A stretch of DNA of 64,000 nucleotides from Muricea muricata (Eukaryota > Cnidaria > Anthozoa > Malacalcyonacea > Plexauridae). Below are positions 1 through 64,000 of the stretch, piece after piece; the first letter of the stretch is position 1, and each line of letters starts with the position of its first letter. Position numbers and translations under genes: made by a program. The notes beneath the pieces were generated by a model that saw only the letters and a list, made by a program, of their open reading frames with translations, did no database searches and was not told where the DNA came from. The stretch covers positions 49,237,379 through 49,301,378 of the forward strand of contig OY979716.1 of the NCBI GenBank assembly GCA_963855995.1. The letters run 5' to 3'.

Positions 1-135
1 TGGTATCCTATTCAAGTATACGATAATAAGTGTATATTACCCAAGGTTTTAGTATCTAGATTCTAGGTATCTATATCTAGTATCTAAATTTAGGTATATT
101 CGTATCTGACGCCAATAATATCGGGTATTAGAGTA
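1..135. repeat. TATCTA-type low-complexity stretch
   Basis: Short imperfect repeats of tatcta/tagtatcta and taggtat fill the first 130 bases. No reading frame is seen. The stretch is cut by the window edge, so its full extent is unknown. Confidence 0.5.
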
Positions 136-212
136 TCCTTGTACACCCCCTCTACCTGGGCCTGTACAGTGTATTTAACAAAGTACACCTTCTTTGAATT
201 GATAGAAGACTA

Positions 213-883
213 CAGGGTGTATAAAAAAATGCAATCCAACTTGTCATCTTCTTAGCCTCTTCATAGCAAATGGTTAGCCCATTCACAGAAAGAATTTTTA
301 TTGTAACTCAGTACTTTCAAAGGAAAAGTATTTAGGAAGTCTTAAGATTGTTTGAGATATCTTTTCAACATTGAAACATCCCGAGTTCATCGACAGTTTG
401 GCATAACATACGCAAGTACCATCAACATGCCATGAGCTTGAATAAAAATAAACGAAATTCTGGCACGCAGCGAACAGGTCGATCTAAAGCCAACATCCAA
501 GCAGTTAGCAAGCAACTGACCAACAATGCCCAAGTTAGTGCATGAAGAAACAGCCTTGGTCGTCCTTGTCCAACATTGCACTAACCAACAACAACATCAA
601 AGCAATTTGTGTGTGGTTAAAGACGGTGTCATGTGGAAAAGTTGTAAAATAGCCATTGTCACAAAAATATTGTAATAATAAGCTATCTCCTATTTTTAAT
701 TTAACTGCTCGTACTAGAAATAGAATTTCACATTAACTACACTTTCCAGTTCAACATACTACACACCATTAGAAAGCTAAATCATAGAGCTTTAGAATAA
801 TATAAAAATATTCTTGTTGTACCCAGTTTTGTTTCAGAAATTTTACCTTGGAACTTTGGACTCTGTTTTTTTTATACACCCTG
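213..883 (+). mobile_element. Decayed mariner/Tc1-like element with TA-flanked inverted ends
   Basis: Both ends carry the inverted motif CAGGGTGTATAAAAAAA, directly flanked by TA (211-212 and 884-885), the target duplication expected of the Tc1/mariner superfamily. Inside, around 455-570 on the plus strand, a short frame reads like the N-terminal helix-turn-helix region of such a transposase, with a TGRSKANIQAV-like stretch and a SA-stop-RNSLG stretch. The stop there is TGA, as expected if an arginine CGA decayed. No catalytic domain remains, so the copy is non-autonomous. Related ends occur at 34,943-35,522. Confidence 0.7.
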
Positions 884-1142
884 TAGTTTGTTCATTGTTT
901 TATTTCTTGCAGTTTTGCTATTTCACATTCACCATTGATGTTTTTTAAGATTCTATCGCAGTTATTACTAACCCAAAATGCCATCCTTGTATAAGCCCTC
1001 CTGTGCATGTATAAACTCCCCTATGTATTAGCCCATCCAAAAATACTTACAAACTTGTATAAGCCCAGGGCTTATAGTCTAAGGTTTACAGTATCTTACA
1101 ATACTTATTAAAATGCAATTTGGACATTTTATATTTTTTCAG

Positions 1143-2144
1143 ATGTGGAAGGCTATATCCACAATTTAAGCACTGTAAAAACATCCCATGCTAACCAATG
1201 CAAGTATTTTGATTTCAAGATTCAGACATCTCCAACTAAAACTGTAAAAGCTGTTTGCTACTCTCCACAGAAGAGAACACAACTTGCCAATGCATTACTT
1301 ACAAAATCCCCTGTAAAAATCGATCAGATTAAAAGAAAAAGTAGTGGAGATTATGTCATCAGAAAGAAAACAAAAATAGCAGGTCTTGACTCTGCAGCAT
1401 TGGAATTTCAGTATGACGAAGTGCTTGGAAACAATCTCAAAACCATCAAGGATGCCAGTGCAGCAACAATTTATGACACTGTTGACCTCAAAGTGAAGAT
1501 TTTATCTAAATCAGACAAAAAACAACCAGTTGTAATCAATTTGAATACAAAGTACACTTGCGACTGTTTTGTTGCAGATAAAACTGGGACCATCAAAATT
1601 GCATTGTGGGAAGAAATTATTGACAAAATTCAGAATGGCAAAAGTTACCACTTCAAAAACCTGAAGGTGAGAATGTTTAATGACGAGAAATTTCTAAACA
1701 CAAATGAAGCTACAACAGCAGATGAGATTCCAGAAATTTGGCATGAAGGCACCAGAGATTCAAGAAAATCTTCTCACAGGACAGATCCTAGGGGTAGATA
1801 TAAAGAAGATGTTCTGTTGCATTGCGTGCAACGAAAATATAGAAGAATCTGCAAAAGAATCAAGTGAAGTGATAACTTGTACTAACTGTAAAATGACAAC
1901 TTTAGCTTCAGTCTTTAAGACCAACTTGATTTGCCAAATCCTGCTTAAAAGTGAAGATAAAATTACAAATTACACATGCTTCACAGATGCAGTTGATAGT
2001 TTTTTAAAAGTTTATACTGACAGCAATAATTCTGTTGATTGTATATCTAAAGATGACGTTGCTAAGCTTTTGTTAAAATCTGGTGTTGTGCAAATAGTTG
2101 CAGATAAATCAGCCAGACTAATTCATCAATTTTTGAAAGCATAG
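1143..2144 (+). pseudogene. OB-fold plus zinc-ribbon protein, exon 2 onward, frameshifted
   Basis: The segment starts right after a good splice acceptor (tttttcag, ending 1142), so an upstream exon is expected but was not found. The first frame (about 1143-1740) contains an OB-fold-like stretch around 1555-1700 with the pattern DKTGTIKIALWE...YHFKNLKV, reminiscent of single-strand DNA-binding RPA1-type folds. Around 1735-1765 the frame changes and continues to a TAG at 2142-2144. That second part holds a CxxC...CxxC zinc ribbon (CIAC...CTNC, about 1820-1890). Proteins of this architecture are multi-copy in cnidarians and I suspect a transposon origin. RPA-like proteins are known cargo of some Helitrons, but no Helitron end was seen here. 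The gene is broken by one frameshift; function is inferred only from the fold. Confidence 0.55.
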
Positions 2145-2992
2145 AATACTGTCTCCTCGGTAAAACTAGAACATTATTTTGAAAAAAAAGTATGAAAATT
2201 TATTGATTGTGTTGAAATTCATTGCTTATGAACATTGATATTATTTATGATGAACTAGTAATGAACTGTTGAAATCACAAAAATGTTGTTAATTTAACTA
2301 AAGTTAAAGTTTTTTTGTAATTATTACTCTGTTAGTAAAATTAAAAAATTATTGAAATTTTGTTGAACTTAAACTTTTATGTCTCCATTCCCCAGAGCAT
2401 TGAATACAATGCATACAAGCTTGTTTTTATCCTTTATTATACAATATTGAAAAATAATTATTGCATGATTAATTATTCCTCAACATAAAACCATATCTTG
2501 AGAGGATAAAAACCCAACGTGGACTATAAATATCGCAAATCCTTTCACGCTGCCACAGTGCCTATTTTTCGACTTTTGCACCTGGAAACTGATTATGAAC
2601 TGCGGCAGCACTTTTGTCTAGCTTCCTTTGCAAACCTTCATGTGTGGTTTTTGCAAAATACGGCATTGTTAAACTGCATAGGTTCATATGCGCTTTTGTT
2701 ATGAATAGCACAACGTAAACAAGTCGTACAAAGGTGTCGTAGCAAACAAGGAATGAAGACATTATACCTCATCAAATTCATTTAAATTTCTTTCCGACGT
2801 TTGAGAAAAGCAAATAGACCGTCCATAGAACAAAAACTTATTTATCATATCTTATCAGAAAACCAACAAAATTTCCACATGATATATCGGTTCCCTCAAT
2901 ATAAAATTATATAGCGAAAATAGCTGACCACGCGCTCACCCCAGCAGTTTTGCACCCCCTGCAAAATGGCATCATTAACCTTGGAAGGGTCT
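2145..2992. other. AT-rich intergenic DNA, no gene seen
   Basis: Only short frames without family resemblance occur here. The stretch 2,700-2,900 is ordinary AT-rich sequence. I see no promoter, RNA gene or element end. Confidence 0.5.
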
Positions 2993-3140
2993 ATTGAAAT
3001 GTAATTTCAAACTCAAGTCAAAAGTCGGTTAAAAATAAAAGAGAATCTACCATGGCCGAATGTTGCCAATAAAATAAAAGTAAATTTTAACATGGCCGAG
3101 CGCTGCCACTACCATAAGACTGCGCTGCCCTAATTAACAT
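2993..3140 (+). repeat. Dispersed repeat, inverted partner at 26,396-26,543
   Basis: This 148-base stretch is almost the exact reverse complement of 26,396-26,543. It contains two copies of a CATGGCCGA(G/A)(C/T)G(C/T)TGCCA motif about 50 bases apart. A third, more decayed motif copy lies near 26,710. The two copies are 23 kb apart in opposite orientation, which fits two members of a small dispersed family rather than the ends of one element. Confidence 0.75.
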
Positions 3141-4165
3141 CCCGGTTTCCGTTTGGTTTACTTCCTGTTTATGCTGTTGCCAGGAATTTTTTTAACATCG
3201 ACCTACCAGTAATAATATAATGTAGCTAGTAATAAAGAACACGCTGATTACATGGTTAAAATGGCTGATAATAGAGAAGCACTATGGAAAGATGATGATA
3301 ATCTCAAAAAAGACTTGGAGACATACGTCCAGCAGGGTCTGCAAAGAAAGGAAGTGTTAGACTTCGTTAAGCATGACTTTGATCAATACACTTGGACTCT
3401 TAGGTCACTGGATAGACGTCTTCATCATTTTCAAATATTTTACAAGGATGAAACAGTACAAGTTGGTGAGGTGATGGATGTGGTGGGAAAGGAATTAAAT
3501 GGTCCTGGAACGTTGTTGGGTTACCAGGCAATGCACAAGAAAGTGAGACAACAGCATGGTCTTAATGTCACAGGGGATCAAGTGTACGATGTCGTGAAAG
3601 AACTTGATCCTGAAGGACTCGAAGCGAGAGGAGGCGTCGAAGGTAGGAAAAAAATTCAGAAAGGGCATTTTATGACTAAAGAACCTAACTAGGTCCACTT
3701 TCTTGACAACCATGACAAGATGGTGGGATACCAAAATTCCACCTTTCCATTAGCCATATATGGCTACATTTACTCAGCCAGTAGAAAGCTTTGTGACTTA
3801 AGGTGTGTGTGGGTGTCAAACTTGGACCCCAAGATTATAGGAAGGTAAAGATATAATATATTGGTAGCTGTTGTTAGATCTTGACAATCTACTTATTACT
3901 AATTTCTTATTCCTGTGCACATAGCTCCACATTATTATAGTCATGCATGGTCACAAATATTTTATTATTAGAAGGTAAGAGGGTATTTACAGCATGTAAG
4001 TCGATGAGGGGTAAGCCTTACTAGACAAGATGTCAAGATTCTACATGCTAATTCAATTTCTACTAAAAACCTATGCTGCCAGATGGAGTGAATATCAGTC
4101 ATACCATGAGCATAATTATATGAGCCCTTTATACAGGGTTCATATAAACATTACTGTAACTCAAA

Positions 4166-4169
4166 TTAA
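4166..4169. repeat. TTAA target-site duplication, left, of Kolobok-1
   Basis: TTAA directly precedes the left inverted end; the same TTAA follows the right end at 9864-9867. TTAA duplication is characteristic of Kolobok and piggyBac transposons. Confidence 0.9.
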
Positions 4170-4431
4170 AGTGCTACTGAAATGAAATTTTGGGCATCCA
4201 TTTTTTTCCTTAATCAAACAGTTCAATCTTTCCTCATCAATTTGGTGTATCTTTTATAAAAATTGGAGAATGGGAACACGGATAATTTTTGCCTCAAAGT
4301 TGGGTTATGCGTGCGAATTTTTACTCCTGAAATATGATGCGCATGTGACGTAGATAAAAGGATGGAAGTCGATGTTAGAGTAAGCTTTGCTAGTATATTT
4401 TTAATGTTGTTGTGTATGTTCATGAATAAAC

Positions 4432-5329
4432 ATGAGTTTATCGAGCAGTGAAAGCGAACAGAGTTTCGATAACGAGAACTGTGATTCGGCAAGTGAAAAT
4501 TTACATACGGATTCAGGGGATGAGGATACATTAGTTGTAAATTCAGTTGTGAATCCGTATGAAAACAAGCCGCTTGCAAGCGCATTCGGAGAGAATTTTG
4601 TGTCTGTCGAAGAACACGCAGACAGTATTAACCCAAAGACATTGGAAGCGAGATTCGAAGGAACAGTTACATTGGATAAGTGGTAAGTTATTAAATATTG
4701 CGACTGGCTAATGCTATAATTTTGCCAGTACATGTCGCTGTGAATAAATACCATATTTTTATATAGGTGCGCATGTAGCCTGTGTCAAACCGAAATTCTC
4801 TCGGATGCTATCGAGTACAGATGTTGTAGAGAAGTTGGGCCCACTTTACATCAACTGGTGTACGATGGTAGCATTGAGAAGATAAGCTGTATTACTCTTC
4901 ACGAAGAATACATTGCTATGACCCATCCAACAGTTCTGAAAAATGTTGGTCCACTTTTAAAGGACAAAGATGGAAGGTCATATAAGCGCCGTGGAATCCA
5001 TGAAAATTAGTAAGTAAATGACATTTTTATGTAGTTCACATTGTCATGAATTATTAAAATGTGGCTTTGTTTTTTTGTTTTCGATGTCACACAATTTTTG
5101 TGATAGAAGGTTAAAATCATTTGCCAAATCAAAATGAAAGTTTGATCTTTTTCATAGGTACTTGAGGGCAGTTGTATACCGGTGGATTATTCGATGGCTG
5201 TGTGGATGCCTTGGTTGGGAAAATTCTAGACCTTTACCTGCATGCATCTACACAGACATTAGAAAAAGGTTTCCATTAGGAAATCCCCCAGAATTCACTG
5301 GATATAAATCTGCACAGAAAAGAAACTAA
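4432..5329 (+). CDS. P2X7-like intracellular (ballast) domain protein, three exons
   Basis: Exons are read as 4432-4682, 4767-5009 and 5158-5329, with GT-AG borders. The N-terminal part is acidic and serine-rich (MSLSSSESEQSFDNENCDS). Exon 2 gives WCACSLC...YRCCRE and exon 3 gives YRWIIRWLCGCLGW...LPACIYTDIRKRFP. This is the cysteine and aromatic pattern of the cytosolic domain that follows the channel in vertebrate P2X7 receptors and binds zinc and guanine nucleotide there. No channel or membrane segment is present, so this is a free-standing domain. With the borders I chose, the codon across intron 2 reads TAG, so either the true border differs or the gene is disabled at one codon. It faces the transposase gene tail to tail. 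Its role in the transposon is unknown. Confidence 0.7.
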
Positions 5330-5416
5330 TACATAGAGGTATGAAACATTTCACACAGAATTATATTATTTTTTATATCTTACATTATTAACAATATTTA
5401 CATAAAAAAGTTGCCC

Positions 5417-8400
5417 TTAAGTATTGTTTTCAATTGGTTCTTGTGGACATCGACCTCTTGGATGCCCTTTCATGGATGCCCCACATTTTCTGCAGCAGCG
5501 AGGCCTCCTCGGTTGAGATGGATCCGCTGAAGTTGCTTCTTGGGCCAAAGCTGTGGATTACATAGTGTCCTGTTCTTGATCTGCAATTATAATATTAAAA
5601 ATTCTTACTTTCTATTTTTTAGAATCCACAGTGCATACATGTACATGTTTGCATGGCTGTACCAGAACTTACAGGAAGGAAACAATGGAGTTGAGGGAAG
5701 TTGTCTTCTATCCAACTGGCGTTTGATTGCTTCAGTTTTAGGAAGTCGATCTGGGAAATTCCTATTCAAGGCTTCTCGAATTTTTTCCTTATATTCCTCC
5801 ATTACCTTGTCCAAGGTTTCCTCAGAACTGGACAACATGACATTCTTAATTATATTAACATACTCTGGAAAGATAATATCAAAGTATTTCAGTTGGATAT
5901 AGGATTGAGTGCCAATTCATGTTCTGCATCATCATACTTACTATATCAAGGAGCTGATGAAACTGTTCTCACAACTTCCTCCCCCAATTTAAATTTTGGG
6001 TATGTGACACTGTAATATGGCCTTCCATTTTCGGTTGTTTTTGGCTGACGGTTAAGGTTTTCATTAAAATGAAGTACTGCTAGTGTGTGTCTAAATGGGA
6101 CAAGACAGGTACATTATAATCTTATTCTGACTTACTAACATACATATTACATAGGTGAAGCAGTACTGACAGATTGAGGATAGCAGTACTTCAATAACTG
6201 GTCACGAATTACCTGCAATATGTGCCAAGCCACGAAAAGTGGATCATCTTTGGATGCCAGCCATTCAATGTTGAATGAAAACCTTCAAGACAGCTTGTTT
6301 GAGCCTCTGATGATAGTTTTCTAACATCTTTGAGTGTTGATCTCTTCAACACAATAGAGGAAAGCCTCTGATAGGATGTAGTCCCTGAAAAAGAAATATA
6401 CAAAAGAAAAATAAGAAGTATGGAACTATAAACTAAACATCGCACAAAAAAAAAGTTCCCCCCTACATACATCAGAATACATTCTAAACAAATGAATCAC
6501 TGTTAATCAAACCTAGAACTAATTGCACATATTCTGGGCATGATTTAAATGGCTTTACACGATTGCACTACGATTTTGCGTTTACCAATGAATGGTGAAT
6601 GAGATGGATCACACTAGCATATTCAGCATGTTAATTTTCAATATATATTATCAATATAATTTTTTAAAGTTTGAAATCAAGTATTTTATATGTGGTTGAA
6701 TTTGATAATTAGGCTGTATAATTATGCCTACATACCTGTCTGATTTCAAAATGAACAATTTTGGAAATGCTGTTACAAAACATAGAATAAGCACCATATT
6801 TAGCACTGTGTCCCATCGAGTCAAAACGACCATCACCAGACCAGGTAGCATTCTTTATTTTCTTCACTTTCTCAACGAGGTCAGTTTGATACTTCGGCCA
6901 GTGCATTATCACAGAGGGGAACAGGAATTTGTTTTGATGCATATAAAATGCCCTACTGGAAATTGCATAGAGGCCCAAATGCTTGAATAATAAAAACACC
7001 TTACTTATGCTAACACCTGACATTAGAATAGCGAAACTTGTCATAAGATTTCCAGCTGCATATTTTCCTAATATATTCGGTTGGCTGTTCCATTGAAAAC
7101 GTCTCTCACAAGCATAACAGCATTGAGTTACAACAGCCATTGAACCATTCCTCTTGATCGCTACTTGGGGATTTGGACTCTTGCAATGAAAGCAAAACAT
7201 GCTGAACAGCGATAGGAGCATGCCATAAAAAACAATAGATTTTGGCTCATCGCATGGCAGGGTACCAGGTTCCACACTAAACAGAAATAAAAACAGTATA
7301 TATTTCTATAAGCTAAGCTTCGTTTTTAAATCATCTATGTTCTCTAATTACCTAACAGTATTTCTTGACTCATGGGAATCCTCAACATTTTCCTCTTCAG
7401 ATTGAAATGGTTGGTCTTCATGCAGCCAGTCCATATCTGTATCGTCTGGATCTCTAATAATCTCCTCGATGTCATCCATAGAAAAAACTCGTTTCCTTCG
7501 GTGCTAGATTGGCCATCCTCACTTTCAGTATCTGAGTCATCACTTTCCTAAAAAAATTTGAGTGCAATACCTGTAGTAATGTATGTTAAACTATATTTAA
7601 AGTATAACGAACAATTGTGGACGTTTCCCGAAAAAAGATTACACTAGCAATTCAAGTTCGGTTGTACAACCTGTCATGTAAAAAAAAACGGACAAAAACT
7701 CCAGTTATCGTCAGTTATTGTCAATTGTAGTTGTTAGTATCGAGGATCTAATTAAAAATAGTTCATACCACATTTAGACTGTGTTATGGTGCGCTATTTA
7801 GCAGCGAATATATTTTCAATTAGGTATATTTTCAACCTTTTTGCTTCGGGTTCAAATCGTATTAGCGCAACCGTAACACAAATAGCATGAAACCTTTTAC
7901 CTTTTATATAACTTTATTTAATTTCAAATATATATATATATGAATTAGCGTCTCTATAATTTTATAATACTGTTATCCTAATATTTCAACTTATCTCTCT
8001 ATTCGTCTGAGCTGAGCACAACTTTCAATCTTTATTCTTTATTCTTCGTATTTCGTCTTCTTTGATAACTCAATGATAGTAAACGTTCCAACTTCTTTAG
8101 TTTACTCGATGAGGCTTAACTGTATAGCCTTTGAACTGTATACTTCAGCCTTTATTGGCTTATGAAGTATTTCAGCCTAAACGGCTCTTACTTCACTAAC
8201 TCTTCTCTAACTTGGGTTGTGCTCAGCTTTTATAATAAACTTAAGAGGAAGAGATCTATAACTATTACTTATTTCCTCTACGCAATATGTTCGTCAAAGA
8301 AAGTCTTAGCAGTGTTTTTTAACCACAAAACAATGTCCTGTTTGCGTAGTTTAAATGTCCTGTTTGCATGGTTTGCGGTGATAGGCGTTTTCCGTGGTTT

Positions 8401-9275
8401 TTAATCTTGGTAACTATTTGCTTACTCATGCGAGGAAGGTTACCCTAGGTCTTTTATATAATTAAAATAGTATAATAAATGACAACAATATCGAATATAT
8501 AGATATTTATGTTATAATCTAACATGGTATAACAATGCCATGTTACAACTGTCATTTAGCTTCTGTTTAGATTTTTTTAGCCAATGGATTCTTTTCTGTA
8601 GTTTGATAACTTTGTTGGCTAGTTCGTCGCATTTACTGCATATTTCATCTGGTTCTCGTGTATCGTTTGTAAATTCATTATTACTTTCTGCCATGTCGCA
8701 CACATCAGTATTTTGTTCGATTTCATCAATAGTTTCAACAACATGATCAACATCGCTTTCAGTGCGAGACACTTCACGCAATGCCTGTTAAAGATGATAA
8801 GTAACAGTTTTTAAACAACATTTAAAATATATTCCACCTTTGTGTTCAGAAACATATAAGAATAAGATTATTATTTGTATAAATTTATACATACCATCCT
8901 ACGATCCCGATTACTCAAGTCACCTTGTGTGGACATGTTTTCTAACGAATCTATTGTTGGAACAGCATTGGGACATAACTGTCGTCTCATATTTAGGGAT
9001 TTCGCGACCTCTGCGTTTACGGTATATGCTGAATCGGCAAAATGCATTGAACACAGCACGGAGTACTGTTGGGGAACAAATTTTGGTTTATGTCTTCGCA
9101 CAAATCCAGTCCATTTATTCAGCCTCTCTTTGTCTTTCATAGGAAAACGATGCATCGAAACACCGTCTGTGTGTTGGCTGTTTGTACAGCTTTTCCCGTT
9201 TGGCCATCCAGCAACACAGTATTGTCCTCCTCGAGCTTTTTTTGCAGAAGTAGCTAAATCTTGCGTGTTCGACAT
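5417..9275 (-). CDS. Kolobok-type transposase with THAP domain, multi-exon
   Basis: Minus-strand exons read: 9275-8895 (THAP domain, with the CSMHFADSAY motif and AVPTI close), 8784-8550 (acidic stretch then a coiled coil with CSKCDEL), 7547-7352 (acidic linker with a one-base frame slip near 7,490), 7276-6736 (core), 6384-6213, 6090-5942, 5864-5683 and 5580-5417. The core has CFHCKS, a CC..C zinc cluster, GKYAAGNLM and SGDGRFDSMGHSAKYGAY; the GDGR..D motif is shared by cnidarian THAP transposases and probably contributes to the active site. The last exon ends with a zinc knuckle (CRKCGASMKGHPRGRC). THAP domains bind DNA through a C2CH zinc site, here presumably the element ends. The exon 6090-5942 shows a TGA close to its donor, so activity is doubtful. 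Confidence 0.75.
7560..8540. other. Large intron of the Kolobok transposase, no gene seen
   Basis: This stretch lies between the acidic exon and the coiled-coil exon. It has a (TA)n run near 7,930 and T/C-rich segments but no supported frame. It may contain an older insertion, but I could not match two ends. Confidence 0.4.
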
Positions 9276-9863
9276 ATTTAATTTGCAGTTTAGCGTTCTG
9301 TGAAAGACTACCTATCTAACTTTTTAAAAAAATTATTCTCCTTTTATTTTGGCCGAGCAAGCGAGTTGCAGTTTGTCTGACATTACTTGCATAGGGATTA
9401 AGACCGCAAAATACGTTAAGGATGTTGCAGCTATCTCTTCGAGAATTTTATCTATATTCGAGAACTTTTCAAGAGGTTAGAGGTATAAGAGGTATAAGAG
9501 GTTTACCTACGTGCGTAGATAGCCTTTGCTAATTTACACAATCTGCGTAAAACAAAATTAAAACTAAACTAAAACTATATATATACATATATACATATAT
9601 ATCTTATAGGCTTGTAGCTATCAATTAAGCTTATAATATAGCAAATAGCTTGTAGTTATCATTTAACTTCCGTCCTTTAAATGACGTCACGAGGGCAAGG
9701 TCAATTTCGCATCAAAACAAGCAAAAATACCAACTTTGAGCGCAATTTTCGACACGTTCCCGTCGACAGAATTCAGTGTGCGACATCTCAAAATGATCAG
9801 TAAAATGTGGAGAAACAGAATACGTTAAAAAGTAAGATACGAAAATTTCGTTTCAGTAGCACT

Positions 9864-9867
9864 TTAA
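9864..9867. repeat. TTAA target-site duplication, right, of Kolobok-1
   Basis: TTAA immediately follows the right inverted end and matches the left duplication at 4166-4169. Confidence 0.9.
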
Positions 9868-11199
9868 GGCAAAAATTTGCTCTTATACGATTTAGGTGGT
9901 ATTTGGAATACCTTTTTGAGACACGATTGGTGGCAGCCATGCTAAGAGTTGATAAAGGTACTGAAACAGGAGTCATGGCTACCATGCACTCTTTTTAAGA
10001 TGTTACCATGGAGATATGGACCCCCATGAGACTGTTGTTTATGGTCCTTCAACCTTTAACCAGGTATTCACACTTGTATGTTAATTGTAACTAAAACATT
10101 AAACACATTGGTACATTTTTACTATAAAAACCATATATCTTCTCAACAAATACCCTGTTATAGATTGAAAGATGGTGGAGAGAACTTCATGACAGAATGG
10201 AAAAATATTTCAAAGTTCATTTACATTTTCTGAAAAGTGAGGGCCATTATGACCCTCATAATGAAACTGATAGGTATGCAGGTATTACTAAGACCATTAA
10301 TTTAAGTAACTTGATTGAACACAAGTGTTGGCAGGGTTTGGTTATTTTAACTCAAATGTCTGTGTCATACTTGTATAATGTGTGTGCATATTTTTCAATT
10401 TGATGTTAGTGTTTTGGGTTGATACAGCAAATTAAAAAAATTGTCATAATTATTTTAAGTGATCATTTTGGTTGTCATCAGAAATGAGTAGTGGATGGAG
10501 CCAGAGGTTTTCGTTTGTCTTGAAATTTAACAATGAACTCCTTTTCATGACATCTTTTTAGAATGTTGCTTTCTTTTGTGATGGTCCCTTTGATTCACAA
10601 AGAAGTAGATGTTTTCAGGGAAACTGTTTGGAACACCCATCAAATCAGAATGCAAAAGGAGACAACATTGCCAAATGGGATCCCAAATCACATATACAGT
10701 TTCCCTGAGGAATATGACTTTGAACAGTGTGGTAAGTTTTTTATGTTGCAAGGATTTATTAACATGAACAACATTAACATGTTTGAGTTTGGTCTGTGGT
10801 GTACTGTACATCAGGTAATCACATCTGATAAATTTAATTTATTAAGGTAAATAATTGACACCATTTATATTTTGCTCCATTTATATTTTTACGGAGCAGC
10901 AACTGCTAGAGGCTGCAACCCAATCTGGAGTCCTGGATATACCAGAGGATTTTTTAGAGCCCCATTTTAGAAACCAATGTAAAAGGTTGATACCTGATTA
11001 CAACACTATTGTATTAAACCACATGAGTGTAAAGATGCATATTTATATTTAAAAAATCATTTTAACCGGTCTGTTTAAAATGTATTTCTACTTGGTACTT
11101 TATCTTTGTGCTCAGTAAAATGTGCAGTTAAACTGAAATACTATATGATGATATAATCTGAGATTCTTATGAATTGTTCTCTCAGTTACATAATTGTAA

Positions 11200-11227
11200 C
11201 ATAACATAACATAACATAACATAACAT
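11200..11227. repeat. (AACAT)n microsatellite, left half, including the BEL-1 target duplication
   Basis: Tandem ataac/aacat units run up to the start of the BEL-1 LTR and resume after its end (17,088-17,115). The final unit AACAT at 11,223-11,227 is the 5-base duplication matched at 17,088-17,092. Confidence 0.85.
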
Positions 11228-11591
11228 TGTTAAGTTGTTATTAGTGTTATACTTCATGTTATTATCATGAAATTGAGAGACGGCCGGGTTGCGAAGCAAC
11301 AAGAAAAACGTTCTAATAACGGTTCATACTTCGAGTATATATTTGCTTGCTTACTTAATACACCTTCTTGGATTTAGAAGATTATAGACGTAAGTAATGT
11401 TGAAATCGGTGTATTTTACAGAAAGAAGGTTAAGTTATTTAGTTTTTTACGTATTTTCTTTGTAGTTTTCACCGCATCTTGTATGGAAATGTTTTAATTA
11501 AATATGTAAATTTCATATGAGTGTGGTTGACACATGCAAACTCCGTGCCGTAGTTGGCCCCACGGGTGAATTGTGGTGCGGGAACGCGACA
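11228..11591 (+). repeat. 5' LTR of BEL/Pao element 1
   Basis: The LTR starts TGTTAAGTTG and ends GGGAACGCGACA. Its last 91 bases (11,501-11,591) recur at 16,997-17,087 with three differences. Length is 364 bases. Confidence 0.8.
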
Positions 11592-11714
11592 GTGAAAAGT
11601 CTAAAGTTGTCTTTAAGCCGAGCAAGTCAGTGGGGCTACGACATTAAATCTGTTTTCTTCGAAATATTGGATAAATAAAGGCATAAACGGTTATTAAAAA
11701 CATGTGTTGAAAAT

Positions 11715-12481
11715 GAGCTGGACGAGTCACGAGAATCGGGAGCCTGGGGTCGAGCATAGGAAAAATGCAGAAACCATGGAACGTGAGCAGATTACGAAGC
11801 ATCAACATGCTAACAGTGTAAAAGGGGATCCAACAACACCCTCAAGGGGGTCAGCGTATAATACGGGGGGTGAGACCCAAAGACAACACAAAATTATCTT
11901 ACACGAAGTACAAAGGCTTGTTGGAGGAGCTAATAAGTCTGTTACAGAGAGACAAATGGGGAGAACTTTCAGATAAAGCACATGAACATGTAAACTATAG
12001 CAAAGAAATCCTAGATTTTGCGTTGAAAGCAATTAACGACGGAACGGACAGACGGAGACCATCAGAAGTGGCGCCTTCTCTTAGTTCAAGGAGTACTCGT
12101 CGTAGTGGACTATCACGAGCAAGTTGAACATCGTCGGCAAGTGCAAGAAGAAAGGCCATGGCAGAAGCTGCAGCAGCAAAGAAAAAAGCAGAATTCGATC
12201 GAATTATAGCAGTAAGAGAAAATGAAAGAAAATTATATGAAGCGGAAGAAGAACTACGCTTGAAACAAAGACGTGCACAACATGAAGTAGAAATGGCAAT
12301 CTTGGCCACAGAGAAAGCTGAGGCAATCGCAAATGCCAAACTCGATGCTGTTGAACAATCAATTCTCCAAGAAGAATCCTCTTACCTGCTTCTCGAACAA
12401 AAAGACGTGAAGTGGAAGACACAGAATCTCGCACCAAAGCGTGAGTTGACATTCACAATCCCAAACATGAACCCGAGCTAG
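11715..12481 (+). pseudogene. BEL-1 gag N-terminal region, broken
   Basis: Pieces in different frames give a hydrophilic N-terminus (about 11,715-11,970), a helical stretch (about 11,880-12,125) and a long charged coiled coil rich in alanine, glutamate and lysine (12,158-12,400, AEAAAAKKKAEFDRI). Cnidarian BEL gag proteins begin with a similar coiled-coil region. Frame changes near 11,960 and stops near 12,127 and 12,481 separate it from the gag core that follows. Confidence 0.55.
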
Positions 12482-12597
12482 GAGATCCTAACCTGGTTAA
12501 CACCTTTGCTATCATGCCTGATATAACTGGCAACACCCAAAAAATGTCACCACCTACAAACCAAAGTTTGAAGCAAGGTCAAGCAGAGTGAGGTCAA

Positions 12598-14013
12598 GTG
12601 GAACAAGCTCAAGCAAAGTATGTGGACGATCATACTAAAGACGAGAGAGCGAAGAGTTTACTTACCCCTAAGGGATTTGCAGGGAACCCACCAATTTTTA
12701 CACCAATACCCTCAATTCCTGGTCCAACAGCCTTTCAAGAATGCATTGAAGGGATCGCAAAAACAAACGAACGGGTAGTTGCGAGCTTGGCAAGGCAAAA
12801 TCTTCCGAAATGTCACCCAGAAGTATTCGAAGGTGATTCAACACTATTTCAACCATGGAAAAGGGCATTCGAAGCGATGATCCAAGACGCCAACCTAAAT
12901 CCTAACCAAGAAATGGCTTATCTCAGAAACTACACAAAGGGCAAGGTGCGAGACTTAGTTGACAATTTCAGGAAAAGACAAGGCAGTGATCCTGCGATTA
13001 CACTTCGTGAACTGTGGGCCGAAATAGGAAGACGATTTGGGAACACAGCTGTTATAACCAACTCGCTACTAGAGCGATTACAACAATCTGCAAAGTTCAA
13101 TGGACGGGACAAAGTAAAGTTACAAGATTTCGCAGACATTTGTATGGACGTCGATAACCAAATCAACAATCTACCTGGGCTTGCCTGTCTGAACTACGCA
13201 AGTGCCATCAGACCAATCGTTGATAACCTTCCAAGCTTTCTTCGATTCAAGTGGGAAAAAAAGGTAGTCAGCTACGCAGAAGAGAATAACGATAATTATC
13301 CCGGATTTCTCACGTTCGCGCTCATGATTCAAAAACAAGCGACGTTGAAGAATCATCCTAATGTTTCTGCAGGTGACTCGAATTCCGATCAAACAAAGAA
13401 GAGTGAAAAACGAGGGAGTAACGAACATCATGCTAAGGCCTACAAAGCTAACGCTAAGGACGGTGATCAGAACGAACAAATAAAACAAGAGAAATACTGT
13501 TACTATCATGACCGCAACGGACACGAACTAACCGGTTGTAAAGCATTCGAGACAAAAAATTTTGAAGAAAAGATGGAATGGCTAAAGTCCGCTGGTCTTT
13601 GTTTTCGTTGTCTTTCCCGGAAACATCGTGCTAAAGATTGCAAAAAGGAAGTAAAATGTACCAAGTGTGACAGCACTCGCCATCTTTTCGCATTGCATAA
13701 AGAAAAACAAACGAAGGTTAAAGAAGAGAAAGACGGGGAAGAGGAAGTCAAATCAAAATGTACCTCTGTGTGTCGTGGAAAAACAGGAGGACTCTCGTGC
13801 AGCAAAATAGTATTAGTGGACGTGTTTACTGAAGATAATCCAGAAATAGTTTGCAGAGCATATGCAATTATTGACGAGCAAAGTAATGCATCCATGATTA
13901 CACCAAACCTTGCTGATACACTGGAAGTAGACGCCCTTAAAGAAAAGTACCTCCTTTCGACGTGCAGCAGCGCGCCAGAGAGACGAAATACAGTCGCAGG
14001 GTGTCAGGACTAA
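12598..14013 (+). pseudogene. BEL-1 gag core, zinc knuckles and protease
   Basis: An open frame of 471 codons holds the gag core (PEVFEGDSTLFQPWKRAFEAM, then helices), paired zinc knuckles (CYYHDRNGHELTGC; CFRCLSRKHRAKDC; CTKCDSTRHLFALH) and the start of an aspartic protease (AIIDEQSNASMI around 13,860-13,900). Where homologues carry an LDD/DSG-like motif this copy reads IDEQSN. A frame change near 13,975 ends this frame early and moves the rest of the protease to the next one. Confidence 0.8.
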
Positions 14014-17000
14014 TGATCAAGTCATTAAATGGGATGGTTACCAAACTGCCCAAACTGATAGAGTGTGAACATATTCCACAAGAAAAAGATGAAATTCCCA
14101 CTCCATCCATGACAAAGCATTTCCCACATCTCTACGATATCACCAACGAAATACCACCGCTAGATAAAGATGCTAACATTGAAATTCTTCTGGGAAGAGA
14201 TGCACCGGAGCTACTAAAAGTCCGCGAATTTAGAAATGGGCCAAAAGGAGCCCCTTGGGCTTAGAAGTTGCTGCTAGGTTGGACAATCTCTGGTCAGACA
14301 TGTCTAGACCGTGTAGGCGGTCCCGTGCACGTTTCCGCGTATCGTACAGCATTAGAAAAGGATCAACCGCGCAGCATGAGTTCGGCGAACATGGACGGCG
14401 TCCCACCAGTAGAGACGGTTTCGTGCCCAAACTATTTTAAAGTTAAGGAAAGCCACGAAAGGCCCTTTAATGAGAATCAGGAGGACGTTTACCACACCAC
14501 ACCAGAGGATAACGATGTTACTTTGTCGCAAGAAGATCGTCAATTTCTAAAGATCGTTGAGGAAGGAATTCATAAAGACGCCCTTGGTAATTGGGAAATG
14601 CCACTACCTTTCCGTACTGAAGACGTAGTCATGCCAAATAACAGAGAACAAGCACTTAATCGTCTCAATAGGCTATTAAGAACATTCAAAAGAAAGCCCG
14701 AAATGCAAAACGATTACCTGGAATTTATGTCCAGCATGATCGATCGTGGCCACGCCGAGGTCGTGCCTACTGAAGAACCAGTGGAGTCACTAGACATCCC
14801 ACCAGCAGAGACAACGGAGTCAAAGGAGAGCAATCTTACCAAGGTATGGTACCTTCCACACTTTGGAGTATACCACCCAAGGAAACCAAACCAGGTCCGA
14901 GTGGTGTTCGACTCGTCGTGCGAATTCCAAGGCGTCTCACTGAACAAGGAGTTGTTTGCTGGCCCAGATCTTATGAATAACCTTTTGGGTGTCTTAATTC
15001 GGTTCCGTCAAGAAAACCACGGGGTCATGTGCGACATAGAGCAGATGTTTTACGCATTTCACGTCAATCCAGAACACAGAAACTTTCTACGGTTTCTCTG
15101 GTTCAAAAACAACAACCCAAGACAAGAGATAATAGATTATAGGATAACTGTCCACATTTTTGGAAATGGTCCGAGCCCTGCAGTAACGACCTTTGGGATG
15201 AGGAAGACAGCCGAAGACGGCGAGGAGGTCTACGGAGAGAAAACGAAAGAGTTCATATGTAATAATTTCTACGTGGACGATGGATTGACCTCTAAGCCAA
15301 CGGAAGAAGAGGTAATCGATTTGATACGCAACGCACAAGCCTGCCTCGAAACAGCTAATCTACACCTTCACAAAGTGGCTTCAAACTCAGCCTTAGTGAT
15401 GGAGGCCTTTCCTTCAGAAGATCGTGCAAAGGACGTGAAAGATCTCGACTTACGTCAAGATGTTTTGCCGACACAACGCGCCCTGGGGGTGCAATGGAAT
15501 TTAGAAGACGATCAATTGACATTCAGTGTTTCAGTTCCTGAGAAACCACTAACACCTAGAGGAGTTTTGTCCATAGTCAATTCGCTGTATGATCCACTGG
15601 GATTGGTAGCACCCGTAGTCCTCGTCGGCAAACTGTTATTGCAGAAGTTAATTATCCTGGGAAGAGAGAAGACGAACGATCAACCATTAAGATGGGACGA
15701 CCCCCTTCCTCCAGATCTGAACCACCAATGGCACGGTTGGAAGAATCAAATCGCAGGTCTGGAAAGTGTATCCATTGAACGATGTTACCACCCGAAGAAC
15801 TTTGGTACAGTGGTGCGAAATGAAATCCATGCCTTTTCTGACGCCAGTAAAGAGGCCATCGGGGTATCGGCATATCTGAAACAACTTAATCAGAAGGGCA
15901 AAGCAAGCGTTAGCTTGGTGTTCGGTCAGGCGAAAGTTGCTCCAATCCGACCAACTAGTATTCCTCGTCTCGAGCTGTGCGCAGCTGTACTATTCATCAA
16001 AGCTGTAAAGAAGTTACGGACTGAGCTAGACTTAAGGATTGATGACGTCAAGTTTTATACGGACTCTAAGGTAGTCCTGGGGTACATCAATAACGATGCA
16101 CACAGATTCCACGTTTAGACAGAACCTAAGAATACGCCAACTATAAATGCGTCGGTGCCATTAACTATGGACGAAATTAGTATCGATGAAAACGATCCCG
16201 AGATCAAAGTCAACGCGTATGCTACAAGCTCAACAGAAGAATCAGCGCTTAACGCTAAACGATTTGAGCGATTCTCGGACTAGACAATACTTCAACGTGC
16301 GATAGCTTATCTTGTTGAGAAAATAAGAAGTCAGAAAGCTAAAAAAGTCATGCGCGGATCGGAGCAAGGTCGAAAGATCAAGGACGAATGTCGACATCCA
16401 ACGGTTAAGGAAAGCGGCGAAGCTGCTAAAACAGTGATTATAAAAGCAGTTCAGGGAGAAGTCTTTGCAGCGTAGATCAATGCGTTGAAGAGAAATGACG
16501 ACAAGGGGACGGAAAGTCGAGACCACCTGAAAGAAAGAAGAAGACTCCTCCGCAAGTCCAATCTCGTCAGATTGGACCCCTTCCTAGATCGAGATGGGAT
16601 CCTCCGAGTTGGCGGACGTCTCAGCCGATCAAGTCTAACTTTCGAGGAGAAACATCCGATACTCCTGCCGAAGAAGCACCACCTGTCATTGCTAATAATT
16701 CGTCACTACCACGAGAAAGTTGTTCACCACCAAGGGCGACAGATTACACATGGTGCAGTCCGACAAGCGGGGTTCTGGATAGTCAATGGTCACGGAGAAG
16801 CGTCACGAATTGTCAATGCATGTGTTACATGCAAAAAGCTTAGAGGACGGACACTTACACAAGATATGGCAGATCTACCTGTTGATCGTACGGAAACCCA
16901 CCCACCATTTACCAACGTCGGAATGGACGTTTTCGGGCCATGGCAGATTCAGGTAAAGAAACTCAGAGGATCTGCTGCAAATGCCAAACGGTGGGGAATA
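13962..17000 (+). pseudogene. BEL-1 pol: protease end, reverse transcriptase, RNase H, integrase zinc domain
   Basis: One frame carries LLGRDAPELLKV and APWA (protease end), then reverse transcriptase with CDIEQMFYAF and NNFYVDDGL (both catalytic sites intact), SLYDPLGLVAP, RNase H signals FSDAS and FYTDSKVVLGYI, then the integrase HHCC domain (HYHEKV...CVTC) and MDVFGPW. In-frame TAG codons stand at 14,262, 16,116, 16,281 and 16,473. After the 16,116 stop, the expected RNase H tail and tether seem missing. The integrase catalytic core is cut after its first aspartate region at about 16,997. Confidence 0.85.
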
Positions 17001-17087
17001 TGTAAATTTCGTATGAGTGTAGTTGACACATGCGAACTCCGTGCCGTAGTTGGCCCCACGGGTGAATTGTGGTGCGGGAACGCGACA
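16997..17087 (+). repeat. Truncated 3' LTR of BEL/Pao element 1
   Basis: These 91 bases match 11,501-11,591 with three transitions. The left edge is fused to integrase coding sequence at a short shared stretch aatatgta, consistent with a deletion through microhomology. Confidence 0.85.
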
Positions 17088-17115
17088 AACATAACGTAAC
17101 ATAACATAACATAAC
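17088..17115. repeat. (AACAT)n microsatellite, right half, with BEL-1 target duplication
   Basis: AACAT at 17,088-17,092 repeats 11,223-11,227; further aacat units follow. Both halves of the microsatellite would join if the retrotransposon were removed. Confidence 0.8.
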
Positions 17116-17975
17116 ACAACTACAAGATTCAACTGCATTTAAAATGGTCAAAAGCTATTAAAAAGCACACAGCTTAAACTTGTGAACAGACTATGTAATG
17201 CAGCATAATAACAAGAAAGAGTTTAACCAGGTAAAGATCTCTTATCCATGAAAGCTAATATTTAATATTTAAGCTAATATTTATGCTGCATTTAGTCTAT
17301 AAGCAAATAATCAATGTAGCCAAAGGCAGAGTTGATTTTTGGCAAGATTAACTGGGCATGGATCAATTAAAATTTGACTAATTGTTTTAGTATATATATA
17401 CCTGGATTGACTTTTGTCCCCGAGCCAACGGCAAGCCCGGGGCGAGGGTTACTAATCGTGCATAAGCAAAGTTCAAAGTCGCTGTTCATGGGCGATGGGG
17501 ATGAGATTTTTTTTGGTAGGTCATGCTCACACTGATCTCAACAATATGGCAGACTATCATGAATGGTTAACACTGATTAATCAGATTTTAAATTTGTTGT
17601 TGATCAACTTAATCACGAATTCAAGTTATTCAACTGTCAGCAAATATTCAACTTTAGTTAGGGATCCAAAAAAACGAGTATTAAGACAAAAACGACTGCC
17701 ACAAGACTCTTGAAAAGAGATTAATTCGGGGAAAATACAGAGAAGCGCCAAGAATTGACAATGGCGTGAAACACAAGGCAAGTTTGTTGATAATGCGTAT
17801 TTATACTTGTGTTTTAATGATTTATAAAGGCCAGCGTAGCCATGCTCATCCAGTCTATTCCCTGTTTAAATTCCAAAGTAAGTTTATGTTTTGTAAATGC
17901 AAGACTAATTAATAGGTCGTATTTTATACCAAATTTAAGCTTACATTAGGCGTAATAACATACCTATAGCTCCCG
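17116..17975. other. Spacer between two BEL elements, no gene seen
   Basis: AT-rich DNA with one short frame (17,495-17,713) that resembles nothing I know. No RNA gene or element end could be supported. Confidence 0.5.
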
Positions 17976-18263
17976 GCTGTTTCTATCGCAGATTATGTGT
18001 CAGCTCTGTCACCAAGATTGTTTGTTTATAACACTGACAAGTGATCAAGCAGTTCGTTACAAAGAGACGCACGCCGTGAATATTGAAATATTTATTAAAA
18101 CGTAAAGGATTCAATATCGATAGTAAATCACTGTTTCTACTTGAACTACAAGACGTAAAATGAATTACTCTCTATAATCTGACACTCACACATTGTCCTG
18201 CACTGAGTCTGTTCTTTTCGCACCAAAAAGCTCACTTAAACCCCAGTCTCTCATGCAATGTGT
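17976..18263 (-). repeat. 3' LTR of BEL/Pao element 2
   Basis: Near-identical to 24,509-24,794 in the same orientation, with about 16 differences in 290 bases. Many differences are CG versus TG or CA. The exact outer borders could not be fixed; the left copy may continue to about 18,280. Confidence 0.75.
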
Positions 18264-18389
18264 GAGCCCGCAGTTACATGGCTCCCCTAAATTGTGGCAG
18301 CTAGCGCAATTTATCTAATTAACGTTAACTTGTCAAAGTTCGACAAACAACAGCAAAGTTTCCATACAAGGCTCTTCGGCAGGGAATCT

Positions 18390-18703
18390 TCAACCCTTTG
18401 TATTAGTGTCTTCGGACTTTAATAGTAGCACCAATTTCTGTATCGGTCTTTCGAGGACCGTCGTTGTTCGAACCCGTTTTCCTTCCTTCGTAAGTGAACG
18501 ATCACTAACGATGACTTTCACCTTTCGCACAAATCCGTCCTCACTGGCGTAAACTTCATCAACACGAGCTGTGCGCCACAAGCTATGACTCGGGACTTCA
18601 TGGTAAGCAGGTGGTTTGGGGTGAGAGGTTCCATTCCATCGGGTGATGTGAGGTTGTCAGTAGTGAGGGGTCGGCTACTTTCTATCGATTCGGTTTCACA
18701 CAT
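18390..18703 (-). pseudogene. BEL-2 integrase C-terminal region, fragments
   Basis: Two overlapping minus-strand frames give GMEPLTPNHLLTMKSRV (BEL integrase C-terminal motif) and VDEVYASEDGFVRKVKVIV, the beta-rich C-terminal tail. In intact elements a longer stretch separates them, so a deletion near 18,580-18,600 has joined the two and shifted the frame. Confidence 0.7.
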
Positions 18704-19630
18704 AAATGTTCCTAGTGACTCTTCTAGACTCGTCTAGTTGCGTACCATGATCGTCGAGTAACGCGTTGAGAACATTTCGCACCGTTCTTATTTGGTGTTC
18801 CCAGATGCCACCCATGTGGCTTGCCGAGGGAACATTTGTCTGGAATTCTATCCAGTCGCATTCTTTGTTGATCAAGAATTCATGCACTTTGTTTTGATTC
18901 ATCTCCTTTACTGCCTCGGGCAGTTCGTTTCTCGCTCCTAGTAGGTTAGTGCCTTGATCGCATCTTATAACTTGCACTGGACCATGTCTTGCCAAAAAGT
19001 GGTGCAATGCGTTGATGAATGAGTCGGTTTCGAGTTTTTTGGCCTCCTCGAGACGCAAGACATGTGAATACGACTCCATACCGCTTCATCTCTCGCCGTC
19101 CCTCCTTGATCAGCCAAGGGCCAAAATAATCCACGCCGCAGAACGTGAAGGGAGGTGATGGTTCCAAACAATCTTTGGGCAGGTCGGACATCTTCTGTTC
19201 TTGTGCTGAAGCACACATTTTTCTGCAGGTAACGCAATCTGCGATGTATCGAGCCACGGTTGAACTACCACCAGTGATCCAATATCCGTTGGAAAGAAGT
19301 TCATTCAAGGTCATCTCACCGCCCTGACGCTTATTTTGTAGGTGATAGTGTCTGATGATCAGCGCGGTCACGTGTCCCTTTCGTGGGAGAATGACTGGAT
19401 GCTTGAGATCGAATGAAACGCTGGCTCGAGTTAGTCGGCCGCCTACTCGCAAAATGCCTTTGTCATCCACGAACGGATCCAACCGGAATAGGGAACTCGT
19501 GTTTTTTAGGGTTATCTTGCATTTTTGGTTGCGGTCTCTCTCGTTATCACTATCATTGCACTTACGTAGCAACTGTATTTCCTGTGGAAATGTTTGCTCT
19601 TGTACGGCCTTTACGATAGCTAGCTCAGCT
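18696..19630 (-). pseudogene. BEL-2 integrase
   Basis: The zinc-binding part (IIRHYHLQNKR...CVTCRKMC), first catalytic aspartate region (GVDYFGPW), second (RCDQGTNLLGA) and the glutamate region (GGIWEHQIRTVRNVL) are all visible. The frame shifts near 19,080, between CLASRG and the DTDSFINAL-like stretch, where a few residues are lost. An in-frame TGA separates it from RNase H at about 19,630. Confidence 0.8.
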
Positions 19631-21659
19631 CAGCGCAGTTCTTCCACATTGCACTGACGATATTGTTGCCTGGTCTCTTTCGAAGTATTCTCGTTGAGTT
19701 TGTGGACACTCCTGATGTAGCGTTGCCAACGTATGATCACCGCAATGGCTTTTTTCGCACGATGCCATTCTGAAAAGTACTCTAAACGTTCTTGAATTGT
19801 TGCGAAGTTTTCCTTTGACGCAGTATTCGCAAGGGTTGTTGCGGTCTTTACTTCGGGATCGTCATGTGAAAGGGGGTGTTCGTTGACATCAACGTGTTCT
19901 GGTTGAGATTCCCAGAGGAATGAAGGACCAGAGAGCCGACGCTTGTTCTTCAGAAATTCTGGAGTAGTCAGACCTCTGGAAGCTTCGTCGGCTGGGTTCT
20001 CTTTGCTCTCGACGTATCTCCACTGCGCGGGGGCTGACTCGTCACAGATCTGCTGGACTCTGTTGGCGACGAAGATGTGGAACCTTCGAGCTTCGTTGTT
20101 GATATATCCAAGTACAGCTTTACTATCTGTCCAGTAAATGTCGACAATCTTATCAAAGTCCAACCTCCTTGTGAAGTATGGTGCTGACCTTGACGGATAC
20201 CAACGCTGCCGTTAACTCTAAACGAGGGATTGTGATGCCTTTTAGGGGGAGACACGAGACTGCCATGACCAGTTTGCAGTGAACTTGTTCTTGCACGTTA
20301 AGCAAGCGTATATACGAACACTGTCCGTATCCAGCCATGCTGGCATCGCAAAAGTGATGGAGCTGTATGGATTTCAATTTGCTAAAGTCGGTTGGTTTAA
20401 AGCATCTTTGCACCTTGAAGTCGTTTAGTAAGAGAAGTTCGTTCCTCCACTGGTCCCATCTCGTTCTAATGTGGCCGGGGACTGAGTCATCGCAGTCAAC
20501 TCTGTCGCGACACAACTCTTGTAGTAGCTGTTTACCCATCAGTAGGACCGGGCCACGAATCCTAGAGGATCGTATATTGAGCTGATGGTGGACAGAATTC
20601 CTCTTCTGGTCAGGGGGGGTCGTGAAGGATGATACGCATCTGAAATGTATCCAATTCAACGCACCAGTAGACCCCAAGCGCTCTTTCGATTGGCAGACGG
20701 TCGTTGTGAGGATCTAGTTTCTTCAGCGTGGAAGCACGATCTTTCTGCAGGATCGCTGCGATGACTTCTTTCGAGTTGGAGATGAACTTGTGGAGTCGTA
20801 GACCTCCCATTGCGCTCAGATCTTTGGTTATTTGGATTAGAGTGGTGGCTTGCTCGGTGTTTTTTACAGATTTCAGTCCGTTATCAACATAAAAGTTGTT
20901 CCTTACGAAGTTAGCCGCCTCGGATCCACACTCTTCTTCATAGTCATTGGCGATTTTCTTCAAACCGTAGTTCGCGCATCCAGGTGATGAGCCAGCACCA
21001 AACAGGTGTACAGTCATCCTGTATTCGACTGGTCGTTTTGTGGTATCACCGTCTTCCCACCATAGGAATTGTAAGAAGTTCCGATGAGCTTCAAACACCT
21101 TAAATTGGTGGAACATTGCCTCCCCGTCACAATTAAACACTGTTAGTTCAGTTCTAAATCGGCAAAGCACTCCAACTAGTTGGTTCGTAAGGTCTGGGCC
21201 CTGCAGAAGGTGATTGTTTGTCGATTCTCCTTCATAGGTCGCACTGCAGTCGAATACCACCCGTATTTTCTCGGGCTTTCTTGGATGGTACACCCCGTGG
21301 TGTGGGATGTACCAAATGTCTCTATCTTCGTTCGTAAGTTCGTTTTCCGGGACTCTTTCCGCGTAATTCTCAATAAGCTCATTCATAAAAGTTGTATAGT
21401 CCTCACGATATCTCTTATTGTTTTCTAAGCGAGTCTGAAGCTTACACAGATGATGCAGGGCAAGTGGTTTATTATTTGGTAGCACTGGTCTCTCTTGTCG
21501 AAATGGCAAAGGCATTTCGTAATGCCCGTCTTCTCGCTGACGAGTTTCTCTTTTTATTATAGATAGGAATTTTTTATCTTCTTGGGACATTGGTTGTTCT
21601 GCACCTCTTTCTGAGAAGTCCAATTCCAACATTTCTTGAAGTTGAGCTGGGTTGATCAC
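19630..21659 (-). pseudogene. BEL-2 reverse transcriptase and RNase H
   Basis: The reverse transcriptase has YHPRKPEKIRVVFDCSATYEG, LLQGPDLTNQLVGVL and FNCDGEAMFHQF. The usual YVDD box reads YVDN (codons at about 20,886-20,897), losing the second catalytic aspartate. A frame change near 20,615 leads into DPLG-region and RNase H sequence (HHFCDASMAGYG, IYWTDSKAVLGYI, ENPADEASRG). With the mutated active site this copy cannot have been active since that change. Confidence 0.85.
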
Positions 21660-23097
21660 CTGCTTGATCGTCGGCCTTATTGGGAAAGTGACACGGCCTT
21701 CTTGCAGAAGGTTTCAGGGTGGGTAAGTTGCTTTCTGTCGTTATTCGGTGTACAATACCCGTCAGATGCTCACCTTGGTCTATTGTTGATTTGCCTATGT
21801 TGCCAATGATTCCCCACCCGAGGTCAGTTCGCTGGTTGTAAGGTTCGTTCTGTTTTCCGGGAATAACTTCACAAGGTACAATTGCTTGGGAGCAGTTCGA
21901 TCCGATAAGAATTCCGACTGGGATGTCATTGTTCAAAGGGATTAGATGGTGGGCAATAGGTTTTAGGTGTGACCAAGCATTAGCCATTTCAGGGCAGGGT
22001 ATTTGTTGCCTTTTCCCAGGTACTGTTTCGCATGAGAAGGTCGTCGGAAGTTTGATCGTCATACTGTGATTGGTATCGCTTACTTGAAGACCCTTAATTC
22101 TGTCGCTACGCATCAGCTCATTTTCAGCATGCATGGTTGACAAGGATAATTGCGTTTTGGATCCGTTGAGTTGAAGGTAGTCCAGTACTTCCTGTGAGAC
22201 AAACATGGTGTCTGACTGGTCGTCTAAAAAGGCGTAGACCAATTTCCGGTTTTGAGGGTTGTCAGCATGGTTAACCCAAACAGGCACAATCATGGAACTG
22301 ATTTGGTATTGATAGCCATTGTTCATCAGGCATGTTTTCGTGCAACGTACGGTTGGGCTGGCAGGATCTATTGGTGGGTTCGAGTCGTCCTTATTCTCGT
22401 CTCTTTTCTTTATGTCTCCATGCAGAGATGATGGGCGTGGTTTACCACATGTTTTGCAGGTTTTCCTGTTCTTGCGGTGTTTTGAGAGGTGTCCTTGTTT
22501 TAGACAGCCAAAACAAAGTTCTTTCGACTTAGCGTATTCCTTTCTTTCGCCAATGTCTTTCTTACAAAATCCTTCGCACGAATCAAGTTCGTGGTGCCCT
22601 TTACAGAAAATACAGGAGTTCGCAACTGGGCCTTCATTTCTTCCTTGATTTGTGTCATTGGGATCAGTTTCCTCGGACTTAGTTGCCATGATATTTCTAG
22701 GATTTCTTTTGTGTCGAATAGGGAATTTTCTTCCAGATGCGCCGTCACCTTGATTCTTTGGTCGCTTGCTATCTTCCTCCTTATTGATCTTTCGGAGGTT
22801 GACTGGGTTGCAAGCTATATCTGCTTCCTTTACAACGAACTTGACAAATTCTGAGAACGGTGGAAAACTGTCCTTTTCTTCCTTCCAATTGTGCACCAGT
22901 CTTCCCCATCTGACGTCGTCGCCATCGAGTAACATAAACCCTTCGACCACTGATTTTGCTTCGCCCGAAACATACTTTCCCAAAAAATGTAATTTCTCTG
23001 CGGAGTTAATGGCTCGACTCTCTATTAGGGTTTCGAATGCCTTCACATAAACAGGGTATTTCAGTGGGTTGCCTGTGAAGATACTGGGCTCTGGCAA
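21574..23097 (-). pseudogene. BEL-2 gag and protease
   Basis: Open minus-strand frame of 507 codons. It begins in the gag core (PEPSIFTGNPLKYPVYVKAFETLI) and contains zinc knuckles (CIFCKGHHELDSC; CFGCLKQGHLSKH; CKTCGK) and an aspartic protease with AFLDDQSDTMFV. The gag core appears shortened after LLDGDDV, where the homologous region between the core helices and KEEKDSFPPF is missing. The reverse transcriptase frame overlaps its 3' end. Confidence 0.8.
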
Positions 23098-23730
23098 TGG
23101 TAGTCTATTTTGATTCTGGATTTCTAATAGCCTCGAAATTGTTTGTAGCTGGACTTGTTGCTAGGGGGTTCTTCGGAACCGGTTGCAGGCTCGGTCATGC
23201 AATTAGGTGGTGTTTCGTTTAGCATGGTGGGAGGAGTTTGGTTCGGGGAAGTGGGAGTTCCTTCATTGGGTTAGGTTGGAGGTTCTTCGTTCCGTGGAGT
23301 CGAGGGGGGGGAGGTTGGTTCGGTTGAGCAGGAAGGATTTCGAAGGAGGATTGCATATCACTAGTATATACGTGCGCGAAGGGATTAAGAGGTGATGATG
23401 TCGTTAGTCGGTCATTGCCGTTGGAAGATGTAGGCATAGGTTGATCATTTGCGTCGAGGATCTCTGGTACTTCGACAGCTGGGTTCAGTTGTGTGTCAAG
23501 AAACTTTTTGATGTGTTCTTATATGCTGTTGTGATCATTGTCCTGGAGGTCAGGAAGAACGAGTTCTTCCTCAAACCTCTTGCAAACATCAATTCTTGCC
23601 TTCTTCTTCGCTAGTTCCCTGGATATTTTGTATTTTTCTGTCGCATTTTCTATTTGCTCCTTTATCCTTTTTTCTTCTTGTTCAATTTCCATTTTCTTCC
23701 TTTAGATTTCTTCCAGCGCCTTTCGATTAG

Positions 23731-24123
23731 CTATACCAAGTTTTCTTTCACCTTGACCATATCCATTCTCGCCTTAAGAGAGGCCAGCTCTTCTTCGAGA
23801 TCGATTCTATGCTGTCGCGTTGACGAGGTAGTGCTGCTTGCGGAACCACGAGACGATCTACTTTTTCTGCTGTACCTTGATGATGCAATAGATTGTCTAT
23901 TGTCATCGTCTTTCTTTAGTTCGCTTAAAACTGCACCCACTTCCTTAAGCATTACGTTGGTTTCGTTGCTCATCGTCTCAAATCGTCCAAACAGGGTTAT
24001 TTTCTTGACTTCTGATTCCATTACTTTGTCTAGTCTCTCCTGGGTTTCAGCAAGTTCATTCATAAATTTTATAAGGATTTGGGTACCCTGTTCCAAAGTT
24101 TCTATGTTTCTTTCATTTACCAA
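23731..24123 (-). pseudogene. BEL-2 gag N-terminal coiled coil
   Basis: 130-codon minus-strand frame: a helical first half (ETLEQGTQILIKFMNELAE), a serine/arginine linker (SSRYSRKSRSSRGSASS) and a short second helix. It is typical of the N-terminus of cnidarian BEL gag, upstream of the core at 23,097. Stops separate the two. Confidence 0.6.
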
Positions 24124-24508
24124 TTAATAGTGCAGATTGTTAATTTGCTTTCTTCAATTTTTGGAGGCAGTATGAAAGTCTTGCTGCAGTTGCTTAAAGC
24201 AGCGTACGTTTAGATTCTTCGTCCATTTTGTCCTTTTGCTCAAATTTTCGTGACAATTTGCCGTTTTTCGTAATATTTCGTGAATTTCACGAACGCAAGC
24301 CAATTAGTGTCTGACCAACGTACAAAGTTCTTCAAAATGGCGCCGACAGCACGACGTGTGTTTCATACAAATATTGCAACGTAAAACAACCAATATTTCC
24401 AATTAATATCGCTTCAAACTCCACGATATAGGGTAAAGTACACAAGTAAACGATTGTTTCTTACCTCTGAACGGATGACCATAGAGATTCGTTTTACTAT
24501 ATCTTTCA

Positions 24509-24794
24509 GCTGTTTCTATCGCAGATTATGTGTCAGCTCTGTCGTCGAGATTGTTCGTTTATAACACTGATAAGTGATTAAGCAGTTCGTTACAATGAGA
24601 CGCACGCCGTGAATATTGAAATATTTATTAAAACGTAAAGGATTCAATATCGATCGTAAATCACTGTTTCTACTTGAACTACAAGACGTAAAACGAATTA
24701 CTCTATAATCTGACACTCGCACATCGTCCTGTGCTGAGTCTGTTCTTTTCGCGCCAAAAAGCTCACTTAAACCCCAGTCTCTCACGCAATGTGT
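24509..24794 (-). repeat. 5' LTR of BEL/Pao element 2
   Basis: Direct copy of 17,976-18,263. It ends at GCAATGTGT, after which the sequence changes into the inverted-repeat element at 24,799, so its outer end may be truncated or interrupted. Confidence 0.75.
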
Positions 24795-24798
24795 CAAT

Positions 24799-25204
24799 CT
24801 CGTAGCCAGAGCCCGCGATCCTCTGTGGAGGAATCGCGAGGCTCTGGGAAAAAGCCCAAAAGAATGCACGGAATTCACTGCATTCCATTACTATCAGATC
24901 CAGTACACTAGGTAAGCGCGCACTATTTATCTGGTTAAAGATGGCGGCTGTGCAAAGAGTGGAAAATGATGACGCTGGAAAGAATTACGACCCTAGTTCT
25001 TTTAAGAACTCTTGCCCGGGTACTAGAACGTCAGATCACATTGAGAGCGATTCAGTGAAGGCATTTCACGACGCTCTAAATGATGGAGATTTTCATGAGG
25101 AGAGAACTGAGGGGAAATGGGTAAGACTAATTATCATGCAGCCAATCAAAGGCCTGTTCACACACGCATTTTCCGAGAGCCTCACGATTCCTCCACAGAG
25201 GATC
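24799..25204. mobile_element. Small inverted-repeat element with hairpin terminus
   Basis: A 36-base stretch at 24,817-24,852 (GATCCTCTGTGGAGGAATCG...) recurs inverted at 25,169-25,204 with two mismatches. The left end also folds on itself: CCAGAGCC (24,806) pairs with GGCTCTGG (about 24,847) around CGCGAT/ATCGCG. The right end lacks the outer half of this hairpin, so it looks truncated. A plus-strand frame inside (24,941-25,207) begins ATGGCGGCTGTGC and may be the first exon of a lost gene. Superfamily unknown. Confidence 0.6.
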
Positions 25205-25824
25205 TAAAAAGTGCATTTGTACTGATTTTCTATTGTCTGGTGCAAATCTTCATCAATGATTTCTTTTGTGGTTGGGGTATATTTTTTATCACCCATGTAC
25301 ACTGCTTGTAGCCTTCAGTAATACTTGCAGCTTTAAAAGCTTCACGAAAGCCCCCAACTGCAAGAGGAGACTCTGATATAATGAATTCAACATGATTTGA
25401 GGTTGTTGCTCATTCCATGTCATGCAAGTTGAATGTAAATATCTGGATTCCCACTGCATTGTTCTTTAATGGGTTACCAAGGCATAGCATGTCTCTCATA
25501 AACAAGCTTTCTGGGTAGAACGACTGGTTGCTTGCATTACACTTTGTTGGACTTGGCACAGATCGTGCACATGCACATTGGTTTTTCACTTGTGGTTTCT
25601 ATAATCATTTAGTTAAAGTATAATTGTTTTGAAAGCTTTTACATATTGCAGTTAAAAAACTAATTGCCTTAGGAACAAAGTTGCAACCTGAAAAGTAGCA
25701 GCTCTCTTCCCACATACAGAATACCCTGACAGCAAGGAGACCTGTCAGCAAATATTATTTTTGAAACGTTTCATATATAGTGCACCTACCACAATACTTG
25801 TGTCTTCTACATCTTCAAGTGTTG
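25205..25824. other. Stretch without a supported gene
   Basis: Minus-strand fragments may belong to the frame at 25,825-26,328 as further exons, but no motif or splice border could be fixed. Confidence 0.35.
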
Positions 25825-26328
25825 TCATGTCACTTTGATAAACCTGACGTAAAAAACCTTCTGATGGGGAATCTGTGAAAACTTAGAACAAGAGGGACCA
25901 CGCTCGCCAGCTAATATATCGCACACCATATCGCTTTCTATTCTTTTTTCGAAGTGCTTGGTACAGGCAGCTACAATATTTTCGAACAAGAGTTCTTCAT
26001 AAATTAATTGCACATATTCACGTGCGCCGATGGGTGTGTATTTTTGTTGTTTACCGCTAACATCCGAGCTCATTCTTTGGACAATTTTTTCCGTTCTCTC
26101 ATCGTTGTTCTCTTTCTTGTCCTTGTTTGCCCTTTGTAGCTCGTTTTTCCTTCTGCTTATTAACAAATTTGCACCACTCAGCCATAATTTAAATGTATTA
26201 GGAGATATATAAATATTTATTATATTTATGAACAGGCTAACAGTAAAGTTTTGTGGTTCCATCAATTCCATGTGCAGGGGAGGCTGAGCTTGTAATCTTT
26301 CAGCATTTCCCAAACAAAAAAAAAACAA
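25825..26328 (-). CDS. Unrecognised cnidarian-type protein fragment
   Basis: A minus-strand frame of 167 codons. The first 50 residues are hydrophobic and unconvincing. From about 26,200 down the sequence is highly charged (RRKNELQRANKDKKENNDERTE is the start of that part), followed by YVQLIYEELLFENIVAACTKHF and MVCDILAGERGPSCSKFSQI. The CDxLAxERGPSC motif looks familiar from multi-copy cnidarian proteins, but I cannot name a function. It may be one exon of a longer gene. Confidence 0.35.
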   Translation of the reverse strand: MFFFCLGNAERLQAQPPLHMELMEPQNFTVSLFINIINIYISPNTFKLWLSGANLLISRRKNELQRANKDKKENNDERTEKIVQRMSSDVSGKQQKYTPIGAREYVQLIYEELLFENIVAACTKHFEKRIESDMVCDILAGERGPSCSKFSQIPHQKVFYVRFIKVT

Positions 26329-26395
26329 ACAAAATAATATTGGGTACTGCAGGTGTGTTATTCTGCTCCTAGAGTATCCGATATAACCCTTCGCA

Positions 26396-26543
26396 ATGTT
26401 AACTAGGGCCGCGCAGTCTTATGGTAGTGGCAGCGCTCGGCCATGTTAAAATTTACTTTCATTTTATTGGCAGCACTCGGCCATGGTAGATTCTCTTTTA
26501 TTTTTAACCAACTTTTGACTTGAGTTTGAAATTACATTTCAAT
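26396..26543 (-). repeat. Dispersed repeat, inverted partner of 2,993-3,140
   Basis: Reverse complement of 2,993-3,140 with about ten mismatches, including both CTCGGCCATG motif copies. Flanks differ from those of the left copy. Confidence 0.75.
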
Positions 26544-26780
26544 TTGGTATTTTATTTTCACTTTATTTTGATCTGAATTTTAATTCAATTTGATTTACTA
26601 ATTTAAAATCAATATAAAATAATTCAAAAACAAAATTAAATGTAAAGAAACGTTGATGTAAAAATAAATTTGAATATAAATCTATTAAAAAAATAACAAA
26701 AAATCATTGTGGCAATGCTCGGCCACCATAAAACAGCCTTGAGAAGTGTGAGCAATCTTTCTTTATTACTATCAGCTGCT

Positions 26781-27020
26781 TTACTGTTTTAGACTTCTTT
26801 TTCTGTTTATTATTATTATTGTAAACTTTATTGGAGAATCAACTGTAGCAAAAAAGTCCAGCTTGTTTCTTTTGATTAGTTCATCTATCGGTATCTCTTG
26901 TTTCACAAGACGTTCGGACACATAACTCTGGTATTGCTCATTGCCAATAGACTCTATCTGCTGCATCCTAGACACTGCATTCTCTTCTGTCACAACTTTG
27001 GTGTCTACAGCGCGAACCAT
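26781..27020 (-). pseudogene. Fragment of a cnidarian multi-copy protein
   Basis: Minus-strand frame starting MVRAVDTKVVTEENAV and containing IGNEQYQSYVSERLV and DELIKRNKLDFF. I remember the arrangement 'x-Y-x-x-F/Y-V-x-x-R-L ... N-x-L-x-x-F' from repeated proteins of corals that probably derive from transposons. Only this short part is left. Function unknown. Confidence 0.35.
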
Positions 27021-27673
27021 GGTATTAGTTTTATAAGATATTTATGCCGTATGTATTCAAAATGGGCAGTGCTATCCATCAAAACTTACGAACATCAAAA
27101 CAATGTTGTGAGAAGATCCATGCTGATATTTGATGTTAGTCACATGACAAAAAAATATGGCATTATTCCATATTTGAGGTGGACCATGCTATTAGTTTCA
27201 AAAATATGATGACACTGTAGGACATCGTTTTTGTGTCTACTGTAAGTAGACAAATATGTCATCGTGGGTATCTATATGAGGATTCTAATTTTGTAAATTT
27301 CTGTATTTCTCACGTTTACATATAAGCTCAAATATGGCTTCAGCATCAAGCGTCGGCTTAGGACCGGCTACTATCGAATTTCGCCGTAGGCATGCAAGCT
27401 TTGTGCACATATTTTGACATTTGTGTATATAATATTGATATTCTTGCTGTGAATTCTGTATGCTGGAATATTTTGATCGTCATTTAATACATACTACTGC
27501 CATCTTGCCATCTACAGATGTCTGCAGTATTAAGGTAAGATTATTTTATCAAAGTCTTTGTTGTGATAATATAATACTCGATCATGCACGCATATGTATT
27601 CAATTCGAACAAAATTAACCTACTTGTGCAAAGTTCGTGAATCTCGAATGTTTATAAAACCATTACCAGCAGA
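27021..27673. other. AT-rich DNA, no gene seen
   Basis: No supported frame, RNA gene or element end. Confidence 0.5.
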
Positions 27674-27798
27674 CAATTTAATAAAATATAAGAAAAAACA
27701 TACTCTGAAAAACAACATCTTGTAAACCCAAGACTCGAATCTTGAGTCCACAAGATGTTGTTTTTCGGAGTATGTTTTTTCTTATATTTTATCAAATG
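27674..27798. repeat. Near-perfect 125-bp palindrome (foldback)
   Basis: Arms of roughly 58 bases (ataaaatataagaaaaaaca...) are almost exact reverse complements around a centre near 27,736, with a handful of mismatches. It would form a long hairpin if transcribed or single-stranded. It probably is a foldback MITE. Confidence 0.85.
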
Positions 27799-28821
27799 TT
27801 TATCCAAGCCACTTTTACTCCGGCTTGTTCCCTTCGGAAAATTCTCCTCTGGAGATTTAAATTGGAAGTAGAAAGCTGCCTATGTCTGAGATGAGATTTA
27901 CTGTAATGACTCCTTGGCAGGGGACCATACTGTTATATAAATGTAAAGTCTTCTAGTTTCTTCCGACTACTAGTACTGTTTGCATGTCAGATATCGGCCC
28001 ATTAAAGTACACTGCAAGTTGTAAGAAAAAACGCCGTGTCTAATGATGAATTAATGGCAGAACCTGACAACTCTTGAGTTCTGTCATTGTCAGAGAATTT
28101 TCTGCATCACTATAACTTGATGACTTGTCACTTGGAGAATTCATTTTGAAGTAGATCAGCTCTTTCGTTTACTTAATAATCCATGTTGGTTTTGTATCTA
28201 TATACACAGCAAGTGAACAAACTATTTATACAATTAATAACCAAAAAATATTTGAATCACAGATTCATGGAATATTTGATTATTACTTTGTGAGGGTGCA
28301 TGGGTCACAGAGTATAGTCCTAAGTTTATAAATAAACTTTGCCTTGTAGTATATTCAATGTTACAGATCACTTCCAATAATTCACTGCCAATGATTATTG
28401 GTTTCCTAGAAACCTTACACAACAATTCTACCGTCAGGTGTGGATGGTCTTGGTCACAAGAAAATACTTTACGTCGTCAAAAGAAAGAACAGGACCATTG
28501 ATTTGTTCACTTCAAAGCTGAACAAGACAACTGATAACAGCAACAATATTCTCAAACAAAAATTGATTTTTAAGACCTGTTTGGGTTATAGACATTGCCC
28601 TACCTGAACAATTGGGTACAACATGATGAATAAATGACTTGGCATTGCTTAACAATTGAAATATTAACTAAAATTTCCACACACTAAAGCCTAGCTTCCA
28701 TTTAATCATAAATGTTGTGAATATCAAAGTAACCGATCTGATAGAATGTGTAGATCAATCTACACTTATGACTAATATGACCAATTTATAAAAATGGACA
28801 GCCTTGTACCAAGGCGTTTTT
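27799..28821. other. AT-rich DNA, no gene seen
   Basis: Only short unsupported frames. Confidence 0.5.
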
Positions 28822-29003
28822 TAGTTATGAAAATATCAGTTAATCTAGTAAGTTATATACTAGCCGCACCCCCCGTTTCTTGCGCTTTTAGCTGCACTGT
28901 ATATGATTCTTGTGCGCTCGCTCAATATGCATCTGATCTGTATATAACTTACTGGATTAACTGATAATATAACTAACTGGATTAACTGATAATATTTTCA
29001 TAA
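28822..29003. repeat. Foldback element with duplicated right arm
   Basis: Left arm gttatgaaaatatcagttaa (from 28,824) has its inverse at 28,940-29,003. In the right arm the segment actggattaactgataatat is present twice in tandem. The centre includes a GC-richer stretch (gccgcaccccccgtttc). Confidence 0.8.
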
Positions 29004-30142
29004 CCTGGGTATGAGGCTGTTAAATGGAGGCAACAAGAGAAAAGGTGGATCCAAACAATCTCACATTGCTGAGAATGACTTTGCTGTGACAGTTATGACT
29101 AAATGGAAACTAGGCTTAACTATATTGCCAAACTTAACTATGTATATATGTTAGTTTTGTAATTTGCTTGAAAGTAATTTTCATTTTAGATCAGTTTTGA
29201 TACTTATGTAATGTCTTCAGTGGCATGTGACACTAGATGGGGGGGGGGGGATATTCATACGTGGGTGTTTGCAGAGCATGAGTATCATGAATATTTCCCC
29301 TTTCCAACTGTTATTAGTAAACATCATTGAATATAGCTATTTCAATTATTGACATTAACTCTAGTCATGGACTGCGTAATACAAGCAACTGACAATTTAT
29401 GGGGAAATGTAGTTTGAAATATGTTCAACACATCAGTGGCCTTACGGAATTGCAACCATTGTATTTAGTATTACAATATATTCTTTTTTACATTTGCATG
29501 CAAAAGTATGTAAAACTTCGATTATTTTCATCAATTGTTGTCACTTACATTGTGCATTGACTATTTAGATGTCAACCTTAATTCAATTAGCTGTATCCTG
29601 TTCATATCACATATCCACATTCATCTCTTTTTGCTTGCAAGACACAGTAGACACATGTACGCTTTAGCGTACTTATTTTTAACTGAAGTGGAAGTGGAAA
29701 CGACATTCTTTAAACAAAAGCAGCATAGGTAACAACAAGAGAAAGTTTTAGTTAGAAAATAAACAAACTTGGTGTCATAGTTGGAGGATTTTTCAAAGAA
29801 TATGTGGAATGGAAGAAAAGTGGGATTCTGGACTTCTTAAATGGATAAGAATGGGAGGTATTGGGCGTTTAAAGGAGAACTGGTCGTAAATTATCATGAT
29901 CAATGTCTGTCAACATTTTGAGAAAGTTTGCTTGCCATATATCTTAAACTAGCAATGATGGACTCCTGGTAAGAAATAATAATTATATTTCGAGATATTT
30001 GACTTCAATTTAACAATGCATTGTCTTTATTTTCCACTCCATTTAACATAAATACAGTGAATAACTTCAAAGCAAACAAATTTAAATAGAATATAGTGTT
30101 CTAATCTATCTTGATCATAAATACCACTGACCTGCGCCAATC
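29004..30142. other. AT-rich DNA, no gene seen
   Basis: A run of nine or more G at about 29,238 is the only notable feature. Confidence 0.5.
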
Positions 30143-30859
30143 ATGTGTCTTTTTCTTTCACTCCTACATATGACCGAGCAGGAAAATATTACAGCGATGG
30201 ATGAAACCCATAATCCGGAGCCATTCAACCTTAACGACAAAGACAAAGGTATGAAGTCTAATCCTACTAAGCTCGTTCAGGCTATAGTGGCCGATCGAGA
30301 CTTTATCTCGTCAATTTCGGCGGCAATTATGACTACTATCACTCCGCAACTCAAACACATGGTTGAGCACACAAATAACGAATATGTTGGGTTTTCTGCC
30401 CAAACAACTGCAATAAATCCCGGAGTATCAGATGATCAAACAGGTGATATAAATCTAACAAATCCTGTAGTGTCAGATGACCAAACAGGTAACAAACGAA
30501 GTGCAGAACAGGTGATTGACATTGAGACTTATACACCAACAACTAAGCAAACACGAAGAAACACTCTGAATGAGAATACTATAAATGATGTAAACATAGA
30601 CTCAGACACGGCTGAGGGTGATATTCTATCCCCAAGCTCTCGCTGGGAAGCCAGTGAAGAGCTAGCTGCCTTCCTGGAAACTGCAATTTGCAAACCATTG
30701 AGTAAATTTGAACCGAGGGATCTGGTCAAAGCTTCTCCTCGGCCAAATGTTAATGCAGTATACACACCTAGTATGGACGAATACCTCAAACCTTTTGTCC
30801 AGGGCATCACACTCCCAGACAAACCGCTTAAGGCGAGGTTTTACCTGAAATTTGGCTGA
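30143..30859 (+). pseudogene. DIRS-type gag fragment, 3' truncated
   Basis: A 238-codon frame whose C-terminal third reads DILSPSSRWEASEELAAFLE, ASPRPNVNAVYTPSMDEYL and FVQGITLPDKPLK. This matches the gag-like first protein of cnidarian DIRS retrotransposons as I know it. An acidic repeat (VSDDQTG, twice) precedes it. At about 30,830 the resemblance stops abruptly and unrelated sequence follows to a TGA, so the rest of the element (reverse transcriptase, tyrosine recombinase) is absent. The initiation codon is not certain; ATG at 30,170 or 30,197 is as likely as 30,143. Confidence 0.6.
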
Positions 30860-32151
30860 TTTTTAAACAAATAATATTACCGCTATTTTACGCACAACTA
30901 TGGCACATGACACATCATTAGAAAGCATAGGCTCTGAAGATTCCAAAAAATCATGTTGTAAAATGTAAAATATAAAATGTAATTTGATACCTCAACCTCA
31001 AGTATGCCACATGCTGGGAGACAAGAACATACTTTGAGAAAGGATTTAAACATGCAGTTTGCTTATAAAAATTTAATTTAACCATTAAAATAGAGCTTTG
31101 ATATTGTTGATGGGGATGAATGGTGGAATTTTTAACATTTTAAATTTTCAGGCAGTTATGCTGCTTTAAGGTTGTGCAATCATATAAAGTAGTAAATGTC
31201 CAACTAATTTTATTGATAACTTTTTTTCTTTAAGGTACATAAAAAAATCCTTCATTCTTCTCCAACAAAATTAGTAGAGGAGGTAATACTGAAAATTTCA
31301 GGTCATTTGGTCAAATAGGTGATGAGATATCTTTTCTCAAAGGTTAGAAATCTTCATTTTAAGAAATTGAGGTTTTAAAGTTAGTTAATGAATCAGGTAT
31401 TTCCTGACATCAAATAATCTATACCCGCAAAATATGAGCCAATAGTGTTCATGAAACATCTTGATACCTAACTTTTCATATCATTGAAGTTTTCACCCTC
31501 ATAGGTGACCTCACTCTCACGAAGTGCTTCTTCCCGTCGTGTTCGTTGGAGCTGTATAGCCTGTCTGCGTTTCTTTTCGTATAAAAACAATTAAATTACA
31601 TCTTCGCTTTTCAATCGTCAACCCTCGACTTCCGAACTTCAACTTCTCGCCCTCGATCCTAGACAAAAACTTAAGCTAAGCTTACACATGCAATTTTTTC
31701 CATGCGCCGGCAAGGTATCCAGTCGTTACGCCAATGGTCAGTTTGCTAACGTCTCGAACATTACATGAATCACAAGTAAAACTATGTTTAAAATTAATAC
31801 GAACTATATTACAAACTGAGTACAGCTCATTATGAAAACATTTTCGTCTTTTAGCCCATGCTATGGACACTGAAACCAAAGTTGAGTGCATTAATTTTTT
31901 AGTTCATAATATTATTGCAAGCGAAATTATATCATATCTTAATAATTACTAAACCTTCATCAATGCCAGTGAGTAATAATAGTATTATTGTATGTAGTTT
32001 TTAAGGCATAAATAATAGAAAATAGATCTATTGAGTATTGTGTGAGCAGTCTCTTCATTTCAAATCTTTATCATTTCCGGGACACATTAACTAACAGTAG
32101 AGTATTAAAAATAACATATATAAATATAATTGGAGTGGTTCTAAAACTAGT
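30860..32151. other. AT-rich DNA, no gene seen
   Basis: No coding stretch could be supported between the DIRS fragment and the hAT relic. Confidence 0.5.
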
Positions 32152-34004
32152 TTAGTAAGAAATGCTGCTACCTAATTCAAGAAGCTCCTTGTTATCTGTC
32201 CATGTGTCCTTGATTGAAGGAATGAGAATGGCCGCAGCAATTGCTGCAGGATCTTTAAGAACTGTAGAAAACCTTCTGGATATTGCATCAAGGATTGCAT
32301 TGACAAGCGTAAGGCAGACACTGTTATTTTCTGTAAGTTTGGTCTTTTGTTTTTCCAACCGTTTCCTGAGCTCTTCCAGTGTTGGCACTAAAAACCCAAA
32401 TTTAGTGTTTTTGTCACCTTGAAGAATATCCAATGCTTTTGCCACATGCTTCATAATTTGCTCGTATGTCTCTAGAAACTCATATTCATTATCCTTCAAG
32501 CTAAACAAGTTAAAAATAGTATTAGAACATAAATGTCTGTTAGAATGTGCCTCAAATAATTAATTTGTTAAATACACTTATCCGGTCTTAGACGATAAAT
32601 ACAGGCTAGTTAAATACATCTATGTATAGGAAAATAATAGCCCTTACCGTGGCAGTTCTAAACTGTGGCAGATGTTACTGATTGCTGAATTCCCTTTTTC
32701 GCGGCGAATTCGATTTAATCAAGCAACCAGGTCAAAAACCGAATTCCATCAAGTAGCACATGGTTGCACAATTTGAAGATCGGCTTCCTTGGCGGCAATC
32801 TCATTTGAGCGTGTTGTTCGGCCAAACTTGTTCCATGATGCTTGGCATTTAGCAAATGTTGAACGACTCAGTTTTTTGTATACAGAATCCAACTCTGCAC
32901 GATCTGCGTCAGTTGTGGCAATGAGGTTAAGTGTGTGTACAGCACATCTATAGTGAGGTGGAAGTTCGGGTTTGTTGATTAGGCTGCTGTCGAGAGCATC
33001 GCTCACTATGATATGTTTTCTTGATATTCTCCATTTTCATCTTCCGAAGGACAGAACATCGAAAAGGCTTTTGCAAAATTTGACCCATTGTGTGTTGTTT
33101 TACCAACGACCTTTTCAGTTATTTCAAATTGATCATGGACCTTACAGATTTCTTTACCTAATAACAGATAATCATGCTTACCAGTAAGACGACGACAGGC
33201 CAGAGCAGCCTATTCGCGTTTCATGCTTTCCTTATTAAGCCAATGAGCAGTGACTCCAAGGAAAGATCGATGTTGGGCTGTCCAGCAATCAGTAGTTGTG
33301 GCCACCCAATCAATTTGTTGCATGGCAGTCACATTGGAAGCCATCACATAGCTTTTGATTTTCTCAAGACGAGTGGTTACCATGTATCGGGAAGGCATTA
33401 CTACTACAGGGTTGAGGTAAACAAGAAGTTCCTTGAAAGTAGATTGCTCCACAATGGACAGAGGCGATAGAGTTTCGGTCACAAACTTCAAAACTAAACT
33501 CTCGAAATGTTCATGGTTAACTTTGGAACTATGTTGAGAGTTTTGCCAAGATAATCTTGTTGTTTCATCCTGTCACCGACCGAGGTATCACCAACGCTTC
33601 TCTTTAGCTGTTGCACGTTTGTCAGCTCGTTAAACTTTTTCAGGCTGAATGGGTGAACATTCTGTCATATAATTTATATACAACATAATTAGTTAAGATA
33701 TATTTAGACTATTAAGAAGTTAAGATACAGCATTGGTATTTGATTACTTTTTACCCCTCACCTTGATATGTTTACGAAGATTTGAATGCGATGTCTTGTA
33801 TGTTGAGAATGCCTTTTTTGACGGTGGGCACAAATTGCATTTGAAAAGTAAGTTTTTTTTGTCAGAAGATTGAGACGAAAAAGTAAACATTTCCTCAAGT
33901 CGTGGCCACGGATTAGCATCAAAGTTTTCTGCCACTGCCCCTGTGCCATTATCACCGCCATCACCGGTTTTACTTTCCGCATCAACGATCTGAATTTCAT
34001 CCAT
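32152..34004 (-). pseudogene. hAT-family transposase relic with BED zinc finger
   Basis: Minus-strand pieces in order: BED finger (34,004-33,744; CNLCPPSKKAF...SHSNLRKHIKV), a linker (33,660-33,500), the first catalytic region (33,491-33,210; LSPLSIVEQSTFKELL, TTDCWTAQHRSFLGVTAHW), the middle (33,187-33,000), a second conserved block (33,006-32,749; LPPHYRCAVHTLNLIATTD) and a later helical block (32,508-32,152; ETYEQIMKHVAKALDILQG). Stops and frame changes occur at about 33,208, 33,025 and 32,745; the last is a TGA where RW is expected (CATRWNS motif). The C-terminal hAT dimerisation region is missing. The protein would cut DNA by a DDE mechanism, but this copy is dead. Confidence 0.75.
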
Positions 34005-34199
34005 GTTTAATAAAACATCGTTGTCCTACAAGCTGGTCAGCAAGTTAGGCGAAATAATATTGCCATTACATGAAGTAAATCAAAATATGTGATTTTGCAA
34101 TATCAATGCTGGTCACCAACATTGCAGCACTCTTTGAAATAAAATATTAAATATCTTTAATATTTTTTAAATTTTTTACTATTACGCTCAGTTTTTCAA

Positions 34200-34379
34200 A
34201 TGTAATAAAAAACAAAAAAGTGACACAAATTATTTTTTTAAATGCTACTCGTTACCTTCAAATCTTAATTACGTTACAAATTACTTTTGTATAAAAAGTA
34301 ATTAATTACAGAAAAATTACCCAAAAAGTAATCAGTAATTTGTGATGCGTTACTTTAGTAACGAGTATTTACATCACTG
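34200..34379. repeat. hAT-like terminal region, right end candidate
   Basis: Repeated GTTAC/GTAAC motifs lead to CAGTGATG (reverse complement, ending 34,379), the form of many hAT termini. A matching left end near 31,965 (CAGTGAGTAATAATAG) is only weakly similar and no 8-base duplication was confirmed. Confidence 0.45.
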
Positions 34380-34940
34380 CCAATGAACCTCTGACATATT
34401 ATATGTCATCAGGTATAAAGCCAACTCACCTGTCCTACGGTTGACATAATTTGCCAATAATATGAATTTTTAATGATATTTGAGCTTGTTAACAAAAAAT
34501 TATAGATATTGAATATTGAGCGCACAAGAGACGCTGGGTATTTGCTTAATTACAACTGTAGACAGCTTATTACCTTAGTGAATCAAACTTTTTAACAAGG
34601 AATGTCTTAAATGTATATGTCTTAGTATTATACTAAAACAATATTTTGTCGTTTGAAGCTGAGGACTAAGGACTTACCCATGACCACTTGCGGTCTCAAT
34701 GATTATCTATTATTTTTGGATAACAACCTTTTTCAATCCACAATAATTGCCACTTTATGTTTTCTACTTTGTTCAGACGCCAAGACGCTTGGCCACAATT
34801 GGACGATATTTTATCCTTTCCCTTGCAACCTCTTTCAGAATTTCAAGTAGATACATGTGATTAATAACTGCATAATTTTAAACATGGGTGCAATGTGTCT
34901 TGTTTGGCTTTCCAAAGATCGATCTCTTTCTCTCTGTTTA
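34380..34940. other. AT-rich DNA, no gene seen
   Basis: No supported feature. Confidence 0.5.
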
Positions 34941-34942
34941 TA

Positions 34943-35522
34943 CAGGGTGTATCAAAAAAAGGTAATCGAACTTTAATATGCTCTAGGGTGTCCAATATTT
35001 AACATACAGAAATAATTCTTACGTAGTTGAGTTGGCTTTTAGCTTTTAATTGCCATCATTTTTATAAAATTTGAAGAAAAATCGGGCAAATGCAAATGCA
35101 ATAAACATTGCTGGTCGAAATCGCATTTTTTCACCGTTGGGAGTTTATTGAAAATCTGTTGAAATTTAATCCCATTAGGGAATTAAATTACAAAATTGCT
35201 TGACCAATTTTAGCGTAGGTAGTAAACTTCTGGCATTTTATTAGTGAAGTTAATTGTTTCTCGTGAAAGATAAATGATTAATGAAATTTTCTTTTCTTTT
35301 TCGCTGCCCTAATAATGCTCAAAGGTGGAAATATGCGATTTCGATTGGCTATTTTCATTTGATTCGTATTTGCCCAATCTTTCTTCAAATTTCACAAAAA
35401 TGATGACAATCGAAAGCTAAAAGCCTGGTCTTTCCACCTGCGAAAGAATGATTTTTTTCAATTGTATAATGAATGCGCTAGAGCACTGCAAAGTTCAATT
35501 ACCTTTTTTTTTATACACCCTG
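34943..35522. mobile_element. Mariner-type foldback MITE
   Basis: Ends CAGGGTGTATMAAAAAAAGG are inverted and TA-flanked (34,941 and 35,523). The similarity continues for about 200 bases inward on each side (for example tttgaagaaa...gggcaaat against its inverse), so nearly the whole element folds back. It has no coding capacity. Its first bases match the element at 213-883, suggesting one transposase family could serve both. Confidence 0.85.
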
Positions 35523-35524
35523 TA

Positions 35525-36228
35525 TATACCTTGTTTATAGCATGAAGACGGTTCTCCACCATCGAATGCTGTTGTTGGACTTCTTTTTTTTGTGTCTGTA
35601 TCACAATGAAAAATATGTTTTATTTATTTAACCTACCAGTTTTTTCCAGCATTTGTACAGTTTAATGGGCATGGACCATTAGTTTTACGTAGGTACCGTG
35701 AATTTCCTGAAAAATTATCACAATTCAACTTTTCTCCTTATCCTAACACAGTTTTACTGATAGGAGAATTGCATCAGAGAGTCCTTCTCTAGCAGTTTCA
35801 GGGACGTAGCCAGCCGGCAAGACCAGAGATCGGATACCACATAAACTTTTTGTTGCAAATACTGACTTTCTATACGTAACAGTTAAGATGATAAGAGAGG
35901 ATTTTTCAAACCAATTTGTTAACTACCTGTAACTTCCTCATTGTCCGATTCGAATTTTTTTATATCGCCTGGCGAAGCATCAAAATCTGAGATAAAAAAT
36001 TGTGCGTTGGGTGGTGAGCAATTAACAATAACTTGAAAATGTGATTTCTCATGTTCTAAGCTACATATTGCAACACGCATTTTATGTCATCAAATAAGGT
36101 AATCTACATGTATAATCGCCTCATGATACCTTGAAGGGATATATCTCGAACGGTTTTTTCCCTTTAAATTTGTGAGCTCTACCCTCATCCATGGCTACGA
36201 GGAGATTGCCCATGACTGCCATTTTCCA
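35525..36228. other. Stretch without a supported gene
   Basis: AT-rich, no frame or repeat worth calling. Confidence 0.45.
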
Positions 36229-39200
36229 ATTTGCTCTCCTGCATTCTGTGAAATTCTTTATGAATGTACAGATCATGATGCCCTAGGTGTTTCACTAGCC
36301 ATCCCATTTCGTTTTCATCCATATCTGCTAATTTGGACACGATGGTGACATATTTCCTCAGAGGTTGAGGTGATTACGCTAGGGTTTTACCATACTGCAG
36401 GCTTGCCGTGTAACATTGTTTCCCTGGAATGACTTCATTGACTTTCCGTCATTTATAGCAAAGACGTACTTGTTAGCACTGGAAACATTCCCGTCTTCTC
36501 GCGTTGAGATTAATGCTTCTACCACATTTTTCACGTCAGGTGTGAGGAGTACGGGGACTTTTTGATTTCTTTTTCCGATTATTTCCACCATTTTAAACCT
36601 TAAATTAAAACAATAAACATGTTTTTTTCTCCACCCTGACTCGTCACATTTTTTTAAGTTCATAGATTGATTGACTTGGGTTGACACATTGTTACGTATA
36701 AAATTTTGACAAGGCCTTACAGACTACCCATTATCACTATTTATGGTATTTAGTTGGATTTTAGTGCATTTGGAGAAAATAAATATATGAATAATAGCTA
36801 TCGTAAGCGATAGCAACGAGGGTTTAATAATTGCAAAAACATGCAAAACTAGGGTAGTCCTGCAGAACGTTGAACATTTTCTGCAACACTGACATTTTTA
36901 TTGCTGTTATATAACGATATTGCTAGAAATACCCTGGAATGTGATCATCCATTTTTATGAATTTTAAATTAAAATGGTTTAGAAAAGTTGATAGAAGCCA
37001 TAGGCCTGAGTTGATAAGTTTAAGTAGTTAAAACCAATATTTTGTCTATATCGATTATTGATATCTGTTAAACTATAAATTAACATTTATGTACCTCTTG
37101 CACAATTCTTGTCTGTTGCTGATAGAGAGGAAACAATCTTTTCATTATGGATATTGGCCCATACTGGTTGTGCTTTGAATGCATCTGACTTCATTTGTGC
37201 AGCTTTTTGAAGAGAAAAAACTAATGAATCCAGTAATAAAGATATAATCACTTCTCTTTTCTAGAGTGCAAAACATACAATGGCTTGAAATTTAGACAAT
37301 AAAAGGTGTTTCTAAAACTATTAATAATTCATGACAGAGCGTCTATAAGATTATAAGATAGGGTGGTGGTACGAACCGTGTCTTGCCCTGAAATCTGTGG
37401 TACATGCCCCATTCCGCACAATCGTGTAAACAACTGACTGAAGCTACTTTAAAGGATCACAAACACATTTCAATCTGACGCCAAAATGGCTACAAAAATA
37501 TTAAAAAACACTCGTGGGAAAAGTATTTCACAACCGTGGAATAAATATTTCAAACACAAATTATTCATTCAATTGCACAACCCTTACCGCTTCATTATAA
37601 TTTTCCCGCCATTTTGTTACTATTATTGTCTTGACCTTGACAACTGCCTCAATCCCAGGACATGGCATTAAAAATGTCTGCCGAACACTTTGCCACGGCG
37701 TTGTGTTGGTCCCCATGTGGATGCATACATCAAAAACGTTCAAAAAACACAGTAAGTTCAAATAATGGATAGGTCATCCTTGGATTTCATTTCAGTGCAC
37801 AAAGTATTATATAAGTAGCATTTTATTAGTTATATGGGCTAGACATGTTTACAACAGTAGACATTAATAATAAAACAGCTTATTCTACTTACTGTCGTAG
37901 TCAGCTCATATACAACTCAAGTTCATAGAATAACTGTTAAATATTGCTGTCTCACTGCTCTATCGTATAAACACCTTGTTCACGAGCAAACCACACAGGA
38001 AATCATAGCCATAAAGGAGTTTTTATATGTGATAAAACGTGCATACATTTTCACAAAATGTTTGCCTCGATTTTCTCGGCTTGTACAACAACTATGTTAA
38101 AAAATTCTTTCGTAAACAAACTGACGAGATGGCTATAAAATAGATAGGTCGTTTTTGAAGCCATTTAAAATACTTGTAATTCGTGCTTAACTAATAAAGC
38201 ACTCCTGCTCGTATACTAGTACTTAGAAAATAAGTTTTGCGCCCATAAAGAGAATAGAAACATGTTTCCACACTCATTGACACCGTTATTAAATCATAGT
38301 TAATAGAGCTAGATGGTTTGGAAACTTATTAGAACTACAATATGACTCATTATCTATGTTTTTGTTCTGGTTTTTGCAGAAATAATGTCCTTCATCATCA
38401 CGTGTGTATTAATTGTATTCTTGCCTAACCAATAACAACAATTTAGGAAAGTTAGCCATCCGCAATTAGAAGAATAGGGTAATTGAAGAATTGGTATTAG
38501 TGGATTTGGCAAAAGCAATACACATGTGACGATGAAGAAACTCATCAAACTCATCAAGTTAAAATGTTTCCTGAGCAGTACAAGAAAGACAATCATGCAC
38601 TTTGTGCTTATTTTTATCTCGGCAGGCGGAGTGAACATCTTAGCAAGCGTCTTTTTATATAGGTTACGCTAGACCAGCCCAGCTCATTATATGAAGGTGA
38701 AAACAAATTAGCTCAGCAAAAGCGCGCCAGACAGGTCCAGCCTGGCTTATGTGAACGTTACATTTAATTGTTGTGCTTTTTGAACGAGAGATTTTGAAGG
38801 GCATGGCTTGTTACTTTCTTGCTCCATTCGGCTTCATAGAGCTCCAAAAATAAGTCAATGATACTTTTTGTGACCATGTCTTTCTTTCTCAAAGCCTGAC
38901 CTTTAACCACATAGGCAGCCTTTTTGAGGGCATATCCGCATTTGGCAGAGGTTGAAGGGGGCTTTGAAATGGTCCACTGTAGATAAGGAGTCATCACTAT
39001 AACCCTCAAGTGATCTTGCGGCGGCAATTAAATGGTCCAAATATTCTGGAGACAGAATCGATTAAAGAGAAACAGCTGGAGCACCACAAAGTTCTCTGAC
39101 TTTGATGAGCAGTTGACCCAACAATTGCATTTAGTGTGACACTTCCACAGCTTTCTCGCCACCTTGATTTTCAGTGATTGTGGAACCGACCATCAGAATA

Positions 39201-39330
39201 GTTTCATCTGATCGGACCACATCACTCACATGGTCTACAGCCATGATGGACAGCACACCACGTGTGCAGCCAGTTGGGAATTTGTTTGCTGCCAAATAGT
39301 CTAGGCGCATATGTCTTCCAAACCAGTCTC
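36229..39330 (-). pseudogene. Tyrosine-recombinase-like cnidarian gene, scattered remnants
   Basis: Minus-strand remnants: 39,330-39,110 (HMRLDYLAANKFPTGCTRGV...), 39,027-38,764 (KKAAYVVKGQALRKKDM...LYEAEWSKKVTSHALQNLS) and 36,687-36,229 (VEIIGKRNQKVPVLLTPDVK, then after a stop and a frame change ITSTS-LRKYVTIVSKLADM...HLGHHDLYIHKEFHRM). The order TSTxLRK, HLGH and a final IHKEF(Y/H)R is the layout of tyrosine recombinases (phage-integrase fold), as in Cryptons. Here the usual histidine after LRK reads Y and the expected terminal tyrosine reads H, so it is inactive. The 2 kb between the parts holds no recognisable exon. Confidence 0.5.
36830..38700. other. Long gene-poor stretch inside the recombinase remnant
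   Basis: AT-rich DNA with no frame, RNA gene or paired ends that I can support. It may be intron or later insertion. Confidence 0.4.
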
Positions 39331-39978
39331 ATGGGCTTTTCATGAAAAAAGCAGGGAAATAGTCTAGTTATGTTCCCTGGGACATAAGGAATCCAAAAAA
39401 ATGTTGACAGTGCTGCAACCCGTTAGGGTTGTAGTTAAGTGGTGTTATTTAATGACCTATGTAATTGAGCGTGAAAACAAGGCTAAACCTATCAGGTATT
39501 GTAACCATACATCCCTTAAACAATTTGCATGGGATTATTAACATAAGTATCACATGGTTTACTTAACATGGAAACAAGGCTAATTGCCTATAAGCCTTAT
39601 TTTGTGGCATAAAGATGGGCGATGTTAAATCAAATTTAAATTCAGATTTTTAAAAGAGCTTAAATCAACGTCTAAAATTGACGTTCCAAACACTTTGCAA
39701 TATTCAGCGCGTATTTCAGAACTTTGATGGGCATGCATTGTTAAAGCATTGTTCAAGGAGATTTATAAAGTGAATGATTGTATTTTGGTTTCATTCCTGA
39801 AAATTACTTAATGATGCTATTATTTTTCATTTCTACATGTGGATGATCATTAAGAATACTTTGTCGTTATTGAAGGGGTAGATGCTGCTGTTTCAGAGAG
39901 ACTGGGTCTAGACGATGAAAATGTCTTCTGGTCAGCAACTTTCCTAATTAAAATAGTATTCCGTCATCTTGAACTTAC
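39331..39978. other. Stretch without a supported gene
   Basis: No supported feature. Confidence 0.45.
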
Positions 39979-40194
39979 ATGCAATGTAGAGCGTTACTGA
40001 TGGCAGAAAATCAGATAAATTTTGATCTTTGTATTTTATGTCAAACACAGAAAAACGAGCAATCTATAGATAACCCAGCTTCACATGAAAAGGTAGTAGA
40101 ATTTGTTAAGGAACGGGCTAAATTAATGACATTGCATGGCGCTAGTTATACCAACTTTCTAATTATAAACCCTCTAATTACCTTTATCACTTGA
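39979..40194 (+). CDS. Short cysteine-motif N-terminal fragment, unrecognised
   Basis: Plus-strand frame with FDLCILCQTQKNEQS near its start, resembling the CxxC opening of several multi-copy cnidarian proteins. Better ATG choices are at 39,979 and 40,000. It overlaps the antisense Kolobok relic at its end. I would not assign a function. Confidence 0.25.
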   Translation: MQCRALLMAENQINFDLCILCQTQKNEQSIDNPASHEKVVEFVKERAKLMTLHGASYTNFLIINPLITFIT

Positions 40195-41248
40195 GTATCT
40201 AAGATGACGTTTTGCTGTAGATCAAGGGTGCTCTCAGAACCAAGAAGGCCACTGTGTCCACGACTATCAACACGCATGTCAGAAGCTATAACAACTGGCC
40301 TGCTCTTGATTTCATTGATCAAACTTTGTTGCTCAGCTCTCCACATGTTAAATATTGCTGGTATTGAGTATGCACTTTGAAGATTTGACATTTCCCTTCT
40401 TTGAATACAAAGGATGTTTAACGATTCCATGAACCTCAGCATTTTATTCGACTGCATCCCTGTGCTCAAAATTGTTGAAGTTATGAGCAAGTTCATAGCA
40501 GGAAGCCGATTTATAAGAGGGCCAGTAGACCAAGATATATTGTGGTTTGGGTTTGATGAACATGATGTATAGATCTTACAATAACTTTCAATCCTGTTTC
40601 CTATTGATACTGAGCAGCAGGGTGGTCTAATTCTTCCTAAAATATTCAAGTGCGATTGTTTGGCTACCTGTACTCTTAACGTTGCGGCAATCATCACCAT
40701 CCACAATGTCTTCGACTTCGTTCACGATTTCAATATTTGATAGTAATTCATATTTTGAAATCAACTCTTGAACTTCCTTGTCAAATGAAAAGATAATGTT
40801 GAAGATAATGAAAATTACGTATGAACAGCATAGTAATCATTGACTGAAAATTACTTACTTTCCGCCTTGCAAGAGCTCCCGTATCTCTCCTCTTCTCCTG
40901 TTTACACTCATCGCTAGTATCCTTAACAATATTGAGCGGTTTATTTTTCGTGGGTACTGCGTCAGGTTTTAGAAATAGCTTTTGCTTTTCTTGAAAGTTT
41001 AATGAAGACAAAAACTGAGCAGAATGCGAAGTAACGTATGCATCTTCACTAAAATGCAATGAACACAAACCCGTATACTTAGGTGGCACAAAGCCCTTTC
41101 GCTTGTAAAAATTGACCCATATCTTATTTCTCTTTTCCTCTTCTTTATTAGTTGTCTTAGGAAATGAAAAAAAAATGTATTTTCTTCTTCTTATTTCTTT
41201 TACTACTGCTATTGCAACCATAAACTGGACAAAACATTGTAAAAACAA
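40146..41248 (-). pseudogene. Second THAP/Kolobok-type transposase relic
   Basis: The THAP part (41,248-40,850) has YIFFSFPK, WVNFYKRKGFVPP, LCSLHFSEDAY and the closing DAVPTK, so the C2CH zinc site is partly kept. An acidic linker (about 40,790-40,690) leads to the core (40,706-40,146), where INEIKSRPVVIASDMRVDSR and GHSG...LDTQVIKV align by eye with the GDGR..DSxGHSAKYG region of the Kolobok-1 transposase. Key residues are decayed (the first D motif reads SDMRVDS and AKYG is lost). No C-terminal part is found. A sequence ending ...CACTTCCCT next to TTAA at about 41,505 could be one terminus, but the other was not found. Confidence 0.65.
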
Positions 41249-41249
41249 A

Positions 41250-41929
41250 ACAAAACAAGAGTGTAATTTGTATTTCCTGCAAAATTAGCAAGCCCTGTTG
41301 TGACGTCACATTGCTCAAAACTTGCATAAATTAGCATACAGAAAATCATAACAAGATGGCAGCATTGATGCTATAATTCTGCTTCTACAATGACAATTTT
41401 CTGAGAAATACAACACAGAATGGTGGATTTTTTTTAAATTTTCTTGCAATTGTAGAGGCAATCTATTAAAATAGTTAAAAAAATATGTTGCCACTTCCCT
41501 TTAAGTTATTCATTCCATTCTATCATTTCTGCATTTTATCAGTATTTAAAATTTCATTTTTCAATATAGTCTAATACGTACCTTCAATCTGCTCATCTTT
41601 ACGATCGTGTGAGGTGAATTGAGCATCTTCAGTAATAACTTTTTCTGTAAAATTTGGAAATTATTAATACAGAGTCATTTGTCAGATACTGACCATCGCA
41701 TCAAATGAAATTCAGAGTTTGACTAATTAAGAGTATTATCTGTGTACAAGGGCCCCACTAAACTGACAGGCCTGTCCGATAATGATCAGGGCATGTACCT
41801 CAAGGAGTCTTCTCATAGCCCACTAAACTACTCTTGCCCTGGTTGAAAAGTTTTTTAGTTATCATCATGTAGTTTCTATATGGCATTTCCCATATTAGTG
41901 GGTGGTTAACAAGTTCGTTGTGCATCTAA
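41250..41929. other. Mostly non-coding; one small exon candidate
   Basis: On the minus strand 41,643-41,583 lies between a good acceptor (ttttacag) and donor (GTACGT) and reads VITEDAQFTSHDRKDEQIE in frame. It could be an upstream exon of a lost gene. The rest shows nothing. Confidence 0.3.
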
Positions 41930-43242
41930 TTCTATTTATTTATTTAACTTTGCCACCTAACATGTAACATTTTACAGTAAATTTACCACAACATATAATC
42001 TATCTTACAATGGCAGGGTGCACACTACATGTGATTACAGTGTTCCCATGGACTATACTAATACTATACAACGAACACAAATCTGACGGGACAGATATTT
42101 GACGGGACAGACTACGAGACTTGTTACAAGACAAACATATAGATTTCCATGTTCTTGGATCATCAACGTCAAAAACGGCCAATTTGTAACATTTAAAGTC
42201 TGTTTCTGAATTGTCATAAACTAGTGTTATTGCTTGTCAAACTCTTTGGTAAAATGTTCCATAATCTTTTTGTTTGGTTGAGGAATGACCTTTGGTAGGT
42301 AATCGTCTTGCATTATGTAGTTGTAAATGTCATATGTTTGAGATCAGACGACCTGGTTTCCCTTTTGTTATTGCTGGGTGTAAACTGTAATTAGTCATTA
42401 TTCAATGGTCATGATATCATGAGTAATTTTGTAGAAGGTTACCATATCTAGAAATTCATGCCAGTAGCACAAAGTGAGGAGTCTAAAAGTGCAAGATTAT
42501 AGCTTGTGTCATAGCAGAAAGGTAGATTTAAAATGTCCTTTGTTGCTCATCTTTGGAGTCTTTCTACGCGTTTGATTGAGGTCACTGATTGTGGTGCTCA
42601 GATTTGAGACCTATAACAGAGCTTTGAGCGAACAAATCATAAATATAGTCTGTGACGAACTGTAGTATCTTTAATGTTTAAGGTTGATCTTTGGACATAT
42701 CCCAGCATTATGGTGGCTTTGTTGCACAGGTGGTCAACTTGTTTAGACCAGGTCAGAGTAAAAGATGTTAAAACTTGTTCACAATCTGTGCTTTCTATGA
42801 TGGCTTTGTTGGCTTCGTTGCTATGGTGGCTCTTAATACCAAACATTTGGTGTTATCAATTCGATGTTGACATGGCTTGAGCTATCTTGGGAGTTTGACA
42901 GACCATTTTGTAGAGCAGATGCATCAGAGATTGAATTGATGGTCTTGAAGATTTTGGTATCGTCTACGAATGTAGCAATCCTTCAATTGTCACAGCGTAG
43001 GAAGGATGATTCTCATACAAAAGGAATAGTAATGGACCGGAGATTGACCCATGTGGCACTCCTGATGTTACTGGAAGCGGCCACAACGTTGCTCCAAAAA
43101 CAGTCGTTTGTTGATATCGATTGGTCAAATATAAACCAAACCATTTGATTGATGCTTCCTCCAAATCCGAATTCACAGAGACGATCTAATAGCTTTATGT
43201 GGCTTACTTTACTAAATGCCTTTGACATGTCTAAATAAAGTA

Positions 43243-43702
43243 CAGTCAACTCTCATTATGGCGGACACCCTAGGCACGGTCATTTAGTGTCCGTAATAGT
43301 GAGAGTCTGCAGTAACAGGAAGCCAGCAAAATTTCCAAATTTCAGTGTGTATAGAATGTTAGTAGCAAATAACAGTGTTTTTGGTTTAAAATGTCTAGTT
43401 TATTCTAACATATAGTTCAGGTTTACTGTGATGAACGAGTGCAAAGTACAAGTCAAAATTAAGTAAAAATTGTATGTGTTCAAAGAAAAATACTTCCAAG
43501 GTGTCCGTTGTAATGAGAGTAGAACAATAAAAATGTTTGTTGGGGACCGCATGAAGTGTCCGCAATGCCGTATTAGCGAGAGTCCGCAATAGCGAGAGCT
43601 GCTCCAATATAATTTCTAATAGGTTTCACCGGGAATTTACAAAGTGTCCTTAATAGCGGGCTGTCCGTAATAGCGAGGTGACCGTAAGGCGAGAGTTGAC
43701 TG
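43243..43702. mobile_element. pogo/Tigger-type MITE inside the LINE
   Basis: Ends CAGTCAACTCTC are inverted, flanked by TA (43,241-43,242 and 43,703-43,704). The interior repeats the GTCCG(T/C)AATAG(C/T)GAGAG motif several times, as in pogo-like MITEs. Taking it out rejoins the LINE codons ...KQIDL-LYLDMSKAF... exactly. Confidence 0.9.
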
Positions 43703-45269
43703 TAGGTCAATTTGTTTACCACCACCTAAGTCACGGCCAATGTGATCAAGTACTTCGATGAGTTGGGTGATTCAAGATTCTTTCGGCATAAAACCATTTT
43801 GGCAATGATTTATCTTTTTGTAAGCGTGATGTTTCGTGTTATTGAATACACAACGTTCCAGGGGTTTTGAGATGAGGGACATCAGTGAAATTGGTCAATA
43901 ATTTTCTACTTCATCTTTTTCTTTGTCTTTTAAAACAGGGACTACGTTCACGAGTTTCCAATCATCAGGAACAACGCCAATACGCAGACTTGTTGAAAAG
44001 ATAACAGAGAGAGAGTGCAATCTGCACGGCTGTCTCTTTTAGTAAGCGAGCTGGAATATTGTCTGGGCCATGTGCTTTATTATTATCTAAGTTCATTATG
44101 ACAGCTAGTACTTCTTCTAACAGTGTAATATTCTCAAATTCTATGTGAAGTAGATACTCATGCTGCTCAGAGGCAACGTCCGAGTCAAAGCAGAAGATGG
44201 AAACAAAATACTCATTGAACATTTTCGCTATATTGGTGTTACTACTTGCGTACATTTTTTCACTCTCGTCTACATTCGTAGAAACATTACCTGGAATGTT
44301 GGAAACTTTAGACTTTATCTTAAAAAAAGGACCAAAAGCATTTTGGGTTGTAATCATGGTTGGCACAAATTTTGTTCATGTATTCTAGTCGACTGTCACA
44401 CAACATTTGTTTGATGGTAGTGCATAGGCTTTTAAATTTATTTCTAAAGGTGGTTACTTCGTGAACTAGATCTCTTGATTCTCATTCTCAACGAGTTTTT
44501 TTTTCATAATTAATGGAAGAATTGTACTATTCAAACAAGGGAGAGACTGTAGACCTTTTAAATTCACAGTAGGAACAAAGTGCTTCACAGCTGCAAGAAA
44601 CGAATCTTTCCAATCCGGCCAATCTTTATTAATATCGCCATGTTCAGTTATTTTCTCTTCGAGCTTAAGTGATCGGAAATGTGCTCATAGACCATCAAAG
44701 TCAGCTCGACGATAATGAAATACGGATCTTTTTACTTCTGGTTGCATGCCGTAATTAGATCAAACATAATAAGGCTATGATAGGTAAAGATACCCACGCC
44801 AGTTTGTTTTAAAACTTCACTGATCTTTATCTGTAGTAGGAATATTATTGATTTGCTCCAAGAAAAAGTTATCGAGAATTTTGATGAATTTCGTTTCGTT
44901 CACGTCTACCGAAGTTTCCTGCAAGTTCCAGCTCGCGCGCAGTAAATTGAAATTGCCAGCGAGAACAATTTTTGAATGACGCCAGCAAACAATGTTCAGA
45001 AAGTTTTCAAAATTTTGGATCCAAATTCTGTCCGCGTTTGGTGGACGATAACAAGAGCAAAGTATGTTTGAGTACGAGATTGTTGTTAATTCAACCAAAA
45101 CAATCTTCAGATCGTTATCATGCTTAATTTTGTGCACAGATTTAAATATCCTCATTTTAATTCCCAAAATAACTCCGCCCCACGACTATCCTGATCGTTT
45201 CTGACTATAATGTATCCAGAATGTAGAATTTGGCCATTGTCTATACTCACTGAAGCCAAGTCTCGTTAA

Positions 45270-46299
45270 CACTTTGACGACTAACGACGAGTATAGTCGT
45301 CTGGGGATTACCGTTCCTCTTGTCTGATGACGAGTATACTCGTTCTTTATCATGTGACCTAATATCTTGCACATTATTGGTTTCTTTGTACACAAATGTG
45401 GCCAATCACAATCTAGAGCTCTTCTATGTTGACATAAAGCATTGTTTGAAAAAATTCAAAGTATTTCGGGGGTGTTATATGAAGTATAATTTCGAAAGTA
45501 AATATAGCAATCAATCCGCAACATGGCATCATGCGGATTAAATACACGACGTTCTGTTGAGGACGTTTTATAGCATATTTTTCGCGATAGTTACATTGAA
45601 TTGGATTTCAGTCTTGAAGATGATGAAGGGAAGAATACTTTACTCTGTTTTTTCTATATACAATTCACGAGGCGGTTTTATACAACATTTGCAAGTGATG
45701 TAATATTTAAATGGCCCGACTGTAGCTAGTGTCAAATTTCAGTTCATGTCAACAAATAAATTTGCAACATATTTTCACACATCGTAGACGTTCGTATTAC
45801 CTGTACTGAACTTGTGTATATGTTGATATATTTTCTTCGTACGCAAAGCAGATTACTTGCCAAGCGATGAAGAACCAGACCATCGCCCACATGCAATAGT
45901 GTAAACTGTACCTCTGTAAGGCTTTTTTTTAATTTCTCATCTTTTTATATAAAATAAAATTAGTACTATATCAAAATATATTGATATCCATATTTTGCTT
46001 CTATATTGTTGTTTATACTTCGCGTGTAGATTATTTAGCTTGAGTTTCTCAATTTCTATTGAAATAAAAATTCTTAAAACTCTCAAAACTTCCCCATTTT
46101 CAACAACCACACAAAGCATGGCAGTTCACAACCACCCCATCATATTTGGCATCATAAAAGAGAAAAATCTAAGCTTTCTAATGGTATAACAGACAAAGGG
46201 TTGATTTAAAATAATCAAACCAAATTTGATATTCAAAATCATGAAAAGCGGTCAATCAGACAAGAAAGGCCAAAGGTTAAGCGGCTGGTCATGAAAGTG
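45270..46299. mobile_element. piggyBac-like element, internally deleted, inside the LINE
   Basis: TTAA flanks both sides (45,266-45,269 and 46,300-46,303). Ends start CACTTTGACGAC and CACTTTCATGAC. Next to the left end are GACGAGTATA/TATACTCGTC-type repeats, common near piggyBac termini. A plus-strand fragment (about 45,523-45,650, NTRRSVEDVL...ELDFSLEDDEG) resembles the acidic N-terminus of piggyBac-like transposases, as does DYLPSDEEPD near 45,850. The catalytic part is gone. Confidence 0.8.
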
Positions 46300-46688
46300 T
46301 TAACGAAAATAATGTCAATGTCTTTGGATTAAGCAAAGTCCTGAAATCGTTCAAGGTTACTCTGTCATTTGTTTTCGCTATGCTCATCAAGCTTCGTGCA
46401 TCGAGTCTAATGCATTTTACTGCTCGATTATTATGCGAGATTTGAATTGCATTGTTGGTGGGTCCTGGGTTTATTTCAAAGTTACTCGAAAGTTTGATCA
46501 GAAACACTGAAAACAGGGCGTAGAGGAGAAGACAACATCCGAGAGCCAACTTAAAGATGCGGTACAGTCCCATCTGAGCATGCGCTCCTTGGAGTCCCCA
46601 ACAAAATATGTAAAGAATGTACACTTGGCACCAGTAGCTGTTATGGCTTTTTCAACGCGGTCGCGTGCACTTTTAATACACTGCAAAG

Positions 46689-46925
46689 ATGGCGGATAGC
46701 AGCGAAGCTTCTTCCTCATCTGCCAGTGGTACTGTTGTTTTGTCTGATCTAGCGGCCAAAAGACGAAAAAAATATACTGCAAAAAGAGACAAAACAAAAG
46801 TAAGTCTTTTTCAACAGAGATTTGCAAAAGAAACTAAATTTAAAGACAGACAAGGAATTGGCTGGTGTGCTGTTAGTGTTGTGATGTTTTCCTTCTTAAA
46901 CCCAAGGAGTACAAGTACATTCTAA
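46689..46925 (+). CDS. Short basic N-terminal fragment in Kolobok-3
   Basis: A 78-codon frame starting MADSSEASSSSASGTVVLSD with a basic stretch (AAKRRKKYTAKRDKTKVSLFQ) just inside the left inverted end. The start sits in an aagATGGCGG context, typical for the first exon of such elements. It may be the remaining first exon of the deleted transposase or an accessory protein. The last 25 residues look out of frame. Confidence 0.35.
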   Translation: MADSSEASSSSASGTVVLSDLAAKRRKKYTAKRDKTKVSLFQQRFAKETKFKDRQGIGWCAVSVVMFSFLNPRSTSTF

Positions 46926-47371
46926 ACCTCATACTGAAGATCTTTCAGAAACGAGCTTCTGTTCCTGGCTCTGTTGACCAGAGACTTGGAATGTCTGATG
47001 ATGATCCCTGAAAGATATCATCAACCATTGCCGTTGTACCCCGTCCATCAATGGAACAACTATTGTCTATTGAAAGAACACCAATCACGCTATAGCAATT
47101 GAGATTTTTGATACTAAATATATAAAGAAGTAATTTTTTAGGTGACAGTGGAACACCTACAGTCTTGTCATGTATTCCATGTACAAACCAAAACAATTCT
47201 GATACTGTTGTTATAGAAAATTAACCATTCCAAGTTCTTATCAATCTGATTTATTGAAATTGTGAATTAAGTAAATTATAAATTTCAGTCTCAGAATGCT
47301 TTGCATAGCTTTGTGCACATTAAAATTAACCACGATAGTATTGCAAAAATAACCCTTTATGAAAACAACAG

Positions 47372-48720
47372 TCATAACCTACTGAGATGATACCCAACAT
47401 AGAATCCATTAGGCGAAGGGTACCCATGGCGAATGGCTAGGACACAGCAACTAGGCATAACTCTTCTGTTGCCCCTGCTCAATCTCCCGTGCTGCCATAA
47501 GACAAACTGTCTATAAGAAGCTTGTCGAAAATTTTCATTGTTTTGATGGTTTTCATAAACAAGAGCAACCTCTCTATGCCTCAAAGCTATTTCTAGCACA
47601 TTTCCATCCATAAAACTAGTTGGGAAAACAATGGTTGTATTGTGATACAAGGCATTTGATTTGCACAGCAGCACTTGTTTTCTTCTTGTGTTGGCATATT
47701 TCTGCACAGACCACAATTGCACCAATTAGGTGTTTCATTGCCTGGTTGCCCTGGTTGTGATTCTTCTAGTTGGGGTTGTTCTGGTTGTGGGTCTATGATT
47801 GGATGTCCTGGTTGTGATTGTTCTGCCTGAGGTTGGCTAGCTACCACACCACCAATCTCTCCATTTACTAGATTAGCAAATGTAGCTGGCTGTCGGCACA
47901 ACAATTCGATAGCAAGTCGACGAAGCATGTCCACTTCAAGGGAGTCCACGAAGTTCTAAACATGGTAATTTTTAAATATTAATTGTGCCTTTTTAGAACC
48001 AATGTTACAGGTAAGGCATTATATTGCAGTAAATGTAACACAAATTATTCCCATTTTCATCACTGCTTATGTCATTAGACAAACAGTATACAAAATTCTC
48101 ACCCAAACCCTTCTGCTGCACACATACTACATAGATAATCTTTTGACCTTACCTGCTGATGTACTAACATAATATATATTTGTAAAATACAAAACAATTG
48201 ATACTCTTAAAATAGACAACATTTTAAATTGAAAATGATATTAACATTTCGATTGAACTATAGTCACAATTAGTCAAGTATAGTTACATATAGTCTGCAT
48301 TCAATTTATTTGCTGATGAATATGCATATAGTTTAGTTGAAACATCAACATTAATTTTCTAATTGTCTATTTTCAGAGAATTTAGTTTTTTGTATTTTAT
48401 CAATATCAGTTCCCATAATATACAGTATAACAGTTATCACAATAACATGCCATAAATAGTTAATTTATTACATCATTATGCCATCTGTACCTGCAATTGA
48501 TTTTCATCAGAAACCTGCCGTTCAGCAGAGTTAGGTTCAGCAACCAATCTACCTTTTCGTCCTGCACGCCGCACAGTTTGTCGTCTTCCTGCTGGACTTC
48601 TTTCTCTAACTTTACCTTGTGTGACCCCATTGCCTCGTGCAGTCTTTCTGCCTCTTCCTCCTTTTTTTGCGCTCTTTCCCCGACTTGATTCTTCTAACTC
48701 GTGACTCTCCTCAGATCCTT
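47372..48720 (-). pseudogene. P2X7-like intracellular domain protein in Kolobok-3
   Basis: A first exon (about 48,720-48,492, ending CAG before GTACAG) is basic, with GRGRKTARG and RRAGRKGR stretches resembling AT-hooks. The second part (47,949-47,372) has a proline/glutamine repeat (SQPGHP, QPEQPQ), then [20 protein letters not shown], and after a frame change near 47,640 [20 protein letters not shown]...[20 protein letters not shown]. These are the WCxCGxCxxMPT...CC and YRQFVxW...PxCxxxxIR signatures of the P2X7 cytosolic domain. No channel part is present. One frameshift makes it a probable pseudogene. Confidence 0.75.
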
Positions 48721-48937
48721 CCTATCTAAATATAAACAGATTAATATTGCATATAACATACTGTTTTAGTGTAAACAAATATACTGCTTTAATATAAATT
48801 ACAACATGGTTACAATAATTATAACACAATTTCTGAACTTTGATATTAAACTATGGTCTAGTTCATGATCCTGTATGTACTGCAAATCAATTATCATATA
48901 ATAATAATAATAATATAAAAATATATATTTGAATTAA

Positions 48938-49119
48938 CAAATAGATTTCATTTTTGCGTGCGTCTGTACTGTAATAGATCACAGATGACGTCATAGCATG
49001 TGAAGAACAAAAAAGTACGCACGAGAAACAGTCGAGTCCGTGACTTTTTGTTCTTCACACGCTATGGCGTCATCTGTGATCTATTACAGTACAGAAGCAC
49101 AAAAAATGAAATCTATTTG
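48938..49119. repeat. 182-bp palindrome inside Kolobok-3
   Basis: Arms of about 78 bases (aaatagatttcatttttgcg... and inverse) flank a 25-base centre. The arms include TGACGTCAT-like sites. It is probably a foldback MITE inserted in the element. Confidence 0.85.
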
Positions 49120-49870
49120 TTTTATATTATAATAAAGTTGACAAAAATCATGCGAAGACCCACAAAATTAGATCATGCCATCAGTTGACGTCATCCGTGC
49201 GTGTGTACTTTAATAGCACACAGCTCGCGACCAATGAAAATGCAGAATGAACACGTATTATTATATAAATATAAATAACAAACCTATGTAGATTGGGCAA
49301 AAAATGAAATAAATTAAATTGGATATACTTAGAAATTCTTCATCCAGCTAAAAAGTTTAATCATTGCTATCATCATCACTTGAATCGTCGTCTGTTCATA
49401 CATATGCATGTTGATTTTGGGTATTCAGTGTTTGAATCATCGTGACAAGCTTCGGAACAATAGTTGCCCATGATTTTGCACGGGCACACGTTCTCCCATG
49501 CTCTTTAAGGCATGCGCCAGGACAAGAACAAACAGACACTTCATCTGTGTTTGGAAACAATGCATTTTTTCAATTTCAAGTTGTTCAATATCGTCTAAAT
49601 TAAAACTTTAATCCATATTCGTTTATGCAAATTTATCACTTGCAAGTAAGTAAAACAAAATAGCCGAGGACAAGGAAGAGAAAACGAGCATGGGAATACT
49701 TCATGTAATTTCACTATTTAGCAACAAAAAATGTAAACAAACTTCACGCATGCTCAGATGGGACTGTACCACATCTTTAAATGAATTCACCAATGGTCGT
49801 AGTTTAACTTTCTGCCATCGCTTTAAACCCTTGATGAAAATTTTAGCTTTTACAAATTCTGAACACATGT

Positions 49871-50128
49871 AAACACGGGACGAAAAATTTGATTTGCACG
49901 TTTGCAGCAAATCATGTGGCAAATTCCAAGTTTGCACAGATTTACCAGATTTGCACGCGTGTAAACTACTAAGTTGCATGTATGTGCAAACCCCTAAAAA
50001 AGCTTGTATCGGCCGCGAAGCTGTACGGTGCAAATGTATTGCAAACTAAAGGCAAATATGAAGTTTGCGACTAGTTTATCTCACGTGCAAACCTTATGCA
50101 AACATAAAATTTGCAACAGGTTTGCTCA
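49871..50128. repeat. TTTGCA/GCAAA motif cluster, left flank of the 9.6-kb element
   Basis: At least ten TTTGCA or GCAAA motifs in both orientations fill this interval, and similar motifs occur right of the element at 59,732-59,950. The last nine bases, GTTTGCTCA, form the candidate target duplication with GTTTGCTCC at 59,732-59,740. Confidence 0.55.
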
Positions 50129-50222
50129 TAGCCTGCGGTGCAGACGCACATTTCCACACCCGCGGAAAATTAGCGTCTGCGTACCCGAGCGAGGATTTTG
50201 TTTCCATGACGTAAGCCAATCA
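50129..50222 (+). repeat. Left 94-bp terminal inverted repeat
   Basis: Begins TAGCCTGCGGTGCAGACGC and ends near CCAATCA. It matches the reverse complement of 59,638-59,731 with about 11 mismatches, mostly transitions. Within the repeat GCAGACGC and GCGTCTGC are themselves inverted and can form a hairpin with TTTCC/GGAAA inside. Confidence 0.9.
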
Positions 50223-51313
50223 TCTTGGCCAAGCCAATCAAATGGCTTATTGTAAACACCTGAAATTGTCCACGCATGGACGCCTGGATTAAAAAGGAAT
50301 GCGATGGGCTCTGTGTGATGGGGGGTGTCATATTGTTATCGAAATTGCTGTACTCTGGTCATTTATTATTATGAACGAAACACCGAAAAAGTTGTCACAT
50401 CGTCAAGAGTGTTGTTTTCTCCGCAAAAGTTTGTTAACTAATGATCGTGACAAGATCAGAGTGTTTGGAAAGAGTGATATATACATCCCGTCCTTGATTT
50501 TGCGTGCAACAAAGCTTGATCTTGCTCATTATGTGGGATGCGACAAATTTGCGATTTGTTGCGTAAGTTGTTACAAACGACTGACGAGATATAAAAATGC
50601 ACTGCAAAAAGTCAAAGATATTGAGTATGAAATTGCACCGGAATTCAACTTGTTGCTCCCTGTTTCCGTTAAAAGAATGGCAAAAGACGTAGAGGAAAAT
50701 GTGTTGCAAACAAGTAAAAGAAGTTTGACATATGAAGGTTCGAACGTTAAACCAGTCGCAATTACCAGCGAAGTTCTTCCCCTCGCAAGCGACACGGAAG
50801 AATTTAATTTGGATGGGTCTGTTTCAAAGCCAAACGCATCTGCGTTTGGTGTTCCTGGTCATATTTTCGGTGGTGGAACTTGTAGTCTTATTGCTTCAAA
50901 TATAAACTCAAATACAGTTCATCAGCCTGCTGAAGGTTGTATCAAAATTGCGAAAAGCCCGAAGTCATGTGAAATTAAAACATCTACGCCAATAAATAAA
51001 GCTAAACCGCCTACTTTCGAACAGCCTGACATAGAACCCGTGAAGAAGCAAACAAAGGTTTTTCTTACTGTGCAGTATCTAAGTAAAACTGTTCGGAAAG
51101 AACTGACTGACGATTTTGCAACCCTTGGGAAAGCAATTGCTCATGGTTCCCCTCAAAGAATTGCTAAAGCGGCATTAAAAATTGTTACATTAAAGAAGCA
51201 CATTCTGGAAAAGGTTTTGAAACTTTTAAGCTTGCAAGTAAGTGGATTGTGCTCACGTCGAAATCCTTCTATGCTTCTAGCAAAAACGAAGGAGGATTTT
51301 GCTAGTTTTGAAT

Positions 51314-51400
51314 TTCAAAACCTACGCATATATTCGCCTGTATTCAAAACCTACGCATATATTCGCCTGTATTCAAAACCTACGCATATATTCGCCTATA
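51314..51400 (+). repeat. 29-bp minisatellite, three copies, inside the DUF6589 gene
   Basis: The unit ttcaaaacctacgcatatat + tcgcctgta is repeated three times without gaps, followed by degenerate ttcgcctata units to about 51,430. Because 29 is not a multiple of three, each copy shifts the frame. The expected conserved WRER...LF region of the protein is replaced here. Confidence 0.9.
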
Positions 51401-52581
51401 TTCTATATTCGGCTATAAGCGCCTATATTCTATGCATTTTTGATGACTGTTACCACATTCAAAAATAAAAATGATCAACAATGGTTTCCGAGTGTAGCAA
51501 TAGCTGGCTCAATCCTTCTGAAACAACGCAATTCACACATGAATGGTTGTGCTACGATTCTTGGAATTCTATTAAAGACTAGATCAATTGAGGTAAGATG
51601 GCATTTATATAATTAATTTATATAATTTTGTGTATTGTTATATAACACCTGTTTTAGACATCAAGTTTTTCATATAGGGAAGCTATGCAAGCGGTAATTC
51701 GCTTACCCATAGCTTGCCCAACATTTAACTGTGTTGCATCAATATTTTACACGCTAATTGAAATGCTATCCCATGAAATTGACATCTGAAATCTACATAA
51801 TAATAGCCTGCGGTGTAACGTGCATATTTTTTGTGTACATATAATTCTATTGTTATAATGGACTAACTTTAGCTATTTTACGTCATAGTCAACTTTGAAT
51901 CGTTTGGCCAAACTGAAAGTCACATGCTGTGCTGGGAAACTACGTGGGAAACTACGTGGGAAACTAGATTTACTGGGCGAAAACCATGAGAAAGTAATCT
52001 TGGATATAAAGTCAAAAATGTGTCTTCAGCAACAGGTTCTTGCGGAAAAGGAAGATAATGTTGCAAATCTTTCTGAAAGATGTCAGAAAAGCAATGTATC
52101 AAACCATACTTGTACTAATATGTGTCCAGTTGAGAAGGCAAAAGCAGTAAATGATATGAAGAAAGAAAGATTAAATATGCACCCTGGTTTTGCGATTCTG
52201 TTTGACAGTAATTTGAACAGACGCCATATGACAATGGAAAACCAAAATTTGGACTATCACTGGGTTAATCATAAAATTGTTGTGAACAGAGTTTCGGGTA
52301 ATAAGTTTCACAAATCCCCAAGAGACATCCTAAACGTATCGAACCATAGATTTCTTCCAACTGTTCAAGATCAGAAGCGACAGAGACAAAACTACATTGT
52401 GTTGGTGGCAAGAATCCTTGTTGAGCATTTGGAATGCTCTAAAGTGTTTAAAGATGTGTGCGTCTTGCACATTCCCCTCAAATACTCTAAAGAATTGGCT
52501 GTAAAGAGCGAATCTGTAAGTAAAATGTATGCCATGAACAGTTGTTTTTACAAGTTGATTTCTATCTGCAAGCTGTTGTAT

Positions 52582-52704
52582 TAGTTTGACAGCTCTGAGT
52601 GCTTCGAACTAAGTAATGATCCGCAAAACAACAAGGTCTTGTAAATGTGTACAAGTCCTTCTGTTTTTGCGAATCATTAATTCGAATTCAGAGCTGTCAA
52701 ATTA
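52582..52704. repeat. Foldback element in DUF6589 intron
   Basis: tttgacagctctgagtgctt (52,584) is matched by the inverse near 52,700; arms of about 50 bases include gcaaaaacag. It lies between exons. Confidence 0.75.
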
Positions 52705-53350
52705 ATAGATTGTAGCTGATTTGAATTTTGATTGTAGCTGATTCGAATGTTTTAAGCTACAAAATATATCTAACATGTATATATTTAAACTTTCCTAGGT
52801 TCCCATATGCATTCTGTTCAAAAACGAAAATGCAACTGAAGATATGATTGAAATCTTAAAGAAATTTCAGTCATATATTTCATACACAACAGTTAATGGT
52901 AAGACGGAGTTTTAATCAATTGTGTGCTGGAGACCAGTTATCAGTTGAAAGATCAGTAAATGCAATCCATTCTGTATCAAATGGCTATACACCACAAGAC
53001 CGACTAGAGGGCTTCAACATGCAGTTAGGCGATTGGCATACTGGGGTGAAAATACTTCAGGTATATATTTAATAAATTACTATTCCTTAGGAAGCATCCT
53101 TATGTGTGAAGTGGACTACTGGACAATCTATTTTTTTTTTTTGGGGGGGGCATGTCCCATACTGGGGCACTTATGAGTGATGGGGAGGGAGGGGTCATAT
53201 CAGAAAGCACAACCTAAATTAATCAGAGTAAGTGTTCAGTCTAGTAAAAAGTAATATTGTATGACATTAAACAGTTCATATTCACAACAATCAAAAAATT
53301 GTACATTAAACCTGGTAAAATAACAGTACAATGAGTACATTATAGAAAAA

Positions 53351-53662
53351 TTATCTGCAATTAGGGACTTGTAAGAAATTAACAGTGGGGGAGATGAGGT
53401 GGAAACAGGGGGACGGTCATCAATTTTTGAGCCGCTAAAAATAGAGGAATGGGCTGCTTAAAGGGGAGTGGTGTTCAAATTTATGCTCGAGATCATATAG
53501 TTGTCGGCACACAGTATATTTAAAACATATATTAAGGAAAAAATACCACTATATTTGGTTCAACCCTCCATTTTTAGGGTCTTGAAAATTGATGAGCTCC
53601 CCCTGTTTCCACCTCTCCTCCCCCACTGTTAATTTCTTACAAGTCCCTTGGAGCAAATTATC
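53351..53662. repeat. Foldback element in DUF6589 intron, about 100-base arms
   Basis: gggacttgtaagaaattaac at 53,364 returns inverted at 53,628-53,648; arms continue through the gtggaaacagggggagnt and taaaaatngagg segments. It has no coding capacity. Confidence 0.85.
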
Positions 53663-55096
53663 AGGATATAATGTAACTATAAGTAGGGTGCAACTGAATA
53701 TGACATTCCACTAATCAGATGGGCCCTGCTTCATTATTTTACTATGTCTGATAAGTTTATCATTTCTGACAGCAGATAATTTGTTAATGGAAGAGCTTTA
53801 TAGCTGAATGGATTATATATACATACATATTTTATATTGCTTATTATCATATAGTTGTTGTTCCGCCGGTTTTACTTAACAAGTTCATCTGATGACAAGT
53901 GTTCCATGATGTCTGACAGAAATGTAATTAATCGGCGAAATGTAAGAGAGGACCCTCATAAAGCATACAAGGCAGATAGACTTTTTTGTTCTTGAAATAA
54001 ATGTTTGTATCATATATGCTGCTTATCACGTCTTTGGTTTAAAGGATTCATCTGGTGAACCCAAAAACTTACACATACCATCCAACATAGTTGATGAGTG
54101 TAAAATGAAGAAACTACAGTTTCTTCACAATGCTGCTGCAAAAATTGTTGATGAACTTGTGGTTAACAAAGACATGATGGATTCTACCATTCAAAGCATG
54201 ATCTCAGCTCAAGAACATCAGGAGCTACTCAATCGACAAGAACTAAATAATGAGGGCCGCTTTCCTTGTCGGTTTCCTGGATGCTCAAGGTCATTTAAAT
54301 ACAATGGCAAAACCCGGAAAAAACATGAACTTAGCCATGACACACCATTAAATGTTGTCAATTCTGAAACCAGTGCTATGAGTATAAACTCTCCTACCTC
54401 TACTTCTGCATCAACAGATGTAGATGATGTATTTAACTACAATACCGCACTTCTTGCAGAAGGTCTGTTCTTCCTAAATTTTTTGGATTCAGTTTGTGAA
54501 GGTGATGGTGAAAGGATACTCAGACAGTACAAGTACCTAATGTTATTGTGTAGGGCTGATGGTGCTCACAGCACTAAATATGCTCTTGAATGCCTGTACC
54601 AGTTACTTCTTGTGAATGGCTGCTTGAGTGAACGTGAAGCTGAAGTTTTCACCTGGAATAGAACAGTAAATAATCGTGGTGCTGCAGGTAAAAATATTCC
54701 TTTTGACCTCGAGGTAGAACATAGCAATAATTACATCAAGCAAGGAATCAACCATTTGGGTGTAAATTTAACAGAAAGTACAGTGTCCAGAGTTGCCAAG
54801 GCTGAGAGACCAGTGAGGGAAATTATTTTCAAGACAGACAAGAGCATTCAGTTTGCTTGTCGATCTGGTTTTCATGTTGAACATTTTCCAAAAACTGATT
54901 TTGATGCAATTTTAAAGGAGTTAGTTGATATGAAGGTTTTTGAAAAAAGGGTCGCCATTACAGACATTTCAACAATTTCCCAAGGGATCCTCTGAAGAAT
55001 TTGAATATGTCTCAAATGTATGAATGGATAAGCGAACATAAGAAAAAAATTTCTTCTGGTTCTAAGGCCAGATAATTTAAATGATAGAATCACACT

Positions 55097-55255
55097 AACT
55101 TTCTCAATAGAGGGGTATTGGGCAAACTTGGTATTATCACTTAACTAGCTTTCATTATAGATGGGCACAGGTTAACTTGGTAGAATCACTTAATAGTTAA
55201 TTAAGCTGTCTTTATAGAGGGGTATTTGCCTAACCTGCATTGCCACATCAACCAT
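55097..55255. repeat. Imperfect tandem repeat, about 56-bp unit, three copies
   Basis: Units begin TATAGA(G/T)GGG(T/C)A and contain ttggtaNNatcacttaa. Located just after the DUF6589 stop. Confidence 0.6.
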
Positions 55256-55507
55256 CTGTACTCTAAGATATTTCAGTACAAAAGCTGCCCATATGCAGTG
55301 TTGACAATAAATAATGCATCATGAAAGGGCACTGCTTATAAACACATGCAACCCTGCCCAAACACATAATGGAATTTTTATGCTTAATAATTTTATGACT
55401 ATTTCATGTATTAATAAACAGCATTCTGTGTAAGGTAAGACTATTTATTGCCAGACTGCACATCCATGGGTGGTTTTTGTAATATTTTCATGCTTGCATA
55501 GCGATTC

Positions 55508-55776
55508 ATAAGTTATTGAGCACCATCATCAAGGCATCAAAAATAGACATTCTGGTGTCTTTTGTGGCTGTTGCTGTAAGTGCAATAAAAGGAACACCAG
55601 GCAAGAGTGACCTGAATTCATGAAGCTCAGAAAACCACACTCAGAATGCTGTATGCTTGTTGCTTTTTGACAACCCCCTGGAAAGGATAACAATTTGGTA
55701 AGCCAGAGGTGAAGGGAAGAGGTGCTGGTAGTATGAATTCGTGATGTCTATACAAGACATAAGTTATTGAGCACCA
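55508..55776. repeat. Copied helicase-gene segment bounded by 18-bp direct repeats
   Basis: 55,524-55,760 equals 58,754-58,990 (237 bases, same strand) with one difference. It covers the 5' part of a helicase exon plus part of the upstream intron, so the copy was made from DNA, not spliced RNA. Both sides carry ATAAGTTATTGAGCACCA (55,508-55,525 and 55,759-55,776). The copy has no function by itself. Confidence 0.9.
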
Positions 55777-56609
55777 ACATCACTTAATGAATGTTTGTTT
55801 ATTAAAGGTGTTTAAATTACATGATAGCTGTTGTACATGATTGTATTTTGTCAGATCAATTAAGACCTAGTTTCTATTACAGAATACCAAATGTAAATAA
55901 ATACTCTAGTAGAATGTAAATAGCAGGAAATAGTGAATTGGTCTATGTTTTTTATTGATTGAATAATGATAATACTTATCTGGGTGGCTGCGTGTGTGTG
56001 TCTCGTGGTGCGTGGGTTGGGGTATCTCAGTCAAATATTTACCTTTTCATCAATTTTCAAGTACAGCATCAAAGCTCAAGTTCATCAATGCACAAACAGC
56101 TTCATAAGGTATGTCTACATCATTTGTGCTGCACTCCAATGAATCGTTATTTGATTCACTTGTTTGCAAAAAACTCAGTTCATCAATTGCCATTAAAGCC
56201 AATTCTTCATCCAACCCTAGGTCACTCCAGTCATCTGGAAGCAAGCAATCTTCTTCATCCGAAGACATTTCATCAACAGGACCACCAGTTGCTCCCTCCA
56301 TGTCCCCAAACAACTTCTGCATTATTTGATATCAGGGTTTCCACTTTTACAGCACAAAATTTCCTGTTTTGCTCACAATTTTTCCTCATTTTAAACGAAA
56401 TTTCCTTCATCAGTTTTGAAAATTTCCTTAAAATTTCCTTCTTGTAATAAAGTCATTTATGAAGGGCTAAACGGAGTTAAGTTTCGTGGTATGCCATGCT
56501 AGTGCGGCAAACTGGCATGCAAACAGGCAGACACTCGTGGCCATTCGGATTCCAAGACAACTATCAACACTCGACTTGGTCAAACATGTGGTTTAAAATC
56601 ACTAAACTA

Positions 56610-56955
56610 CAGGGTGAGTAAAAAAAAACTGATGCCCTTTCAAATTCAAATTAGCCGCGAATTTCATTACGGAACTTTAAGTATTCCCATAGGTATACAG
56701 AGAACAGATCGTGACTAAGTACACAGTACAGGATGAGTGTAAAAACTGATGCTATTGAAATTCAAACTAGCAGCATTTCATTCTTATAATTTGACAGACG
56801 TTGATATAAAACAAAATCTAATTCCCAGTGGAAGTGGTTTAGGTACTGTGAACTAAATCACGATCTGTTCTCTACATACCCATGGGAATACACTGTAATG
56901 AAATTTGCAGCTAATTTGAATTTGAAAGGGCATCAGTTTTTTTTTACTCACCCTG
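56610..56955. mobile_element. Mariner-type MITE nested in the hAT MITE
   Basis: Ends CAGGGTGAGTAAAAAAAA are inverted and TA-flanked (56,608 and 56,956). About 50 bases of inverted similarity follow (tttcaaattcaaattagc). A decayed internal copy of the end sequence lies near 56,728. Confidence 0.88.
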
Positions 56956-57034
56956 TATTTAATCCAGATAAAAGATTAAAAGGGATTAGCAGATTAGGGG
57001 GAAATGCTTCTGTTTAGGGCACTGACTAGGAATA

Positions 57035-57094
57035 CGACACCCAAGACATACTGACGACACCCAAGACATACTGACGACACCCAAGACATACTGA
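57035..57094. repeat. 20-bp tandem repeat, three copies
   Basis: cgacacccaagacatactga three times in a row. A second short repeat of gatgaatacgagt lies near 57,240. Confidence 0.92.
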
Positions 57095-57105
57095 GGAATC
57101 ATCAA

Positions 57106-57411
57106 AATAGACAAATTTGGCTAACAATGTTTTTTCTGTTGCCACCCATTTCCCAACTTTGGATTATTCACATGGTTGGATACCATTGTTCTCGTTTGCG
57201 GAAGAGTACCTTACGACAAACGTAACCAGGCATACGAGTGATGAATACGAGTGATGAATACGAGTTATTCACTCATATCCATACTTCTAAATGCGTAGTT
57301 ACTTTTGTTCTCCGTTACGCTGCCGCAAGCTAATATAATAGTAACTAGGCATGTGAGTGATATTAAAGTGTGAATTGGGTATAAACATAAGTTAGCCAAA
57401 TTTGTCTATTC
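57106..57411. repeat. Inverted repeat inside the hAT MITE
   Basis: aatagacaaatttggctaac at 57,106 recurs inverted at about 57,391-57,411. It may mark another nested element of about 300 bases. Confidence 0.6.
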
Positions 57412-59637
57412 CAGCTTATGCTTTTTTGACTGAACATTTCTCTCTTTTTAGTTTGTACTCTGATATTAGCAATATTAACATAATACAAAGTATTTTATAT
57501 ATAGTTTTTTGGAACTTCAACTTTTAAATTCTAGCTTCAGATGTATCTGGGTCTCACCATTGGGTTACAGTATCAGGTTACACACTTTATTCATGGTTAC
57601 ACAAATAGTTACACAGTGCTACATTAGCTAATATTAAAGTTTTTTCTATTTTCTTCCATTTTTTTGAAATTTCCTTCATATTTCCTTTTATTTTGCATTT
57701 CCTTTTTTTTCCTTCCAATCGCAAAAATTTCCTCAAAAAGGAAAAAATCCTTCAAAGTGGAAACCCTGTTTGATATACACCATAGGCATGCTTTATATCC
57801 CAAATTTCAATGTAGCTGCAAATGTCATCAATTGTAAAAATTTTGGGAGCATGTGCAATAACCTGCAAAATCTGTATATCTGAAAATCCCAGCAGAAATT
57901 TGGGGTGATTAAAAATCTTCAACTTTCCACTTGCATCCCTTTTTAACAAGCCCAATAGTAATCCTTTGTAAAATTTGTAAAGTTCAACTTTCAGTTCTTG
58001 ACACTTTTCAGATGTTATTTCACGTTTCTTGCCTGGCATTGAATCATTACTATGAGGCTGTACCTGAGCAGCTGGATAAGAAAGTACTTTACAGTCTTCC
58101 AAACCACAATTACATATTAAAGAGCAATTATCACAACATAAATGGAGCGGAGCTATAGGGCAGAATGTCACGTTGAAAAAACTAAGCAAAAATGTTCGCC
58201 TACAGTCTTTTGAATTGATGTCCTTTTCCACATGTGCCAGTTGAAAACTCTGATAAAGCATATAGGCTGTACTCTGTATACCATCTCTACCAGCTCGTCC
58301 ACTTTCTTGTATGAAAGCTTCAACATTTTTAGCTGGTCCAAAATGTATTGTTCTATTAACTTTCTTGCAATCCACACCCATACCAAATGCTATAGTTGCT
58401 ACCAGGACTCGAATGCAGCCATCCTCCATTTGAAATGATTGTAAGATATTTTCTTTATTGGGACTTGGGGTACAAGAATGCAGCATCTCTAATAACACTC
58501 GCTGCGGATTTTTTTGTTCAGGATCTTCATAAATGTTATCACCAAGAAGTTCTTTCAAAGTCGAGTAAACAACAGCACACTGCTTGATTGTCTGGCAATA
58601 TATAATAGTTCTAGTTGATGCAGTTTTTTGTGTTATTATCTCATCAGCAAGCCATGAGAAATAGCTGGACAAGCTTGCACCCTTCTCCATATACTTCACA
58701 ACATACGATATATTCTCTTTATGTGGACTTTGCATGATAAGACATGGCTCGTTCATCATCAAGGCATCAAAAATAGACATTCTGGTGTCTTTTGTGGCTG
58801 TTGCTGTAAGTGCAATAAAAGGAACACCAGGCAAGAGTGACCTGAATTCATGAAGCTCAGAAAACCACACTCAGAATGCTGTATGCTTGTTGCTTTTTGA
58901 CAACCCCCTGGAAAGGATAACAATTTGGTAAGCCAGAGGTGAAGGGAAGAGGTGCTGGTAGTATGAATTTGTGATGTCTATACAAGACATTCATTTATAT
59001 CTTATATTTTGAAAAAATATATTACGTACCAGTGTGAAATAATGTGTGCCTCATCCACAGCCACTGCTTTCACATTATTTCTGTAGACAGATCCAGAAAC
59101 CATCTTTCTTCATCTTTCATCACCTAGCCATAGTTCAGGGGACCCATATACAACAGAGTAATATCCACGTACAACCTTTTCTTCAATACTATCTGATGTG
59201 ATATCATTAAGGCCAATTGCACTGACCCCAAGAGAGTGAAGCCGAGTAACTTGATCTTTCATGAGACTATTTAATGGTGAAACTACCAAAACAATATGTT
59301 TATCGGGCTGGGTGTCCTGACTTGGCAAATTTTTGCCTTGATCGACTCCGTCTCCATGTTGTCTCGAACTGAAAACAATCGGTAACGCTTGAAATATAAA
59401 TGATTTTCCAAATCCAGTGGGCACATTCACGAATACATCTCTCTTTTCATCAACGATGCATTTTATGGCATCTTTTTGAAATTTATTTAAACTGGAGATG
59501 CCAAAAACTTTGCAAACATCCTGAAACGCGCTTTCCAGACTAACAGACATATATGCTATTTATTTATTTCCACGCGATTCTGTGTTTACCTCGCGTAAAT
59601 CGCGCGAGTTAGTTCCCTGATAATAGGAGCTGAATTC

Positions 59638-59731
59638 TGATTGGTTCACGTCTTGGAAATGAAATCCTCACTCAGGTACGCAGACGCTAATTTTCCACAG
59701 GTGCGGAAATGCGCGTCTGCACCGCAGGCTA
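59638..59731 (-). repeat. Right 94-bp terminal inverted repeat
   Basis: Reverse complement of 50,129-50,222 (about 88 percent identical). The helicase start codon lies 88 bases inside it, so the terminal repeat and the short spacer must include the promoter. Confidence 0.9.
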
Positions 59732-59740
59732 GTTTGCTCC

Positions 59741-60272
59741 GGGGCAAACCTACAAATGCCAACTTGAAATTTGGAGAGTTGTCACACACAAAAATCTAAT
59801 GCAAACTTCAAATTTGGCAAGGTTTTCATCTCGCATAAAATCAAAGAAAACAGACACTTTGCAAGAGTTTTGCATCGTATGTAAACGTATAGAAAACACA
59901 AGTTTGGCCATTACTTTGCCTACATAGCAGGCACATATTTATTAACATAAGATCAAAGTTTTTAATTAAACACAATAAAAACATTCACTTGTTATATTTA
60001 CAAAATAATAAACAGTGCACATAAAAATAGTTGAAAATTCAAACGTTTTAACATCTCAACATTGTTATCTAATTGTTCATTTAATCCAGAGGAGGTTGGA
60101 CAGCTACTTGCAAAGCATCATGGGAAATTTGCATCCGGTCTGTGGCAAATGTTTAATACACCCATTGTTCGTTTTGTACCTATTTTGTTCAACTCCAGCC
60201 ACTGTAGTCCATATAGTTAACAGTCAATAGTCTTCAAAAAGGTATCCATCGAATAGGATAGAAATTCAGACA
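59741..60272. other. GCAAA/TTTGC-motif DNA and AT-rich spacer
   Basis: The first 200 bases have repeated GCAAAC, TTTGGCA and TTTGCA motifs like the left flank of the 9.6-kb element. No gene is supported to the mariner end. Confidence 0.45.
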
Positions 60273-60274
60273 TA

Positions 60275-61865
60275 CAGTATGAACCACGCTATTAGTTAAA
60301 CTAGAAATTCGCCTTCTACATGTCCTCAATAAGCACCTCTAATTTGCAAGGAACGTGAAAATTGCGAGCAAAGGTGTGGAAACACCATTCCAATGTTTAC
60401 ATTTGTAAATGTCACGTGAATAAGGAGTTAGCGTCTGTGTGTATATAACAGGTGGCCCACTATATTAGTTGTACTCATTCATTTTCACAACGGGAAGAGG
60501 TAAAGATCTCAACGACGATGAAAAAAGGCAGATTATAAAAGAATTAGGCAAATCAACCCCATTGGAAAATATTGCAAAAAAAATCAATCGTCATTTAGTG
60601 ACAGTAAAACGGTTTTTGCATGATCCCATGAAGAAGAGGAAGACTCGCTCTGATCGTGGCATTCTTAAGTCAGTGACAAAGCGAGATCTAGGTATTTTGA
60701 AAAGAAATGTACGAAAAGTGCCTGGAACAATCAGCAAAAGAATTTTTCAAGAGTCTGGCATAACAGGCATCCCCAAAACAATGCGAAACAGGATACTGGG
60801 CCGAATAGCGAAACATAAAGCTTCCCAAAAAAGGCCGCCACTCTCATCAAGGCATAAAGGTTTGCGTCTCAACTGGGCCAGGAAATACATGAAATCAGAC
60901 ATGAAGTACGTCCTTTTTACCGACTAGTCACGAGCTACATTAGACGGCCCAGATGGATGGGCAAAAGGATGGGTCATAAATGGTGATCAAGCTCCCCGTA
61001 AGAAGAAGACGTCAGCAAGGAGGAGGAGGCGTCATGATATGGGCAGGAATTATTGGCGACGAGCTTATAGGTCCTGTACGCGTTCCACATGGAGTAAAAC
61101 TTACGTCTGCTACTTACTGTCAGTTCCTGAAGAATGTACTCGAGGAATAGCTAGAAGAGGTACCATTATCGGGATTGAAGAAGGTTGTATTCATGCATGA
61201 CAATGCACCATGTCATGCTGCCAAGGCAACCATTAAATGCCTACATGGCCTTGGTTTTAAGGACGAAACGCTAATGGTTTGGCCGCCAAATTCACCAGAT
61301 ATAAATCCAATTGAGAACTTGTGGGCAATAATCAAGCAAAGGGTCTATGCTGATGGAAAGCAGTTTTCCACGTTACATGAGTTATGGACAGCTATTAAAT
61401 TACAATCTGCTGCCATACCACGTTCACTTGTACAAAAACCTACAGATTCTATGACTGATAGGCTATTTGACGTCATCAGATGTCAAGGGGGGTATGTCAA
61501 TAAATGACTCCCTACTATTGTGCTTATCACGTGGTTTTCAGAATTTTCGTGGGTTGACCAGGAGCAGCCTTGAAGAAGTGTGTGTTGTTTGGAAGTGTGG
61601 GGCATACAATAAATCATTTTGTTCACTTGCTTTGTCAAAAACGTGTTTTATCTAATTGTAAACTGATAGCGTGGTTCAGAAGAAAATGACTAATATCTCT
61701 ACCATGAAATTACAACATGTGTTTCAATTGTTTGACTCCTTTTATGTTTCTCATGGGCTCAATGCGTTCTTTGGTGGATGTTGTCGCGATTTTTTGCGTC
61801 TACACCACCTTTATTGAGCGTATACTTTCACATGTCAAATTCAACTAATAGCGTGGTTCATACTG
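60275..61865 (+). mobile_element. Tc1/mariner transposon
   Basis: Ends CAGTATGAACCACGCTATTA are inverted and TA-flanked (60,273-60,274 and 61,866-61,867). A decayed extra copy (gatagcgtggttca) is at about 61,666. It contains one plus-strand transposase gene. Confidence 0.9.
60490..61507 (+). pseudogene. Tc1/mariner transposase, broken
   Basis: The N-terminal DNA-binding helices (LNDDEKRQIIKELGKSTPLE; INRHLVTVKRFL) are followed by the DDE core: first aspartate in MKYVLFTD, second in FMHDNAPCHAA, and the acid at the PDINPIENLWA motif. The expected initiator reads ACG at 60,490. TAG codons stand at 60,925 (right after FTD, where E is usual) and 61,148, and a frame change occurs near 61,000. The usual length of about 340 residues is otherwise kept. 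Confidence 0.85.
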
Positions 61866-61867
61866 TA

Positions 61868-62940
61868 AAAATGACGTCTAAGATGAAAAAGTAGTGTAAT
61901 ACACAACTTCATGTTACCAACTGATGTCAGTGGTGCCACGAAGAATTACAAATTGCTGCTTCAATATCGACCTTTTATGCATTGAATAACGTACATATTT
62001 CGCATAAATTGATATGGGTGTAACTTTGAAGATCTTTTCCTCCGATAAGCTTAATAAACCATGTATTAATTGTGGTAGAGTCGAAAAATATTGTTATAAA
62101 TAGACGCAAGTGTTACACGTTCACTTTGTCGTTCATGTTTCTTTGTCAATTTCAGAATTCGTAAAATTGACCAATCACAGCGAAGCACAAAAGTTCTAAA
62201 CATTTGCCACAGACCAGTTTGCATGTGCTTTGCTGATTGGCTTCATTCACGTGTGACCTCAGCAAAGTAAGCATCTCTAGAATACGAAGTTTTCGAAAGA
62301 CGAGACTACCGGGCTGTAATTCTCCAAGAAAATAGCACTGTGCAACTTTGTCTCTACAATTCTTTTTACGATGTGGCTTTTACTGATCCGAGTATACTTT
62401 TTTGGGATTGCGCGCAGGGTTTCTTTAATTGCCTCAGAGACAAAATTACTTTTAATATCTTGAAAGTGAACAGACTTAATTAAATCTCCTTGTATCATTG
62501 ATGTGAAATGTGTTCCTGGTAATAAGTATTCCTGGTTGTTTTATCATTTGTTCAAGTGGTAATTAATAAGATGATAAACTTTCTTAGATGAATCACAAGG
62601 TGGGGCTCTATTTGTGTTTTTGTTATTCATATTTTACAATTGCAATTTCTTTGTTAAAGAAAACTGTTTTGTATAAATTCTACATTTATTTGTTGAAGGA
62701 AACTGTAAAATATTCATAATTTTAAATACATAAATATAAGTTGATTTACTTTAAGTGTAATCACGGTTAATAGACCTAGATGGTTAGGCTAGCCGACAAA
62801 CTTCAAAGGGAACAGCTAATTATGTCGAGAACCAATTTTATTTGCGTCACGTGATGAGCAAAGGGGGTGCTTTGTTGCGAGTGATTAGGAAAACATATGG
62901 GCGAGAATATGATATGACAACAAAAGATCATATTTCAAAA
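61868..62940. other. Stretch without a recognised gene
   Basis: A minus-strand frame (62,498-62,277, MIQGDLIKSVHFQDIKSNF) is open for 73 codons but resembles nothing I know. The rest is AT-rich. Confidence 0.35.
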
Positions 62941-62959
62941 TGCTAGAGGGCTTCTGAGG

Positions 62960-64000
62960 TCAAAATGTAGGTCGAAACAGAAAGCGAACAAACAAGCGAA
63001 TCTATTTTGAACATTGGAGATGAAAATATCGAAGAAAGCGAGCCGGGTAATGAGCAGTTTATAATTGTGACATATTAAGGGGATGAAGGCAAAGACATTT
63101 TATCACAGGACGATGCAACCCCAGATTAATTTATACAACTTTCATGTGTCTGTTGCTCTAACGAACATACAGTCAGACGAGATAGACTCTGAATTCGCCG
63201 AAGCTATACAAAAATTGATGGCGAGAGGGATTTTCCTTGTAGTCAGTGCGAGAAAGTGTTCGAGTCTAAAGGGGGCTTAACAAGACACACAAGATCATAA
63301 CACCCGGATGAAAATAAACCAGGCAAAACTCGTGTTGCGTTGACTAAAGAGGTCGTGGCTTCGATTGTTGAATCGATGAAAGTCAAACTTAAAGAAGAGA
63401 ACCAAAATAATGAACAGTATGGCTACTGTCTCCTGTACCAATGCTTTGTGGCCTGTTTACACAACATTCTGTCGAAAGAACAATCAGGACAACTTTTTAG
63501 AATGTGTTTATGGCTTGATTACTCGTTTGTTTGAGCTGCTAAATTGTGAGAACTGTAGATTCCTAAACATTTGGCCGGATTTTACAACTATAGCACAGCA
63601 AAGGAGGAGTCCCCAGTCCTGCAGTAAAACCAGCACTCTAAAACAACATGACCTAGCTGAACGTGGACCTCTTTCCTATGCTGCAGGGTATGTTATAAGT
63701 AAACTATTTCATTTAAAAAAAAAAAGAAATATGGAAACCAGAGACTGCATATATTTCCTGTCGGTTGTGATTTAGGAAGTTGCTGTAGGAGAGAATGTGG
63801 TTGGGAACATTGGACATATTGCATTAGAAACAGTGTGTGATGCTACACTAAAGTCTCTAACAGTAAGATCATTGTGGGAATATATCATATTTTCATGTGA
63901 AGTTCAACTTTCAAACTGTACACAGAAACTGTGCTTGGAAAACATAGTTAAACTTTATTTAGGAGTCAGGGCATTTTCCTACACCAGAGGCTTTATTACT
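62960..64000 (+). pseudogene. C2H2 zinc-finger transposon-derived protein, cut by the window edge
   Basis: Plus-strand pieces: an acidic N-terminus (about 62,985-63,070, NIGDENIEESEPGNEQ), a C2H2 finger (about 63,225-63,300, FPCSQCEKVFESKGGLTRHT, followed by a TAA where the finger should close with H), a linker (63,340-63,440) and a C-terminal part (63,430-64,000). The C-terminal part has LSYAAGYVISKLF, SLTVRSLWEYIIF and QKLCLENIVKLYLGVRAFSY. The GYVxSKL and KLCLENxVKLYLxVRSFSY motifs mark a repeated cnidarian protein family, probably transposon-derived. Stops and frame changes show decay. The end lies outside the window. Confidence 0.55.

Follow-up and report, generated by a model that had tools for sequence, protein, structure and literature searches.

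The closest described systems are DNA transposons of the Academ superfamily, which has been described as encoding a RecQ helicase (PMC3627910). The AcademH lineage of this superfamily is credited to Kojima 2020 (Mob DNA 11:15) and is known to us through citing papers, which describe AcademX and AcademH as lineages with different enzymes, AcademX having a nuclease, and with target site duplications of 9 or 10 bp in AcademH versus 3 or 4 bp in AcademX (PMC10045372, PMC10799480). According to such papers, AcademH elements encode a helicase together with a transposase and have animals and fungi as hosts. Our comparison with AcademH draws on second-hand descriptions in PMC10045372, PMC10799480, PMC9587614, PMC3627910, PMC12210899 and PMC8290104. 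A RecQ helicase is also described for KolobokH, a DDD/E transposon, and for one rhodophyte Kolobok element, where it lies on the complementary strand (PMC9587614).

Here we analyzed a 64,000-nt stretch of the Muricea muricata genome (the window) and observed that positions 50129–59731 are one copy of a multi-copy transposon. The longest inverted pair within 49000–61000 consists of the arms 50129–50222 (plus strand, starting with TAGCCTGCGGTGCAGACGC) and 59638–59731 (minus strand), which are 94 nt long and 88% complementary. The first 112 bases of the element gave 13 matches in its own genome, so that the 94-base inverted ends reported in the earlier note are not only present but recur. Searching the source genome with the ends, as that note had proposed, recovered three two-ended sister copies beyond the window copy: L009 (6488 bp, internally deleted), L010 (7806 bp) and L011 (7817 bp), which share ~94–97% identity with the window over long aligned stretches. 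Copies of the ends enclose both a DUF6589 gene and a RecQ gene, in agreement with the idea that the two genes belong to one transposon.

By comparing the flanks of the window copy and the three sister copies we determined a target duplication of 9 bp. The duplications are identical at 9 of 9 positions in L009 and L011 and at 8 of 9 positions both in L010 (GGCGGTGGG/GGCAGTGGG) and in the window, where GTTTGCTCA at 50120–50128 faces GTTTGCTCC at 59732–59740. The candidate duplication noticed earlier outside both ends is therefore real, but its length is 9 bp and not 8 bp. Joining the L010 flanks across one duplication leaves a frame of 66 codons open. A second family, L052, has ends unrelated to those of the window family, with matches at 57 of their first 60 bases between the two ends, and a perfect 9-bp duplication with GTTTTGGCG at both sides. 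Terminal inverted repeats and a duplication of 9 or 10 bp, both AcademH traits, are thus present in the window family and in L052, the duplication being 9 bp long; around locus L049 no terminal inverted repeats were found.

The DUF6589 gene lies on the plus strand and consists of four exons. Exon 1 (50371–51592) encodes a cysteine-rich N-terminal part and ends in stops in the window copy, but forms a single open frame in L010, its splice site being read by eye; it contains three 29-bp tandem repeats (51314–51403) at which the alignments with the sister copies break. Exon 2 (51889–52515) is open and holds the first acidic motif, which is FDNID in L011 and is shortened to FDSN in the window copy. 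The second acidic motif, GDQL in the sister copies, belongs to exon 3 (52799–53060) and lies in another frame after a stop in the window. Exon 4 (53900–55075, splice site inferred) contains the DUF6589 core, with a PF20231 match (E 9.8e-20, Pfam scan) in the plus frame 53946–54995, a C2H2-like zinc finger inside the core and, as the third acidic motif, EVEHSN; its frame shifts near the start and near the end in the window copy.

The RecQ gene is convergent to the DUF6589 gene on the minus strand. Its exon A (59030–59550, donor site by eye) carries the start codon, Walker A and DEAH, with a DEAD match (PF00270, E 2.9e-12) in the minus frame 59559–59110 and one in-frame stop in the window copy. 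Motif III, Helicase_C (PF00271, E 5e-18, minus frame 58870–57752), motif VI and part of the C-terminus are found in exon B (57769–58870), and the C-terminal end of the gene (56053–56332) is severed by a nested insert. The RecQ gene of L010 carries motifs I, II, III and VI. Among proteins of solved structure the best relatives of the transposon RecQ are WRN and then RecQ. Protein searches yielded 73 matches for DUF6589 and 7991 for RecQ, and the best 120 of the 7991 RecQ matches include coral models named WRN-like, mediator subunit 34-like and Bloom homolog. In viral contigs, none of 31 pattern-matching stretches encoded a relative.

The copy in the window is a broken remnant. The nested insert (56333–57768, 1436 bp) has perfect 15-bp inverted ends (CAGGGTTTCCACTTT) and an 8-bp duplication, TTTGATAT, at 56325–56332 and 57769–57776; we take it to be a hAT-like non-autonomous element, and L010 provides the uninterrupted site. 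Moreover, a 237-bp copy of the RecQ exon stretch 58754–58990 lies on the plus strand at 55524–55760 and is missing at that place in L010. Of the earlier description of two convergent genes filling the space between the ends, the convergent pair stands, but the genes are not intact because of this insert, the internal duplication, the stops and the frame break.

Next, we considered the nature of the DUF6589 protein. In an alignment of 21 rows the triad assigned from the motifs was conserved in all rows with a letter at the respective position (D in 14/14, D in 12/12 and E in 16/16, the E of row P0069 being probably a misaligned tail). A zf-AD match was obtained in L052 (E 3.4e-11) and a weaker one in P0066. 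When the DUF6589 profile was compared with solved structures by sequence search, three weak C2H2 finger matches resulted (E 0.046 to 0.32), which fall on the internal finger, and the structure prediction for DUF6589 was too weak to reveal an RNase H fold. Pfam gave DUF6589 as the sole transposase-candidate family in five window frames, which belong to a broken copy, and in ten relatives or pieces; neither a hAT nor a MULE domain was matched in this set. hAT elements such as Hermes make 8-bp duplications and differ in this from the 9 bp observed here; MuDR also makes 9-bp duplications. The DUF6589 protein is a probable DDE transposase of the element.

For a broader evaluation we analyzed the pairing of the two genes in the whole 453-Mb genome. 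PF20231 gave 104 matches at 102 places, since two places hold two matches each. A Helicase_C match was located within 6 kb of a DUF6589 place in at least 36 of the 102 cases, compared with 0.4 expected by chance, and 35 of the 36 paired helicases were convergent to and downstream of DUF6589; the counts of pairs are lower bounds because scoring covered 102 of 515 candidates for DUF6589 and 150 of 455 for the helicase. Within 1.5-kb flanks, RecQ was found at 8 of 30 DUF6589 places, each time downstream on the opposite strand, although for one of them (L024) the match covers an N-terminal piece only. Six loci taken with longer flanks showed a convergent RecQ in five cases; L048 has no RecQ within its 1.1 kb of downstream sequence. 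The RecQ proteins of paired families are ~21–49% identical (72% for the close pair L052/L053), and for ten pairs the DUF6589 and RecQ distances were strongly correlated (Mantel r 0.84, p 5e-5). The convergent DUF6589 and RecQ arrangement thus recurs in families that have diverged within this genome. This recurrence, the co-divergence and the kept D, D and E support the earlier proposal that DUF6589 is the transposase and RecQ an accessory enzyme.

Taken together, we consider it likely that an autonomous DNA transposon of the AcademH type left this degraded copy, with DUF6589 as its DDE transposase and RecQ as a dedicated helicase. Like AcademH, as described in the citing papers, the element encodes a helicase together with a probable transposase, has 9-bp duplications and comes from an animal. 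Membership in the AcademH type is likely because RecQ and 9-bp duplications are AcademH traits in those papers, the placement being made by such traits and not by reference proteins or ends. The element itself fits the described lineage, and we infer that DUF6589 is the AcademH transposase. The kinship with Academ suggested earlier is supported by these descriptions, and a new Academ-related branch is not needed.

It is unlikely that the locus represents a separate, undescribed superfamily that parallels AcademH in RecQ and 9-bp duplications with an unrelated transposase, and equally unlikely that such a superfamily would be built on an old DDE enzyme, equipped with zf-AD and an inserted zinc finger, that co-evolved with a private RecQ for a 9-bp-staggered reaction. 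AcademX, which is placed in one superfamily with AcademH in the citing papers, differs from the element in its 3–4-bp duplications and its nuclease, XPG, and no DUF6589 place among the 102 had any of the 26 XPG_I matches within 10 kb. This would fit a separate superfamily, but the absence is expected because AcademX and AcademH are described with different enzymes. DNA next to one of the XPG genes in this genome (L058/L059) likewise showed no detectable similarity to DUF6589, but this comparison concerns short pieces of an element for which no convincing ends were found. Our literature search found no paper mentioning DUF6589, which leaves room for an undescribed group; against it, RecQ, the 9-bp duplications and the animal host match the descriptions of AcademH and Academ in citing papers.

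An element of the KolobokH kind would also account for RecQ, but in the window RecQ is a separate convergent gene, DUF6589 was the only transposase family detected by Pfam in the scanned frames, and KolobokH is said to be known only from fungi (PMC9587614). The varied sequence of our 9-bp duplications also stands against this identity and largely refutes it. Kolobok elements duplicate TTAA, and we regard this origin as the least probable of all. Hardly more probable is a recent capture of a host RecQ as a passenger with no part in movement; the relation to WRN and other RecQ proteins of solved structure would be expected from a capture, but the same convergent pairing spans diverged families and the RecQ distances mirror those of DUF6589, by which a recent capture is refuted.

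For the AcademH-type transposon, the transposase would combine an N-terminal zf-AD-type zinc domain, as in relatives, with a catalytic D-D-E interrupted by a C2H2-like finger. It would bind the element ends, free their 3' strands and insert these into the target at positions staggered by 9 bp. RecQ helicases have 3'-5' polarity, and the enzyme may open the ends, strip DNA from the strand-transfer complex or aid gap repair at donor or target. Cut-and-paste is the most likely movement. Replicative movement of the same element (copy-out or peel-and-paste), in which RecQ would power strand displacement, is a reading that overlaps with the preferred one and is possible but doubtful: displacing a strand would be a natural task for a dedicated helicase, but cut-and-paste would yield simple two-ended copies with short duplications just as well.

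Our findings have consequences for annotation, as some of the gene models called 'WRN-like' in corals may belong to transposons, and caution is advised with the three kinds of model names found among the best 120 of the 7991 RecQ matches. DUF6589, listed in Pfam as a domain of unknown function, gains a probable role: it is probably the transposase of a RecQ-carrying, AcademH-type lineage. Since RecQ is a stable, co-diverging partner of this transposase, with many natural pairs available for study, the role of a helicase for a DDE transposase now becomes a concrete question.

We observed that the longest inverted pair within positions 49000-61000 of the window joins 50129-50222 with 59638-59731 (94 nt, 88% complementary) and encloses a DUF6589 gene on the forward strand and DEAD and Helicase_C domains on the reverse strand. 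The inverted ends claimed in the earlier note are real and recur in the source genome (453 Mb, 74 contigs; window at G000:C1:49237379-49301378), where the first 112 bases of the element matched 13 places and four copies have both ends: the window copy (9603 bp) and the sister copies L009 (6488 bp), L010 (7806 bp) and L011 (7817 bp). Among the other fetched stretches, L014 contains one end and both gene regions, L013 one end and mainly the RecQ side, and L012 one end together with 731 bases, while in L015 an end is represented by about 40 bases; L016 gave no row at the blastn cut-off. In their long alignments to the window, L009, L010, L011 and L014 are about 94-97% identical; the two longest alignments of L013 reach about 86%. 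Comparing the duplications across copies, as the earlier note had asked, we found CAATGATAG (L009) and GAGAAAACA (L011) immediately outside both ends, matching at 9/9, and flanking 9-mers mismatched at one base of nine for the window and L010 (chance level about 4e-6 for 9/9 and 1e-4 for 8/9 or better). Joined over one duplication, the L010 flanks form a single open frame of 66 codons. The L052 family (C1:75161723-75169560, 7838 bp) has ends unrelated to those of the window element, inverted-identical at 57 of the first 60 bases and flanked on both sides by GTTTTGGCG.

The window copy is a relic. Both proposed convergent genes are present within its ends, but they are broken: exon 1 of the DUF6589 gene holds 29-bp tandem repeats and stops at its end, exon 2 is open with part of the first acidic motif lost, exon 3 contains stops and exon 4 has frameshifts close to both of its borders. 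In RecQ, exon A carries a stop, and a nested hAT-like insert (56333-57768, 1436 bp) interrupts the gene. This insert has perfect 15-bp CAGGGTTTCCACTTT ends and an 8-bp duplication TTTGATAT; inside it, inverted repeats lie at 56605-56960 and tandem repeats at 57034-57097. Its site is uninterrupted in L010. Downstream of the DUF6589 gene, 55524-55760 is a 237-bp duplicate of part of the element's RecQ exon (58754-58990, 100% identical), bordered by a direct repeat of AAGTTATTGAGCACC and missing from L010; templated repair may have inserted it. TTTGCAA-like words recur densely in both flanks (49860-50128 and 59732-59900), so the insertion target may have been another repeat. Directly to its right, an open frame (60469-60927, 152 aa) looks like a candidate N-terminal part of a Tc1/mariner-type transposase.

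Over the whole genome, scoring 102 of 515 candidates for PF20231 (DUF6589) gave at least 104 matches, which fall at 102 places; scoring 150 of 455 for Helicase_C gave at least 150. The suspected co-occurrence held: a helicase lies within 6 kb of DUF6589 in 36 of the 102 places against about 0.4 expected from random placement, counts that take in copies of the window family, which are not independent within one family. Downstream, opposite-strand placement accounts for 35 of these helicases, and one lies upstream at 6 kb. By tblastn, RecQ was also found in six of the 66 DUF6589 places lacking a Helicase_C match within 6 kb. Longer stretches of the DUF6589 loci L047, L049, L050, L051, L052 and L053 contain RecQ; it was not seen in L048, whose examined stretch holds little downstream sequence. 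The 26 XPG_I matches in the genome (53 of 53 candidates scored) all lie more than 10 kb from these 102 DUF6589 places, the shortest distance being 13 kb. At L058 (G000:C1:30141500-30147500), together with L059, XPG nuclease exons lie near an opposite-strand frame bearing the motif HHREDHNHLLKRI; this is possibly an AcademX element, and ends were not found there.

In the sister copies the transposase gene has four exons with plausible GT-AG borders, picked by eye. Among the rows with a letter in a 21-row DUF6589 alignment, the putative catalytic acids are invariant: D in FDN.D (14/14), D in GD.L (12/12) and E in EH.N (16/16, including the probably misaligned tail of the relative P0069), with 7, 9 and 5 gapped rows, respectively, chiefly partial gene models. 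The residue following E varies in other families of the genome (for example, QEICN in L047 and QENRN in L052). PF20231 spans residues 385-852 of the relative P0002, beginning after the first acid (position 334), and a C2H2-like finger lies inside the core. A zf-AD domain lies upstream of the L052 core (L052:481-1023, E 3.4e-11); the match in the relative P0066 is weak (4.7e-5, below its cut-off).

The named relatives of both proteins are for the most part anthozoan, with some from lancelets, which makes an anthozoan host probable. Three contig sizes (594823, 25566 and 5858) are shared between the DUF6589 list (73 entries) and the RecQ list (best 120 of 7991), which suggests that the entries concerned may lie on the same contigs. 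Over ten pairs, eight from the source genome and two from size-matched contigs elsewhere, DUF6589 and RecQ distances correlate (r 0.84, permutation p 5e-5), the distances being plain identities from automatic alignments with some partial pieces.

The DUF6589 protein would act by DDE chemistry with a 9-bp stagger and RecQ would serve as accessory helicase; movement would most likely be cut-and-paste, the default for such elements, and less probably replicative. PMC10045372 gives duplications of 9 or 10 bp for AcademH versus 3-4 bp for AcademX, and its authors suggest that this difference seems tied to helicase versus nuclease. PMC3627910 names a RecQ helicase in Academ, and PMC10799480 lists AcademH, KolobokH and Helitron as sources of helicases. 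The tested features agree with AcademH, as citing papers describe it, and disagree with AcademX and KolobokH. The element is likely AcademH-type, short of a proven AcademH. DUF6589 found no mention in the literature searched, so the link between PF20231 and this lineage may be unpublished in those papers.

The RecQ of L010 carries the motifs GFGKS, DEAH, TATA and QESGRAGRD, and its closest solved structures are WRN, then RecQ and RECQ5. Listed relatives of the transposon RecQ include the coral proteins P0074, P0084, P0096 and P0182, named WRN-like, mediator subunit 34-like or Bloom syndrome homolog; some such names may therefore denote transposon genes mistaken for host genes.
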